Shown: positions 1 through 64,000 of the stretch, one piece after another
How the letters are laid out: each line of letters begins with the position of its first letter
Numbering within the stretch: the stretch's first letter is position 1
Assembly (NCBI RefSeq): GCF_001723305.1
Contig: NZ_LPWF01000026.1
Span: 62,001-126,000 of the forward strand
DNA from: Methyloceanibacter superfactus
GTDB taxonomy: Bacteria > Pseudomonadota > Alphaproteobacteria > Rhizobiales > Methyloligellaceae
Length of the DNA stretch: 64,000 bases
Reading direction: 5' to 3'
Made by a program: the position numbers and the translations under genes
The notes under the pieces: model-generated
What the model saw: the letters and a program-made list of their open reading frames with translations, nothing else
Database searches by the model: none
Told to the model about the DNA's origin: nothing

Positions 1-256
1 CGGCGGCGACGCGGCCGATGAAGCCGCATTTGGCGCCGAACGAGGCGAGGCCGGAGATGGAATTGGCGACCGACCCGCCGGAGCGCTCGATGGCCGGGCC
101 CATGGCCTCGTAGAGCCTCGCCGCCTCGTCCGCATCGATCAGGCGCATGAAGCCCTTGTCGAGATCGTGCTTGGAGAGAAAGCCCTCGTCGCAGCGGGCA
201 ATGATGTCGACGATGGCGTTGCCGATGCCGACGACGTCGTAGGTTTTTTCAGCCAT
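1..256 (-). CDS. Adenosine kinase-like PfkB sugar/nucleoside kinase, 5' part only
   Basis: The first 85 residues are present, and the rest runs off the left edge. The start ATG is at 256-254 (MAEKTYDVVGIGNAIVDI). The PfkB family phosphorylates nucleosides or sugars with ATP in the cytoplasm. The opening DVVGIGNAIVDI strand and the GGSVANSISGLASFGAKCGF glycine/asparagine segment at about residues 60-79 are the N-terminal PfkB substrate-binding signature and match alphaproteobacterial adenosine kinases closely. The ATP-binding C-terminal signature lies outside the window, so substrate cannot be confirmed. It is divergent from the EI24 gene. Confidence 0.85.
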   Translation of the reverse strand, partial: MAEKTYDVVGIGNAIVDIIARCDEGFLSKHDLDKGFMRLIDADEAARLYEAMGPAIERSGGSVANSISGLASFGAKCGFIGRVAA

Positions 257-381
257 TCGGTCGCGGGTCCCTGTTCTTCGCTTGTTTGCAGTTGGCGCGG
301 GCCTGTGAATGCGAGAGCGGCGCTGGTCTGGCGCGCCGGCGTCCCTATATTCGCCCTGCCGGAAGTTCAGGGGACAAATTC

Positions 382-1064
382 ATGCTCGCCGCCGCAGGTC
401 AAGCTTCCAAGAGCTGTTCACGCCGCCATTCCGCGCGGTGATGATAAAATGCGTGGGCTTCACCCTGGCCCTGCTCGCCGCGCTTATCGTCGCGGTGGAG
501 TGGTCGTTCACCCATTTCGTCGCCTGGCCCGACTGGATCGAGACCGCGATCCAGTGGCTCGGCGGGCTGGCGCTGGTCGCCGCCTCGATCTTCCTCATTC
601 CACCGGTGACCTCGCTCATCGCCGGTCTCTATCTCGACGACATCGCCGGCCAGGTGGAGCGATCCGCCTTCCCGTCCGATCCGCCCGGGCGCGAACTGCC
701 CACCGCGAAGTCCATTTGGCTCGCGATCAAGTTCTTTACCGTGGTGCTGGCGGTGAACTTGCTGGCGTTGTTCCTACTGCTGATTCCCGGCGTGAACCTC
801 GTCGCCTTCTATGTGGGCAACGGTTATCTGCTCGGCCGGGAATATTTCGAGCTCGCCGCCATGCGCCATGTCTCGGCGGCGGAGGCGAAACGCTTGCGCA
901 AGTCGAACCGGCTGACGGTTCTGCTGTGCGGACTGCTCATCGCCGGTCTCGCCTCGGTGCCGATCCTCAACCTGGTGACGCCGCTCTTCGCCACGGGCTT
1001 CATGGTGCGGATGTACAAGCGGATGGCGGTGCGCGGCGGGTTCTCGTCGCGGGTGGTGGGCTAG
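382..1064 (+). CDS. EI24/CysZ-like inner-membrane protein (frameshift near the start)
   Basis: The protein has about 227 residues with four or five hydrophobic segments: about 20-45, 53-75, 115-145 with FFTVVLAVNLLALFLLLIPG, and 175-205. It ends in a basic tail. The motif NGYLLGREYFELAAMRH is characteristic of the EI24 (PF07264) family, which includes CysZ sulfate transporters; transport function here is only inferred. The natural start ATG at 382 (MLAAA) is one base out of frame with the rest (SSFQELFTPPFRAV). A base seems to be missing near 393-397. The stop codon shares the tetranucleotide CTAG with the stop of the convergent small gene. Confidence 0.75.
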
Positions 1065-1177
1065 CCGCTGAACAGCAGGCGATCCACCCAGTGGTGAAAG
1101 AAGTCGGGCGCGAAAAAGTAGGTCGCGTAGAGGCCGATGATGATCGTCGCGGCCAAGCCGATGAGGTAGTCTCGCAT
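1061..1177 (-). CDS. Small single-pass membrane protein, 38 aa
   Basis: The ORF reads MRDYLIGLAATIIIGLYATY and then FFAPDFFHHWVDRLLFSG. One transmembrane helix spans about residues 4-22 with a short aromatic tail. The start is supported by an AAGGGG Shine-Dalgarno sequence six bases upstream. An in-frame ATG two codons earlier is too close to that sequence. Both ends are tight: the stop TAG overlaps the EI24 stop. I do not recognise the family. Confidence 0.5.
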   Translation of the reverse strand: MRDYLIGLAATIIIGLYATYFFAPDFFHHWVDRLLFSG

Positions 1178-1244
1178 GGCCATCCCCTTGGTTTGCAAAA
1201 GGAATGAGTCTGCATTCTAGCATATGCCCGCCCCCCGCGAGCCG

Positions 1245-2041
1245 CTAAGCCGGGGCTGCCGTTTTCGGCTCGAACAGGCAGATGTCGGCGATGATGCAGC
1301 GCCAGCATTCGGGCTTGCGCGCCTTGCACACATAGCGTCCGTGCAGGATCAGCCAGTGATGGCAGTTGTGCTTGTAGCGGTCGGGCACCACGCGGTTCAG
1401 GGTCTCTTCGACGATGAGCGGCGTCTTGCCGGGCGCCAGCCCCGTGCGGTTCGACACGCGGAAGATATGGGTATCGATGGCGATGGTCGGCTGGCCGAAG
1501 GCCACGTTGAGCACGACATTCGCGGTCTTGCGGCCGACGCCGGGCAAAGTCTCCAGCGCCTCGCGGGCGGCGGGGACCTTGCCGCCATGCTCCTCGATGA
1601 GCTTCTTCGACAGCGCGATCAGATTTTTGGCCTTGTTGCGGTAGAGCCCGATGGTCTTGATCTTGTCGGTGACGCCGGCCTCGCCGAGGGCGATCATTTT
1701 TTGCGGGGTGTCGGCCACGGCGAACAGCGCGGGCGTGGCGCGGTTGACGGATTCGTCGGTGGCCTGCGCCGACAACACCACGGCCACGAGCAGGGTGAAG
1801 GTGTCCTTGTAGCGGAGCTCCGTCTTGGGGTGGGGATCGGCCGCCTGGAAGCGGGCGAAAATCTCATTCACCTGGCTTCCGTCAGCAGCGATCCGGGCGC
1901 CGTCTTTCCCGACGCCGTCTTACTCGACGCGGTCTTGCCATCGGCCGTCTTACCCGAAGCCCGTTTGCCGGTGACGGGCTTCCGCCGGGGCGCTTTCGCC
2001 GGCCTCTTGTTCACCGGCTTTTTGGCTTTCGATCGAACTGC
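1245..2041 (-). CDS. nth: Endonuclease III (frameshift between tail and core)
   Basis: This is a base-excision repair glycosylase/AP lyase acting on oxidised pyrimidines. The core (1871-1245) has the helix-hairpin-helix LPGVGRKTANVVL with the catalytic Lys. It also has the catalytic Asp in AIDTHIFRV and the C-terminal 4Fe-4S ligands C-x6-C-x2-C-x5-C (CKARKPECWRCIIADIC). Upstream, in another frame, lies a Lys/Ala/Pro-rich stretch ending in SLLTEAR and a stop. That stretch is the usual basic N-terminal extension of rhizobial Nth. Restoring one base near 1873 gives LLTEA(E/Q)VNEIF and a protein of about 265 residues. The start is then GTG 2041 or TTG 2065. Read literally, the core starts at ATG 1871. 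Confidence 0.93.
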
Positions 2042-2085
2042 CACAGGCCCTTGCCTACCGCCCAAGTTGTATTAGCTTCACTGCT

Positions 2086-2609
2086 ATGACAGAGCCCCGC
2101 CCCGCCCCACAAGACTCTTCGGGCCACCATTCACAGACCCGGCCCCCCAATTCAGGGCCGTGCTGACGCCGCACCGCTCTTTGGGCCCGAAAGGCTTCAT
2201 GGTGTTCATGGCGGCGATCAGCGCCATCAGCTTCGGCACCGGGCTCATGTTCTACCTGATGGGCGCCTGGCCGGTGATGGGCTTCATGGGGCTCGATGTG
2301 CTGCTCGTCTATGTGTGCTTCAAGCTCAACTTCCGCGCGCTGCGCGTCTACGAGACGGTGGAGCTTGCCGCTGAGGCGCTGACGGTGACGCGCGTCGCGC
2401 CGAATGGGCGGGCGCAATCCTGGCAATTCAATCCCTATTGGGTGCGGCTCGATCTCGAGGAGCGGGTGGGCCGCATGTCGGAGCTGTCGATCGTCAGCCA
2501 CGGAAAGCGTCTGGTGTTCGGCAGCTTCCTGACCGACCCGGAGCGCGAGGATTTCGCCGCGGCGCTCAAGGCCGCGCTCGGCGGCGCGCGAAACCCGGGC
2601 GCCGTCTAG
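2086..2609 (+). CDS. DUF2244 membrane protein (frameshift in first 30 residues)
   Basis: The body matches DUF2244 (PF10003): [15 protein letters not shown], two adjacent transmembrane helices ([20 protein letters not shown] and the next segment to LLVYVCF), then a soluble domain with [16 protein letters not shown] and [16 protein letters not shown]. Function is unknown. The likely start ATG 2086 ([13 protein letters not shown]) is in a different frame from [17 protein letters not shown], so a base is missing near 2117-2123. The stop shares CTAG with the convergent gpmA stop. Confidence 0.8.
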
Positions 2610-3283
2610 GCGGCGAGGTCGCGCTTCTCCGCGACGCTGCCGTCGGCATTGATGCGGTAGATCACGGGCACGGCGGTGGCGAGCGAATAGTCCTTCACCT
2701 CCTCTGGCGTGAGCTTGTCCAGCTCCATGATCAGCGAGCGCAGCGAGTTGCCGTGGGCGACGACGATGACGTTCTTACCCTCTTGCAGCTCAGGCACGAT
2801 CCACCTGTCGTAAAAAGGGCAGACGCGCGCGGCGGTGTCCTTCAGGGATTCGCCGCCGGGCGGGGCGATGTCGTAAGAGCGCTGCCAGATATGGACCTGC
2901 TCGGCGCCGAAGCGCTTGCGCGCCTCTTCCTTGTTGATGCCGACGAGCTGGCCGTAGTCGCGCTCGTTGAGGGCGGCGGCCTTGATGATCGGCAGCTTGT
3001 CCTGGCCGAGCTCCTCCAGAATGATGTCGAGGGTGTTGTGGGCGCGCTTCAGGGTCGAGGCGAAGGCGCTGTCGAAATGCAGGCCCTCCTCCTTCAGGCG
3101 GGCGCCGGCGCCGTGCGCCTCGGCCATGCCCTCCTCGCTGAGGCCCACGTCCTTCCAGCCGGTGAACATATTCAGCCGGTTCCACTCGCTCTGGCCATGA
3201 CGGACCAGCACGAGCACATTCTCGGCTTTCGGCGGCGTGTCGCTTGCCTTTTGGAGCATGTCCTTTGGAAGGCGCCCTGTCAT
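2606..3283 (-). CDS. gpmA: 2,3-bisphosphoglycerate-dependent phosphoglycerate mutase
   Basis: This glycolytic and gluconeogenic enzyme interconverts 3- and 2-phosphoglycerate. It is intact, about 225 residues from ATG 3283 ([10 protein letters not shown]), or 217 from ATG 3259. The phosphohistidine motif [10 protein letters not shown] is near residue 24, with [13 protein letters not shown] following. Also present are [29 protein letters not shown], and the second catalytic His in [16 protein letters not shown]. No frameshift. It lies 185 bases downstream of dapB on the same strand, a common alphaproteobacterial arrangement. Confidence 0.96.
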
Positions 3284-3468
3284 CGTGTGTCCGGTGCCCC
3301 GACGGGCTTGCGCGGCCCACTGGGATCGCCGCCAGCATAGGAGGGGAAGGTTAAACTCAGGCTCACCATCGCCTCTCTTTAGGGCCACTTTCCGACCATG
3401 CGGACCCCGGTTTTAGGCGTTCACCCGTGGTCTTGCCAATGGCAATGACCCAGATATCAACGGGCGGG

Positions 3469-4287
3469 TTACAAGCCAAGGACTTGCAAGCCAAGGACGT
3501 CGGCCATGGAATATAGGCCAGGGGATTTGCCGCGCCCCCACAGGGCGGCCGTCACGGCGCCGCGGGCGAAAATCCCGCGGTCGGACGCGATATGGGCCAA
3601 CTCGATACGCTCCCGGCCGGCGAAGATCACCCGGTGCTCGCCGACCACGTCGCCACCGCGCAGCGCCGCGAAGCCGATATCGCCGGTGCGGCGCGGGCCG
3701 GTCTCCCCGTCGCGGGTCCGGACGCTGTGCTCGGCGAGAGACACCTCGCGCCCCTTGGCGGCGGCGGCGCCCAGCATCAGCGAGGTGCCCGACGGCGCGT
3801 CGCGCTTGTGACGGTGATGCATCTCGAGGATTTCAATGTCGAATTCGGGCCCGAGCGTCGCCGCCACGCGCGCGGTGAGCGCGGCCAGAAGGTTGACGCC
3901 CATGCTCATATTGCCCGCCTTGACGATGACCGCATGACGGGCGGCCGCCTCGAGCTTGATGAGATCGTCTTCCGAAAAGCCCGTGGTACCGATGACATGA
4001 ACGATGCGGGCCTGGGCGGCGAGCCCGGCGAAGGCCACCGTGGCGGCGGGCGAGGTGAAGTCGAGCACGCCGTCCGCATGGGCGAAGAGATGCAAGGCAT
4101 CGTCGGTGATGGCGACGCCGAGCGGATCAAGGCCAGCGAGTGTGCCGATATCCTGGCCGATGGCGGGCGAGCCCTCGGCCTCGAGGCCGCCGGCGACGGT
4201 GCAGCCCGGCGTCTCCGCCAGGGTCCGGGTCAACGCCTGGCCCATGCGCCCGGCGGCGCCCAGCACGGCGATCCTCATGTCACTCAT
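3469..4287 (-). CDS. dapB: 4-hydroxy-tetrahydrodipicolinate reductase
   Basis: This is the NAD(P)H-dependent step of the diaminopimelate/lysine pathway. It is 272 residues and intact. GAAGRMG at residues 10-16 is the dinucleotide-binding turn, IGTTGF is near residue 101, and [14 protein letters not shown] near 155 holds the catalytic His pair, Lys and substrate-binding residues. The C-terminus [11 protein letters not shown] is followed by an extra QVLGL, produced by a short tandem duplication (see the repeat at 3472-3498). Homologues usually stop at DVLGL. It may be co-transcribed with gpmA. Confidence 0.97.
3472..3498 (-). repeat. Tandem 12-bp repeat at the 3' end of dapB
   Basis: The block GTCCTTGGCTTG occurs twice on the minus strand, separated by CAA, just before the TAA stop. 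It encodes VLGL-Q-VLGL and adds five residues to the usual DapB C-terminus. Confidence 0.85.
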
Positions 4288-4433
4288 CGTGAATCGGCCA
4301 CCCTTGATGCGATGGAGCCGCCGCCATGGTAGGAAGGTGCTCCAAAGATCCCCAGGTCCTTCTAGGCCGCCGGGGCATCGCTCACAAGTCCCGTAACGGT
4401 CGAAGACCCGATCTGATTTGAGTCAAACTGCCC

Positions 4434-5006
4434 ATGGCGAAAAAGTCGCACCTCCTTCTCGCCGTGGGGCTGGCCGCTGCTTCGGTCTCGCCGCTTCTGC
4501 CGCTCGAAGCCGCCGCCGAGGAGATCGTCAGCGCCTACACGCCCCTCAAGCTCGAGGCCTGCCGGACCGTGACCCCGCCTGGGGACGAGGAAGTCGGCGG
4601 CGTGTTCCGGTGCAAAGGCTATGGCGGCATGGATGTGCGGGTGGCCGAAGGCGATCTGCGGATGTTCGTGTCCTATGGGCCGGGCGCTGACAGCCAGACC
4701 GCTGCGACTCAGACCCTGCCGGCGTTCAACACGACCGGCGAGACGCTCGAATGGCGTTTGGCGGACGGGGTGCCGTTCGCGACCATTCTTCGCTTTCATT
4801 GGGACTCCGACGGCGCCAAGGGCTCGACGCTTGTCATCACCAAGCTCGGCCAAACGGATGCCTGCCATGTCGCCCATGTCATGGCGACCGGCAATCCCAA
4901 CGCCAACGTGCTCGCGCGGGAGATCGCCGACAGCCAGGCGCGTGGCTTCGATTGCCAGCGCGACAAGATCCGCGACTACGGTCCCGACGGGACCCAGGTC
5001 GACTAG
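4434..5006 (+). CDS. Exported protein of unknown function, 190 aa
   Basis: An N-terminal signal peptide (MAKKSHLLLAVGLAAASVSP, cleavage likely after EAAA) precedes a soluble domain with four cysteines, at CRTV, FRCKG, DACHV and DCQRD. The spacing suggests two disulfides in the periplasm. I recognise no catalytic motif. It stands alone between divergent dapB and the convergent GGDEF/EAL gene. Confidence 0.75.
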   Translation: MAKKSHLLLAVGLAAASVSPLLPLEAAAEEIVSAYTPLKLEACRTVTPPGDEEVGGVFRCKGYGGMDVRVAEGDLRMFVSYGPGADSQTAATQTLPAFNTTGETLEWRLADGVPFATILRFHWDSDGAKGSTLVITKLGQTDACHVAHVMATGNPNANVLAREIADSQARGFDCQRDKIRDYGPDGTQVD

Positions 5007-5018
5007 GCAGCGATTCGA

Positions 5019-7103
5019 CTAAGCGACGAGCGGGCGGTCCAGCGGCTGGGCCGGCCGATTTTCGTCCTCGTCGGTGACGTCCATCTCCGGCCGGCCGTAG
5101 TAATAGCCTTGCACTTGGTCACAGCCCCATTGCTTGAGCATGGCGGCCTGACCTTCGGTCTCCACGCCTTCCGCGGTGATGGTGACATGCAGCGATTGGC
5201 CGAGACCGACGATGGACGACACGATGGCGCTCGTGCGCTCGCTGGTGCCGAGGGTGTCGATGAAGGATCGATCGATCTTGATCTTCTTGACCGGGAAGCG
5301 GGTGAGATAGCTCAAGCTCGAATAGCCGGTGCCGAAATCGTCCATGGCGATGCACACGCCGAGCTGATCGAGCTTGGTCAGCGTATCGATGACCGCATCG
5401 GTGTTTTGCAGGATGATGGCTTCGGTGATCTCCAGCTCCAAACGCTCGGGCTCGAGCCCGGTCTCGGCGAGGATACGGCGCACCAGCCCGTAAACGTCCT
5501 GGGTCTTGAATTGCGCGGGTGAGAGGTTGACGGCGAGCTTGGTGTCGAGCGGCCAGGTGGTGGCGTAGGTGCAGGCCGTCTTGAGGATCCACTCGCCGAG
5601 CGGCGCGATGAGCCCGGTCTCCTCGGCGATGGGGATGAAGGTCGTCGGCGGGATCTCGCCTTCGGACGGATGCCACCAGCGAACCAGCGCCTCGTAGCCG
5701 GTGAGCTTGCCGTTATCGAGGCCGAACTGCGGCTGGTAATCCAGGTAGAGCTGATTCTTGCGTAGGGCGTTGCGGAGATCGTTCTCCATGCGGCGGCGCT
5801 TCTGGAGAGCGGCGTCCATGGCCGGCTCGAAGAAGCGGAACGTGTTGCGGCCGTCTTCCTTGGCGCGATAGAGCGCCAGATCGGCGTTCTTCATCAAGAC
5901 CTCGATGGGCTCGCTATCGACGGGGCCCATGGCGATGCCGATGCTCGCCGACGTCGTCAGCTCGTGACCGTTGACGCGATAACCGGCGCTGAGCGCGCTA
6001 CACACGCGCCGGGCGAGACGCATGGCGTCCTCTGGCGTGTCGAGCTCCTCGGCGACGATGGCGAACTCGTCGCCGCCCAGCCGGCCGACAAGATCGACCT
6101 CGCGGGTATTCTCCTTGAGGCGCGCGGAGACTTCTTCAAGCAGTGCGTCGCCCGTGGCGTGACCGAGCGTGTCATTGACGTGCTTGAAGCGATCGAGGTC
6201 GAGACAGAGAACCGCCATGAGCTGGTTGTGGCGCTTGGCGCGGGCCACGGCGCGCTCGAGTTGCTGATGAAACTGCACCCGATTGGGCAGACCGGTCAGC
6301 GAATCGTGCATGGCGAGGAACCGGATCTTGTCCTCGGCAAGCCAACGTTCGCGGATGCGCCGGGAGGCGATAGCCGCGGGCACGGTGAAGCCCATGACGA
6401 TGAGCAGCACGGTGGTGAGCGTCACCACGGTGAGCGCCATATTGGTGAGGGAAGCGGCAGCCGTCTGATCGACGGCGAATGCATAAAGGCGGGCAACCTT
6501 GCCGTCTTCGGTGACCGGCACCAGTGCCAAGCGGGTGTCCTCGCCGCCGGGAAGGTCCGCCAGCTCGATCTTGTCGTCACGAACGGATTGCGCGATCGCC
6601 GTCTCGACATCGCTCTGGCCAAGAATGTCGGCAAGCGCGTCGGGAGAGAGGCTGCCGCCGACCGCGATCGCTTTGCGTCCGGGCGTGAGCACGGCAAAGC
6701 CATCCAGCTTGCTCACAAATTGGCCCTGCGTCTCATCGATATTGCCGAGGAACCAGCCGCGGGTGAGCCGGTCGAGGCCATCGACCAGGCTGAGACCGTC
6801 CTCACGGAAACTGGGGCTTGCCGGCAGACTCACATCGGCGGACTGCGCCGACGCCTCGCTCAGCGCGACCGCGTTCAGGACTTGCAGCTTCTTGTCGAGG
6901 ACCCGCTCGGGCACGCCCGGCTCGCTCAGGCGCGCGTCGATTTCTGCCGTCCAGGCCAGCGCCGCCTCGCGGGCATCCCGGCCGAGGACGTAATTGATGG
7001 TGGATCGGCCCGACATGACGCCGGCTACGACGGTGAGGAGACCAAGAATCACCAGACCGGCCATGATCAGCCGATCCCGAGCGCCGACTTCTGTCATTTT
7101 CAC
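5019..7103 (-). CDS. Membrane-bound GGDEF-EAL cyclic-di-GMP protein
   Basis: The protein is 694 residues and intact. A first transmembrane helix (about 12-33), a periplasmic sensor of roughly 180 residues without a domain I can name, and a second helix (about 212-238) precede the cytoplasmic output. The diguanylate cyclase domain has an intact active site GRLGGDEF near residue 340. The phosphodiesterase domain has YEALVRWWHP near 472, ITEAIIL, and DDFGTGYSSLSYL, followed by KIKIDRSFI, so all major EAL metal-binding elements look present. It may therefore make and break cyclic di-GMP, as is usual for such tandem proteins; which activity dominates cannot be told. It is probably monocistronic. 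Confidence 0.93.
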   Translation of the reverse strand: MKMTEVGARDRLIMAGLVILGLLTVVAGVMSGRSTINYVLGRDAREAALAWTAEIDARLSEPGVPERVLDKKLQVLNAVALSEASAQSADVSLPASPSFREDGLSLVDGLDRLTRGWFLGNIDETQGQFVSKLDGFAVLTPGRKAIAVGGSLSPDALADILGQSDVETAIAQSVRDDKIELADLPGGEDTRLALVPVTEDGKVARLYAFAVDQTAAASLTNMALTVVTLTTVLLIVMGFTVPAAIASRRIRERWLAEDKIRFLAMHDSLTGLPNRVQFHQQLERAVARAKRHNQLMAVLCLDLDRFKHVNDTLGHATGDALLEEVSARLKENTREVDLVGRLGGDEFAIVAEELDTPEDAMRLARRVCSALSAGYRVNGHELTTSASIGIAMGPVDSEPIEVLMKNADLALYRAKEDGRNTFRFFEPAMDAALQKRRRMENDLRNALRKNQLYLDYQPQFGLDNGKLTGYEALVRWWHPSEGEIPPTTFIPIAEETGLIAPLGEWILKTACTYATTWPLDTKLAVNLSPAQFKTQDVYGLVRRILAETGLEPERLELEITEAIILQNTDAVIDTLTKLDQLGVCIAMDDFGTGYSSLSYLTRFPVKKIKIDRSFIDTLGTSERTSAIVSSIVGLGQSLHVTITAEGVETEGQAAMLKQWGCDQVQGYYYGRPEMDVTDEDENRPAQPLDRPLVA

Positions 7104-7190
7104 GTGTTCCCATACGACAAGAGAAACCGTGACCCTAAGCGGTGGTTGTTAAGGCTCGCCCAACGGTTGCGGTTAATGAGCGGTTAACGC

Positions 7191-7697
7191 CTAGCGCCAG
7201 GCGAAGGCGATCTTGCGCAAGGAAGTGTCGCCGAAGCTCTCGGCGCCCTCGGCAGTGGGCTTGCCGCCAAGGCTCAGATAGAAGCCGCAGGCCGCTTCGT
7301 TATCGGCAAGTGCCCAAACCAACAGACCTTTTAATCTCATCTCCGCCAGCCGGATGCGCGCGCCCTCGAACAGCTTCGCGCCGAGGCCGAGGCCCTGATA
7401 GGTGGGATGGAGGTAGAGCTCGAAGATCTCGCCTTGGAAGGGCGCGCGGCCCAGCCGGCAGCGGCCAAACGTCACATAACCCGCAGCGTCGCCGCCGAAG
7501 TCGAGCACCAGCAGCGGCGCGCGCTTGCGCAGCGTGCTCTCCCACCAGCGCGGGCCACGGCGGGCGATCATGCGTTCGAGCGAGAGATGCGGGATAATGC
7601 CCTGATAGGCGTTGCGCCATGCCTCTTCATAGGCGGCCGAGAGGGCCGGCGCGTCCTTTGCCCGGGCAGGTCTGATGTGTGCGACATCGACGGACAT
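7191..7697 (-). CDS. GNAT-family N-acetyltransferase
   Basis: The protein is 168 residues. The acetyl-CoA pyrophosphate-binding segment YQGLGLGAKL follows the core strand EIFELYLHPT. The C-terminal ALADNEAACGFYLSLGGKPT is the usual final alpha/beta element of GNAT enzymes. The substrate cannot be predicted. It sits downstream of typA on the same strand with a 68-base gap. Confidence 0.85.
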   Translation of the reverse strand: MSVDVAHIRPARAKDAPALSAAYEEAWRNAYQGIIPHLSLERMIARRGPRWWESTLRKRAPLLVLDFGGDAAGYVTFGRCRLGRAPFQGEIFELYLHPTYQGLGLGAKLFEGARIRLAEMRLKGLLVWALADNEAACGFYLSLGGKPTAEGAESFGDTSLRKIAFAWR

Positions 7698-7765
7698 GGC
7701 GTCAGCCTAGCGCAGGATCGAGGCGCCGGGCAAAGGGGACGTTGCGGTTATCCCGGCCTTCGCGC

Positions 7766-9595
7766 TTAGGCGACCTCTTCGGCCATGCGCTGACGCTCGG
7801 CCTTCTTGCGGTCGTTGGGATCGAGATACCGCTTGCGCAGACGAATCGATTTTGGCGTCACCTCGACCAACTCGTCGTCCTGAATATAGGCCAGGGCGCG
7901 CTCGAGAATCATGCGCATGGGCGGCGTCAGGCGCACGGCCTCGTCCTTCGAGGTGGTGCGAATATTGGTGAGCTTCTTGCCCTTGAGCACGTTCACCTCA
8001 AGGTCGTTCTCGCGGGTGTGCTCGCCGACGATCATGCCGCGATAGACGCGGACACCGGGGTCGATCATCATCGGTCCGCGGTCCTCCAGGTTGAACAGCG
8101 CATAAGCGACCGCCTCGCCCTGGTCGGTCGAGATCAGCACGCCGTTGCGCCGGCCCTGGATGGCGCCCTTGTGGGGCGCATAGCCGTGGAACAGGCGGTT
8201 CATGATGCCAGTGCCGCGCGTGTCGGTGAGGAGCTCGCCCTGATAGCCGATCAGCCCACGCGTCGGGGCGTGGAACACCAAACGCTGACGGCCGCCGCCT
8301 GACGGCTTCATCTCCACCAGATCGGCTTTTCGCTCCGACAGCTTCTGCACCACGACGCCGGAATGCTCCTCGTCGAGGTCGATGACCACTTCCTCGATCG
8401 GCTCGAGCAGTGTGCCGTCCTCCGCCGCGCGCAGCAGGACCCGCGGCCGAGACACCGAAAGCTCGAAGCCCTCGCGGCGCATGGTCTCGATGAGAATGCC
8501 GAGCTGAAGCTCGCCGCGGCCGGCGACCTCCATCGAATCCTTCTCCTTGGACTCGGTGACTTTCAGGGCGACATTGCCTTCCGCCTCGCGCAGCAGGCGG
8601 TCGCGAATCATCCGGCTCGTCACCTTGCTGCCTTCGGTACCGGCGAGCGGCGAATCGTTGACTCGGAAGGTCATGGACAGGGTGGGCGGATCGATGGGAT
8701 GGGCAGCCAGCGGCGTCATGACCTCGGGCGCGCAGATGGTATGGGCCACCGTGGCATTGGGCAGGCCGGCGAGCGAGACGATGTCGCCGGCGCTTGCCTC
8801 GTCGAGCGCCACACGCTCGAGCCCGCGGAATGCGAGAACCTTGGAGACGCGGCCCTGCTCCACGAGATTGCCGTCGTGGTCGAGCACCTTGACCGCCTGG
8901 TTCGGGGCGATGGAGCCCGAGGTGATGCGGCCGGTGACGATGCGGCCAAGATACGGATTGGCCTCGAGAATGGTACCGAGCAAGCGGAACGGGCCGTCCT
9001 CCGACGTGCGGCTCCGGCACATGCTCCAGGACGAGATCGAAGAGCGGCCGCATGCCGGCGTCCTTGGGCCCTTCGGGCTCGCGGCCATCCAGCCTTCCTT
9101 GGCCGAGCCGTAGAGAATCGGAAAGTCGAGCTGCTCCTCGCTAGCGTCGAGCGCGGCGAACAGGTCGAACACTTCGTCCAAGACCTCGGAGGCGCGCGCG
9201 TCAGCGCGATCGACCTTGTTGATAACGACGATGGGCTTGAGGCCCATCTTGAGCGCCTTCGACACCACGAACTTGGTCTGCGGCAGAGGGCCTTCGGCGG
9301 CGTCCACCAGCACCAGTGCGCCGTCCACCATGTTCAGGATGCGCTCGACCTCACCGCCGAAATCGGCATGGCCCGGCGTGTCGACGATATTGATCCGGGT
9401 TATCGTCCCAGACGATCGACGTAGCTTGGCGAGAATGGTGATGCCGCGCTCTCGCTCCAGATCGTTGGAGTCCATGGCGCGCTCGTCGACCCGCTGATTG
9501 TCGCGAAACGAGCCGGACTGCTGGAGCAAGCGGTCGACGAGGGTGGTCTTGCCATGATCGACATGGGCAATGATGGCGATGTTGCGAAGCGTCAT
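7766..9595 (-). CDS. typA: Translational GTPase TypA/BipA (two locally frameshifted segments)
   Basis: This is a ribosome-associated GTPase linked to stress and cold ribosome assembly. The 609-residue frame has G1 AHVDHGKTT (residues 10-18), G3 DTPGH, G4 NKVDRAD, EF-G-like domains II, III and V, and the BipA C-terminal RKRYLDPNDRKKAERQRMAEE. Two internal stretches are out of frame but return to it. At 9427-9400, AKLRRSSGTITR should read AKATSIVWDDTR (one base missing, one extra). At about 9075-8998, SPKGPRTPACGRSS should read along the line of PEGPKDAGMRPLFDLVLEHV (again one missing, one extra). Both look like base-calling errors. Confidence 0.95.
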   Translation of the reverse strand: MTLRNIAIIAHVDHGKTTLVDRLLQQSGSFRDNQRVDERAMDSNDLERERGITILAKLRRSSGTITRINIVDTPGHADFGGEVERILNMVDGALVLVDAAEGPLPQTKFVVSKALKMGLKPIVVINKVDRADARASEVLDEVFDLFAALDASEEQLDFPILYGSAKEGWMAASPKGPRTPACGRSSISSWSMCRSRTSEDGPFRLLGTILEANPYLGRIVTGRITSGSIAPNQAVKVLDHDGNLVEQGRVSKVLAFRGLERVALDEASAGDIVSLAGLPNATVAHTICAPEVMTPLAAHPIDPPTLSMTFRVNDSPLAGTEGSKVTSRMIRDRLLREAEGNVALKVTESKEKDSMEVAGRGELQLGILIETMRREGFELSVSRPRVLLRAAEDGTLLEPIEEVVIDLDEEHSGVVVQKLSERKADLVEMKPSGGGRQRLVFHAPTRGLIGYQGELLTDTRGTGIMNRLFHGYAPHKGAIQGRRNGVLISTDQGEAVAYALFNLEDRGPMMIDPGVRVYRGMIVGEHTRENDLEVNVLKGKKLTNIRTTSKDEAVRLTPPMRMILERALAYIQDDELVEVTPKSIRLRKRYLDPNDRKKAERQRMAEEVA

Positions 9596-9806
9596 TGTCG
9601 GAGATGTTCTTTCAGCCGCGCGGCGGCCTGTTCATTGTGCGGCGCACTATACTCATTCCGGCTGCAACCACAATGCGACGCGAAGGGCAATGCACCGTCT
9701 GGGTTAAGCGGGCCCGGATCGCCGGCATATAGGCACGCCAGCCGGCCAACGGAAGCAGATTCCAGGGAAAATTGGAACCCGAGGCCGGTGCCCGCGTTGG
9801 CGTCTC

Positions 9807-10304
9807 ATGACCGAGGCTCAACAGGTTCATGTCGACCGGGTGTGGGAGGTCGTCGATCGGGCACGGATTTGCATGATGACGACCCACTTCGCCGAAGGCC
9901 TTCGCGCGCGGCCCATGGAGGCCATGCCCAGCCGCGAGGAGGACGTGATCTGGTTCCTCACGGATATTCGCGGATTGAAGGATGACGAGATCGAAGCAAG
10001 CCCGGAGGTCTGCCTCACCTTCGTCTGTCCCGAGGACCGCGTCTATCTATCTATCACAGGCACAGCATCCGCCCGCCGCGATCCCGCCCAGGCGCAAGCG
10101 CTATGGAGCAAAAAGCAGGAGGCCTGGTGGAACGGACCCGACGATCCGAACCTCCTCGTGCTTCAGGTGGAGCCGCGACGCGGTGAGATCTGGGACGGTC
10201 CGGCGAGTTCGGCGGTTGCCGCCTTTGAATTCGCCAAGGCACGGGTCACGGGCGAGAAGCCCGATCTCGGCGAAAACCGCAAGGCGACAGTCGACATGCG
10301 GTGA
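9807..10304 (+). CDS. Pyridoxamine 5'-phosphate oxidase-like flavin-binding stress protein (copy 1)
   Basis: The protein is 165 residues. The split-barrel PNPOx-like fold is indicated by RICMMTTHFAEGLRARPMEA, IWFLTDIRGLKDDEIE and the long helix region RRDPAQAQALWSKKQEAW. It belongs with the general-stress-protein-26 type of FMN-binding proteins. Physiological substrate is unknown. Copy 2 lies 164 bases downstream with the same domain order. Confidence 0.8.
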   Translation: MTEAQQVHVDRVWEVVDRARICMMTTHFAEGLRARPMEAMPSREEDVIWFLTDIRGLKDDEIEASPEVCLTFVCPEDRVYLSITGTASARRDPAQAQALWSKKQEAWWNGPDDPNLLVLQVEPRRGEIWDGPASSAVAAFEFAKARVTGEKPDLGENRKATVDMR

Positions 10305-10468
10305 CGGCCCGAACACCGATCCGCAGTATCCAGGCTGCGGCGCCACGGCGCGCAACTCAGCGTTGAGGATGCAAGCATTTGATTTACCACGACGTTTGGA
10401 TTGAGCGGCATCGCGGGCTTGGTTCGGCCAGGGTAGGAGCTTGTGTCATAAACGGGGGTTCCAGCTTC

Positions 10469-10972
10469 ATGGACCAGCACATTAACGAGCAGGCCAACAT
10501 CGACCGGATCTGGGAGATCATCGAGAAAGCCCGGGTCTGCATGATGGCGACCCATTTCTCCGAGGGCATGCGCGTCCGGCCGATGGAAGCCCTGCCGGAG
10601 CGGGACGAGAACGTCATCTACTTCCTCACCGACAAGCGCGGGCTGAAGGACGACGAGGTCGAAATCCGTCCCGAGGTCTATCTCACTTTCGTGTACCCCA
10701 ACGAGAACGTCTATCTGGCCCTGACCGGCGAGGCCTTCGTCAGCCGTGACCCGGAGTGCGCGCGGGCGCTGTGGGACCGGCAGCAGGACGGATGGCTGAG
10801 CGGTCCCGACGATCCGAACCTCATGGCGATTCGCGTCGAGCTGTGGCGCGCCGAGATGTGGGACGGCCCGTTGAATTGCGCGGTGGCCGATTTCCAGTTC
10901 GCCAAGGCGCGGCTGTTCGGCATCAAGGCCAATCTCGGCGAGACGGACAAGGTCACCGTCGAGCTGTTCTAG
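10469..10972 (+). CDS. Pyridoxamine 5'-phosphate oxidase-like flavin-binding stress protein (copy 2)
   Basis: The protein is 167 residues from ATG 10469 (MDQHINEQANIDRIW). It aligns with copy 1 along its whole length: ARVCMMATHFSEGMRVRPME, YFLTDKRGLKDDEVE, WLSGPDDPNLMAIRVE, MWDGPLNCAVADFQFAKARL. The pair is clearly a tandem duplication that has diverged. An upstream in-frame extension to 10379 has no homology and lacks support. Confidence 0.82.
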   Translation: MDQHINEQANIDRIWEIIEKARVCMMATHFSEGMRVRPMEALPERDENVIYFLTDKRGLKDDEVEIRPEVYLTFVYPNENVYLALTGEAFVSRDPECARALWDRQQDGWLSGPDDPNLMAIRVELWRAEMWDGPLNCAVADFQFAKARLFGIKANLGETDKVTVELF

Positions 10973-11093
10973 CCGGCGCGCTTCCAAGAAATTTCATCTG
11001 GCGGCTTTGAACTAATCATTGCTGCGCCCAATCGGATTGGCGAAACTCGCAAACGTGTCGCCGTTGGTTTTGGGGGATGAATTGAGCGAATCC

Positions 11094-12155
11094 ATGCAGC
11101 CGCCCTTCGGGCCCGCGCCGCCGCCGCTCGCTGGGCCGGAGCTTCCTTCCTTTCGCTATCCGCTCGGCGCGCAGCCGACCAAGCAATTCGACGGCGGCAC
11201 CGCCAAGGAGGCGACGGTCGTCCAGTTCCCGGTATCGGACAAGCTCGCCGGCGTCTACATGACGCTCGAGCCGGGCGCGGTGCGCGAGTTGCATTGGCAC
11301 GCCAATGCCGCCGAGTGGGCCTATATGATCGATGGGCGCGCGCGCGTCACCACCATCGATCCGGAGAACCAAGCGGAGGTCGTGGACTTCTGGGCCGGGG
11401 ATGTCTGGTACTTCCCGCGCGGTCATGGCCACTCGATTCAAGGGCTGGACGGCGGCTGCACCTTCATCCTCGTGTTCGACAACGGCTACTTCTCGGAGTT
11501 CGGCACGTTCTCGATCACCGATTGGTTGGGACATGTGCCGCCAGAGGTGCTGGCCAAGAATTTCGGGCTGCCCGCTTCGGACTTCGCCGATTTTCCCAAG
11601 AAGGAAGTCTATATCGCGAGGGGTCCCGTGCCGCCGCCGCTGGCCGAGGATCCGGCACCGGCCTCGCTGAACGCGCCGCCGTTGAGCCACCGCTACCGGC
11701 TTCTGGCCCAGGCACCGGAGCCGTTTGCCGGCGGAGAGATGCGCATCGCCTCGGAGGTCGAGTTCCCCATCTCCACCACGATGACCGGCGCACTGCTCAC
11801 CATCGCGCCCGGCAGCATGCGGGAGCTGCACTGGCATCCCAACGCAGCGGAGTGGCAATATTATCTGAAGGGCAGTGCGCGCATGACCGTGTTCGGCTCT
11901 GGCGGCCGCGCGCGAACGGATGAATTCGCCGTCGGCGATGTCGGCTACGTGCCGCAAGGCTACGGCCACTATATCGAGAACACGGGCAAGGACGATCTCG
12001 AGGTGATCGTGGTGCTCAACAACGGCACCTATGAATCCGTGTCGATCACGGCCTGGATGGCCGGTACGCCGGACCTCCTGCTTGCCACCAATTTCGGGGT
12101 GAAGGAGAGCATTTTCGAGAACATGCCGGGCGATGCGGTGATCATGCCCGATTAG
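11094..12155 (+). CDS. Bicupin, oxalate decarboxylase family
   Basis: Each half has a complete cupin metal site. The first is RELHWHANAAEWAYMIDG with GDVWYFPRGHGHSI. The second is RELHWHPNAAEWQYYLKG with GDVGYVPQGYGHYI. These are the His-His-Glu-His manganese ligands of oxalate decarboxylase. The active-site lid, SENST in Bacillus OxdC, reads SEFGT here, so the proton-donor Glu is kept, which favours decarboxylation over oxidation. From ATG 11094 it is 353 residues. An in-frame TTG at 11082, with GGGGGA before it, or TTG 11019 are alternatives. No signal peptide is obvious. Confidence 0.85.
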   Translation: MQPPFGPAPPPLAGPELPSFRYPLGAQPTKQFDGGTAKEATVVQFPVSDKLAGVYMTLEPGAVRELHWHANAAEWAYMIDGRARVTTIDPENQAEVVDFWAGDVWYFPRGHGHSIQGLDGGCTFILVFDNGYFSEFGTFSITDWLGHVPPEVLAKNFGLPASDFADFPKKEVYIARGPVPPPLAEDPAPASLNAPPLSHRYRLLAQAPEPFAGGEMRIASEVEFPISTTMTGALLTIAPGSMRELHWHPNAAEWQYYLKGSARMTVFGSGGRARTDEFAVGDVGYVPQGYGHYIENTGKDDLEVIVVLNNGTYESVSITAWMAGTPDLLLATNFGVKESIFENMPGDAVIMPD

Positions 12156-12391
12156 CGCCCTGCTTCGGCCATGGCTGGGCTCTAGAGGGTGGCCATTACC
12201 CAGGGAAACTGCGCCCTCCGGTAAGCGCAAGGCATTGAACTTGATAATTTTCAACCCATCCTGGTATCTGCCGGTACTATTCAGCGCGATTCCCCGCTTG
12301 GCGCCTCTCCCGGGTGCCTGCTAATCCGCCGCCACGACGAGCGGCGTCCCATTGCTAGCTCACGACTGGCATTTTTCACGAAGGAGGCTCC

Positions 12392-14406
12392 ATGTGCGGC
12401 GTAGCGGGTGTGCTCGACCTCAAAGGCCGGCGTAAGCCCGATCAGGCCATGCTGGAACGCATGGCCGCCGCGCTCACCCATCGGGCCCGACGACGACGGC
12501 TTCCTGGTTGCGCCCGGCATCGGCCTCGCCAACAGGCGCCTCAGCATCGTCGGTTTGGCCGACGGCGCGCAGCCGATCTTCAATGAGGACCAGAGCGTCG
12601 CCGTCGTCTGCAACGGCGAGCTGTTCGAGTTCCCCGAATGGCGGGCGGAGCTGGAAGCCAAGGGGCACGTGTTCCGCACCCATAGCGACGTCGAGATCAT
12701 CGTCCATCTCTACGAAGAATACGGCGAGGGGTTCATCGAGCGCCTCACCGGCCAATTCGCTTTCGCGCTCGTGGATTTCAAGCGGCGCATCGTCTTGCTG
12801 GCGCGAGACCGGGTCGGCATTTGCCCCTTATTCTGGTCGCGCCAAGGCGACTTCCTGTATTTCGGTTCCGAGATCAAAGCGCTGCTCGCCTCCGGCGGCG
12901 TCACCCCCAAGGCGGACACGCGCGGTCTCGACCATCTCTTCACCTTCTTCGCGCTGGGCGGACGCCGCACCGCGTTCGACGGCGTGCAAGCACTGGCGCC
13001 GGGTCATTATTTGAAGATCGCCTGGGGCGGCGACGACAAGGCGGCCACGCCGGTCGAGACCAAATACTGGGACTTCGACTTTCCCGATTGGGGAGAGGAG
13101 GACGATCCTTCGGACGAAGAGGCGGCCATCGATGCTTTCGAGGAGGCGTTCGCGCGTGCCGTCGAGATCAGGCTGCGCGCCGACGTGCCGGTGGTCGGCT
13201 ATCTCAGCGGCGGTGTGGACTCGGCCTATGTGCTGGCGACCGCCGCGCGCATTGCCGGCAAGCCGCTGCCGAGTTTCACCTTGCGGGTGCCCGATCCGCG
13301 TCTCGACGAGACGACGGAAGCACTTGAAGCCTCCGGCGCCATCGGCGGCCAGTCGACAGTCGTCGAGGCATGCGCCGGCATCATAACCGAGAATTACGCG
13401 GCACTGACCACCGCGGCGGAATGCCCGGTGCTCGACACGTCCTGCGCCGCACTGTTGGCGTTATCGCGCGAGGTGCGGGCGCAAGGCTACAAGGTAGTGC
13501 TCACCGGCGAAGGCGCCGACGAGGCTTTCGCCGGCTATGTTTGGTACAAGATCAGGGAAATCGCGCGCCGGCTCGATGTGGGCGACGCCTTTCGTCCGAG
13601 CACGGCGATCAGCCGTGCCGCCCGCAAATGGGCGGCACGCGATCAAAGCTTCGCCGAGCTTGCCCGCATCGACGGCATGATCGGCGGACCGCACGCCCAG
13701 TCCATTCTCTACAATCTCGTGGCGCGCTCGCGCGGCCGCTATTACAGCGCGGGCATGAAGGAAGAGATCGGCGCCCATGTGGCCTATGAGGATCTCGACC
13801 TCGATACGGAACGCATGGCGCGCTGGCATCCGCTGAACCGCTCGCTCTATCTTGGATACAAGGTTCATCTGTCGGGGCTGCTGTTGGGCCCAAAGCGACC
13901 GGGTGGCAATGGCGAACAGCGTGGAGACGCGCTACCCGTTCCTCGATGAGAACGTGATCGCGCTCGCCGCGCGCATGCATCCGCGGTGGAAGCTCCGTCC
14001 GCTTCTCAAGGACAAATATCTGCTGCGGCAAGCGGCCTTGCGCCGGTTGCCCCGTGACGTCGCCTGGCGGCCCAAGAACATGTTCCGGGCGCCCACTGCC
14101 GAGACCTTCCTCGTCAATCCGCCCGACTTCGTGCGCGATCTGCTGAGCGCGGAGAGTCTGAAGCGGACCGGCTATTTCGACGTGGCCGCGGTGGAGCGGG
14201 ACCGTGCGCTGGTGGCCCGGGGCGAAGGCGACAAGCTCGGCGCGTTCGATAGCCTCGGTCTCGGCGGCGTGGTCGCCACCCAGCTTTGGCATCACCTCTA
14301 TCTCGGCGGTGACTTGTGCGAGCTGCCCAATCTCGATTACGCACCCAAGGCCGTCGCGCCCGCACGCCAGCCGCGAGCTGTCGCCGGCGGTGCGGCTGCT
14401 CCGTAG
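12392..14406 (+). CDS. asnB: Asparagine synthetase-like glutamine amidotransferase, first copy (two frameshifts)
   Basis: This is a class II amidotransferase, transferring glutamine amide nitrogen to an ATP-activated carboxylate. Start ATG 12392 has a strong AAGGAGG sequence and exposes the catalytic Cys2 (MCGVAGVLDL). The glutaminase domain continues in another frame from about 12483 (GPDDDGFLVAPG, VCNGELFEFPEW). The synthetase domain has the pyrophosphate loop LSGGVDSAYVLA and LTGEGADEAFAGY. A further shift at about 13896 leads into DRVAMANSVETRYPFLDENV. Reconstructed length is about 670 residues. Whether it makes asparagine or amidates another acid cannot be settled; it resembles the second copy at 53.6 kb only at family level. 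Confidence 0.85.
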
Positions 14407-14432
14407 TCCTCCAGGCAGGCACGCATCGTCGA

Positions 14433-15509
14433 CTACGACCGTTGCTCGTCGAAGAGCCCGAGTGCCGCGCCTGCGAGCCGGTTCGTGAGGTCCTTGGCGC
14501 CGACGCCGGCGATGGGCGCGGGCCCTTGCCCCGACCAGAGCGGCGAGAAGTCGCCGGAGCCTTGTGCTTCGGCCTTGGCGCGTAGCGGCGCGATCGCCGG
14601 TCTGCCGAACGGAAACACCGGTGCGGCGGCATTCATCGGACCTTGCTCGCGCATGAAGCGGTTGACCACGCCGCGCGCCGGCCGGCCGGTTAGAATGTTG
14701 GTGATGGCGGTCTCGCGCATCGGATCGCCGAGGGCGGCCCGGTGCAAAGGCGGCGTGTAGGCCTCGGGGCAGAGGAGATAAGCCGTGCCCATCTGCACGG
14801 CCGAGGCACCGAGCGCGAAAGCGCCGGCGATAGCGTGCGCGTCGCCAATGCTGCCGGCCGCGATCACCGGCACGTCGACGGCGCTGGCGATGGCGCGCAC
14901 CAACGCAAAAGTTCCCACTTGGGAGAAGACATCGGTCTCAATAAACATGCCGCGATGGGCGCCGGCCTCGGCCCCTTGGGCGATAATCGCATCGACGCCA
15001 CGACCGGCAAGGTGCTTGGCTTCGCGCAGCGTCGTCGCCGTGCTCGTCACCTTGCATCCGGCCGCCTTGACGCGCGCCAGCAGCGGCTCGGCCGGCAGAC
15101 CGAAATGAAAGCTCACGATCTCGGGGCGAAGCTCCTCGACCACCGCACAATCGGTCTCGCCGAACGGCGCATGACCCGTGGGCAGCGGCAGAGCGGGCGG
15201 CACGACACCGAGCTCATCGAAATACGGCGCCAAGTGCGCGAGCCAGGCGCGATCCCGTTCCGGATCGGCCGGCTCCGGCTCGTGACAAAAGAAGTTCATA
15301 TGAAGTGGCTTGGCCGTCGCCGCGCGGAATGCGCCGACGCCGTCGCGCATTGCTTCAGGGTCGATGGTCGCGCACGGGAAAGAGCCAAGGCCGCCAGCCT
15401 CGGCCACGGCAATCGCCATCTCGATCCCGGTCGAGTTGGCCATCGGCGCCTGGACGATGGGGACCTCGACGCCGAATAGGTCGATGATACGCGTGTCCGG
15501 CCAGGACAT
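14433..15509 (-). CDS. NAD(P)H-dependent flavin oxidoreductase / nitronate monooxygenase family
   Basis: The protein is 358 residues from ATG 15509 (MSWPDTRIIDLFGVEVPIVQ). It is an FMN TIM-barrel of the 2-nitropropane dioxygenase family: IVQAPMAN near the start, IIAQGAEAGAHRG with the conserved His, and IAAGSIGDAHAIAGAFALGA with QMGTAYLLCPEA for phosphate binding. It begins five bases after the argG stop, so the two are probably co-transcribed. Its substrate is unknown. Confidence 0.9.
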   Translation of the reverse strand: MSWPDTRIIDLFGVEVPIVQAPMANSTGIEMAIAVAEAGGLGSFPCATIDPEAMRDGVGAFRAATAKPLHMNFFCHEPEPADPERDRAWLAHLAPYFDELGVVPPALPLPTGHAPFGETDCAVVEELRPEIVSFHFGLPAEPLLARVKAAGCKVTSTATTLREAKHLAGRGVDAIIAQGAEAGAHRGMFIETDVFSQVGTFALVRAIASAVDVPVIAAGSIGDAHAIAGAFALGASAVQMGTAYLLCPEAYTPPLHRAALGDPMRETAITNILTGRPARGVVNRFMREQGPMNAAAPVFPFGRPAIAPLRAKAEAQGSGDFSPLWSGQGPAPIAGVGAKDLTNRLAGAALGLFDEQRS

Positions 15510-15514
15510 GACGG

Positions 15515-16726
<1,212 letters not shown>

Positions 16727-16776
16727 GGAAGCAGGCCTCGCGGGTGGCCGGGGTCAGAGGGTTAAAGCCGCCGCGA

Positions 16777-16821
16777 CTATAGGCAGGCGATGCGCTTGTG
16801 CAAGTGTTGCGCAAGGGGCAT
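16777..16821 (-). other. Short coding-like segment ending like the PAP2 phosphatase (MPLAQHLHKRIACL)
   Basis: A 14-codon ATG-to-TAG frame upstream of argG ends in QHLHKRIACL and stop. Those are the same ten residues plus stop as the PAP2 protein at 17393-18244. The four base differences between the two 33-base segments are all synonymous. No ribosome-binding site is visible, so translation is unproven. It may be a remnant of a duplicated gene end or a short peptide gene. Confidence 0.35.
16781..16802 (+). repeat. 22-bp direct repeat, copy A
   Basis: The 22 bases AGGCAGGCGATGCGCTTGTG plus CA are identical to 17397-17418. The two copies flank the small exported-protein gene at 16903-17310 and its terminator, in the same orientation. 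Confidence 0.85.
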
Positions 16822-16902
16822 AGGGGGGATCGGCGTGCGCGCGCCCGCCCAAAATCCGCCGTTCCAGCACAATAAGATCGGCGTACAAATGGAGGAAGCA
16901 CG

Positions 16903-17310
16903 ATGAAGGATCGTTCTCGGACAAGCTTATTCGCATCTCGGCTCGCTTTGGCGGGCCTTCTTGGTTTTGGAGTGACGCTGCCGCAGATGGCGATTGCGGG
17001 CGTGTCGCCGGCCGGGCTGGCCTCCGGCTCGCAAGCCGCCGCGCCGCTCGTGACCCCGGTCAAGAAGTGGAAGAACAAGAATTGGAACGGCAAGAACTGG
17101 AAGCGCAATAATCACGTCTATGTGGGCCCCAGGCGCGGCGTCTATGTACGCGGCTGGAACCGGCGGCCGTATTACGGCACGGTCATCGCCGGCGTGGCGC
17201 TCGGCACGATTATCGCCGCCACGGCAGCGCCCCGTCCGCCAGCCGACAATCTCTGCTGGTATTGGACAAACCCGTCGAAGAACAGGGGTTATTGGGATTA
17301 TTGCTACTAG
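16903..17310 (+). CDS. Small exported protein, Lys/Asn/Trp-rich, 135 aa
   Basis: A strong GGAGGAAG ribosome-binding site precedes ATG 16903. The signal peptide (about 1-33, ending QMAIAG) is followed by a basic KKWKNKNWNGKNWKRNNH stretch, a hydrophobic segment YYGTVIAGVALGTIIAA, and a C-terminal CWYWTNPSKNRGYWDYCY. That ending with its cysteine pair is common in small exported proteins of Rhizobiales. Function is unknown. A factor-independent terminator follows. Confidence 0.8.
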   Translation: MKDRSRTSLFASRLALAGLLGFGVTLPQMAIAGVSPAGLASGSQAAAPLVTPVKKWKNKNWNGKNWKRNNHVYVGPRRGVYVRGWNRRPYYGTVIAGVALGTIIAATAAPRPPADNLCWYWTNPSKNRGYWDYCY

Positions 17311-17350
17311 GCGCCAGCGCGTCTGACAGTCTTCAAGCCAACAGGCATGG

Positions 17351-17385
17351 GGCTCGGCGTCACATCGGCGCCGGGCCTTTTTTTT
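17351..17385 (+). terminator. Rho-independent terminator
   Basis: An 11-base-pair stem (GGCTCGGCGTC with GGCGCCGGGCC, two G-U pairs) with the loop ACATC is followed directly by eight T. It lies 40 bases after the stop of the small exported-protein gene. Confidence 0.88.
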
Positions 17386-17392
17386 CGTCCGC

Positions 17393-18244
17393 CTAGAGGC
17401 AGGCGATGCGCTTGTGCAGATGCTGACCGGTATGGCGCAAGGTGCCGCCGGCATGGGCTAAAGCCGTGCCCGCACCGGCGAGAAGCGCCGCCGTGCCCCG
17501 GTGGAGCGCGATCGACGTGCGTTCGATAGCCTTTTCCAAGCGCGCATCGTTGCGCCGGACAGGGTCGAGCAGCAGCCGGTAGAGCCCCATGACAATGGCG
17601 ATGGTGATGATGCCGGCGAAGATGATGTCGCTGATAAAATGGCGCCCGAAGATGACGCGCATGGTGCCCACGGCGGCGCCGAAAACGACGGCGGCCCCCA
17701 TGGCCGTCGCCCGCACCTGAGGCGGCGCGAGCGAAGCCGGCGCGACCACCCAGAAGGCTTGGCTTGCCTCGCCGGAGACGAAGGAGCAGTTGCGCTTGCA
17801 CTCGCTGCTCGGGCGCCACCACGGTTGAAAGTCGGCGGTCCCGGCGAACTGATGCACGTGGTTGGGTCGCGGGCGGCCCCAATTCTCCTTCAACAGGAGA
17901 TTGGAGGTGAGACCGGGACCGATGATGAACGAGGCGATGAGGAACACGACCACCGACGGGGCGATCAGCATCTTGGAGCCGGGAAAGACGATCTTGCGGA
18001 GAAGCGCGAACAGGGCCGGCGCGACCAGCAGGAACGGGATCCAGTTGGCGACCTGCCGAACGAGATTCCATTCGTAGGTGGTGGAAGCGGGGAATTTCGC
18101 CGCCTGATCGTTGAAGAACAGACCGGCCACTTCGAGGTCGATGAGGGGATAAACGGCGAAGATTGCCCCCAAGACAAGACCAAGTGCAGCAGATGCAAGC
18201 AGCCAGCCGCGAGTCACGGCAACCCCCAAACCCCAAAAGTGCAT
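17393..18244 (-). CDS. PAP2-superfamily membrane phosphatase
   Basis: The protein is 283 residues with five or six transmembrane segments. The three PAP2 active-site motifs are recognisable: KENWGRPRP (K-x6-RP), SFVSGEAS in place of the usual PSGH, and GRHFISD with the nucleophile-assisting His. PAP2 enzymes of this type act on lipid phosphates such as undecaprenyl pyrophosphate or lipid A. The PSGH variant and cysteines in SSECKRNC leave the substrate open. The last ten residues QHLHKRIACL recur upstream of argG. Confidence 0.88.
   Translation of the reverse strand: MHFWGLGVAVTRGWLLASAALGLVLGAIFAVYPLIDLEVAGLFFNDQAAKFPASTTYEWNLVRQVANWIPFLLVAPALFALLRKIVFPGSKMLIAPSVVVFLIASFIIGPGLTSNLLLKENWGRPRPNHVHQFAGTADFQPWWRPSSECKRNCSFVSGEASQAFWVVAPASLAPPQVRATAMGAAVVFGAAVGTMRVIFGRHFISDIIFAGIITIAIVMGLYRLLLDPVRRNDARLEKAIERTSIALHRGTAALLAGAGTALAHAGGTLRHTGQHLHKRIACL
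17397..17418 (+). repeat. 22-bp direct repeat, copy B
   Basis: Identical to 16781-16802. On the minus strand it encodes the C-terminus of the PAP2 phosphatase. Confidence 0.85.
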
Positions 18245-18459
18245 TCGACGCTAGCGGCGGGGTAAGACAGTTCCGTGAGTGTAGTGTGAAGTTTCCATGC
18301 CAGATCGATGACACGCAGCCGACTGTTTCGTGACCCGTTGATCCGCGTCAGTGCGGACGCGTGGACGGAAGCTATCCTTCAGACAATCGCCGGATCGGCG
18401 GAACCTGGGTGAGACATGGACGTTCTCCAAGGCCGTCGATTTGTCTGGAGGAGAGGACG

Positions 18460-18675
18460 ATGACGACCTGCATTCTTCGAGAGCTCCCAACCTCGGCTAC
18501 ACCGGCTCCGCGCCGCGAAGCGGGCTTCGTGTTGCGGAAGCGGCTCCAGTCGGTCACCGACTCCTGGCGGCGCACGGTGACCCATTACAAGCCGGAGCCG
18601 TGGCTCGTGGCGTTGGACCATGAGGGAACGGGGTTGCCGTTCAAGCCCGGGCGCCGGCCAGCAGCCAATAGATAA
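18460..18675 (+). CDS. Possible small basic protein, 71 aa
   Basis: ATG 18460 follows a very good ribosome-binding site (CTGGAGGAGAGGACG). The product (MTTCILRELPTSATPAPRRE onward) is basic and has no transmembrane segment or motif that I recognise. Its 3' end overlaps the convergent membrane-protein gene by about 35 bases. The 215 bases before it (18245-18459) show no other gene. Confidence 0.4.
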   Translation: MTTCILRELPTSATPAPRREAGFVLRKRLQSVTDSWRRTVTHYKPEPWLVALDHEGTGLPFKPGRRPAANR

Positions 18676-19084
18676 AGCCGCCTGCGAAACCCGCCGCGGC
18701 GAAGATGGTCATATATTCGCCGGCCGGAATTTCGGGGAGCCCGGTGCTTGCGGGCCCGGCAAGGACCGGAATGGCCGCCAGCGACGCTCCGCCGGCGAGT
18801 ACGTAGTAGATCCACGACCGCACCCGCATCACTTCGCCGACAACCACGGCAATCAGGGCCGGCAGCGCTGTCAACGCCGGCGTCACGGTGCCGGCGAACA
18901 GCACGATGCCAAAAACCGTGGCGCCGCCATGACTGAGGATCGGATCGTCGGGCGGGGCTGCGGCGCGAAGCTCATCGCCAACCCACATGGCGCCAAGTGC
19001 GTACAGGACCGCGAGCGCGACGACGGCAGCGAGCACGAAGGCGACCACAACCCACACCACGCGGCCCAGATAACGCAAGATCAC
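18641..19084 (-). CDS. Four-helix membrane protein of unknown function, 147 aa
   Basis: Start GTG 19084 (VILRYLGRVVWVVVAFVLAA) is supported by GGGAGAGGC just before it. Four hydrophobic stretches are visible: about 8-30, 54-75 GGATVFGIVLFAGTV, 80-105, and 125-143. No family-specific motif is recognised. Confidence 0.65.
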   Translation of the reverse strand: MILRYLGRVVWVVVAFVLAAVVALAVLYALGAMWVGDELRAAAPPDDPILSHGGATVFGIVLFAGTVTPALTALPALIAVVVGEVMRVRSWIYYVLAGGASLAAIPVLAGPASTGLPEIPAGEYMTIFAAAGFAGGFIYWLLAGARA

Positions 19085-19160
19085 GCCTCTCCCTTTCCTC
19101 CCGCTGGCCCGGGCTGAATCAGAGCTATAAGAAGGCTCGAAGCGAACGGACGGTTGCGCC

Positions 19161-19768
19161 ATGACTTCTATCGACTTTTGGTACGAGTTCGCCAGCACCT
19201 ATTCCTATCCGACGGCCATGCGGATCGAGCCGTTGGCCGAGACGGAAGGCGTCACGGTGCGCTGGCGGCCGTTCCTGCTCGGGCCGATCTTCCAGGCGTT
19301 CGGCTGGAACGACTCGCCGTTCAACATCTACGAAGCCAAGGGTCGCTACATGTGGCGCGACCTGGCGCGCGTGTGCGAGGTGGACGGCCTGCCGCTCAAG
19401 CTGCCGCCGGTGCGCTTTCCGCAAAACGGACTGAAGGCCGCGCGGCTCGCGCTCGCCGGCGAGGGCGAGGGGTGGCGCCCGCCTTCACCCGCGCGGTGTT
19501 CGCCGCGAACTATGCGGAGCAGAGAGATATTTCCGACGAGGCCACGTTACGGGCGATTCTCGACGGGCTCGGGATCGACGCCGACAACGCGCTGGCTGCA
19601 TCCAATACGCCGGAGATCAAAGAGGCGCTCAAAGCGCAAACGGAAGAGGCGCAGGCGCTCGGACTGTTCGGCGCGCCGTCCTTCACCGTTGACGACACGC
19701 GCAGCTGTGAACTGTTCTGGGGCAACGACCGGCTGGAAGCGGCGTTGGCTTGGGCGAAGCGTCACTGA
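19161..19768 (+). CDS. 2-hydroxychromene-2-carboxylate isomerase / DsbA-like (frameshift)
   Basis: This is a thioredoxin-fold kappa-GST/HCCA isomerase family protein. The first half from ATG 19161 (MTSIDFWYEFASTYSYPTAM) carries the S-T/S-Y substrate loop and VRWRPFLLGPIF. At about 19472 the frame shifts, and the second half reads APAFTRAVFAANYAEQRDI, SNTPEIKEALKAQTEEA and LGLFGAPSFTVDD, ending at 19768. The two halves fit together as one protein of about 202 residues. Family members isomerise naphthalene-pathway intermediates, but many have unknown substrates. Confidence 0.85.
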
Positions 19769-19771
19769 GCG

Positions 19772-20337
19772 CTAGGGCGCAGGATGGTCACGGAGCCAGC
19801 CAATGACGGTGCTCGCGTTCTCGTCCGGCGGAAACACGGGATAGAACACATGCTCGATCCTGTCGTCCTGCACCACCAGCGTCAGCCGCTTGATGAGGCG
19901 CATGCCGTTCGCCGCGAAGGTCGGCAAACGCAGTGCGTTCGTGAGCTCGAAGTCCGCATCGCTTAGCACCTCAAAGGGAAGATGCAGCCGTTCGGCCAGC
20001 TCGCGTTGATAGGCGGTCGATTGCGTGCTCAAGCCGAACAGGCTGGCATCGAGGGCGGCAAGCTCGGCCGCGTGGTCGCGGAAGGCGCAGGCTTGCGGCG
20101 TGCAGCCGCGCGCGCCGGGGATGGCATCCCAGCCGTCTGGCAAATTTTCGCCGGGCACGCCGGTGCGCGGATAGCAATAGATAACGGTGCGGCCTTTGCC
20201 TAACGCACCGACATCGACCTCGCGGCCCGAGGTGGAGGCGAGATGCACAGGCGGCATGGCGAGCCCGACGAGATGATCGCAGGCGCCATCGTCGGCAGGG
20301 CGGGGCAGATCGGGCGCAGCGCGTCGAGGCGGGTCAC
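19772..20337 (-). CDS. Peroxiredoxin, BCP/PrxQ-like (frameshift near the start)
   Basis: A thiol peroxidase with peroxidatic Cys in [20 protein letters not shown] and a C-terminal thioredoxin-fold ending [20 protein letters not shown]. The start GTG 20337 overlaps the rlmN stop as GTGA, giving VTRLDALRP. One base is missing near 20307, after which the frame reads [16 protein letters not shown]. Translational coupling to rlmN is likely. The convergent isomerase gene ends three bases away. Confidence 0.86.
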
Positions 20338-21512
20338 GCCGGTGCGGCGAGACGCTGGCTCGCGCGCTGCTTGATGCTGGCGCTTTTGAGCTGGCCGCAG
20401 GCCGCCATGATGTCCCGGCCACGGGGGCTCCGGACGGGGCTCGCATAGCCGGCGCGGTTCACGACCTCGGCGAACTTCTCGATCTGCTCCCAGTCGGAGC
20501 ATTCGTATGGTGCGCCGGGCCAGGGATTGAACGGGATGAGATTGATCTTGGCGGGGATCTTGGCCAGCAGCCGCACCAGAGCCTTGGCGTCGTCGACGGA
20601 ATCGTTCAGGCCCTTCAGCATCACGTACTCGAACGTGATGCGCTTGGCGTTGGACAGGCCGGGATAATCGCGGCACGCTTGAAGCAATTCACGAATAGGC
20701 CACTTCTTGTTGATGGGGACGAGCTCGTCGCGCAATCCGTCACGCACCGCGTGCAGCGAGATGGCGAGCATGGTGCCGGCCTCCTCACCCCAGCGCGGGA
20801 TCTCCGGAACCACGCCCGAGGTCGAGAGCGTGATGCGGCGTTTGGAGATGGAAAGTCCCTCGCCGTCGGCGGCGACGGCGCAGGCATCGCGCACATTGTC
20901 GAAATTGTAGAGGGGCTCGCCCATGCCCATGAGCACCACATTGGTGATCTTACGCTCGGAGTCGGGAAGTCCGCGTGTGTCGGCGGCCGTGGCGCCGGGC
21001 CAATCGCCGATGCGATCGCGCGCGAGCATGATCTGGCCGACGATCTCGCCGGCGGTCAGATTGCGCACGAGCTTCTGCGTGCCCGTATGGCAGAAGGTGC
21101 AGGTGAGCGTGCAGCCGACTTGGCTCGAAATACAGAGGGTGCCGCGATCCGCCTCGGGGATGTAGACGGTCTCCACCTCCCTTGCCGTCGCCAAGGGCGA
21201 GCAGCCATTTGCGCGTGCGTCGACGGAGACCTGCTCGGAGACGATGTCCGGCCGCGCAAGGGTGAAATGGCTCGCGAGCTCGGCGCGCAGTTCCTTGGCG
21301 ATGTCGGTCATGGCGGCGAAGTCGGTCTGCCCCCGCACATAGATCCAGCTCCACAGCTGGCTCACGCGCATGCGGCGCTGGCGTTCGGGCACGCCGAGCC
21401 CGGCCAGCCGGTCGGCAAGCGCTGACCGGTCGAGCCCGACGAGGGACTCTTTGGAGGCTGACGGGTTCGCCAGCGGCTCGGACTCGAGGCCTATGAGAGT
21501 CGATACGGTCAT
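20334..21512 (-). CDS. rlmN: Dual-specificity 23S rRNA/tRNA adenine-C2 methyltransferase RlmN (one locally frameshifted segment)
   Basis: This is a radical-SAM methylase modifying A2503 of 23S rRNA and A37 of some tRNAs. It has 392 residues from ATG 21512. The 4Fe-4S site is CTLTCTFC, with CISSQVGC just before it. [23 protein letters not shown] and the C-terminal AACGQL with the second catalytic Cys follow. Between about 21227 and 21177 the frame reads [13 protein letters not shown], where the adjacent frame gives the expected [13 protein letters not shown]. One G is missing at its start and one extra G is present at its end. It is coupled to the peroxiredoxin gene. Confidence 0.95.
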
Positions 21513-21632
21513 GGGATGGCACGGCACCTCAAGAGGGAGCACCGGCAAGGGGCCGGGGCCATCGTCCTCATATCATGCGGCACGGCGGAAAAGCCAAGTC
21601 CAGGAGCCGAAAGACCGAGAAACGCGGCAAAT

Positions 21633-22136
21633 CTAGCTGCCGCACTCCTTGACGATGCGGTCGAGCGCGTCGGAAATGCCACTCAGGGAGTAGTTATCGC
21701 TCGTGTCGGTGCCGCGGGCCGATCGGCCCTGCACCTTCATGGCGCTGCCGGCCTTCATGGCGCCGACCAGCTTGGCCTCGTCTTCGGTTTTCTCGACGAA
21801 GGCCCCTTCGTCCTTGGTGAACAGCTCGAACTTGTCGTTGCCCACCGTGACGGTGACCTTGGCGCCGGCGGCGAAGGGGTAGCCCATCTTCACGCTGATC
21901 TCGCCGGTGACCTTATCGGCGGGATAGTGGGAGATATAGAAGTAGATGGGGCCGCGCCGGACGTTCTTCGGGCTCGAATCCTTAGGCTGGGACACGGCGA
22001 AGCACACCTTCGGGCTCCCGGTGGCCGTATAGGCCGACCAGTCCTTGTATTTCTCGAGAAGTTTGACTTCCTGCGCGAAAGCCGGCGCCGTGCTCAACGC
22101 CAGCATCACGCAAGCAGCTCGAACGGCTCGGCGCAT
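21633..22136 (-). CDS. Invasion-associated locus B (IalB) family periplasmic protein
   Basis: From ATG 22136 (MRRAVRAACVMLALSTAPAF) a signal peptide ends at AFA-Q. The mature domain shows the IalB pattern (PF06776): KDWSAYTATGSPKVCFAVSQ, PIYFYISHYPADKVTGEISV and LVGAMKAGSAMKVQGRSARG. It has about 167 residues. IalB-type proteins are widespread in Rhizobiales, and outside Bartonella no role in invasion is implied. An in-frame ATG 16 codons upstream is less likely. Confidence 0.87.
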   Translation of the reverse strand: MRRAVRAACVMLALSTAPAFAQEVKLLEKYKDWSAYTATGSPKVCFAVSQPKDSSPKNVRRGPIYFYISHYPADKVTGEISVKMGYPFAAGAKVTVTVGNDKFELFTKDEGAFVEKTEDEAKLVGAMKAGSAMKVQGRSARGTDTSDNYSLSGISDALDRIVKECGS

Positions 22137-22208
22137 CTCCCCGTCCCCGATTCGTGAGCAAGCGTTAGGCATGAATGTCCCCAATCTTCACTACATCAGG
22201 CCGTTAGG

Positions 22209-22760
22209 TCAACCCTGTGGCCTTCGCCGCTTTGGCGCCCCTTGCACGTGGGGCGCCGGTCCCTCCACGGCCGCCCCCTCGGTGACCGGCCGAGGCGCAA
22301 AGCGGCCCAGCGTCCGCACACGGTCATACATCATTATGGCCCCCGCCGTGGCCACGTTGAGAGAGAAGGCTGTGGGTATTCGGACCAAGTGCTGGCAGCG
22401 GGCGACGAGCTCGGGCGACAGCTCGCCCCGTTCCGGCCCCAACACATAGGCGGCCCGCACAGGGTGTGGAAAACTCGGCAGATCGGCCGCGCCGTCGAGA
22501 ATCTCTATGCCGACGAGGCTGCACCCCTTGGGCAGCCGCATCTCGTCGAGGGTCCGCCAGTGATAGACGGGCAAATGGGTCTCGGCCCGGGAGGTGTCGG
22601 AGCGCATCTCTAGGGCACGTTCGTCGGCGCCGAGCGTGAACATGAAGCTCGCCCCGAAGGCATGGGCCGAGCGCAGCAAATTGCCCACATTGACCGATTT
22701 GGAGATGCCTTCGGCGCCGATGCCGAAATAGCCGCGAACGTGTGGAGGTAGAGGTTTCAC
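22209..22760 (-). CDS. TrmH/SpoU-family RNA 2'-O-methyltransferase
   Basis: The three SPOUT knot motifs are present: NVGNLLRSAHAFGASF, YVLGPERGELS and IPTAFSLNVATAGAIMMYDR. The target RNA is not known. The family usually starts at MRGYFGIG. Here that codon is GTT, and GTG 22760 (VKPLPPHVRGYFGIG) is the nearest possible start, giving 183 residues. Longer in-frame reading to 22889 has no homology. The C-terminal tail is basic. Confidence 0.85.
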   Translation of the reverse strand: MKPLPPHVRGYFGIGAEGISKSVNVGNLLRSAHAFGASFMFTLGADERALEMRSDTSRAETHLPVYHWRTLDEMRLPKGCSLVGIEILDGAADLPSFPHPVRAAYVLGPERGELSPELVARCQHLVRIPTAFSLNVATAGAIMMYDRVRTLGRFAPRPVTEGAAVEGPAPHVQGAPKRRRPQG

Positions 22761-22963
22761 AACCTTTCTCTGCCATAGACTGGGTCCGAAAAAAAGCGGT
22801 GCCGGACCCGTGAAGTGACGTGGGGCCCGTATAGCAACGTTGGCCCCGTGAGTGGTTTGAAGGTTGCGCTCGCCGGAAGACGACTGCAAAACCTCTGCAC
22901 TTACCTGACACCAGCGAGAGCTGCCGCGCGGACACCCCCGAGCAGCTCCACAGGAGCGGCTTC

Positions 22964-23938
22964 ATGCGTGTTGCGCAGTTCAGCGAGTTTGGCGGACCCC
23001 AGGCCTTGCACTTGGAAGAGGTCGCCGACCCGACGCCCGGACCGGGCGAAATCCTCATCAAGGTCACGGCCGTCGGACTCAACTTCTTCGACACGCTCAT
23101 GCTGCGCGACAAATACCAGGTGTCGCCGCCGTTGCCGTTCTCGCCCGGCGCGGAAGTCGCCGGGCCCATTGAGGCGATCGGCGAGGGCGTGACCGAATTC
23201 AAGGTGGGACAGCGCGTGGTGGCGTTTATCGGCGGCAATGGTTGCCGCGAGCGTCTGGTCACCAAGGTCAAGAACGCGATTCCGATTCCCGACGGGGTCA
23301 GCGACGAAATAGCGGCGGGCATCGTCATCACTTACGGCACGGCGCTGCACGGTCTGAAAGACAGGGGCCAGCTCAAGCCCGGAGAAAGCGTGGCGGTGCT
23401 GGGCGCGGCGGGCGGCGCCGGCGTGGCGGCGGTCGAGCTCGCCAAGCTGATGGGCGCGCGGGTCATCGCGGTCGCTCGTCGAAAGACAAGCTCGCCTTCG
23501 CCAAGGCGCATGGCGCCGACGAGGGCGACTACACGGATGAGGATCTGAGCGCGCCTGAAGAACCTGACCCTGCCAAAAGGCGTTGAGGTGCTTTACGACT
23601 GCGTCGGCGGTGCGAGCGCCGAGCCGGCCTTGCGGGCCATGGCGTGGGAAGGACGTTATCTCGTGCTGGGCTTTGCGTCAGGCGAGATACCGCGCATTCC
23701 GCTCAATCTCGTCCTGCTGAAAGGCTGCTCGATCATCGGCGTGTTCTGGACATCGTTCGTGGAGCGCGAGCCGGAACAGCATCGCGCCAACACTGCGCAG
23801 CTTCTCGAGTGGTGCAAGGAGGGGAAGATCGTCCCCCATATCCACGGCACCTACCCGCTGGCCGAGACAGCGAAGGCGTTGATGGAGATCGAAGGCCGCA
23901 AGGTCACTGGCAAGGTGATCATCAACCCGCAAGCGTGA
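22964..23938 (+). CDS. Quinone-oxidoreductase-like NADPH dehydrogenase, MDR superfamily (two frameshifts)
   Basis: This is a zinc-free medium-chain reductase. ATG 22964 (MRVAQFSEFGGPQALHLEEV) leads into LNFFDTLMLRDKYQ, PFSPGAEVAG and the nucleotide-binding VAVLGAAGGAGVAAVELAKL. From about 23475 the continuing reading is SSKDKLAFAKAHGADEG in a second frame. It then returns near 23545 (RLKNLTLPKGVEVLYDCVGG) to the end, KVTGKVIINPQA. Reconstructed length is about 325 residues, normal for the family. Substrate unknown. Confidence 0.88.
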
Positions 23939-23950
23939 GCGTCGACGCTC
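23937..23950. other. 14-bp perfect palindrome at the end of the oxidoreductase gene
   Basis: GAGCGTCGACGCTC starts inside the TGA stop codon. It could form a short hairpin, but no T-run follows, so it is at best a weak terminator. Confidence 0.5.
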
Positions 23951-24071
23951 GATAACGACTACCCAAACCCGAAGCTAAGGCGCACACTCTCATGCTGCCG
24001 CTCAAAGGTCTGAAAGACCTCTGCTCCTCTTCCGGGGTCATACGCCACGCCCTCGGCACAAGGAGGGCCTG

Positions 24072-24359
24072 ATGAAAGCCAAGATACTCGCAGTCGCTGC
24101 TACCCTCCTTCTCGGCACGAGCGACCAGACCTTGGCGCAAATGAGATGCACAGTCAGCGACCCGACTGGTACGCCACTGAATGTACGCAGCCGGCCAAAT
24201 GGGCCAATCGTGGGTGGGCTGCACAACGGGTCGCGGGTGCTTCTTTGGCAACTGGTTTACGTCGGTGGCCAACCATGGGCGAAGATCACACCCATAGGCC
24301 TGGGCAAAGCTGGGTGGGTCTTCCGTAAGTATCTGAGCTGTCAGCCGCTTTACGACTAG
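24072..24359 (+). CDS. Small exported SH3-like protein, 95 aa
   Basis: AAGGAGGGCCTG precedes ATG 24072. A signal peptide (about 1-23, ending TLAQ) is followed by a bacterial SH3-like domain: CTVSDPTGTPLNVRSRPNG, then VVGGLHNGS-like loops (IVGGLHNGSRVLLWQ) and KAGWVFRKYLSCQ. Two cysteines probably pair. Such domains often bind cell-wall peptides, but no partner is visible here. Confidence 0.82.
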   Translation: MKAKILAVAATLLLGTSDQTLAQMRCTVSDPTGTPLNVRSRPNGPIVGGLHNGSRVLLWQLVYVGGQPWAKITPIGLGKAGWVFRKYLSCQPLYD

Positions 24360-24501
24360 GAACGCATGGCGACGCACGGTGCCCAGACCGCTGAAAGACC
24401 TGCTTGGCGTCGATGAGAACGGTGCGACAAGGCGCGCCAGAATTCGCTGATTCAAGTCAAAACCGTCATGCGGCGTGGCGTCATGCTGACGTTAAACAGT
24501 T

Positions 24502-24513
24502 GATAACGTTATC
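24502..24513. promoter_or_regulatory. Candidate operator palindrome before the ferric-reductase gene
   Basis: GATAACGTTATC is a perfect 12-bp palindrome ending 15 bases before the start codon of the flavocytochrome gene. A related ACGTTA occurs ten bases upstream of it. The position suggests repression of initiation; the cognate regulator is unknown. Confidence 0.45.
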
Positions 24514-24528
24514 CAGAGCGACGTCGCC

Positions 24529-25884
24529 ATGCAGAACATCAAACGCACATTTTGGGGTGCTTTCGCTCTCCTGACGATCCTCTGGCTTGTCGCCGAGCCC
24601 TCGGTGTTTCAGCCGGCCAGCTTCCGCGCCTTCCGCGCGGCGATGATGCAATACAGCGGTGTGATCGCCATGGGGGCCATGAGCATGGCGATGATCCTGG
24701 CGCTTCGACCCCCTTGGCCGGAGCGGTGGTTTGGCGGCCTCGACAAGATGTACCGCCTGCACAAGTGGCTCGGTATCGCCGCCCTTGCCGTTGCGGTCGT
24801 TCATTGGCTTTGGGCGCAAGGACCGCGATGGGCGGTTGGCTGGGGATGGCTCGCGGGTCCGCGCCGCGGCGCGCGGTCGCCGATCGACAATCCGGCCGAA
24901 GCATTCTTCAGAAGCTTGCGTGGCACGGCGGAAGGCGTGGGTGAATGGGCCTTCTATGCCGCCGTGGTGCTGATCGTGATCGCGCTCATTCGCTATTTCC
25001 CCTATCGCCTCTTCAACAAGACGCACTGGCTCCTCGCGCCAGCCTATCTGGTGCTGGCTTTCCACGCGGTCGTGCTGATGGATTTCAACTATTGGGCCTC
25101 TCCCATCGGTTGGGTGATGGCGGTGCTGCTCGCCGCGGGTACATGGGCGGCGGTCGTCGTGCTGCTGGGTCTGGTCGGGAGCGGTCGGCAGGTGTTGGGC
25201 GAGATCGCCTCGCTCAACTACTATCCGGGCGTGAGGGCGCTCGAAATCGGGATCAAGGTGCCGCATGGGTGGCCCGGCCACAGGCCCGGTCAATTCGCCT
25301 TCGCCACCTCTGACGTTGCCGAAGGGGCGCATCCTTACACCATCGCCTCGGGCTGGGATGACGAGACCCGCCAGATCACCTTCATCACCAAGGAGCTGGG
25401 CGATCATACCAGTCACCTACGCGAGCAACTCGCCGTCGGCCAGGCGGTGACGATCGAGGGACCCTATGGTTGCTTCACCTTCGAGGACGACCGCCCGCGC
25501 CAGATTTGGATCGGGGGCGGCATCGGCATCACGCCCTTCGTCGCGCGCATGAAACACTTGGCGGCGCAGCGGGCCAGGGCTGACGGCGGGGCGGCGTCGC
25601 AGACCGTCGATCTATTTCACTGCACGCCCGATGTGGACGAGGAAGCCTTCGGCAAGCTGGCTGCGACGGCGAAGTCGGCGAACGTCAATCTTCATCTTCT
25701 GGTCGACGCGCGTGACGGCTTCTTGACCGGCGAGCGCATCCGCAAGGTGGTGTCCCAATGGCGCGACGCCAGCATTTGGTTCTGCGGGCCTGCCGGCTTC
25801 GGCGAGGCTCTGAAGAAGGATTTCGCGGCGAATGGATACCCGGTGGCGCAGCATTTCCATCGGGAACTGTTCGCGATGCGATAA
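24529..25884 (+). CDS. Ferric-reductase-like transmembrane flavocytochrome
   Basis: The protein is 451 residues and intact. The N-terminal half has six hydrophobic helices with two His pairs positioned to hold hemes (LHKWLGIAALAVAVVHW and THWLLAPAYLVLAFHAVV). The C-terminal half is a ferredoxin-reductase module: FAD-binding RPGQFAF with HPYTIAS, NAD(P)-binding GGGIGITPFVARM and FCGPAGFGEAL, ending in an aromatic-poor LFAMR. It transfers electrons from cytoplasmic NAD(P)H across the membrane. The acceptor (ferric iron, oxygen or copper) is not deducible. No iron-uptake genes adjoin it. Confidence 0.9.
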   Translation: MQNIKRTFWGAFALLTILWLVAEPSVFQPASFRAFRAAMMQYSGVIAMGAMSMAMILALRPPWPERWFGGLDKMYRLHKWLGIAALAVAVVHWLWAQGPRWAVGWGWLAGPRRGARSPIDNPAEAFFRSLRGTAEGVGEWAFYAAVVLIVIALIRYFPYRLFNKTHWLLAPAYLVLAFHAVVLMDFNYWASPIGWVMAVLLAAGTWAAVVVLLGLVGSGRQVLGEIASLNYYPGVRALEIGIKVPHGWPGHRPGQFAFATSDVAEGAHPYTIASGWDDETRQITFITKELGDHTSHLREQLAVGQAVTIEGPYGCFTFEDDRPRQIWIGGGIGITPFVARMKHLAAQRARADGGAASQTVDLFHCTPDVDEEAFGKLAATAKSANVNLHLLVDARDGFLTGERIRKVVSQWRDASIWFCGPAGFGEALKKDFAANGYPVAQHFHRELFAMR

Positions 25885-25975
25885 GACCGGCCGCGTCGGC
25901 GCGAACCACGGCGGAGCTTGAATAGCCGTCACCGGTTCCGAAGTCTCGAGGAGACGTTGGTCACGGCGCCCGACG

Positions 25976-26377
25976 CTAGGTCGACCTGGGCAGCTCCTTG
26001 TCGAGCGCCCGTGCCGCCGCCGCCCGATGGGTCGGGGTGATGTGCGAGGAGACCAAGCCCGTCACGGCGGTGAGCAGCGCCATGTCGTCGGCAAAGCCGA
26101 GCCCGCCCAAAATGTCGGGAATGAAGTCCGTCGGGAGGATGAAATAGGCCAGGGCGGCGAGCAGCATGGCGCGCACGCGCAGCGGCGTCGCCGGATCGAG
26201 CGCGCAATAATAGGCGGCGACCAAATCGTCGACAAAGGGCACACGCCCGGCAAAACGCTTCAGCTTGGCCCAAAAGTCGCGACGCACCTTGCGCTCCCGC
26301 TCGGCGAAGGCGCTAAACGAAAGTTGCCGCCCAAGGGCCGCTTCCCGCAATCTGCTGGCATCATTGAAGGCGATCAT
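25976..26377 (-). CDS. DUF1232 (YkvA-like) membrane-associated protein
   Basis: The protein is 133 residues from ATG 26377 (MIAFNDASRLREAALG), with AAGGTGGAG before it. The diagnostic DUF1232 core is PATPLRVRAMLLAALAYFIL with PTDFIPDILGGLGFADDMAL, a helical hairpin followed by a second hydrophobic helix. Function unknown. It is divergent from the phosphatase gene. Confidence 0.85.
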   Translation of the reverse strand: MIAFNDASRLREAALGRQLSFSAFAERERKVRRDFWAKLKRFAGRVPFVDDLVAAYYCALDPATPLRVRAMLLAALAYFILPTDFIPDILGGLGFADDMALLTAVTGLVSSHITPTHRAAAARALDKELPRST

Positions 26378-26507
26378 CGGTCTCCACCTTGTGACGGTCT
26401 CATGGGCGCTCAAGCCCTTGATAAACATAGGGAGAGGGAAGGCCTCCTGCAAGGCGGCGAACGCCTTCGGCTTGCGCCAGGCGGCCCGCCCATGCGAAGG
26501 AGCCGCC

Positions 26508-27005
26508 ATGGCAAAGCATCGTCTCCTCTTTGTGTGTCTCGGCAATATCTGCCGCTCGCCCATGGCCGAGGGCGTGTTCCGCCGTGCCGCCGAGGAGGCC
26601 GGTCTGCTTCATCTGTTCGAGATCGAATCGGCGGGGATGGGGGATTGGCATAAGGGCGAGCCGCCCGACCATCGCGCGCAGAAAGCGGCCCGCGCCCGCG
26701 GCATCGATATTTCCGGTCAAGCCGCGCGCAAGGTGGAGATTGAGGACTTCGACGCGTTCGATCTTGTACTCGCCATGGACGCCTCGAATGTGGCCGATCT
26801 TTACGACATCGCGCCCCACGCCGCGCGCCACAAGATCCGCCGCTTCCTCGAATACGCGCCGTATGGGGAGACGTACGATGTGCCCGATCCGTATTTTGGC
26901 GGGCCGGAGGGTTTCGACCACGCGCTCGATCTGATCGAGGCGGCGGCGCAAGGTCTGCTCGCCGATCTCACGGCGGAAACCTCGGAAAAGTCGGCCAAGA
27001 CGTAA
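26508..27005 (+). CDS. Low-molecular-weight protein-tyrosine-phosphatase
   Basis: The protein is 165 residues with GAAGGAG before ATG 26508. The catalytic loop is VCLGNICRSP (C-x5-R) near residue 10. The general-acid Asp is in YDVPDPYFGG near 126, and GIDISGQAARKV is the usual specificity segment. Cytoplasmic. Related enzymes act on tyrosine kinases of polysaccharide export or on arginine phosphate. None of those partners is next to it. Confidence 0.92.
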   Translation: MAKHRLLFVCLGNICRSPMAEGVFRRAAEEAGLLHLFEIESAGMGDWHKGEPPDHRAQKAARARGIDISGQAARKVEIEDFDAFDLVLAMDASNVADLYDIAPHAARHKIRRFLEYAPYGETYDVPDPYFGGPEGFDHALDLIEAAAQGLLADLTAETSEKSAKT

Positions 27006-27007
27006 GC

Positions 27008-27630
27008 CTACTTTCCGAAGTTGTAGGCGTCCTCGGAGTCGGCGTCCCCGAAGACGTAGTGGTCTCCGGAGTCGTAGCTGTCCTCATGATCGCCGGCGTC
27101 ATCCAGGTCGTAGGCCGCCTCGATGACGTAGGGCCCGCCGCCAACGGAATCCCGCGACGAATAGAGCACGAAGCGATTGACGGTGAAGGTCTCGCCGGCC
27201 ACGCCGCCTTGATGCTCGAGATAGGTGGCGACGGCGCCCGGGCGTGTGCCTCTCAAGCGCGCGAGCGTGACATGCGGCTTGTAGTTGCGGCCCTCGGGCG
27301 GCAAGCCCGCCTCGCGCGCGGCGCGTTCATTGGCCCGGTGCAAGGCATCGAGATCTTCCGACGGCACGATACTGGCGAACAAGGCGCGCGGTTTGTTGCC
27401 GCCAAAACTGCCGAGACCATTCAGGCGCAACTCGAATGGCGGCATGTCGATCTTGCCAAGCGCGAAGGTGAAGTCGCGCGCGGTGGCGCTATCGACGTCG
27501 CCGATGAAGCGCAAAGTCAGATGATAATTTTCCGATCGATCCAGCGCGCGCCGCTCAAACCGGCCCGCAGCACAGTGAGTCGCTCGGCGACGCTGCGCGG
27601 TATCTCGATAGCTGAGAAAAGCCGTGGCAT
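27008..27630 (-). CDS. thpR: RNA 2',3'-cyclic phosphodiesterase (2'-5' RNA ligase family), one frameshift, acidic tail
   Basis: ATG 27630 opens MPRLFSAIEIPRSVAERLTV and GARWIDR. One base is then missing near 27527, after which the frame reads ENYHLTLRFIGDVD. The two catalytic H-x-T motifs are HLTLRF and HVTLARL, as in the 2H phosphoesterase superfamily. The C-terminus after EAAYDL carries an extra 30 residues that are almost all Asp, Glu, Gly, Ser and Tyr (DDAGDHEDSYDSGDHY and on), absent from typical members. It lies 31 bases downstream of the aldo/keto reductase on the same strand. Confidence 0.87.
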
Positions 27631-27661
27631 GTCAAGCGACTCACTTCCCGCATGTCAACAA

Positions 27662-28707
27662 TCAGGGGCAGGGGTTGGGGTAGTCAAGGTGGATTTGATC
27701 GATGTCCTCAAGCACATCGTCCGATAGCGTGATGTTTATCGCCTCGATGTCGCTCTCGAGTTGCGCCATCGAGGTCGCGCCGATGATGCAACTGGTCACG
27801 AATGGCCGGGAAACCGCGTAGCGAATCGCCATTTGCGCCGGGTCGAGGCCGTGCTTCTTGGCCAGCGCCACGTAAGCCGAGACGGCGCGCGGGCCGTTGC
27901 CTTTCTCGTAGCGGCCAAGCCGGTCGAACAGGGTCTTGCGGGAGCCCGGCGGGAGCGCGCCGTTCTCGTATTTGCCGGTGAGATAGCCTTGGCCGAGCGG
28001 GGAATAGGCGAGAAGGCTCACCTGCTCCTGATAGAAAATCTCCGACAGACCCACCTCGAATGACCGGTTGACGAGGTTGAAGGCGTTCTGGATCGAGGCC
28101 GGCGCGGCAGGCCGTGCTGCTCGGCGAGCCTCAAGTAGGTCATCACACCCCACGGCGTCTCGTTGGACAGTCCGATGAAGCGGACCTTGCCGTCGGCCAC
28201 GAGCTTGCCCAGCGTCGACAGAATGTCGTGAATTGGGTGGGCATCCCCGGGCAGCCGGACATATTCGAGCCCCTCAAAGATGCGCATGGGCCGGTCGGGC
28301 CAATGGAGCTGATAGAGGTCAATATAATCGGTCTTGAGCCGGGCGAGGCTCTTGTCGACCGCCTCCAGGATCTGGGCCGGACTTTGCCGGGACAGCGTCG
28401 CGGGCTTATGGCGCAGCCAGTCGATCGTCGTACTGCGTCCGGCGACCTTGGTGGCGACGAGGACCTTGTCGCGGTTCTTGCGCGTCGCAAGCCAAGTGCC
28501 GATGACCTCCTCGGTGCGCCCTTGCGTCTCTGGCTTGGGCGGGATCGGGTAGATCTCGGCGGCATCGAAGATGTTGATGCCGCTATCGACCGCGTAGTCC
28601 ATCTGCGCATGGCCTTCGGCTTCGGTGTTCTGCTCGCCGAAGGTCATCGTCCCGAGGGTGAGGGCGCTCACGTTCACGCCCGTGCGGCCAAGCTCGCGAT
28701 ACTCCAT
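27662..28707 (-). CDS. Aldo/keto reductase, Tas-like (frameshift)
   Basis: An NADPH-dependent carbonyl reductase with a TIM barrel. ATG 28707 (MEYRELGRTGVNVSALTLGT) leads to the catalytic Asp/Tyr in INIFDAAEIYP, Lys in VLVATKVAGR and His in YQLHWPDRPM. At about 28108 one base is missing: LAEQHGLPR continues in another frame as PASIQNAFNLVNRSFEVGLS and YSPLGQGYLTGKYENG. The end is HLDYPNPCP. Reconstructed length is about 348 residues. Substrate unknown. Confidence 0.9.
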
Positions 28708-28907
28708 CAGTCCTCCGATTTTTCTTGCGCGTAAAGGCGCTTAACGATCGAGCAAGGTTAACAGATCGCTACCCGCCATGGCGCTTATCCGTGTTGTTAA
28801 GGAGTGGGGATGTAAGAGGAAAACCGCAACCCCATGAGCATCGCCCGCAGCGAATGCCGCGCGATGGGGGGGTTCATTAGCCGGACGGGATGCAGTGCAT
28901 GGGCGTG

Positions 28908-29858
28908 ATGACCGATCCTAGGAAAGGTGCGGCCGAGGCCTCTTCGACCGAGAATGGGTCCGAGACGGCGCCGCCGGATTTCCATGAGACGTTGACCCAG
29001 CGGCTCAAGCGCTGGCTCCTCGGGACGGCCTACGCGCTCAGGCCAAACCGCATCGCGTTGCTGCCCAGCCTGTGGCGCCTCGCCCTCGTCCACGCTCTTG
29101 CGCCGAAATCCCAGCGCGACATGCTGCCCGCGCTGCCGCGGTTCTACAGTGAGCGCGGACTGGTCGGGATCAGCGATGATCTCTCGGTCCCTTCCCTCGT
29201 CGCCAATTACAAGCGCGGCTTCTTCCCGGTCTGCCATATGGGGCCGATGAAATGGTGGTGCCCGGAAGAGCGCGCCGTCATCGATCCGGCGCATAGTCAC
29301 GTCAGCCGCAACATCCAGCGCCTGCTCCGCCGGCACAAATTCACCGTCACCATGGACCACGACTTTGCCGGCGTGATGGAGGCCTGCGCGCGTCCGCGGC
29401 CGGGCAAGGTGCCGCTCACCTGGATCACGCCGCGAATCATGCGAGCCTTCTGGGCCGCCTACAAGGCGGGCTACGCCCATTCGGTCGAGGTCTGGGACGA
29501 GCAGGGGAATCTGGTCGGCGGGATGTTCGGAGTCGCCATCGGCCAAGTCTATTTCGGCGAGTCGAAATTCTCCGCCGTGCGGGATGCCTCGAAGGTGGCC
29601 ACGGCGGTTCTTCATCGCCACCTCGCCGCGTGGGGCTACAAGCTCTGCGACGCCAAGTGGATGACGCCGGACCTTGCCAGCCTCGGCTTCAAGGTGATGC
29701 CGCGCGACGAATTCCGCTCCTTGCTGCAGTGGTATGTCGACGAACCGGGGCATGTCGGACGCTGGGACGTCGACCCGACGCTCGAGCTGGCCGATGTGCG
29801 GGAGAAGGCGGCGGAAGGCTCGACCTCGCGTGAGTCCGCGTCGCTGAAGGTCGCTTGA
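28908..29858 (+). CDS. aat: Leucyl/phenylalanyl-tRNA--protein transferase-like protein with N-terminal extension
   Basis: The C-terminal two thirds follow the Aat family: MKWWCPEERAVIDPAHSHVS, LTWITPRIMRAFWAAYKAGY, AHSVEVWDEQGNLVGGMFGV, YFGESKFSAVRDASKVATAV and MTPDLASLGFKVMPRDEF. In E. coli, Aat adds Leu or Phe to N-terminal Lys/Arg for ClpS-ClpAP degradation. About 80 extra residues precede the domain. The start at ATG 28908 is chosen because a 24-codon upstream frame (28834-28908) ends there as TGATG; ATG 28890 and 28899 are alternatives. Confidence 0.72.
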   Translation: MTDPRKGAAEASSTENGSETAPPDFHETLTQRLKRWLLGTAYALRPNRIALLPSLWRLALVHALAPKSQRDMLPALPRFYSERGLVGISDDLSVPSLVANYKRGFFPVCHMGPMKWWCPEERAVIDPAHSHVSRNIQRLLRRHKFTVTMDHDFAGVMEACARPRPGKVPLTWITPRIMRAFWAAYKAGYAHSVEVWDEQGNLVGGMFGVAIGQVYFGESKFSAVRDASKVATAVLHRHLAAWGYKLCDAKWMTPDLASLGFKVMPRDEFRSLLQWYVDEPGHVGRWDVDPTLELADVREKAAEGSTSRESASLKVA

Positions 29859-29869
29859 GGCTATTCAAG

Positions 29870-31249
29870 ATGTCCTCTTCCGCAAGCCGTATGAGCGCGC
29901 AAGGAAGCGCCTGGCTCTCCTTGGCCTTGGCACAGGCGGGACGCTTGGTCACCACATCCTCACTGCTGTCGCTGGCGCGCGTGCCGGCGCGCTCGCCGGG
30001 TTCGTCACCCAGGTCGTGCTGGCACGGACGCTCCAGCCTCGGCGCTCGGTGTGTTCTACTCGGTGACCAGTCTCGCCGCCGTGGTCGGTCTCGTCGCCGC
30101 CCACGGCTATCCTGCCATCGCGCCGCGCTTCATGTCGCGCTATCGCGAGCAAGGCAAGGACCGGCTGATTGCCGCCTTCGTGGCGCGGGCGCGTAAGGAC
30201 GCGGCGGTCTATGTCGCATTCGCCACGGCGGGCGTGCTTGCCATTGCGCTTTGGTGGCCCTCGCTTTCGTTTGAGGCGCGGCTGGCTACGGCTGCCGCGG
30301 CCTTGTCCATTCCAGCTACGCCGCGCTCCGTCTCAACGGCTCGCTCGCCGCCGCCATCAGACGCTTCGCGCTGGCTTATCTGCCCGACACCTGCTTCAGG
30401 CCGTTCGTGCTGCTCGGTGGCGTGCTGTTGCTCATCGCGGCGGGCGTCACGCTCACGGCGAGCAATGTCACGCTTCTGCTGACCGTCGTGTTCACCGGCT
30501 TGGCGCTCACCCAGTATCTTTTGCTGCGCAAGGACGTGCCGGTCAGGGCAGGGGCCGCTCCAGTGGCGCCGCCGCGCCTCGTCAGGATTTGGCGCCGCGA
30601 GGCGACACCGCTGATCGTGGTGGCGCTGTTCACCTATTTCTTCGCCGACGTCGACATCCTCATGGTCACGCCGCTGCTTGCCAGCGCCGACACGGCCATC
30701 GTCGGGCTGTGCCTGAAACTGGCACTGCTAGTTGGCTTTGCCGTTCAAGTGGCGCATCAGGTGGTGGTGCCAGATCTTGCGGACGCGCACGCGCGTAAAG
30801 ATCACAGCATCATCCGCGACGTGGTGCTCAAGGCACTCGCCTTTCCGCTCGCCGTGACAATCGCCGCGATCGTCATCGTGGCGCTGTGGGGCGAGACGAT
30901 CCTGTCGCTGTTTGGGCCCGAGTTCACCAGCGCCAAGTTGCCGCTGCTCATCCTGCTCGTCTGCCAGCTTGCCCGCGCCGTGTTCGGTCCGAACGTGCCG
31001 CTGCTGACGGTGATCGGGGCGCAACGCCAGAACGCCGCTCTCGCGGTCGCGGCGCTCGTCGTGCTTGGGCTCAGCAATCTGGTGCTGGCGCCTCTCTATG
31101 GAGTGCTCGGGGCAGCACTCGCGGTGGCCGTCGCCACGGTCTTCTGGCTTGGGGCCTGCTCGATCGTGCTGGCGCGCCTAAGCGGGCTCAGGACGGACGC
31201 GGTCTATCTTCTTGGCCGGCTCATCGCGGCGCGTCAGGCGAAAGCCTAA
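29870..31249 (+). CDS. Polysaccharide flippase-like membrane protein (three or more frameshifts)
   Basis: The protein is about 455 residues when reconstructed, with some 12 hydrophobic segments, and resembles Wzx/MATE oligosaccharide flippases. Pieces in order are: a start around ATG 29870; a second frame GTLGHHILTAVAGARAGALA then GFVTQVVLARTLQP; a third SALGVFYSVTSLAAVVG from about 30045; and, after another shift near 30308, SSYAALRLNGSLAAAIRRFA to the end. The last 310 residues are continuous (LFTYFFADVDILMVTPLLAS, GPEFTSAKLPLLILLVCQ). The exact N-terminus is uncertain. It follows the aat-like gene by 11 bases and may carry surface polysaccharide units. Confidence 0.68.
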
Positions 31250-31407
31250 GCGGTGTCGACAATCATCTCGATCGCGCCGACGCGCTCCGCTTCTTCGTCC
31301 GCAACCTCCTCGGTGGCGAACACATAAGTGAAGATCAGCCACAGTGCGAAGGCCACGGCGATGAGAACCGCGACGGTTTTGCCGAATATGCCGAAAGACA
31401 GAGGCAT
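31246..31407 (-). CDS. Small single-pass membrane protein, 53 aa
   Basis: MPLSFGIFGKTVAVLIAVAF continues as ALWLIFTYVFATEEVADEEA, giving one transmembrane helix (about 10-31) and an acidic cytoplasmic tail. AAGGGGA sits seven bases before ATG 31407. Its stop overlaps the flippase stop on the other strand. Not recognised. Like the 38-residue gene near 1.1 kb, it is tucked against a convergent membrane-protein gene. Confidence 0.5.
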   Translation of the reverse strand: MPLSFGIFGKTVAVLIAVAFALWLIFTYVFATEEVADEEAERVGAIEMIVDTA

Positions 31408-31497
31408 GCGATTCCCCTTGAGCGATTTGCCGAGGCGGCGACCGTAGCCAAAGGGGCCCTTCCGATCAATTGAATTGGGCGAGGAGCAAGCTGGCCG

Positions 31498-32496
31498 CTA
31501 CTCCTCCGGCGCCGGGGCCGGAGGCTCGTCCGGCGCAGGAGATTCGGCGGCCGGGGCGGGAGATTCTGGGGTGGCCGCGCCACCCGTGTCGATCGTCTCG
31601 TGGATCCAGTCAGAGAAAGCGGCGACCCGCGAATAGACGCCCGGAAGTGCGCCGCCGCAGCCGCGGCCCCAACTCACCACGCCGACCTGAACGAAGCCAT
31701 GGCCATCCTTTGCCGGCACCACAAGCGGGCCGCCGCTGTCGCCTTGGCAGGAGTCCTTACGCGTGCCTTGACGCATGGCGCAGATCTCCGTGTCGGCAAT
31801 ATTGCCAGCGTCGCCCGCGTCGAAGGCCGCGGCGCAGGTGGCGTTGTCGACCCAGTCGACCTCGACCTCGTGCAGCTTGCGCGGGTAGTTCACCTTGTCC
31901 TTCAGCGCGTCGCCGCCGCCGAAGGCCGTCAACAGCTTGCCGACATCCTCATCGTAGGGGTCCCACATGGCGCCCCAGCCAGTGACTACCACCTTGGCGC
32001 CGGGAACGAGGAGCGCTTTCTCCGTCTCCGGCTCGACCAGCGCCACGGTCTGGGGATCGGCGACCGGCTCGGCCAGCTTGAGGAGCGCGATGTCCGCCTT
32101 GGACTCGTCGGCGCATTGCGTGTCGCCCGCGCAAGCCGCGTATTTCGGATGGACGAAAATCTCGGCGACCTCGACCTTGGCAGTCTCCTTGCGGTCGTTG
32201 CTGCCGTAGCCGATCACCACTTCGCCCGCCTCGATGGCACGCTTATCATCGCCCCGGCCCGCATACATGCAGTGCGCGGCAGTGAGCACCCATTGCGCGG
32301 CGATGAGCGAGCCGCCGCAGCTACCCTTCTCATCCTCAAGGGAATCGTAGAGGCGCACCTGATACGGATATTTACCTTCCGGCGCGGGTTTCCCGTCCAC
32401 GATCATCTCGGTGTCGTCGCCGGCGAAAGCCGTGTGCTGCACGCCAAACGAACCGAGCGATAAGAGACCAGCCAGAACGATTGCTGTACGTGCCAT
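31498..32496 (-). CDS. Secreted trypsin-like serine protease 1
   Basis: The protein is 332 residues. Signal peptide (1-25, ending TAFA) then GDDTEMIVDGKPAPEG, where the chymotrypsin-type IVxG mature N-terminus is recognisable. The catalytic triad is LTAAHC, DIALLKL and GDSGGPLV. The S1-pocket residue six before the catalytic Ser is Asp (KDSCQGDS), predicting cleavage after Lys/Arg. Cysteine pairs fit extracytoplasmic disulfides. The C-terminus is a Pro/Ala/Glu-rich tail (TPESPAPAAESPAPDEPP). It is the last gene of a three-gene tandem, 11 bases after protease 2. Confidence 0.93.
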   Translation of the reverse strand: MARTAIVLAGLLSLGSFGVQHTAFAGDDTEMIVDGKPAPEGKYPYQVRLYDSLEDEKGSCGGSLIAAQWVLTAAHCMYAGRGDDKRAIEAGEVVIGYGSNDRKETAKVEVAEIFVHPKYAACAGDTQCADESKADIALLKLAEPVADPQTVALVEPETEKALLVPGAKVVVTGWGAMWDPYDEDVGKLLTAFGGGDALKDKVNYPRKLHEVEVDWVDNATCAAAFDAGDAGNIADTEICAMRQGTRKDSCQGDSGGPLVVPAKDGHGFVQVGVVSWGRGCGGALPGVYSRVAAFSDWIHETIDTGGAATPESPAPAAESPAPDEPPAPAPEE

Positions 32497-32507
32497 GACG
32501 AACCCGC

Positions 32508-33440
32508 CTATTCGGCCGTCATGGCCGCGGGCGCCTCGGACGGACCGGCATGCGATTCCATGGTGTCTGCAATCCAGTCGGAGAAGCTCGACACCCGCGC
32601 GAAAACGTTGGGATTTCCGGCGCGGCCGCAACGATCGCCCCAGCTCACCACGCCGATCTGCACATAGCGCTTTGGGTCGTCGGCTTGGATGACGAGCGGG
32701 CCGCCGCTGTCGCCGTAGCAGGAGTTCGACGCCGAACGAGGCTTCATGGCGCAAATCTCGCTGTCGGCGATGTTGAGCTGTTGCGGCCCGTAGACGGAGC
32801 GGCATTCCTCGCGGTCCATGACGTGGATGTCCGCCTCGTAGAGCTTCTTCGGGAAATTCAGCTTCTCGGAGATGTCGGCTTGCGGGTCAATCTTCGACAA
32901 GAGCGCGACCACCTCTTTGTCTTGAGGATCCCAGATGGCGCCCCAACCGGTGACGGTGACCTTGACGCCGCGTGTCACGAGCTTCTGCTCGGCATCGTCA
33001 TCGGCGATCTCGATCGTCTTGGCTTCGGGGATCGGTTCTTTCAGCTTGATGAGGGCGACGTCACCGCCGCCGGCGAGCGCCTTTGCGAGATAGCGGGGAT
33101 GAACGACGATCTCCTCCGCCTCGATCTTCGTGGTCTTGGTGCGGTCGGTGCTGCCGTAGCCGACAAAGACGGTCTCCGCCGGCTGAAGATTCTCGGCCAC
33201 GCTGCTGTCGGCAACGACGCAGTGACCCGCGGTCAGGATCCATTGCGGGTCGATGATCGAACCGCCGCAAAAGCCCTTCTCGTCCTCGGGTGACGCGTAA
33301 AGGCGAACCTGGTAGGGGAACTTCCCTTCCGGCGCGAGCTTGCCATTGACGATCATCTCGGTGTCCTCCTCGGCGAGAACGAGACCGCCTGCGGACATCG
33401 CGCCGATAAACACCAAGGTCAGAAGAAGAATCTGTTTCAT
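32508..33440 (-). CDS. Secreted trypsin-like serine protease 2 (altered S1 pocket)
   Basis: The protein is 310 residues. Signal peptide (1-23) then EEDTEMIVNGKLAPEG. The triad is LTAGHC, DVALIKL and GDSGGPLV. The residue in the trypsin position 189 is Asn (SNSCYGDS) instead of the Asp kept in proteases 1 and 3, so its cleavage preference probably differs. Same length and domain plan as its neighbours and clearly from tandem duplication. It lacks the Pro-rich tail. Confidence 0.92.
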   Translation of the reverse strand: MKQILLLTLVFIGAMSAGGLVLAEEDTEMIVNGKLAPEGKFPYQVRLYASPEDEKGFCGGSIIDPQWILTAGHCVVADSSVAENLQPAETVFVGYGSTDRTKTTKIEAEEIVVHPRYLAKALAGGGDVALIKLKEPIPEAKTIEIADDDAEQKLVTRGVKVTVTGWGAIWDPQDKEVVALLSKIDPQADISEKLNFPKKLYEADIHVMDREECRSVYGPQQLNIADSEICAMKPRSASNSCYGDSGGPLVIQADDPKRYVQIGVVSWGDRCGRAGNPNVFARVSSFSDWIADTMESHAGPSEAPAAMTAE

Positions 33441-33476
33441 CTTTAGGACTCCGTGCGGGGACGGTTAAAATCGAGC

Positions 33477-34358
33477 TTAGTTCGACTCCATGGTGCCGTC
33501 GATCCAGTCCGAGAAAGAAGACACGCGGGTGTAAACCCCGGGGAACAGCGGATTGCCGCATTGCGGCCCCCAACTGACGATGCCGACCTGGACATAGCCA
33601 TCGCCGCCGGACGGAACCACGAGGGGACCGCCGCTATCGCCGAAGCAGGAGTCCTTGCCGCCGCTCGGCCCCGTGGCGCAGATCTCCGTGTCGCCGATGG
33701 TGAAGGCGGAGACTTGCAACGAGTCGTAGATCGCCTTGCATTCGCCGGGATCGATCACCTCGATGTCGACCTCATGCAATTTGCGCGGCGCCTGCAATTC
33801 CTCGTCATTCAGCAGGCGGCGTTCGGACAGGCTGCGCCGGCCCGCCATTACGTCCATGGCGTTGTTGAAGGCCTGGAAGTCCCAAATGGCGCCCCAGCCG
33901 GTCACCGTCGCCTTGGCGCCAGCTTTCAGCAGGCTGCGCGAGGCGCCGGGTTCGGCAATCGGGACGGCAGGCGCGTCGTCGATCGGTTCGGCCAGCTTGA
34001 CCAGCGCGAGGTCGGCCTTCTTGCCCTCGAGATAGGCCGGATGCACGATGACTTTCTCGCTGGCGATCTTCGTCGTCTGAGTGCGGTCGACGTCGCCGAA
34101 GCCAATGATGACCTTATCGGTGTCGACCAGGCAGTGGGCGGCGGTCAGCACCCATTGCGGCGCGATGATCGAACCGCCGCAAAAGCCGATTTCGTCGTCC
34201 ATCGATTCATAGAGACGCACCTGCCAGGGATACTTGCCCTGTGCCGCCGGCTGCCCGCCGACGATCATTTCCGTGTCGGTCTCGGCCTGCGCGGTCGGGC
34301 CGAACAGAAGCGAGACGGCCAACAAACAATTGGAAACAAGCAGTTGGATGCGCTTCAT
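33477..34358 (-). CDS. Secreted trypsin-like serine protease 3
   Basis: The protein is 293 residues. Signal peptide (1-25, ending AQA) then ETDTEMIVGGQPAAQG with the canonical IVGG. The triad is LTAAHC, DLALVKL and GDSGGPLV, with Asp in the S1 pocket (KDSCFGDS). It is the first gene of the protease operon and lies 187 bases from the divergent kinase gene. Confidence 0.93.
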   Translation of the reverse strand: MKRIQLLVSNCLLAVSLLFGPTAQAETDTEMIVGGQPAAQGKYPWQVRLYESMDDEIGFCGGSIIAPQWVLTAAHCLVDTDKVIIGFGDVDRTQTTKIASEKVIVHPAYLEGKKADLALVKLAEPIDDAPAVPIAEPGASRSLLKAGAKATVTGWGAIWDFQAFNNAMDVMAGRRSLSERRLLNDEELQAPRKLHEVDIEVIDPGECKAIYDSLQVSAFTIGDTEICATGPSGGKDSCFGDSGGPLVVPSGGDGYVQVGIVSWGPQCGNPLFPGVYTRVSSFSDWIDGTMESN

Positions 34359-34389
34359 CTAACTTCTCCGCTCGTTTTTGTTGTTATGT

Positions 34390-34402
34390 GAGATTCGATC
34401 TC
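34390..34402. promoter_or_regulatory. Inverted repeat in the protease/kinase divergent promoter region
   Basis: GAGAT-TCG-ATCTC is a perfect 5-bp-arm inverted repeat, 32 bases before the first protease start and about 145 bases before the kinase start. The 187-base interval is AT-richer than its surroundings and contains TTGACC at 34403. A TGTGA half-site overlaps its left arm, but the matching half is not conserved. Confidence 0.35.
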
Positions 34403-34545
34403 TTGACCGCTCGGTTTGTTTTGCCGCCATTTTAACTATGCTCAATTGCGCTGTACATTAAACTTTGTTGAGATAACGAGAACTCCCGCCGCATCTTACG
34501 CCGTTGTCGCGAGTTGTTCATCGAGGCACTGGGATACCCACCGGG

Positions 34546-36397
34546 ATGACCACTGAACCCCAGGACGCGCAAGCGGCGCTCGACGCCATCGAGAAGGACG
34601 TCGAGCTTAGGCGCGCCGATCCCGATGTGCTGATGCCGAAGCTCGCGACCGTGCTCCTGAGCCTTCAGGGAGACTCGATCTATCGCCCGCGCGTGCACCG
34701 GCTGATGGGTGTGGTGCATAACCGCCTGAAGCTCGACCGAGATGCGCTGCGCTTGTTGCGCGAAGCCAAGGCCTTGGCAGAGGCTGTCACGCCGCCGAAT
34801 TTCGGCGAACTCGCCAAGATCGGGCGAGAGACCGCGGTCGTTTATGCTTGGCGCGGCGACGATAAGCCGCGGCGGCCGAGCTCCTGCCGGCGCTGGCCTT
34901 CGCCACGCTCGCCGGCGATGACCGTGAAGCCGCCAAGATCATCGCCGAGTTCGGCCGGATCGAGCTCGAGGCGCACCGTTTCCGCAACGTCGCAATGCTG
35001 TTCCGCCATCTCGTGGCCCAGGGCGACAGCAGCAAATTGTCCTTCCGCGAGGCGCAGCGCATCCGCATCAATCTTTGCCAGGCGCTCAATCGGCTCGGCT
35101 CCCATGACGAAGTGCTGCACCACGTAGCCGCCTTGCGCGACGATCTGCCGGAGTCGGAGACGCGCCTGCATTTCTTGACACGGCTCGAGGAGGCCAAGGC
35201 TCTCGCCGCTTGCGCCGTTTCGATGAGGCGGAGCGCGCGCTGTTGGATGCCGAGGCGCTGCTGCCGGCGAAGGACAGCGCCTTCGAGCATGCCGAGTTCA
35301 TTCAGGCGGTGACCGAGCTGCAGGAGGTCAAAGGCGGACCGCCCGCGGTCAAGAGTCTCGAACACCTCATCTCCGAATATGACGAGCAGAATCTGGTGGT
35401 GCGGGAGGCCGTGGCGCGGCGGGCATTGGCCAGCGCCCTGTTCCAGCTCGACGAGAACGACCGGGCACGGGACGTCCTGGCGCAGGGATTGCGCAAGGCG
35501 CTGCGCAACAATCTCGTGGAGGTTGCGGACGATATCCGCGCCGACATGCTGAAGAGTGCCGGCGCCGATCACCTCGAGGAGCTGGCGGAGGCGATCGACC
35601 TCATCGGTGGCGGCACAGCGCTCGAGCGCCGCTTCATCCGGGTGTGCCCGCTCGGCAAAGGCGGCATGGGCGACGTCTGCCGCGCCATCGACCTCGGCGA
35701 CGGACGCCATGTGGCGCTGAAGACGATCGATCTCAGAGGACACGCCCCGGATCAGCGGCAAGCCGTCATCAACACGATCAAGACCGAGTATGCAGCGGCC
35801 GGATCGCTCGACGATCCGCGCTTCGCCCGCGTGCTCGATCTGCGTATGGCGCCGGGAGGCGCGCTCTATATCGTGCAGCGTTTCGTTGCCGGCCCGACCT
35901 TGCGCGAGGTCTATGAGTCCGGCGCGACGCCGCAACGTCTGCTGGCCCTGCTGGCGGGGACCGCGGACGCGCTGGCCGTGCTACACGCCCGTGGAATCGT
36001 CCATCGCGATCTCAAGCCGGAGAATGTCATCGTCGCGCGCGATGGGCGCGGCGGCGAGATGCCCGTGCTGATCGATCTCGGCATCGCGCTGGTGGCGGGA
36101 CGCCCCGATGCGCTCAAGCATTTCGGTACGGCCCCCTATGTGGCGCCGGAGCAGGCGGCCGGTGCAGCGGTCGATGCGCGGGCTGACATTTATGCGCTTG
36201 GTCAGATGATCGCTGAGATCTGGGGGGGAGAACTTCCCGCTCATTACAGGATCGGCAAGTTGTGGAAGAGAAATGCGCCGGGCGGGATGCCGCACGAGAT
36301 CGCCGAGCTGGTGCGCCGGATGCTGCTGCCAGATCCGGCACGCCGGTTGAGCGACCTCAAGGCGATCGCCGAGATGCTCAGGGCGCAGGCTCGGTAG
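34546..36397 (+). CDS. Soluble serine/threonine protein kinase with N-terminal helical-repeat region (two frameshifts)
   Basis: Reconstructed length is about 617 residues. Residues 1-340 are alpha-helical and TPR-like (DAQAALDAIEKDVELRRADP, then AAAELLPALAFATLAGDDRE after a missing base near 34867, and LRRFDEAERALLDAEALLPA after another near 35205). The kinase domain is intact: glycine loop LGKGGMGDV, VALK lysine, HRDLKPEN, DLG in place of DFG (LIDLGIAL) and YVAPEQAAG. No transmembrane helix. It converges on and overlaps by 20 bases the FHA-protease gene, whose FHA domain could read its phospho-threonine output (inference). Confidence 0.88.
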
Positions 36398-38158
36398 CGG
36401 GCTCATCACTCGGGGCCGTCCATTCATAAGCGTGAAGCTCGTATTTCGCGGGTTGGGCAACGAGGCTCCACACGATCACGTCGAGGGTTGTGGGCTCGGT
36501 CACCGTGACCCATGCGGTGGGCGCCAGCTCGAGTTCGCTCGTCTGGCGCTTGTCCTTCGCGTCGCGCAGGAACTGCGACGTCGCCTGATTCTTGACATTG
36601 ATGCCGATGGGCACGCCGTTCTCCGCATCGGCGATGAAGCCGTAGACTTTTCCTGGCACGGCTTTGAACGGGTAGCTCTTTGACACGAGCTTGAAGGACT
36701 GCACCTTGCCGGCGTCGAGCTTGCCGGCGCCGATCACCTCATTGGACGCCTTGCTCACCGCATAGCGCTTCTTGGCCAGCGCCTCGAAGTCGTCGACCGC
36801 CACATCGAAATAGTCGTCGAAGGCATGCGCGCTCGCGGTCCAATAGAGCTCGTCCTCGGCGAGTTCCTGCTCCGCCTTATCCTCGGCGAGCGCCTGCAGG
36901 AGATCGGCGCGTTGGGCGAAGTTGATCAGCGCCGCGCTCGGCAGCCGCACCTTGGCTGTTGCCGATTCCGTCTTGTCCTTGAACACGGTGGTGTTGCCGC
37001 CGTTGACGATGCCGACGACTTTGCCGCTCGGATCGATGAGAGGGCTGCCCGAGGCCCCGCCGGTCACCGGCACGGAATGCTGGATCAGCAGGCGGTGCTC
37101 GGGGTCGGCACGCACCATGAAGACGTCGGTGAGCGCGCTGATATGGCCGAAATGCAGCGTCCCGGGAGCCTTAGTGGCGGTGGCGCCGCCGGCCAGGCCC
37201 TCCACGGGAAATCCCACCGAGGCGACCGGCGTGCCGGGGGCGAGATCCTCCAACTCCTCTTGCGAGGCGAATGACAGCGTGGCGGGTAGCGCGATCTCGG
37301 AATCGATCTCGATGATGCCGACATCGTATTCGTTGATGAGATCGAGCGGGGTGAACTCGCCCCAGCGGGTCGTTCCTTGCGTCGCTTTGTAGGCCTTGAA
37401 GGCGAGATAGCCGGGGTGGGAGAGGACACCTTGGATCTCGATCTTGTCGCCGTTCGGCGCCACCAGGAAGAACTCCTTCTCCTTGCCCTTGATCGCCTCG
37501 GTCACATGGGCGTTGGTCGCGAGCTTGCCGGGCGCGAAGGCAAAGGCCGTGCCTTGCGCTTTCTCGACGCCGCCGTCTTCCTGGGCGACCAGATAGACGG
37601 CTTCTTCGAGGGTCTTCAGCGTCGCCGGCGAAAATTCCTTGGATGCGCGCTCGGCGGCTTCGGCCCGCGCAGCTCGATCTGGTCGGCAAGGGTGGAATGG
37701 AGATAGGTGAAATAGCCGAACAAGCCGATGAGCAAGACGGCGAGGAGGCCACCGCCGGTCGCGACCTTGCGGCCCAACCGCTGGCTGGAGGTGGTCATCT
37801 GGCTTTGGTCGGCTGTCACGGGGAGCCCCTCCACCGAGGGGGCGCCGATCTCGACCTTGAAGGTGGGTCCGACCTTGCGGCCGAGACGGAAGGTGCTGCC
37901 CGACTTCACCGGCGTTCCGTTGTCGGCGGGCTTGCCGTCCATCTCCACGTAGCGGGTCCCAAATAGCTCGACTGAATAGTCGCCTGCCTTGGTGCGGCGC
38001 AGTTCGAAATGGCGGCGCCCGACCACATCGTATTCAGGTGGATAGACGACTTGCGCCGTCTCGCGGTCGCGGCCGAAGACGACCGCATCGACGTTATCGC
38101 CGTAGGTTTGCGTCTCGCCTTTGAGCGGTCCATCGAGATGGGTGATGGTGATCGTCAT
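36378..38158 (-). CDS. FHA - transmembrane - trypsin-like protease fusion (one frameshift)
   Basis: About 593 residues reconstructed. Residues 1-110 form an FHA phosphopeptide-binding domain (VVFGRDRET, VVGRRHFELRR, SGSTFRLGRK). One transmembrane helix spans about 131-153 (GGGLLAVLLIGLFGYFTYLH). A base is missing near 37660, after which AARAEAAERASKEFSPATLK leads to a DegP/S1C-like peptidase. It has His in ATNAHVTEA, Asp in YDVGIIEID and Ser in GGASGSPLID. The last 150 residues form an extra beta-rich domain. FHA would be cytoplasmic and the protease periplasmic. It starts 11 bases after the Crp chimera. Confidence 0.86.
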
Positions 38159-38169
38159 GGTCTTTCTTC

Positions 38170-40968
38170 TCAGGTCTTGGCAGGCTTCACGGGTTCTACG
38201 GTAAAGATCGGTAGCGACGGGCGGCCCCGGAGGGCCTGGCGTTCGCCATCATCAGCGGACGGGATCGCTTCGGCCCGCCCGACCGGCACGAGCCGCACGT
38301 CGTTCCCTTGGTCGAACTTGGCCTGCGCCGCATAGGCCTCGGTGGCCAGCACACAGTCCAGCGGAAGTCCGGGCAGATCGTCGGCAGACTGAAGCCGGGC
38401 GATGAGCTTCTTGTCAGGCTTGAGATTGGTCCCGAGCACGAGGCCGAAATCGCAGATCACTCGTAAGGGATGCTTGGCCTTGCGCGCCGCTTCGGCCGCG
38501 GCGCGGCCAAGCTCCAGCGCCTGCTGTGTGGTCTCGGTCAGGAAGCAGCAGCCCCGGCGGCCGTCACGATGGGTGCGCTCGATGCTTTCCAGACCTTTGG
38601 TCAGCTTCTTGAACAGCTTGTCGAGCGTAGCGCTGCCCGCCTTGGCGCCGGGGGCGCCGTCCCACAGAAACACCACGGGCCGGAACGCAGTTTCGCCCCG
38701 GCCGCGCTTGGGGCGCGGGGGCCGCTTGTGCGGATAGGGAATGAGGTCGAAGGGCCGGCCGGCCCCGCGCAATCGGCGAATACGCGATTGGCGCCGGCGA
38801 CCGTATCGGGCTCGGTGTTGTCGGACACGACGATAAGCCCGCACGCGGTCTGCAGCATGGCCGCCCGCTGAAGCGCGCAGCCAGCGGCGTAGCGAAAGCC
38901 ATAGAAGAAGTAGCCATCCACATCGCGCTCGGCCGGGTCTTGGGTATCCATGATGGTGAGCGAACACGGGCCGTGCATTCCATCGAGAATGGCGCGGAAG
39001 CGCTTCTCCCATTTGCCAGGCTCGCCCGGTGGATCGCCGATCTTGACCGACATGTCGACGAAGCGCTCGGTGTTGAACGGCAACACCGCCTCGAACTCGG
39101 CGCCCATCTTTAGGGCGGTCTCGGCGAGAATGATGTCGGAGCCGCTGGCGAGCGCCCCATAGACGAAGCCAACATTGTGCGCGGCGAACAGCTTCTCGGC
39201 CGCTTCCCGGATCTTGGATTCGGTGGCGTCTTGCGCGGCGGCGTCGAGCTCGGAGCCTCTGAACAGATGTCCCGAGATCACCGCGACATTGCGCGGATGG
39301 AGCGCATCGATGAGCACGTCGAGATTGCTGTCGAGCACGGAGGCGATACGGCGGAGCTGGAGAATGGTGGACGCTTGGCACCGTCATCGGCGCCGCGCGC
39401 GGTTCGCGCCTTGAGCAACACGTCCTTGGCTTCGCCGCCGCGATCCACGATCAGGAGCGCCTCGGCCAGGGTGGCGAGCGGCCAATACTCCTCCGAATCC
39501 TGCGGCACGGTCGCGGTGAGGAGTGCGGCGATCTTCCGCGCGGTGACGGTATCTCCGGCGCAGAGCGCCATGGTGGCGGCGTTGATGCCGGGGTAGTAGC
39601 CCTGCTTCGCTTGGTGGAGACGGTGATAAGCCTCGAAGGATGCGCCTGCCTGCTTGCGCCGGGCGTCCTTGGTCGCGGCTGCGAAGGCGCGCTCTTTCAG
39701 AACCCGCGCGTGGAGTGCGGCAAGATCCTCGACGAGCTGCGCTTCCCATTGGGTATCGTCACGGCGAACAGGCTCCGGCTCGTCTTCGCCATAGCCCTCA
39801 TCGACGAAGGGATCGGCGATGATGCGGTCCATGGGGAGAAACGGATTGCGCCGGGCCTACGCACCGCGTCTTCCAGCACGCTCAAGTCGCCGCTCATGGG
39901 CAGGCCAGAGCGGGTCAGCAGATCGAGCGCGCCTTTGGCGTCGCCGCTGCGCGCGGCCGCGAGCGCGGTGCGGTGCTGCAATTCCGGACTCGACGGATAG
40001 TAGCGCATGATGTCGAGGCCGATATTGCGGGCGCGGATCAAATCGCCATGGGCAATCGCCGCGTCGATATCGGCGATGGTGCGTTCCAGCGCCGCGCGGC
40101 TCCGGGCGGCGCGCAGGCTCGCGAGCCGGCTGATGCGCTGATAGTCGATGATCTCGATCTGCTGGCTGCGCGCGCCGGTCCGCAACAGCCCCGCGCGCTC
40201 CCACTCGTTGAGGCGGCGGCTGATCGTCTCGCGGCTGACGCCGAGATCGGCGGCGATATCGCTTTGAGCGATTTTGCGCGGAAAGCGAACACGATTACCT
40301 TCGGCAATGCCGCTATCGGCCGAGAGCTCGACCAGCCAATCGGCCAGGACCAGATCGGGAAAGCTGTGCACCTTGTCGTGCTCCTGCTTTAGGGCCGACA
40401 GGAGACGCTGTGAGCCGATGCGGATGAGACGGGCACGCAACACCGCGTCTTCGGCGATGAGATCGGTGAGCAGCGACAGCGGCAGTGGCACGATCGCCGC
40501 GGGCGTCAGCGCGATGGCCGAAGTGGAGCGCTTGACGGGCTTCGGCAGAAGACCCTGCTCCAGCAGCTCGAGCTCCCCGAAGATCTCGCCATGCACGATG
40601 CGTTCGAAGCGCAGCGTGCGCTTACCGGACGGCAACTCGATCTGCACCAAGGGATCGACGTCGAGTCCATCGCCGCTTGCCCGTGCGCCAACGAGAAAAT
40701 AGACGGCATCCGCCGCATCCCCCGGGCGGAACACACATTCACCGGGATCGAGCGTGCGTATGGAGAGGCGTGCGCGGCGGAGATGCGCGCGGGCTGCGTC
40801 GCTCGTCCCACGCATCAGCGCGGATCGCGCGACCAGATCTTCGAGGGTCTCGTTCATGCCTTTAGGAGCAACGCCTATCGGAATCTTGGCCGACGGAACG
40901 AGAGGGTAGTCTATTTCGGCGGTTCCCACCAACCGCCCCGCGGGATGCAAGGCGATATTCATCGTCAT
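38170..40968 (-). CDS. Crp-family regulator fused to helical-repeat, SLOG-like and cyclase-like regions (three frameshifts)
   Basis: About 930 residues reconstructed. The Crp part has a cyclic-nucleotide domain with FGELELLEQG and, after an insert, KRSTSA, so the phosphate-binding Arg is kept. Its winged helix IAADLGVSRETISRRLNEWE keeps the R-E-x3-R pattern of the CRP recognition helix. After a shift near 39845 comes a TPR/TRAFs-binding-like region (LHQAKQGYYPGINAATMALC). After another near 39375 comes a SLOG-like Rossmannoid segment (NVAVISGHLFRGSEL, VYGALASGSDIILAETAL). A last shift near 38762 leads to a divergent nucleotide-cyclase-like end (LRVICDFGLVLGTN, DCVLATEAYAAQ). ATG 40968 overlaps the preceding stop as ATGA. 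ATG 40857 is an alternative. Confidence 0.82.
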
Positions 40969-41117
40969 CCCCACAGCGTGCCGGATCCGGATACGGCGAA
41001 CACCCACGCCAGACGATGCGCCTCGAGCGGCGCCAAAAGGTGTTCGAGACCCGCGAACGGCGAGACCATCACCGCCGCGGCGAGGTAGGTCATCAGGAGA
41101 TCGTCCAGCTGTCTCAT
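40965..41117 (-). CDS. Small membrane protein, 50 aa, coupled to the Crp chimera
   Basis: MRQLDDLLMTYLAAAVMVSP followed by FAGLEHLLAPLEAHRLAWVF, with one or two short hydrophobic helices. GAGGG stands before ATG 41117. The stop overlaps the start of the Crp chimera (ATGA), a classic sign of translational coupling. A CRP-like palindrome lies 64 bases upstream. Not recognised as a named family. Confidence 0.55.
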   Translation of the reverse strand: MRQLDDLLMTYLAAAVMVSPFAGLEHLLAPLEAHRLAWVFAVSGSGTLWG

Positions 41118-41180
41118 GGGCCAACCCTCGCGTTGCACCAACATCGAACCAGAGTGTGGCACGTGACGGGACGGGGCTTC

Positions 41181-41196
41181 TGTGAGGCTCCTCACT
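41181..41196. promoter_or_regulatory. CRP-like palindrome before the small membrane protein/Crp genes
   Basis: TGTGA-GGCTCC-TCACT matches the CRP consensus TGTGA-N6-TCACA at nine of ten conserved bases. It lies between the TIR-TPR gene and the next gene of the operon, 64 bases from the start codon, a suitable place for an internal regulated promoter. Confidence 0.6.
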
Positions 41197-41221
41197 GTCG
41201 GCGAGGATCGCAGCGTCGGTA

Positions 41222-43411
41222 TCAGCGCTCGGTCGCTTCGGCTTGACGCCGGATCTCTTCGATCTTGTTGCGGGTAGCGGCGACATCGTCCCGCCACACG
41301 GCCTTGTCCGGAAACGCCTCGGCCATCGTGCGCGCGATCTCCAGCGCTTCGTCATAGGCCGCGATCGCGCCGTCCCAATCGCCCGCGCCCAGCCGGATGG
41401 CGCCGATCTTTTGCAGGACCACATTGAGGTCCGGCTGAGCCATGATGTTGTCGGGGTCGGCAGCCGCGATCTTGCGGAAGATTTCCAAGCTTTCCCTATA
41501 GGCGGCGAGCGCCCCGGCGGGATCTCCGCCGGCTTGCCGGAGCGTGCCCATGGTGTTGAGGGCCAGCGCGACGCCGCGCTGCCAGGTCAAATTGTCCGGG
41601 TCGAGCGACGAGACGCGCCGCGCGATCTTCACCCGCGCCTCCCAGGCCTCGCGTGCGCCAGCGACATCGCCCATGGCGATCTTGGCGTAGCCGAGCCGAT
41701 TCAGCGTGATCGCGATGTCCTCGAGTAGAACCGAGTTGTTGGAGTCGCCTTCGGCAAGACGGCGCAGGATCTCCAGAGCCTTCTCCTGAGCGGCGAGAGC
41801 GGCGGCGTTATCGCCGAGGTCTTGTTGCGCCTGACCGACCAAGCTGTACATGGAGGCGACGTCGCGCTGCCAGGTGGTGTTGCCCGGGTCGAGTTCGGCG
41901 AGTGAGAGGCGTATCGCCAAGCTTTCCTGGAAGGCCTCGAGCGCGCCCTTGGCATCGCCGCTCTGCAGCTTCAGATGCCCCACCCGCTCAAGCGAGATGG
42001 CGACGCCCCGCCGCCACTCGGTGTTGCTCAGATCCGACGCGGCAAGGCGCCGGTCCAGGTCGAGCGCTTCGTTGCAGGCTTCGAGCGCCCCCGCCGCGTC
42101 GCCGGTGTCCCGCTTGAGGTCGCAAATCTTACCGAGGGGTACGGGAATGTATTGCCGCCATTCGAATGTGTCGCGGTCGGTTTCGCCGAGGCGGCGCCGG
42201 ACCGCCAGACTCTCCTCATAGGCGGCGAGGGCACCTGCCGTGTCGCCGGTTTGCGCCTTGAGGTCGCCGATCCGCTCTAAGTTCACGCTGACGTCGAGCT
42301 CGAGCTGCGGATTGTCCGGATCGCGCGCGGCCAGCGCCTGGCGAATGTCCAAGCTCTCCTGATAGGCGGCGAGCGCTTCGGCGCTTTCGCCCATGTCGCG
42401 CTTGACGTCCCCAACATGCACTAGCACGACCGAGAGTCGCCGCTTTGCGTGGCTGTCGTTCGGCTCCTCGGCGATCGCGTTCCTGGAAACGGCAAGCGCC
42501 GCATCGGCATTTTTGAGGGCGGCGTCGAGATTGCCGGCGGCGCGATAGGTCTGGGCGAACTCGTCGAGCATGGCGATCTTGCTGCGCACGAGCTCGGGAT
42601 TCTCAGGATCCGTCTCGGTAAGACGCTCGACCGTGCTGCGGGCCTGGCCGAGAATCCTGTCGAGACTTTCGACGCGGATGCCTTCCACGTCGCGCAGACC
42701 TTGCGCGATCTGGAAGATCAGGCCGTTCACGGTGTCCTTGGCGGCCGCAAAGTTTTTCTCGGCCCTGTCCTGCTGGTAGCGGGCGATGATGCCGGCGGTC
42801 ACCGCGCCGATGGCCAGCACGAAAAGGAGGACGGACGCGCTGACCGCAAGGGTAAGGGCGCGCCGCTGCTGGCGGACCTCCTGCGACAGGAGATCCTCCT
42901 TTGGCATGCCGTGAATGGCGGCGGCGAAGTCGGCGCCGAGTTCGATGAACGCGGCTTTGCGCGGGTCGGCGCCTTCACGATAGGGGCGGAGGTCGATCCA
43001 TTTCGGCTCGGCCGTGAAACGGCCCTTCAGCACGCTGGGCAGCGGCGTATCCGCCGTCCACCTGAAATCGTCGGTCTTGTTGTCCCAATCGATCTCGCCG
43101 TCGGTCACCCCGATGAACAGCGTGTCGGGACTCTTATGGGTGAGCCAATACTCGACCTCTTTGCCGACCCAGGGCGAGTCGGCCGCTTCGGGCGAGGTCA
43201 GCAGAATCAGGTAACGCGACTGGCTGAGCGCCTCTTCGATCGACGGCCAAAGTTGGGGCGTGGCCGACAGGCTCGTGTCGTCGCGGAACACCCGCAGCCC
43301 ACGCCGCTGATACCAGGGTTTGCCGAGCTTCTGGATCACCGATTGCAGCGCCGCGGCGACCGGTTTGTCCTTGGCGTGGCTGTAGGAAATGAAGGCGTCG
43401 TAGACCGGCAC
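41222..43411 (-). CDS. TIR - transmembrane - TPR receptor-like protein
   Basis: Intact, 729 residues from GTG 43411 (VPVYDAFISYSHAKDKPVAA). The TIR domain (1-135) has YDAFISYSH, LRVFRDDTSL, YLILLTSPEAADSPWVGKEV with conserved acidic residues in the last helix, and FIGVTDGEIDW. Such domains act as NADases or scaffolds. A transmembrane helix follows at about 185-208 (LAVSASVLLFVLAIGAVTAG), then NFAAAKDTVNGLIFQIAQGL and about nine 48-residue TPR units (ERIGDLKAQTGDTAGALAAY). It heads an operon with the 50-residue protein, the Crp chimera and the FHA-protease. The same TM-TPR module occurs in the STAND protein. Confidence 0.9.
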   Translation of the reverse strand: MPVYDAFISYSHAKDKPVAAALQSVIQKLGKPWYQRRGLRVFRDDTSLSATPQLWPSIEEALSQSRYLILLTSPEAADSPWVGKEVEYWLTHKSPDTLFIGVTDGEIDWDNKTDDFRWTADTPLPSVLKGRFTAEPKWIDLRPYREGADPRKAAFIELGADFAAAIHGMPKEDLLSQEVRQQRRALTLAVSASVLLFVLAIGAVTAGIIARYQQDRAEKNFAAAKDTVNGLIFQIAQGLRDVEGIRVESLDRILGQARSTVERLTETDPENPELVRSKIAMLDEFAQTYRAAGNLDAALKNADAALAVSRNAIAEEPNDSHAKRRLSVVLVHVGDVKRDMGESAEALAAYQESLDIRQALAARDPDNPQLELDVSVNLERIGDLKAQTGDTAGALAAYEESLAVRRRLGETDRDTFEWRQYIPVPLGKICDLKRDTGDAAGALEACNEALDLDRRLAASDLSNTEWRRGVAISLERVGHLKLQSGDAKGALEAFQESLAIRLSLAELDPGNTTWQRDVASMYSLVGQAQQDLGDNAAALAAQEKALEILRRLAEGDSNNSVLLEDIAITLNRLGYAKIAMGDVAGAREAWEARVKIARRVSSLDPDNLTWQRGVALALNTMGTLRQAGGDPAGALAAYRESLEIFRKIAAADPDNIMAQPDLNVVLQKIGAIRLGAGDWDGAIAAYDEALEIARTMAEAFPDKAVWRDDVAATRNKIEEIRRQAEATER

Positions 43412-43852
43412 GGAACATCTCTCTGCTTCGACTGGGCCAACCTTAAGTCGCAAGACCGCGAGGGGCTAGGTCCCGCAGCCGGCCCGCCAGCGTTTACGGG
43501 CCAGAAGCTATAGGCCATCGGGGCGGCGCCGCTGTGTGACGAGGCTCACAATGCGCGCGCGCAAGCACCCTTATCTCCGTCCTTGCCAACGGGGCTCTCC
43601 TCCCAATGGCCAACGAAAACTGACGTGTTCGGTTCGTGGAACACGATCGGCGCGAGGCTTGTCCCACCAACCGAGCACCGGCGAGCTGAAAGGGGAAAAG
43701 GGTCCGGGTCCGCTCCTGCCCTGGCCTGTCAGCATCCCTCCCTTTCAGCCTAGGCGGGCGCAACGGTTCCCCCACCTTGCGCCCGCGCCCTTCTTACGAT
43801 GGGATTTCCTTCAAGGAGCGTGGGTGAGATAACGGGAGACCGGAGCAAGACC
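43412..43852. other. 441-bp intergenic region between divergent TIR and SGNH genes
   Basis: No gene is convincing here. Overlapping frames on both strands lack homology and ribosome-binding sites. The region holds a perfect CRP-type palindrome at 43535-43550 and presumably both promoters. I see no terminator or RNA gene. Confidence 0.6.
43535..43550. promoter_or_regulatory. Perfect CRP-consensus palindrome upstream of the TIR operon
   Basis: TGTGA-CGAGGC-TCACA is identical to the E. coli CRP consensus half-sites with the correct six-base spacer. It is centred about 131 bases before the TIR start codon, and about 310 bases before the divergent SGNH gene. The downstream operon encodes a Crp-family protein with the matching recognition helix. 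Confidence 0.7.
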
Positions 43853-44610
43853 ATGTTCAAACACGCACAGAGCCGCCGTGCCGTCCTAGGCGGCGCCATC
43901 GCCACCACCGCCGCCGCCATGACGTTCACCGCTGGTGCGCGCGCCGAACCCACCAAGAGCCCCAAGCACATCGTCCTTCTCGGCGATTCGGTGCTCGATA
44001 ACGGCGCCTATGTGGGCAACGGACCCGATGTGGCGCAGCAGCTCCGCATGCGGCTGCCGGCGGGTGACACCGCCACGTTGGAGGCAGTCGATGGTTCGAT
44101 CACCGACGGCGTTCGGGTCCAGTTGCAACTCGTGCCGGACGATGCCACCCATCTCGTGGTGAGCGCCGGCGGCAACGACGCGCTGCACTACTCCAAGGTC
44201 CTCGAAGAGAAAGCCAACTCTGTGAGCGAGGCGCTGGACAAGCTCGGCGCTGTGCGCGAGCGGTTTACGGCCGACTACGGCAAGATGTTGGACGCGGTCG
44301 CCGCGCGGGGTCTGCCTGCGGCGTGCTGCACGATCTACGACGCCCGCTTTCCCGACAAGAAGCAGCGGCGGCTTGCCTCGGTGGGGCTGACCATCTTCAA
44401 CGACTGCATCACGCGAGAGGCCGCGCGCGCGGCTTCGCCCTGATCGACCTGCGCGTCATCTGCTGCAAGGCGGAAGACCTCGCCAATCCTATCGAGCCGT
44501 CGGTCATAGGCGGGGCGAAAATCGCCCGCGCCATCGCCGATTTCGCCGCCGAGTATGACAGGAAGCGCGGCCGGTCGGAGGTGTTCGCCCAAGGCGACGC
44601 CGCGATATAG
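43853..44610 (+). CDS. Exported SGNH/GDSL hydrolase-like protein (frameshift)
   Basis: ATG 43853 opens with a twin-arginine-like signal (SRRAVLGGAIATTAAAMTF). Block I is IVLLGDSVLDNGAYVGNG with the nucleophilic Ser, and block III is VVSAGGNDALHYSKV. After a missing G near 44425 the end reads ARGFALIDLRVICCKAEDLA and NPIEPSVIGGAKIARAI. In related proteins the Asp-x-x-His of block V is near this point, but I do not see an unambiguous His. About 252 residues. Likely a periplasmic esterase or lipase of unknown substrate. Confidence 0.8.
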
Positions 44611-44677
44611 TGGTGAGGTATGGGAGCGGGGGCCGAGGCTAGACGATGCGCGGATGCCGAAGGAGCCGCAAGACCCT

Positions 44678-46845
44678 ATGGATCGTCGTAAGGTGCTAAA
44701 AACGCTGGCGGTTTCCGGAGCTCTTTGCTCCGGGCTCGTCCGCCAGGCCATCGCGCAAACCGCGCCCAAGCCCGCCGATGTTCCACCGCTTATCCCGCTT
44801 ACGGGCGATGGTCACGGCTTGCCCGCGGATTGGACCTTCGTCGAGCCGAAGCAATGGCAGACGGTGGAGCGCAGCCTCGCCGCCAAGATGCGGCTGGGCT
44901 TACGTGGCGGTGCGCCGGTCGACGTGGCCGGCCTCCGCGTCGGCCGCAGCGGCACGATCGAGACCGGGCATCTCGACCCGGTCGGCGATCCGGTGGAACT
45001 GCCTGACGCGGTCGCCGACATCGTCCGGCCGGCCGACGAGGCACTCAGTCTCGAGGCGGTCAACACGGACCTCAATCCGTTCATCGATGGGCCGGTCGGT
45101 GCCGACGGCAAGCCGCTGATCGGACCGTTCGACGAGGGCGGGGAAGTCTACGAGGGCAAGACGTTCCTGCCGGTGCGGCTCATCATGGGCCAGATGCTGA
45201 AGGCTGCCGGACTGCCGCCTGAGGCCACGCAACCCCTCCTCGCCAGTTTGAGCGAGACGGTGGCGATCCGCACGCCTGCGCATCAATTCCACCTCGGCAA
45301 TGGTCTCGGTAACCGCGTGGTGTTCTACGGCGAGACCTCGATCAACGGCGAGATGGTCGATCTCGGCCACAGCCATATCGACAAGCTCGTGACCGCGCTG
45401 TCGTCCAAGAATCTGCGGCTCATCAAGCAGATGGTGCATTTCAACCTGCAGTCCCAAGGCGGCACGCCAGACGCCATCGTCGCCGACGGCGTCGGCGGCT
45501 CCACCCACGCCGGCGGCTTCGCGGCCGGCTATAGCCTGGACGGCAAGCCGATCGCCGTGAAGAGCGATTGGCCGAGCAGTTACGGATGGCTTGGCAACAA
45601 CAACAAGACCTACAACGCCCACCTGATCGCCATAGACTATGCCGCCGGCACCGAGGCGCCGATTCCCGACCAGACGCTGGCCGCCTATTACCGCAATGCC
45701 GACATGTGGGATTGCTGCGCGGCGATGCTGGTGCCGTTCGCCGATCAGGACCCGGACCCAAAATTCCGCGATTACCAATATAATCCGCTCGAAGTGTTCG
45801 ATCAGGCGTCGGCGCGTGAGATCGCGGCTTCGCTCGCCACCCTCGACAGCAAGGGCTTTCTCGACGAGCACGGCGCGTTCTATTGCGCCGAAGGCCAATA
45901 TGTCGTCGCCAATCTCGGCCCGCAGGAGGACGAGACGGGCGGCACGCTGCTCAAGAAATCCCGCTATGGCGCCACGCCGCTCGGCCGCCTGATCGAGAAT
46001 TTCCAGGCGGCGCCCGGCTATAACGGCATGGGGCCGGAGGACCGACGAAAAAATCCGGCGATCGGCTGGGAATATCTGCTGGAGCTCGGGCCCGAGCAGG
46101 GCGGCATTAGCGGTGGCCAGGCGCTCGTCTTGAAGGCGACCGACCGGCACGGCATCGCGCTCGAGTGGATCCCCGAGGACATCAAAGGCTGGCAGGCTTA
46201 TGGGCCGAAGAATGCCGAAGCGCTGATCGCTCGGCCCATGACTATTGCCACGCTGGCTTGGGGGCTGCTGCGCCTCTATATGCCGCGCGATGCGGTCGCG
46301 CGAGCCGTCGCCGCCGATATCACACGCGCCCATGCCGAGGGAAATGCAGGCGTGAAGGCCACGGTCGAAAGCTTGCTTGCGGGCGCGATCCCCAGACGCG
46401 CGAAGGCCAGGTGGCACTTGCCGGGCTTGCCGCCAAGGCCGCCACGGGTCTCTTGCTAGGGCTGCTTTCCAGCGAGCAGGTACGCGCCTCGCTGCTCGCC
46501 AAGTCTGGCCTCAACGAGGTCACCAACGAGGCGGACAAGGCCAAGATGGTCGCCGCCTATCAGAATTTCTTGAGCATCGTGCAGAACGCGGACTTTTCGA
46601 CACAAAGCGCGTTCGACCGGGCGCTCGCGCGAGCGGACGAGGAACTCGGCAAGCTCAGCGTCGAGCGCAGCTTCTATAGCCGCCAACTGGATGAACGGCT
46701 GCCGGCCAAGAGCATGGTGATGAAATATGCCGCGCCGCCCTGTTTCAGCATGTGGGCGCAGCAACCCTTCCTCGCTGAGACCGGCTGCCTCCGCTATGTT
46801 GCGACCGCAATGCATATCAGCCAGAGAAAACAGCCCGCCTCGTGA
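44678..46845 (+). CDS. Large exported protein of unknown function with Tat signal (frameshift)
   Basis: MDRRKVLKTLAVSGALCSGL is a Tat-type signal (RRKVLK plus hydrophobic stretch). About 722 residues reconstructed, with one shift near 46392 (VKATVESLLAGA into DPQTREGQVALAGLAAKAAT). The body has many Asp/Gly/aromatic residues (FHLGNGLGNRVVFYGETSIN, DLGHSHIDKLV, GFAAGYSLDGKPIAVKSDWP) and a cysteine pair (MWDCCAAM). I do not recognise a family. ATG 44654 is an alternative start. It lies 67 bases after the SGNH gene and is probably in the same transcript. Confidence 0.72.
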
Positions 46846-46856
46846 GCCCGGGACAC

Positions 46857-47480
46857 ATGCCCATGACGATGACACTCCGATATCTCTTGCTCACCGCCAT
46901 GATCTCCGCCGGGGCCGGGGTATCTGCGTCTTGGGCCGATTCGAGATTCGGCCACTATGTCGGCAAGTTCGTCGCCGAGTTTGGCGGCGACGGCCGCAAG
47001 GTGAAACTCATCGAGCCTTACGGCTATGTCGACCCCGCTGGAGAGCAGTGGGACGTGCCCGCCGGCTATCTCACCGACGGGGCCTCGGTGCCCTCGGCCT
47101 TGTGGGCGCTGTATCCGCCTTTCACGGGCGCCTACCGATCGGCCGCGGTGATCCACGACTATTATTGCGACAACAAGCAGCGCAGTTGGCAGGACACCCA
47201 CAAGGTCTTCTACAACGCCATGCGCGCGGCGGACGTGGACGAGAACACGGCCAAGATCATGTATGGCGCGGTTTATCTGTTCGGTCCGCGCTGGGGACCG
47301 GGGACCGCGCCGGGGCAGCGCAACGCGGCGCCGAAAGCGACGCCTGAGCAACAAGAAGAGATGGTCGAAAAGCTCAAGACCTTCGTGGAGACGGAAAATC
47401 CCGATCTCGACAGCCTCGAGGCTCATGCAAAGCGGATGAGCAGTGGCCCCATCATGCCCTTGCGCAAAGACGGCGAGTAA
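46857..47480 (+). CDS. Exported DUF1353 protein
   Basis: A signal peptide (MPMTMTLRYLLLTAMISAGA, cleavage near SWA) precedes a DUF1353 domain: VPAGYLTDGASVPSALWALY, FTGAYRSAAVIHDYYC and WQDTHKVFYNAMRAADV. The conserved HDY and D/H residues hint at a metal-binding hydrolase, often phage- or toxin-linked, but activity is not established. ATG 46857 is used; GTG 46842 would overlap the previous stop as GTGA and is possible. Confidence 0.75.
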   Translation: MPMTMTLRYLLLTAMISAGAGVSASWADSRFGHYVGKFVAEFGGDGRKVKLIEPYGYVDPAGEQWDVPAGYLTDGASVPSALWALYPPFTGAYRSAAVIHDYYCDNKQRSWQDTHKVFYNAMRAADVDENTAKIMYGAVYLFGPRWGPGTAPGQRNAAPKATPEQQEEMVEKLKTFVETENPDLDSLEAHAKRMSSGPIMPLRKDGE

Positions 47481-47599
47481 GGGTCGAACGTGGACGGCTT
47501 TTAATTTCCAGGCCGTTTTGCCGCCATACTCGCGGACAAGATGGCTGCAGGAGCGAAGACAAAACCTGCAACCTGACGTCTAGGGGGAGGCGGCGGTAG

Positions 47600-47621
47600 C
47601 GACTATACTTCCGGTTAGTCG
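47600..47621. promoter_or_regulatory. Inverted repeat before the STAND-TPR gene
   Basis: CGACTA-N10-TAGTCG is a perfect 6-bp-arm inverted repeat ending 35 bases before the start codon. It may be an operator. It is unrelated in sequence to the CRP-type sites. The preceding 47481-47599 holds only a weak ACGGC/GCCGT hairpin with TTTT at about 47496-47518. Confidence 0.4.
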
Positions 47622-47656
47622 ATTACTGGGTTGCCGCAGCTTGGGACCGTCTTCGC

Positions 47657-50600
47657 ATGCGATCGGTTCGAGTATTCGTCTCCTCCCCGGGCGACACGCA
47701 TTTCGAAAGAATGCGCGTCGAGCGGGTCGTCGAACGCCTGAACGGCGAGTTCGCCGGCATCGCGCGCCTTGAGGCCATCCGCTGGGAAGGCCAACACTAC
47801 AAGGCGCACGCCACCTTCCAGCAGCAGATTCCCGAAGCATCGGATTGCGACATCGTGGTCGCCATCCTGCGCCACCGCCTGGGCACGGAACTGCCGGAAG
47901 ACTTTCAGACCATGCCCAATGGCGAGCCGTATCCATCGGGGACGGCCTATGAAATTCTGTCAGCTATCGAAGCGAGCAAGGAAAAGTCGGTTCCCGACGT
48001 CTATGTGTTCCGCTACAGCGAGCCGCCGACCGTGCGCCTCGACGACGAGAGCACCAACCGCCTCGTCACCAATCAATGGGAACGGCTCAAGACCTTCTTC
48101 AAGAATTGGTTCCAGACGGCGGACGGCAAGTTCAAGCTTGCCTTTCACACCTTTCAGAACACCGATGCCTTCGAGGCCGATGTCGACAAGCTGCTGAGGA
48201 CCTGGCTGGAGGAGAAGATCCTCAAGGGCCGCTCGGTTCTGTGGCCGGTCGATATCAAGGGCTCGCCCTTCCGCGGGCTGGCGGCATTTGGCGCCAAGCA
48301 TGCGCCGGTATTCTTTGGCCGCTCCCGCGACATCACCAAAGCCGTCGACGGCCTGAAGGACGCGGGCGAGCGTGGATCGCCCTTCCTGCTCGTGGTGGGC
48401 GCCAGCGGTGCGGGCAAATCTTCGCTGGCCCTTGCGGGTCTCGAGCCGCGCTTGACGACGCCCGGCGTCGTCCCGTCCGTCGATCAGTGGCGGGTCTCGG
48501 TGATGCGGCCTGGAGAGCATCCAAACGGTCCCGTGGCCGGGCTCGCCGCCGCGCTTCTACAAGGGGGCGAGGATCTCGATGACGACGATATGGGCCGGCT
48601 CCAAGCGTTGCCGGAGATCGCCGAAAGCGACTATGCGTCGGAGGATGAATTGGCGGGCCTGCTCGCCCATGCCGACGAGACCTGCGCCAAGCCAATCTTG
48701 CGCGCGCTCGAGCGGGTTGCCGAGGCGGAGGCGAAAGCGAGCGGGCACGACCGGGCGGTGCGGGCCGACCTGCTGATCGTGGTCGATCAACTCGACGAAC
48801 TGTTCGCCGGGCAAGTCAATGCCGAGGAACGGGCGCGTTTCGCCAAACTCCTTGCCCTTCTCGTCGACACGGGACGCGTGTGGGTCATCGCCACACTGCG
48901 CGCGGATCTCTATGAGCGTTTCCTGAAAGAGCCCGATCTGCTTGCCCTGAAGAGCAAGGGGGCGACCTATGATTTGGCGCCCCCCGGTGCGGTGGAGATC
49001 GACGAGATCATTCGCGGTCCGGCCGCCGCCGCAGGCCTCGTCTACGAGACGGACCCCGAGACCGGCGACCGGCTCGACGATCGTCTGATTGCCGACATCG
49101 ACCGGCCCGACATGCTGCCACTGCTTCAGTTCACGCTCAACTTCCTGTTCGAGAAGCGGGTCACGGAAGACGGCGAGACCACGCTCACCTTGAAAGCATA
49201 CGACGAACTCGGAGGGCTGGCCGGTGCCATCGACCGGGAAGGCGAGCGCGCCATCGCCGGCCTTGGCGCGGCGGAGCATGAGCGTCTGCCGCGCCTGTTG
49301 CGGCAATTGGCGACGCCCGCGCACACGGCCGAGCCCGGTGGAGGCGGCGCCAATGCGGGGCTTTCCATTTTGTCAGTGCCGTTCGAGGCGGCGGCCTACG
49401 ATCCGCCTTCTGAACGGCTGGTTCGCGCGCTGGTCGATGCGCGCATCCTGTTGTCCTCAGGGAGCGAGCAGAAGGCGACCATCCGCTTGGCGCATCAGCG
49501 TGTGCTGGAGAATTGGCGACGGGCACAGGAGATTGTCGCCGCCAACGCGGAGTTCTATCGCATCCGCGACGATGTCGATGGCTTGCGCCGCCGCTGGGAG
49601 AACGCCAACAAGGCGCGCGATCTGCTGATACCCAAAGGCGTACCGTTGGCGGAAGCCGAGAGCATCGCCAAACGCTATCCCGGCGAGCTGGGACCCCCGA
49701 CGCTTGGCTTCATCGCCGCTTCGGGCAAGCGGGCGCGATTCAGGCAACGCCTCGTTGGCAGCGCGGCGGTGGTCTTCGCCGTGCTGGCGGTTGGCGCCAC
49801 CGTTGCCGGTGTGCTGGCGCTTCAGGCCGAGCGACGGGCCAAGCGAAACTTCGACGTGGCAAGCGCGCTCGTGACCGACATCGCGCGAGGCTTGCGCAAC
49901 GTCGAGGGAATGGGCGTCCAAAGCCGCAAGAAGATCTTCGCCCAGGTGAGCAAGACGCTCGACGATGCCGTGGGGGCCTCGCCGGACGACGCGCAACTGC
50001 TCGGCATGCAGGCCACCATGTTCGAGGAGTTTGCCTCGACACACACGGCCGAGGGGGAATCCGCGCAAGCGGCGGAAAGCACCGCCAGGAGCCTAGAGAT
50101 CAAGCTGCGCCTGGCCGAGCTCGATACCTATGATGACGGCAAAGGCGGGCAGCAGGACATCTCCAGCACGCTGGAGCAGATCGGCGATCTCAAGCTCAAA
50201 GCTGCGGACGACGCGGGCGCGCTTGCGGTCTACGAGCAGATCCTCGCCAACCGGCGCAAGCTGGCAGAGGCGGAAAGTGGCAATCCGGAACGCCATCGCG
50301 ACGTCGCGGCGACGCTCGACACGATCGGCGACCTCAAGCTCCGGGCCGCCGATTATCAAGGCGCGCTCGAAGCCTATGCCGAAGCCGTCGCTATCAGCCG
50401 CGACGTGGTGCCGATGGATGCCGCAAAGGTCGAATGGCGCCGCGATCTCGCACTCGCTCTGAGTGCCGACGGGTACGCCAAGCAGAGCGCCGGCGACCTC
50501 GCCGCTGCTTTGGCCGCCTATGAGGAGAGCCTGGGCTTTTCGGAAGGCCTCGTCGCGACCGATAAGACCAATGTCTTGTGGCGCGCCGACGTCGCCTCCG

Positions 50601-53563
50601 CTCTGATGAACATCGGCAATGTGAAGCTCGACTCCGGGGCCGAAGACGGCGCCATCGAGGCTTATGCCAAGAGCCTCGAAATTCGCCGCCAGCTCGCGGC
50701 CGAAGATGAGACGAATGGCTATCTGCCGCGGACCATGGCGGCCAGCTTGAGCGGGCTTGGCGACGCCAAACTTGCCAAGGGCGACCGGAAGGCGGCACTT
50801 GCCGATTTCGAGGAGAGCGCCGCCATCTTGCGCCGTCTCGTGGCCGCGGACGCCGACAACGCGGCCTTGCAACGCGACCTTTCCGTCAGCATCAACCGCG
50901 TTGGCGACGTGAAGCGCGATTCCAATGATCGCTTGGGCGCCTTAAGGGCTTATGAGGAAAGTCTCGCCATTCGCCAGAGGTTGGCGCAAGCCGGCGGCGG
51001 CGATACGCAAGCGCTCACCGACCAGATCTACGTGCTGCAGAGAATCGGCGACGTGAAGCGCAACGCGGAGGACTATGACGGCGCGGTCGCCGCGTTCGAG
51101 CCGAGCTTGGCCATCGCGCGCAAGCTGGCGGAGAAGGACCCCAACAATGTTGCGTGGCAGCGCGAGATTTCGGCCAACCTGACGAAATTGGGCGCGGCCA
51201 AGAAGGGCGCCGGCGATAGTTCGGGCGCGCTTGCCGCTTACGAAGAGAGCCTCGCCATTCGCCGGGAACTGCCCCAGACCGACTTGGCGGCATGGCAATT
51301 CGACGTGGCGTCCAATCTTGAATCGATCGGCGATCTCAAACTCGCGGCCGGCGACAAGGAAGGCGCGCTTGCCACCTTCGAGGAGATGCTCAAGATCGAC
51401 CGCGTCCTGGTGGCGAGCAAGCCCGACGATCTTCAGGCGAAACGCAACCTCACCCTCAGTCTGAACCGGCTCGGAGACGCCAAGCGCGACCTCAACGACA
51501 AGACGGGCGCGCTTGCGGCCTACGAGGAGTGCTTGGCCATTCGCCGGGATCTGCTGGCAGCTGGAAAGACCACCCAGCGGCAACAGGATGTCAGTCTCAT
51601 CCTCGAAAAGGTCGGCGATCTCAAACGTGACGCGGGCGACAACGCGGCGGCCCTCGCCATTTACGAGGAGATGCTGGTCATTGATCGCGCGACCGACGCG
51701 GCCGAGCCCAACACCATCAAATGGCAACGCTATGTGGCGATCAGCCTGAAGCGCGTGGGTGAGGCGAAGCTCGCGCTCGACGACGCGGAAGATGCGCTGG
51801 CCGCCTTCAATGAAAGCCTCGCCATACGCCGCAAGCTGGTCGAAGCCGACAAGGGTAACACCAAGCACCTGTTCGAGATTGGCAGCCTCTTGGAGGAGAT
51901 CGGCGATATCAAGCACGATGCCGGTGACACCTCCGCGGCGATCACGTCCTATCGCGAAAGTGCAAAGGAGCGGCAGGATCTTGCCGCGACGCTGCGGCAC
52001 GATGGCAGCCGGCGCAGCGCACTCTCCGCATACAAGCAGGCGCTCGGGGTGGCCCGAAAGCTCGTGGAGGCCGAGCCTGACAACCTCGATTATCAACACG
52101 ACGTCTCAGTCTATCTCCAGGAACTCGCCGCGCTCAAGCTGGGCCTCGAAGATCCCGAAGGCGCGCTCTCCGATTACGAGGAGGCTCTGGCTATTCGCCA
52201 GCGTCTCGTCGAGGCCAACGAGAAGAACTCGACTTGGCTGTACGGTGTCGTGGAGACGCTCGAGAAGATTGGCGATCTGAAGCGCGATCAGGGTGACCAG
52301 GCGGCGGCGCTCAAGGCCTATGAGGCGAAAGTCGAGGCCGACCGAAAGCTCATTGCGGCGGAGCCCGACGATCGCGATTGGCAACGGAATTTGGGAATTG
52401 GTCTGCAGCGCATCGCCGAGGTGAAGCTCAAGACGGGGGATGAACAGGGGGCCCTGGCGCTCTACCAGGAGAGTCTCGATATCCGCAGGGAACTGGCGAA
52501 AGAGGATCCCAACAGCGAGCGCTTCCGGCAGGACCTGTCGCTAACCCTCGAGCGGCTTGGAGACCTCAAGCGCAGCATGGGCGACAATGACGGTGCGCTC
52601 GCTCTCTATGTCGAGATGCTCGGCTTCGACCGGGCGGTGGCCGCCGCCAATATCGGCGACACCAAGCGGCAGCGTGTGGTGTCGGTCGACCTCAACAAGA
52701 TCGCCGACCTGAAACTCAAGGCCGGCGATACGAAGGGCGCGCTCGCCGCGGCCGAGGAGAGCCTGGCCATCGCGCGGCATATCGCGATCTCGGCCCCGGA
52801 AAATCTCGACTGGCAGCGCGATATCTCGGTCAGCCTGGAGCGGGTGGGCAATACCCAGTCCAAGCTTGGCAACCCGCGCGCGGCATTGCGCGCCTATGAG
52901 GAGATGCTGACCATCGACCGCATGGTTGCCGACACCGACCGCAAGAATATCCAGCGGCAGCGAGAAGTGATCCTCAGCCTGAACAAGGTGGGCAATATGC
53001 GCGCCGAAATCGACGACTTCAGCGGCGCGCTCGCCAACTACGAAGAGGGGCTGGTCCTCGCCCGCAAGCTCCGCAAGGACGACAACGTCCAGTCGCTCAA
53101 CGACCTGGTGGCCAGCCTCAAGAATGTCGGCGAGATGAGGGTCAAGCTGGGCGACCTCAAGGGGGCGCTCGCGGCTTACGAGGAGGATCTGGAGCTGAGG
53201 CGAAAGATCGCGGCAGCCGAGCAGGACGCGTATTCGCGTCGAGAGCTGGCTATCAGCCTCGAGCGCGTTGGCAATGTGCGGCGAGATATGGGAGACGTCG
53301 CGGGAGCCTTCGCAGCCTATAAGGAGGACTTGGGCATCACGCGTGCACTCGCCGAGGCGCGAAAGGGCGAGACGTCGCCGCAGACCGATCTGGTGATCAG
53401 TCTTTACAAGTTCGCCCAGACGTCAAAGGGCGCGGACCAAGATGCGGCCATCGACGAAGCGCTCGGAATCCTCGCGACCCTTGACGGACAAGGCAAGCTG
53501 GACGAGTCGCAAAAGGGCTGGAAAGACTCCTTCCTGTCTTTGCGCAACGGCTCGACCCCTTAG
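47657..53563 (+). CDS. DUF4062 - STAND NTPase - transmembrane - TPR receptor, 1968 aa
   Basis: Intact over 5.9 kb. Residues 1-170: DUF4062 (VRVFVSSPGDTHFERMRVER). Residues 215-680: a STAND-type ATPase with FRGLAAFGAKHAPVFFGR, Walker A GASGAGKSSL (about 248-257), Walker B LLIVVDQLDELFAG (about 371-384), VIATLRADLYERF and a winged-helix/arm (RLAHQRVLENWRRA). Residues about 695-718 form a transmembrane helix. Residues 765-1940: some 24 TPR units of 48 residues. STAND proteins oligomerise on ligand recognition; DUF4062 is probably the effector or adaptor, and TPRs the sensor. The TM-TPR half is homologous to that of the TIR protein. No toxin gene is adjacent. Confidence 0.92.
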   Translation: MRSVRVFVSSPGDTHFERMRVERVVERLNGEFAGIARLEAIRWEGQHYKAHATFQQQIPEASDCDIVVAILRHRLGTELPEDFQTMPNGEPYPSGTAYEILSAIEASKEKSVPDVYVFRYSEPPTVRLDDESTNRLVTNQWERLKTFFKNWFQTADGKFKLAFHTFQNTDAFEADVDKLLRTWLEEKILKGRSVLWPVDIKGSPFRGLAAFGAKHAPVFFGRSRDITKAVDGLKDAGERGSPFLLVVGASGAGKSSLALAGLEPRLTTPGVVPSVDQWRVSVMRPGEHPNGPVAGLAAALLQGGEDLDDDDMGRLQALPEIAESDYASEDELAGLLAHADETCAKPILRALERVAEAEAKASGHDRAVRADLLIVVDQLDELFAGQVNAEERARFAKLLALLVDTGRVWVIATLRADLYERFLKEPDLLALKSKGATYDLAPPGAVEIDEIIRGPAAAAGLVYETDPETGDRLDDRLIADIDRPDMLPLLQFTLNFLFEKRVTEDGETTLTLKAYDELGGLAGAIDREGERAIAGLGAAEHERLPRLLRQLATPAHTAEPGGGGANAGLSILSVPFEAAAYDPPSERLVRALVDARILLSSGSEQKATIRLAHQRVLENWRRAQEIVAANAEFYRIRDDVDGLRRRWENANKARDLLIPKGVPLAEAESIAKRYPGELGPPTLGFIAASGKRARFRQRLVGSAAVVFAVLAVGATVAGVLALQAERRAKRNFDVASALVTDIARGLRNVEGMGVQSRKKIFAQVSKTLDDAVGASPDDAQLLGMQATMFEEFASTHTAEGESAQAAESTARSLEIKLRLAELDTYDDGKGGQQDISSTLEQIGDLKLKAADDAGALAVYEQILANRRKLAEAESGNPERHRDVAATLDTIGDLKLRAADYQGALEAYAEAVAISRDVVPMDAAKVEWRRDLALALSADGYAKQSAGDLAAALAAYEESLGFSEGLVATDKTNVLWRADVASALMNIGNVKLDSGAEDGAIEAYAKSLEIRRQLAAEDETNGYLPRTMAASLSGLGDAKLAKGDRKAALADFEESAAILRRLVAADADNAALQRDLSVSINRVGDVKRDSNDRLGALRAYEESLAIRQRLAQAGGGDTQALTDQIYVLQRIGDVKRNAEDYDGAVAAFEPSLAIARKLAEKDPNNVAWQREISANLTKLGAAKKGAGDSSGALAAYEESLAIRRELPQTDLAAWQFDVASNLESIGDLKLAAGDKEGALATFEEMLKIDRVLVASKPDDLQAKRNLTLSLNRLGDAKRDLNDKTGALAAYEECLAIRRDLLAAGKTTQRQQDVSLILEKVGDLKRDAGDNAAALAIYEEMLVIDRATDAAEPNTIKWQRYVAISLKRVGEAKLALDDAEDALAAFNESLAIRRKLVEADKGNTKHLFEIGSLLEEIGDIKHDAGDTSAAITSYRESAKERQDLAATLRHDGSRRSALSAYKQALGVARKLVEAEPDNLDYQHDVSVYLQELAALKLGLEDPEGALSDYEEALAIRQRLVEANEKNSTWLYGVVETLEKIGDLKRDQGDQAAALKAYEAKVEADRKLIAAEPDDRDWQRNLGIGLQRIAEVKLKTGDEQGALALYQESLDIRRELAKEDPNSERFRQDLSLTLERLGDLKRSMGDNDGALALYVEMLGFDRAVAAANIGDTKRQRVVSVDLNKIADLKLKAGDTKGALAAAEESLAIARHIAISAPENLDWQRDISVSLERVGNTQSKLGNPRAALRAYEEMLTIDRMVADTDRKNIQRQREVILSLNKVGNMRAEIDDFSGALANYEEGLVLARKLRKDDNVQSLNDLVASLKNVGEMRVKLGDLKGALAAYEEDLELRRKIAAAEQDAYSRRELAISLERVGNVRRDMGDVAGAFAAYKEDLGITRALAEARKGETSPQTDLVISLYKFAQTSKGADQDAAIDEALGILATLDGQGKLDESQKGWKDSFLSLRNGSTP
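49980..53480 (+). repeat. Array of about 24 degenerate 144-bp coding repeats
   Basis: The protein period is 48 residues with a pattern like L-x-x-IGDLK-x6-GALAAYEESLAIRR-x-LA-x-D-x-N-x-W-x-RD. Units differ enough to be aligned only at protein level. A shorter array of the same unit is in the TIR gene. Confidence 0.85.
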
Positions 53564-53648
53564 GCATGGCCATCAGGTCGCCTTGACAAGCCAGGGGTGA
53601 AAGTGCCGTCTCTCAGCCATGATGGCGCGTCGGGCAGGGCCCCAATAA

Positions 53649-55573
53649 ATGTGCGGAATTGCGGGGTTTCTCGATCCCAAACGGCGGTCGGGCGACCAGA
53701 CGCTGCGCGGACTCGCCGCCGATATGGCGGGCGCGCTGCACCATCGTGGACCGGATGCCAGCGGTGTGTGGGTGGACGCGGAAGCGGGCGTGGCCCTGGC
53801 TCATGCGCGCCTGTCGATCATAGATCTTAGCGCCGCCGGCGCCCAACCGATGCTGTCGGCGTCGGGCCGCTTCGTTCTGTCCTATAACGGCGAGATCTAT
53901 AACGCCGGCGAACTGCGCGCCGAGTTGGAACAGATGGGCCACAGCTTCCGGGGTCACTCCGACACGGAAGTGATGGTGGAGGGGTTCTCCGCCTGGGGCG
54001 TGCGCGGGACGGTGGAGCGCCTGATCGGCATGTTCGCCTTTGCGGTGTTCGACAAAGCCACGCGAACGCTGACCCTTGGGCGCGACCGGCTCGGCATCAA
54101 GCCGCTCTATTGGGGCCATGCAGGCGGGCGGGTCGTGTTTGCCTCCGAGCTGAAAGCGCTTGCCGCGCTTCCCGAGTTTGCCCCGGCGATCGACCGCCAG
54201 GCGCTCGGCGCTTATCTCTGCACCGGCTATGTGCCGCGCCATCGAGCATCTACCAGGACATCGCCAAGCTCGAGCCCGGCATGCTGCTGCATATTGCCGA
54301 GGACGGTAGGACAAGTGGCGAGTCCTATTGGTTGCTGCTCGACCAAGCGGAGAGGGGTCAAGCGAACCCGCTCCACCTCGACGAGACGCAGGCCCGCGAT
54401 GAGCTGGAGGCGCTGCTGACCGACGCGGTGACCCGCCGCATGGTGGCCGATGTGCCGCTCGGAGTGTTTCTTTCCGGCGGCATCGACTCGGCGACGGTGA
54501 CAGCGCTGATGCAGGCGAACAGCCCGACGCCGGTCAAGAGCTTCACCATCGGCTTTCACGAGAAGGGCTACAACGAGGCGGCACATGCCAAGGCGGTGGC
54601 AGCGCATCTCGGGACCGACCATACCGAGCTTTACGTGACGCCTGACGAAGCCCAGGCCGTCGTGCCGAAACTGCCGAGCATTTACGACGAGCCCTTCGCC
54701 GACTCATCGCAGATCCCGACCTTCCTCGTCTCCGAGATGACGCGAAAGCAAGTCACGGTCGCGCTGTCCGGCGACGGTGGCGACGAGTTGTTCGCTGGCT
54801 ATAACCGCTACGGACAAGGCTTGCGCGTGGCGCAGGCCTTGCGCCTTCTGCCGCGTCCGGTGGCGGCGGGCCTCTCGCGCGCCATCGGCGCGGTGCCGCC
54901 ATCGACTTGGGACCGTCTCTTCGACGTGGTGCCTGCCGGTGTGCGGCCGCGGCTCGCGGGCGAGAAGCTGCAGAAACTTGCTGGCGTGCTGAGCGACGAG
55001 TCGTCCGGCTACTACCGTAGCCTGCTGGCGCAGTGGCCCGGTGCGTGGTCACTGGTCAAAGGGGCAAAGCCCCTCGATCAGCCGGCGTTCAGCGAGGACA
55101 TCCGGGCGCGCTTCAAGGAAGAGCTGTCCTGGATGCAGTATGCCGATTCCGTCACCTATCTTCCCGACGACATCCTCACAAAGGTCGACCGTGCATCCAT
55201 GGCGGTGTCGCTCGAAGCGCGCGTGCCGCTGCTCGATCACCGCGTGGCCGAATTCGCCTGGCATCTGCCGACCCGGCTCAAGATGCGCGGCGGTCAAGGC
55301 AAATGGCTGCTGCGCCAGGTGCTTTACAAATATGTGCCGAAGACGCTTGTGGAGCGGCCGAAGATGGGCTTCGGCGTGCCGATCGACGCGTGGCTGCGAG
55401 GTCCGCTGAAGGAGTGGGCCGGCGACCTGCTCGACCCTGCCGCGATGACCCAGGCCGGTCTGCTCGATCCGGCGCCGATCCAGGAGAAATGGGCGGAGCA
55501 CCAATCGGGCAAGCGCAACTGGCAGCATTTCCTCTGGAACGTGCTGATGTTCGAGGCGTGGCGGCGGGCATAG
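53649..55573 (+). CDS. asnB: AsnB-type glutamine amidotransferase of the polysaccharide locus (one frameshift)
   Basis: ATG 53649 gives MCGIAGFLDPKRR with catalytic Cys2, then HHRGPDASGVW, LSYNGEIYNAGELR and GRDRLGIKPLYW. A base is missing near 54240 (TGYVP into APSSIYQDIAKLEPGMLLHI). The synthetase domain has PLGVFLSGGIDSATVTALMQ, ALSGDGGDELFAGYNRYGQG and VDRASMAVSLEARVPLLDHR. About 641 residues. Located next to uronic-acid sugar genes, it may amidate a sugar carboxylate, like WbpS of Pseudomonas or WbmE of Bordetella, instead of making asparagine (inference). Confidence 0.85.
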
Positions 55574-55592
55574 CCGCGACCCGACCCGCCTC

Positions 55593-56806
55593 TCACAACG
55601 ATTGCAGCTTGGCGTGCAGTGCTTCCATGCGGTGGGCGTGGGTATGCGCGGCCATGGCGTGCTCATAGGCCGCCGTCGTGATGCGTTCGCGCTCGCCCTC
55701 GTCCTTGAACCGCGCGATGGCCGCCTCGACATTGGCCAGATCGGCGTCCACGGCGATGTAATGCAAGTTCGGCGTGAGGAGGTCGTTGTACCGCCCGGCG
55801 GTCATGATCTGGCAGGTCTTGGTGCCGATGGCGTCGAAGTGACGGGACGACAGCGCCTTGGAGTAGGCGGGGCAGCGCGGCGCGTCCTTGAAGAAGCGTC
55901 CATGGAGATCGTCGAAGTCGAGGCTTTCGTCCTCGAACCCGGCGAATTTGATGGGGCCGCGGCGCAAGGCAAAACCGAGCGCCGATTTGACCGATAGCGG
56001 CAGGCGGCGCACCAGGCGGCGCAAGCCCTCACCCTGGCGGATGACGAGACCGGACCGCTCAAGCCCGATAACGTCGTGGATGCGCGTGACAAGGGCATCG
56101 TCGCGGTCGAGATACCAACTGCCCGCCTCGCTCGAGATCGTGCCGCGGGAGTTGGCGAGAAACGCGGCCCAGTCCTCGCGCCGAAGCGGCTCGTGGTGTT
56201 GACGTCGACGCTAAGCCCGTGCTCGGGCCCGTGCAGCCTGAAGTAATCGATAATGTCGTTGCGCTCCTTGTCGCCGAGAAGCGGCGAGTAGCGATAGCTG
56301 CGCACACCGATGTCGACGGCACGGCGGCCCTGCTCCGGGCCGGGGCGAAAGACCTTCGGGTTCAGCGCATGGGGCAGCGAGATGACGTTCGCGCAGGTGC
56401 CGCCGTAAAGATACTCACCGGCCTCAGGCAAGAGTTGGGTGGCGACAATGTCGGCATGGCAAGTCTCGAGCGCGGCGATCTTGCGGGCCATTGGCGCGTA
56501 GGGAGAGTTGTACTCGTTGCCGACGAAAGCCACGAGGCGCGCCCGGGCGCGGGCGCTAAGTGCGGGTGTAAGGCGCTCCAGGTCTTCGGTGGTGTCGGCG
56601 GTGCAGTTGTGAAGCAAGACGACGAGGTCGTGCTCATCAAGTTCGCGGGCGAGACGCGACGGGGAGAGGTCGAGAACGTTGAGGGACGTCGTCTGGAAGA
56701 ACGGTGCCGCGGAGAAGGCGTCGGCCCAGTCGTCGTAATAGGACGCGCGATGAGGATAGCGGAGCGCGAGCACCAATGTCTTGATGGCGTCTCGCGTTGC
56801 GCTCAC
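55593..56806 (-). CDS. Glycosyltransferase, CgeB/family-1-like (frameshift)
   Basis: GTG 56806 overlaps the wbpE stop as GTGA. The N-terminal half (LVLALRYPHRASYYDDWADA, VVLLHNCTADTTEDLERL, VISLPHALNPKVFRPGPEQG) is a GT-B donor-side layout. One shift near 56178 leads into AAFLANSRGTISSEAGSWYL, then CPAYSKALSSRHFDAIGTKT and CQIMTAGRYNDLLTPNLHYI, the C-terminal block of spore-protein-like family-1 transferases. About 404 residues. Donor and acceptor unknown; it is the last gene of the sugar operon. Confidence 0.75.
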
Positions 56807-57969
56807 GCCGGCTCCTGGAGCGCCGCTGCAAGGGTCTGGGCGACGCGAGTCTGAATCTCAGGCGTGAGATAGGGATGCATCGGTAGGCTGAGCACACGCG
56901 CCGCCGCTTCCTCGGAACGACCGAGCCCCGCAGGGTCGCAAGGGTGCTGCGCGTAAGCCGGCTGCTGGTGCAAGGGGATCGGATAATAGACGACGGTGGG
57001 GACACCGGCCTTGCCGCAGGCTGTCTGGACCGTCTCACGGTCGATGCTCTCGGGGAGCCGCACGGTGTATTGCGCCCACACCGAGGTCGCGCTGGGGGCC
57101 ACGACCGGCGTCTCGACGCCGCGCAGGATCTCGCCATAGCGCGTGGCAATCTCTTGGCGCGCCGCGATCTCGTCCGCGAAGATGTCGAGCTTCACCAGCA
57201 GGATCGCCGCCTGCAACGTATCGAGGCGGCTGTTCAAGCCAACGCGCACATTCTCGTATTTATGGCGACCTTTGCCGTGGAAGCGCAACGAACGGAGAAT
57301 GTCCGCCTTGGTGCCGTCCTCGGTGAAAATGGCGCCGCCATCGCCGTAGCAGCCCAGAGGCTTGGCCGGAAAGAAGCTGGTGGTGGTGTAGTCGGCGAGG
57401 GCGCCGACGCCTTTGCCGCCCATGGTGGCGCCGAAGGACTGTGCCGCGTCGGCCACGAGCGTCAGACCGTTCTCGAGAGCGACGGCGCCGAGAGTCTCAT
57501 AGTCCGCAGGTTGCCCGTAGAGATCGACAGCGATCACCATGCGCGGCCGCAAGCCTGCCGTCTTGGCAGCGTCGATGGCGCGACCGAGGCTCGCGTCATC
57601 CATATTGTAGGTCGCCGCGTCGATATCGACGAAGACGGGCGTGGCGCCGCGGCCCGAAACCGCTTCCGCCGTGGCGACAAAGGTGAAGCTCGGCACGAAG
57701 ACGGCATCGCCCGCGCCGATATCCTCCGCCATCAACACGAGGCTCAAGGCATCGGTGCCGTTGGCGCAGGCGACGCAATGCGTGGCGCCGCAGAATTTGG
57801 CGAGCGCGCCCTCGAGCTCGGCCACTTGCGGCCCGAGGATATACTGACCGCGCGCCAGAACGTCGGCGATGGCCGCGTCGATGCGGTCCTTGATGCGGTC
57901 TTGCTGAGCCGCCAGGTCGTTGAACGCGAGGGGGGCTAGCGCCTCACTCTGAGGGTTCGAGGCGTCCAT
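56803..57969 (-). CDS. wbpE: Sugar 3-aminotransferase, DegT/DnrJ/EryC1 family (WbpE/WlbC-like)
   Basis: A PLP-dependent transamination of UDP-3-keto-GlcNAcA to the 3-amino sugar. 388 residues from ATG 57969 (MDASNPQSEALAPLAFNDLA). Motifs are ILGPQVAELEGALAKFCGAT, CANGTDALSLVL, VDLYGQPADYE, DAAQSFGAT and the PLP-Lys segment FFPAKPLGCYGDGG. It overlaps wbpD by 26 bases. Together with wbpB, wbpD and wbpI next to it, the substrate assignment is convincing. Confidence 0.9.
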   Translation of the reverse strand: MDASNPQSEALAPLAFNDLAAQQDRIKDRIDAAIADVLARGQYILGPQVAELEGALAKFCGATHCVACANGTDALSLVLMAEDIGAGDAVFVPSFTFVATAEAVSGRGATPVFVDIDAATYNMDDASLGRAIDAAKTAGLRPRMVIAVDLYGQPADYETLGAVALENGLTLVADAAQSFGATMGGKGVGALADYTTTSFFPAKPLGCYGDGGAIFTEDGTKADILRSLRFHGKGRHKYENVRVGLNSRLDTLQAAILLVKLDIFADEIAARQEIATRYGEILRGVETPVVAPSATSVWAQYTVRLPESIDRETVQTACGKAGVPTVVYYPIPLHQQPAYAQHPCDPAGLGRSEEAAARVLSLPMHPYLTPEIQTRVAQTLAAALQEPA

Positions 57970-58522
57970 CTTCGGTCTCTCTATAGCGGACATTTTCGAT
58001 GGGGCAGGTGAGGTCCGGCCCAAGGATGGAGCCGGCCTTGCTGACCCAGCCGATGCGCCGTGCCGGCACGCCGGCCATGAGTGCGTAAGCGGGCACGGGC
58101 TTGGTCACCACGGCGCCGGCGGCGATCAGGCAATATGCGCCGAGCTCGTTGCCGCAGACGATGGTGGCATTGGCGCCGATGGTGGCGCCGCGGCCGACGC
58201 GGGTGACGCGGAACTCGCTCTTGCGTTCGATCTCGGCGCGCGGATTGTTGACATTGGTGAAGACGCAACTCGGGCCGCAGAACACGCCGTCGCCGAGCTC
58301 GACGCCCTTATAGAGGCTGACATTGTTCTGGATCTTGCAGTGGTCGCCGATGCGGCCCGCGGGGCCCACCACCACGTTCTGCCCCAAGATGCAGTTCTTG
58401 CCGATCACCGAGTGCGGCATCACATGGCAGAAGTGCCAAATCTTGGTGCCCGCCCCGATAGTGCATGGCTCGTCCACATAGGCGCTTTCGTGGACGAATA
58501 CGTCGTCAGACGGGGAAGCCAT
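57944..58522 (-). CDS. wbpD: UDP-2-acetamido-3-amino-glucuronate N-acetyltransferase (WbpD/WlbB-like)
   Basis: 192 residues from ATG 58522 (MASPSDDVFVHESAYVDEPC). A left-handed parallel beta-helix with hexapeptide repeats: IGAGTKIWHFCHVMPHSVIG, ILGQNVVVGPAGRIGDHCKI, QNNVSLYKGVELGDGVFCGP and SCVFTNVNNPRAEI. It acetylates the 3-amino group using acetyl-CoA. It overlaps wbpB by 17 bases and wbpE by 26. Confidence 0.92.
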   Translation of the reverse strand: MASPSDDVFVHESAYVDEPCTIGAGTKIWHFCHVMPHSVIGKNCILGQNVVVGPAGRIGDHCKIQNNVSLYKGVELGDGVFCGPSCVFTNVNNPRAEIERKSEFRVTRVGRGATIGANATIVCGNELGAYCLIAAGAVVTKPVPAYALMAGVPARRIGWVSKAGSILGPDLTCPIENVRYRETEDGRLEPSE

Positions 58523-59498
58523 TGAGGTATCTCGCTTCGTCGAGCGCTCCGCCAAGGAACGGGTGCTGCTCGCCCTGGCTTGCGTCGACATTCGCCGTGC
58601 GAATGTAGGAGACGGCCTCGACCGATGGGCGCACGTCATCGAGGGTGAAACCGTTGCCGGCAACGATCTGCTGATAGCTCTGGGTATGCAAATCGGTGAA
58701 GCCGCCCGAGAACTCGAGCTCCTCGCCATCGATGGTGATGGAGCGGAAGGTCGTTTGGCCCGGCGGAATATTTTGTGGGAGGTCGTTGCGGTTGATCGAC
58801 AGGAACCACCGCACGCGCGCCTTCTCGTATTCGAGGTAGCCGGCGGCGCAATCGACGGCCCGGTGATGCACGTAGTTGTTCTTGAGGGGGCCGAAGACGA
58901 AGGTCAGCATGTCGTAGAAATGCACGCCGATATTCGTGGCGATGCCGCCCGACTTATGCTCGTCGCCCTTCCAGGACACGTAGTACCAGCGCCCGCGTGA
59001 GGTGATGTAAGTCAAGTCCACGTCGTGCATGCGGTCGCCAGCGGCGGCGATCTTCTCCTTCAGCGCGATGATCGACGGATGAAGCCGGAGCTGGAGGATC
59101 GTGTTCACCTTCCGCCCGGTGCTCTGCTCGATCTCGGCGAGGCCGTCGATGTTCCAGGGATTGAGGGCGAGCGGCTTCTCGCAGATTGCGTCGGCGTCGG
59201 AGCGCAGCGCGAAGCGCACATGGGCGTCGTGCAGATAGTTGGGCGAGCAGATGCTGACAAAGTCGGTGGCCTCGCCGCGCCGCCGCCGCTTGTCGATATA
59301 GCGGTCGAAGCGCTCGAACTCGACGAAGAAGCGCGTTTCGGGAAAATAGCTGTCGATCTGGCCGACGGAATCCGCCGGATCGAATGCGGCGATCAGATCG
59401 CCGCCCACATCCGCGATGGCCCGCATGTGCCGGGGGGCGATATAGCCCGCGGCCCCGATCAGGGCGAAGGTCTTCGGGCCATTCCCGTTTACGCGCAT
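58506..59498 (-). CDS. wbpB: UDP-GlcNAcA 3-dehydrogenase, Gfo/Idh/MocA family (WbpB/WlbA-like)
   Basis: 330 residues from ATG 59498 (MRVNGNGPKTFALIGAAGYI). N-terminal Rossmann fold, then DFVSICSPNYLHDAHVRFAL and AICEKPLALNPWNIDGLAEI with the family Lys, QLRLHPSIIALKEK, and GGIATNIGVHFYDMLTFVFG with the catalytic His. It oxidises C3 of UDP-GlcNAcA, producing the keto substrate for WbpE. An 88-base gap separates it from the upstream wbpI. Confidence 0.92.
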   Translation of the reverse strand: MRVNGNGPKTFALIGAAGYIAPRHMRAIADVGGDLIAAFDPADSVGQIDSYFPETRFFVEFERFDRYIDKRRRRGEATDFVSICSPNYLHDAHVRFALRSDADAICEKPLALNPWNIDGLAEIEQSTGRKVNTILQLRLHPSIIALKEKIAAAGDRMHDVDLTYITSRGRWYYVSWKGDEHKSGGIATNIGVHFYDMLTFVFGPLKNNYVHHRAVDCAAGYLEYEKARVRWFLSINRNDLPQNIPPGQTTFRSITIDGEELEFSGGFTDLHTQSYQQIVAGNGFTLDDVRPSVEAVSYIRTANVDASQGEQHPFLGGALDEARYLNGFPV

Positions 59499-59586
59499 CA
59501 AAGTGCCCCCGACTTCAAACTAATGGGTTGATTCTACTTGTGTATAACTGGTGTCCGTCCGCCGGCTGGCCGCAACATAGCCAAGG

Positions 59587-60654
59587 CTATAAGTGAGGTC
59601 TAGCAGTGCCCACGTCATGACGGGCGATATCGTCCAAAATGCGCCCGGCGGCGTCGCCATCGCCGTACTCGGTCACGTCCCTCCGGGGCCCATAGTCGGG
59701 GCCCTTCCAGAGCCGGTTCCAGCCGCATTCGACAAGCTCGGTCCACTCGGTCTCCGACCGCAAGGTGACGCACGGTTTGCGATGGAAATAGGCCTCCTTC
59801 TGCAGACCGCCGGAATCGGTGTAGACGGCCGCGGCCCCGTCGAGCAGCCGCGCCATATCCAGATAGCCGACCGGATCGATCATGGCCACGCCCTGTGGCA
59901 CGATGCCCGCCCGGGCGAGCGCGTCACGGGTGCGCGGATGCACGGGAAAGACGACGGTCCTCTCCTTGGCTTTGTCCGAGAGCCAACCCATGACCGCCCG
60001 CAACTGGTCCGGGTCGTCGGTATTCTCGGCCCGGTGGATGGTGGCCAGTGCGTAACCGCCGGGCTCCAGCCGCAGGTTGTCGAGAACAGTGGAACGTTCC
60101 CGGGCGCGGGCGGCGGCGAACATCGTCGCGTCATACATCACGTCGCCGACATGATGGACGCCGGACGTAATGCCCTCCCGCTCGAGATTCTTGATCGACT
60201 GAACTGTCGGACAGAATAGGAGCGTGCTGAGATGGTCGGCGACCACACGGTTGATCTCCTCCGGCATGCGCCGGTTGAACGACCGCAGGCCTGCCTCCAC
60301 ATGGGCTACCGGGATGTTGAGCTTGGCGGCGTCGAGTGCGCCGGCCAAGGTGGTGTTGGTGTCGCCGTAGACCAGAACCCAATCGGGGCGCTCCTCGCGC
60401 ATCACGGCTTCCAGCGCGCCGAGCATCCGTCCGGTCATGTCGCCGTGACTGCCGCCGTGAATGTCCAGGCTGAAGGCGGGTGCCGGGATGTCCAACTCAT
60501 CGAAAAATACTTTCGACATGTTGTCATCGAAATGCTGGCCGGTGTGGACCATGATCTCGGCAATGTCGTCGCGCGCGGCAATGGCGCGGCTCACGGCGGC
60601 CGCCTTGATGAATTGTGGGCGCGCGCCCACCACGGTCATTAATCTCAGCGCCAT
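59587..60654 (-). CDS. wbpI: UDP-2,3-diacetamido-glucuronate 2-epimerase (WbpI/WlbD-like)
   Basis: 355 residues, intact. A UDP-GlcNAc 2-epimerase fold: VVGARPQFIKAAAVSRAI, VHTGQHFDDNMS, VLVYGDTNTTLAGALDAA, HVEAGLRSFNRRMPEEINR, ATIHRAENTDD and YTDSGGLQKEAYFHRKPCVT. By context it inverts C2 to the mannuronic form. A plain UDP-GlcNAc 2-epimerase is the alternative, but FSLDIHGGSHGDMTGRM and the wbpB/D/E neighbours favour WbpI. Its start overlaps the preceding epimerase by 10 bases. Confidence 0.88.
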   Translation of the reverse strand: MALRLMTVVGARPQFIKAAAVSRAIAARDDIAEIMVHTGQHFDDNMSKVFFDELDIPAPAFSLDIHGGSHGDMTGRMLGALEAVMREERPDWVLVYGDTNTTLAGALDAAKLNIPVAHVEAGLRSFNRRMPEEINRVVADHLSTLLFCPTVQSIKNLEREGITSGVHHVGDVMYDATMFAAARARERSTVLDNLRLEPGGYALATIHRAENTDDPDQLRAVMGWLSDKAKERTVVFPVHPRTRDALARAGIVPQGVAMIDPVGYLDMARLLDGAAAVYTDSGGLQKEAYFHRKPCVTLRSETEWTELVECGWNRLWKGPDYGPRRDVTEYGDGDAAGRILDDIARHDVGTARPHL

Positions 60655-61709
60655 GATCCAAGCTGAGGGTCGTTGATGAAGCGGTCGTGACGCGCGATGC
60701 AGCGGGCGATGAGGTCCTTGTTGGCGCGTGTCCAGTCGATGGTCGTTTGCAGACCATCGCGAACGCTGGTCTTGGCCTCGAAGCCGAGCTCGCGTTTCGA
60801 CTTCTCCGTTGAGCCGTAGCGCATGCCGGAGCGATCCCAGTCGCGCGCCGGCTTGATGTCCGGCGGCGTCGGATTACCGGTGATCTCGTTGATGGTTCTG
60901 GCCAGCTCGGCGATCTCCGTCTCGACGCCGCTTGCGAGATTGTAGACCTCGCCCGGCTTGCCGGCTTGAGCGGCGAGGCTCAACCCTTCGGCCAGATCCT
61001 CGACGAACACGAAGTCGCGGGTAGCGATCCCGCCATTCTCCAGCGGCAGCGGTTCGTGGTTAAGCGCCTTCCAGATGAAGGTGGGCGTGACGTTGCGCCA
61101 GACCGTGTGCGGCGTGCCGCGCCAGCGGCCGGCGCCCAGGATTTCGCGCGGGCCGTAGATGTTCTGGAAGCGCGTCTTGACGATCGGCAGGCCGTAGCGA
61201 AGGAAATAGTAGTTGCCGTAGAACTCGCCAATCAGCTTCGATATCGAGTAGGGGCTGTCGTGATAGAGCGAGATCGGCGCGTCCTCGGCCGTGGCGCGCG
61301 CGCCGTCGAAGGTCTTCTCGGCGACGGCGCAGCCGGCGGCGGCGTAGACCACGGCGCGCAAGCTCTTCTCGTCCTTCAGCCGGTCGAACAGCTTCAGCGT
61401 GGTGATGGTGTTGTTGTCGTGATCGGCGACGGGATCGGCGATGGACGACTGGTTGCCGTGATAGCAGGCAAGATGAAAGACGTAGTCGAGGTCGCCCGGT
61501 AGGCCCGCCAGCACGCGGTCGTCGGCGATGGAGCCCAGCTTGAACGTGACCCGGTCGTCTTTCGGGACGTTGTCTGCTTCCGCCGATATAAGATTGTCGA
61601 CCACATAGACGGCGGCGGGATCTTCGCCGAGCAGGCGATTGACCAGATTGGAGCCGACGAAGCCGGCGCCGCCGACCACCAGGATCTTCGCGTTCTTGAA
61701 CTCGCTCAT
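60645..61709 (-). CDS. NAD-dependent nucleotide-sugar epimerase (SDR), copy 1
   Basis: 354 residues, intact. An extended SDR with VVGGAGFVGSNLVNRLL, HLACYHGNQSSIADP, the catalytic YSISK (DSPYSISKLIGEFY) and TRFQNIYGPREILGAG. Probably a 4- or 5-epimerase for the uronic acid, comparable to the WbmF-type enzyme of Bordetella O-antigen loci (inference). Its start codon overlaps the stop of the upstream epimerase as ATGA. Confidence 0.88.
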   Translation of the reverse strand: MSEFKNAKILVVGGAGFVGSNLVNRLLGEDPAAVYVVDNLISAEADNVPKDDRVTFKLGSIADDRVLAGLPGDLDYVFHLACYHGNQSSIADPVADHDNNTITTLKLFDRLKDEKSLRAVVYAAAGCAVAEKTFDGARATAEDAPISLYHDSPYSISKLIGEFYGNYYFLRYGLPIVKTRFQNIYGPREILGAGRWRGTPHTVWRNVTPTFIWKALNHEPLPLENGGIATRDFVFVEDLAEGLSLAAQAGKPGEVYNLASGVETEIAELARTINEITGNPTPPDIKPARDWDRSGMRYGSTEKSKRELGFEAKTSVRDGLQTTIDWTRANKDLIARCIARHDRFINDPQLGSWR

Positions 61710-62652
61710 GAGGCAGACGCCGCCGTGGTTGGTGCCGCGAGGTGGCTGTAGATGGCGCTGACGCCGTGGGCGTCGTACCAGGCGAGCATACGCCGGATCG
61801 TGTCCTCGAAGCCGATCTTCGCGCGCCAGCCGAGCGTGGCTTCCGTCGCGCTCGGGTCGAGAACCACCGCGGGCACGTCGTCGTCGCCCGGCGGCACGAT
61901 GGGCGCCTCGGGCGGCTCCATGCCAAGATAGGCGGCGACGGCATCGTAGACATTCTTGATCGTCTTGCCTTCGCCGGTCGAAACGTTGAAGACGCCCGTG
62001 GGTGCCTCGTCGGCCAGGGCGAGGTCCATGACGGAGAAGAAGTCCTCCATGTCGAGGAAGTCGCGGACCGTGTCACTACAGAAGCAGGACTTTCCGGCTT
62101 TCAGGCGCGTGTAGAAGGTCGGGATCGGCCCGATGGCGAGGCGTGGACCGGTGACATTGGCAAGCCGAAGCGAGATGACGGGAAGCTCCGACATCATCAG
62201 ATATTGCTCGCCGGCCGTCTTAGAGACGCCGTAGCTGGTGAAGGGCCTGAGCGGCGCATCGACCGGGATCGGTACGGCGTCGGGTCGGCCGTAGCAGAGC
62301 GCGGTCTGGAAGTTCACCAGGCGCTTGACGTTCGCGGCTTCCGCGGCACGCACGACATTGATGGTGCCGGCGACGTTGGTGCGCGCGTCCTCGCCCCAGT
62401 CGCTCGGGTCCTTGTAGGCGGCGGCGCTGTGGATGACGTGGGTCGGCGCGAAGTCGGCGAAGCACCGCTCGACAAGGGCGGCATCGGCCACCGAGCCTTC
62501 CACGAGGGACAGGCGGTCGAGCCTTGCGGCACGACCTCACGGCGCCCCGTGGCGAAGTTGTCGATGACCAGGATGTCGTGGCCCTGCGGCAGGTAACGCT
62601 CGAGGAGATTTGAGCCGAGGCAGCCGGCGCCGCCGGTCATGAGGATGCGCAT
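61706..62652 (-). CDS. NAD-dependent nucleotide-sugar epimerase (SDR), copy 2 (frameshift)
   Basis: ATG 62652 ([20 protein letters not shown]) is continued, after a missing base near 62525, by [20 protein letters not shown] and [19 protein letters not shown]. The catalytic YGVSK lies in [18 protein letters not shown], followed by [20 protein letters not shown]. About 315 residues. It is a close paralogue of copy 3, seven bases upstream, sharing AAYKDP and FQTALCYG-type segments. Confidence 0.87.
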
Positions 62653-62659
62653 GAAAACG

Positions 62660-63599
62660 CTACTTGCTCTCGCTGTGCTTCAGATGCGTGTAGCCGCCGT
62701 GCACGCCGTAGGTGTCGTAATAGGCGACCGCGGCGGCGACCGTCTCTTTGAGCGGCGTGAACTCGATTTCACCGAAATCAGCCACGGTCTTGGACGGGTC
62801 GAGCAGGATCGAAGCGGCGTCGTCGGGGCGAGCGGGCGGCGCTCAGGCTCGGGATAATCGTTGAGCTTCAGCGCTTCGACGATGGCATCGTAGAGCTCGA
62901 TGATGGCGACGTCGGTGCCGGACGAGAAATGGTAGGGCCCATGGCCGGTGCCGTCCGCCGCCTTGACGACGGTGCGTGCCAAATCCTTCACGAACACGAA
63001 GTCGCGGCGCGCCTCGGTGACGAAGCAGGGCTTCGCCGCCTTCAGGCGCTCGTAGAAGATGGGCAGCGGACCGGAGACATTGCGCGGCCCGATGACGTTG
63101 GCGAGCCGGAAGGTGACGTAGTCGAGGCCGGAGATCTCCAAATAGTCTTCGGTGGTGGTCTTGGAGATGGCGTAGCTCGAATTCGCCGGGTTCTTGGGAT
63201 GATCGAGCGGGATCGGGTTCTGGAGGGGCTTGAGCCCATAGGTCAGTGCCGTCTGGAAATAGACGAAGCGCCCCACGTCGTTGGCCTTGGCCGCCTTGAT
63301 GAGGTTCACGCCGCCGACGCCGTTGGTCAGCATGTCGGAATACCAGTCTCCGGGTCCTTGTAGGAGGCGGCGGTGTGGACGATGACGTCCGGCTTGAAGT
63401 CGCCGACGAGCTGGTCGATGAGAGCCTGGTCGGAGATCGTTCCCTCGACGAAGGTGAGCCCCTTGGCGTCCTCAGGCAGGTGGATGCGGCGGCCGGTGTC
63501 GAAATTGTCGATCGCCAGCACCTGGTCGCCGCGGGCAAGATGGAGCTCCGCCACGTGGGAGCCGATTTGCCCTGCACCGCCCGAAATGAAGACCTTCAT
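62660..63599 (-). CDS. NAD-dependent nucleotide-sugar epimerase (SDR), copy 3 (two frameshifts)
   Basis: ATG 63599 ([20 protein letters not shown]) runs to [13 protein letters not shown] base is missing near 63345, then [31 protein letters not shown] and the catalytic YAISK ([17 protein letters not shown]). A second missing base near 62838 leads to [20 protein letters not shown] and the end [11 protein letters not shown]. About 313 residues. First complete gene of the operon within the window. Confidence 0.85.
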
Positions 63600-63922
63600 G
63601 CGCGTTCCCACCCCTCAAAATCCTGACGCAGAGGTGGGCTTCCCCACTCTACTGAGTACGCATTCGCTCGCTGAAGAAGGTTGTCTACAGGCTTTCTTCG
63701 CGGGAGATCAAGGGCCAATGCCCCCCGCAGAAGGGTCCCGGCGCGGCCGGTTGGCCCCGATCAGCCGGGGTCCTTGGTGACGCTGTACACGCCCCGGATT
63801 CTGGCCGATTTCCGCCAATCGTGTGGAATCCAGCCTCATCGACCTGAGGCGCGCCAAGACCAATTCTTGAAGTACGGCCGGCCGGGTTTGGAAGAACGGG
63901 CGGAAGGCTGGGGGCGATACGC
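63600..63922. other. 323-bp intergenic region in the polysaccharide locus
   Basis: No convincing gene is visible; frames here lack homology and ribosome-binding sites. The only structure noted is a short hairpin GTGGG-cttc-CCCAC near 63633-63646. It probably carries the promoter of the epimerase operon. Confidence 0.5.
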
Positions 63923-64000
63923 TCAGCTTTCCGCGGATAGGATGTTCGATAGGATTTCACGCCAGCGCTCTTCCTCGTGCGGCCATGACAGATTCTCGGA
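63923..64000 (-). CDS. C-terminal end of a gene entering from the right, possibly a glycosyltransferase
   Basis: The last 25 codons before a TGA at 63925-63923 read SENLSWPHEEERWREILSNI then LSAES. A segment with Trp and an acidic-aromatic helix (SWPHEEERW) is typical of the last helix of GT-B glycosyltransferases, and the locus fits. The evidence is too short for more than a suggestion. Confidence 0.45.
   Translation of the reverse strand, partial: SENLSWPHEEERWREILSNILSAES

Follow-up and report, generated by a model that had tools for sequence, protein, structure and literature searches.

Two palindromes of the TGTGA-N6-TCACA type, which we call A1 and A2, stand within a TIR-containing locus of Methyloceanibacter superfactus and, judged by comparison with related genomes, are real, conserved control sites. 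We propose, at close to even chances, that they belong to a small Crp-type regulon in which a Crp-TPR-S chimera encoded at the locus activates the TIR-TPR gene, itself, and genes for secreted proteins from class II sites. In this model, a dimer of the chimera would bind A1 and A2 through its R-E-T-I-S-R helix and would activate from a class II position, with the site centre at about -41.5, at two promoters, the first leading to TIR-TPR and the second to a small gene and the chimera, which would amount to positive autoregulation; outside the locus, the same regulator would also activate a pair of paralogous genes for secreted proteins and the gene of a secreted YARHG protein. What we observed is the presence and conservation of the sites, the helix, the distance between sites and a -10-like element, and how small the regulon is; from these we infer that the chimera reads the sites, in which direction it controls transcription, and what signal it senses. 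Coordinates refer to the window, which is the whole stretch of 64,000 nucleotides that was analysed.

An earlier note on this DNA had reported both palindromes, and they are indeed present. A1, TGTGACGAGGCTCACA, is a perfect predicted operator at 43535..43550 (strand unassigned), about 124 bp 5' of the GTG at which the TIR-TPR gene probably starts. A2, TGTGAGGCTCCTCACT, at 41181..41196 (strand unassigned), agrees with the pattern at nine of ten positions, and its centre lies about 71 bp upstream of the small gene. Inside the window alone, the number of such sites is not significant: with at most one mismatch, 2 were observed and 0.89 expected, two or more occurring in 23 of 100 shuffles, and with at most two mismatches, 10 were observed and 12 expected. 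The 3.1-Mb genome as a whole is enriched in the pattern, since it contains 3 perfect sites and 20 with at most one mismatch, compared to 0 and 3 for a reversed control pattern. Summed over 17 genomes of the genus, there are 29 perfect sites versus 4 for the control.

What raises A1 and A2 above chance is that the same places are occupied in two other genomes. In G008, the segment that runs from TIR-TPR to where the small gene starts can be aligned with the window (72% over 2.8 kb), and perfect sites are found at both positions (L078:3988 for A1 and L078:6294 for A2). In G015, the order is a divergent SGNH gene, two perfect sites 70 bp apart, and the chimera; the upper site (L057:1436) aligns with A1, and the lower (L057:1366) is equated with A2 by position, so that A2, imperfect in this genome, is perfect in both relatives. 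Since the two G015 sites adjoin without TIR-TPR between them, this gene has been inserted or lost between two operators. Across four groups of sites, 38 of 40 core columns are invariant, compared to 8 of 24 in the spacer (p = 1.6e-7) and 12 of 120 in the flanks; most sites came from an exact-match search, so the identity of the core is partly ascertained, whereas the position of the sites in matching promoters is not. That the palindromes arose by chance and lack any function would fit the two hits of the window, which alone are not unusual, but the positional conservation elsewhere and the contrast between core and spacer make this very improbable; conservation already refutes it for A1, the case of A2 being weaker.

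The genes of the locus lie on the minus strand. TIR-TPR (41222..43411; TIR_2 and TPR_12), whose start was placed by comparison with G008, keeps the WVGKE motif of the TIR domain and has a hydrophobic, likely transmembrane stretch between its TIR and TPR parts. The small hydrophobic ORF of 50 amino acids (40965..41117) has its start and frame kept in G008 and gave neither a Pfam nor a plasmid match. The chimera comprises a Crp-type module with the first TPR part (39697..40857; cNMP_binding at residues 34-137, HTH at residues 171-243) and the rest, with TPR-S / MAP3K_TRAF_bd and a C-terminal region (38182..39847). Parts of an FHA and trypsin-like protease protein occupy 36378..38158. A divergent SGNH/GDSL hydrolase gene on the plus strand (43799..44610) adjoins A1. 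PADLOC returned weak hits only.

Several of these genes are broken by frame changes, three in the chimera downstream of its Crp part and one each in the FHA-trypsin and SGNH genes, which could be either assembly errors or decay. The Crp part of the chimera is intact; its C-terminal part is out of frame here, which counts against our proposal, and is one open frame in G015, and the FHA-trypsin gene, split here, is a single 631-aa ORF in that genome. A neighbouring ORF of 1968 amino acids (47657-53563) is also intact, and the NTPase-like protein that it encodes has a long C-terminal TPR array resembling that of TIR-TPR.

When 17 sites were aligned on their centres, the most conserved column outside the operator was +28 (G, 91% weighted), the next being C-A at +30/+31; the G-n-C-A pattern, too, reaches its maximum at this offset. 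If the site centre is at -41.5, these columns become -14, -12, and -11, which is where an extended -10 element would lie; a spacing of this kind predicts activation of the CRP class II type. A2 and both groups of secreted-protein sites fit the -41.5 spacing, A2 of this genome being one base longer; the agreement is poorer for A1 and not clear for the sites of the YARHG and HAD genes. Placed from the spacing, the predicted TIR-TPR promoter would have the -10-like element TATAGC (43507..43512, minus strand) 31 bases past the A1 centre, and a candidate extended -10-like element, TGcCACACT (41153..41161, minus strand), lies 28-36 bases past the A2 centre. The earlier note assigned both sites to one operon. 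Each site holds, but TIR-TPR on the one hand and the small gene with the chimera on the other each have their own site followed by a promoter-like element and may therefore form two transcription units.

The same geometry bears on the direction of control. The chimera might bind and repress its own operon until TPR-S senses invasion, as with CapW or BrxR; regulators of defence operons from other families act in this way, and the tandem sites of G015 could serve repression. In A2 and both secreted groups, however, the predicted start lies about 41.5 bases downstream of the centre, which puts the site at an activator position and not over the start, and we find repression improbable. We regard the chimera as a probable activator of the operon that encodes it.

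The aligned sites define an extended motif, TTTGTGAG-N4-CTCACAAAG, which, with at most three mismatches, occurs in five places of the genome and in none for the control. One of the five, C23:78150, resembles chance. The loci that carry the motif are the TIR/chimera locus, two paralogous secreted-protein genes, and one gene for a secreted YARHG protein; A2 of this genome exceeds the three-mismatch limit. Because there are only about five such loci in the genome, the motif marks a small dispersed regulon and not a global one. A separate global CRP regulon, which the earlier note had considered as a challenge to its reading, is rejected on these counts of perfect, near-perfect, and extended-motif sites. 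Contrary to what that note had proposed, the circuit is also not self-contained, for the same motif stands before at least three other loci.

The two paralogous genes encode secreted proteins of about 190 residues that have no Pfam or NCBIfam match. This family is found in only 5 of the 17 Methyloceanibacter genomes, precisely the five that carry this type of motif. Its members (L087:4162-4743 on contig C16 and L160 on contig C30 of this genome, together with L085, L079, L082, L083, and L084) consist of two repeats with a Cys pair in each.

Two other interpretations of the dyad were discarded. Some sites form TGTGAG-N4-CTCACA stems, so an RNA hairpin was considered; however, the inner pair often fails to form (G-A, C-C, T-C) whereas the TGTGA core is conserved, which agrees better with a protein dyad. 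The half-site TTGTGAG resembles lacO, and a lac-type operator was rejected given that the half-site spacing is 4 here and not 2.

The chimera itself has the features expected of a reader of TGTGA. The recognition helix SRETISRR, already pointed out in the earlier note, is confirmed in the sequence at residues 208-215 of the Crp part (40213..40236, minus strand) and contains the equivalents of R180, E181, and R185 (E. coli CRP numbering), the Arg-Glu-x3-Arg signature of the TGTGA-reading subgroup; the helix is the same in G015. The HTH belongs to the Crp/Fnr family (HTH_Crp_2, 53.2 bits, curated cut-off 27), and the cNMP fold is recognised as well (cNMP_binding, 33.1 bits, curated cut-off 27.5). 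The Crp part matches M. tuberculosis (Mtb) CRP (E = 1.2e-11) and GlxR, which are also the best Foldseek hits of a structural model of moderate confidence (pLDDT 75.8). R180, E181, and R185 contact TGTGA (PMC11253593), GlxR reads TGTGA-N6-TCACA (PMC4254451), and the motif of Mtb CRP resembles the E. coli CRP motif (PMC4117774). Since R-E-x3-R is kept and the nearest solved relatives read TGTGA-N6-TCACA, autoregulation is plausible. Operators stand before the chimera, or before the matching contig end, in this genome, G008, and G015, the contigs of the last two breaking inside or beside the chimera. The same operator precedes regulator and effector genes in this genome and in G008, and tandem operators precede the chimera in G015. 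Overall, we would give the chimera about one chance in two of being the reader of A1 and A2.

Among further chimeras, a scan of contigs detected only the Methyloceanibacter PFL27 and Acuticoccus copies, and a search across the order yielded a single additional one, in the genus Acuticoccus; a candidate in G065 was discarded, being an antiporter with a cNMP domain. The Acuticoccus chimera (L058) is distant (35%), its helix is changed to SRRTVAVH, and no TGTGA-N6-TCACA with at most one mismatch was found in the surrounding 16 kb; the altered helix together with the missing sites speaks for the chimera as reader. A TIR-type protein and an NTPase gene are close by, which means that the conflict-type neighbourhood recurs there.

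One observation is awkward for the chimera as reader. At the two secreted-protein loci, perfect sites persist in G001 and G012, and neither the chimera nor the FHA-trypsin gene was found in these incomplete draft assemblies (77% and 93%), which also tells against a self-contained circuit; gaps do not easily explain the absence of the chimera from both genomes together. At the first secreted locus, the spacers of G001 and G012 differ and the core is intact, which hints that something still reads this site. When a tree was built from one shared Fnr-type gene, the five motif-bearing genomes did not group as one clade apart from G002.

The persistence of these sites favours a competing explanation, in which they serve a different regulator, either an R-E-x3-R paralogue or an unrecognised factor, and the chimera is merely one of its targets. 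We consider this a credible possibility, though clearly below even chances. A paralogue with a REVISR helix, X, is encoded by G012 (L164) and by most members of the genus, and candidates of the R-E-x3-R type with REVISR are encoded at C25:160830 and C8:13526. Nevertheless, X is also present in genomes without the motif, and the sites beside the X gene deviate at positions 6-7 and in their flanks. In six genomes, the motif near the X gene is a different one, TGTGACTnGGnTCAC, and for this reason X is disfavoured as the candidate reader of A1 and A2. In addition, G001 contains no PF13545 protein, that is, no Crp-type HTH at all, so under this explanation a non-Crp factor would be needed there.

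The earlier note mentioned a phosphate-binding Arg in the nucleotide pocket and suggested a cyclic-nucleotide or related signal. The Arg is there (of the cAMP-contacting residues of CRP, Arg82 is matched by Arg110 and Glu72 by Glu95), but a cyclic-nucleotide signal is not supported. Thr127/Ser128 of CRP correspond to Ala/Leu in the chimera (alignment to 3d0s) and to Thr/Leu and Ala/Leu in the two G015 copies, and the distant homologue from Acuticoccus has lost the Glu, its cNMP domain scoring under the Pfam cut-off. DdrI, with Ala/Tyr at the 127/128 positions, binds DNA without cAMP. Given the Ala/Leu pair and this precedent, the C-terminal TPR-S part (the Pfam Tetratricopeptide Repeats-Sensor) would be a likelier sensor than the cAMP pocket. 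A cyclase-like or SLOG-like fold is a tentative lead for the C-terminal region, in which Pfam detected none. Overall, our results partly support the earlier reading.

With CRP, GlxR, and M. tuberculosis CRP, the chimera shares the fold, the HTH, R-E-x3-R, TGTGA-N6-TCACA, and a class II-like spacing. It differs from them in its identity of about 20-24%, its fusion to TPR-S, the replaced adenine contacts Thr127/Ser128, and a set of about five targets instead of a global regulon; the flank, TTTGTGAG/CTCACAAA, is unlike that of E. coli CRP. CapW, BrxR, CapK/CapS, and RptR are likewise encoded with an immune-type operon and have palindromes in their own promoters, but they have WYL or other folds and are mostly described as repressors, whereas the regulator proposed here has a Crp fold, its sites lie at an activator-like position, and some of its targets are outside the locus. 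In conflict systems, CRP-like wHTH domains or genes have been reported near TIR, trypsin, FHA, and kinase modules (Kaur et al. 2020, PMC7159879); the portions of that work on NTP-dependent conflict systems to which we refer describe no Crp-TPR-S fusion and no cognate operators.

Little is known about how bacterial immune-type operons are turned on, and most of the examples that we found in the literature are repressors of other folds. If our proposal is true, a regulator combining a Crp fold with TPR-S and having few, sharply defined operators would be a tractable model of an activator, and the link between the TIR operon and two uncharacterized secreted proteins would offer a direct readout for the signal. 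A bolder version, which we regard as rather unlikely, is that the single-chain Crp-TPR-S protein senses conflict without a cyclic nucleotide and activates itself, the TIR effector, and the secreted proteins, tying a conflict operon to the envelope.

Further sites occur in these genomes. The TGTGACTnGGnTCAC sites are located at L089:4486, L089:5765, and L185-L190 (contig C25 of this genome and its relatives), and in this genome the locus adjoins small secreted proteins and a catalase-peroxidase-like gene. A perfect TGTGA-N6-TCACA with a class-1 flank stands before a HAD-type hydrolase gene in one genome only (L080:4090, G001). Finally, TGTGACGAACGTCACA is kept at one locus in four genomes, G004, G005, G013, and G014 (L064, L060, L072), where the gene of a small secreted protein lies on one side of it and that of another secreted protein on the other, with a PQQ-type substrate-binding-like gene nearby.
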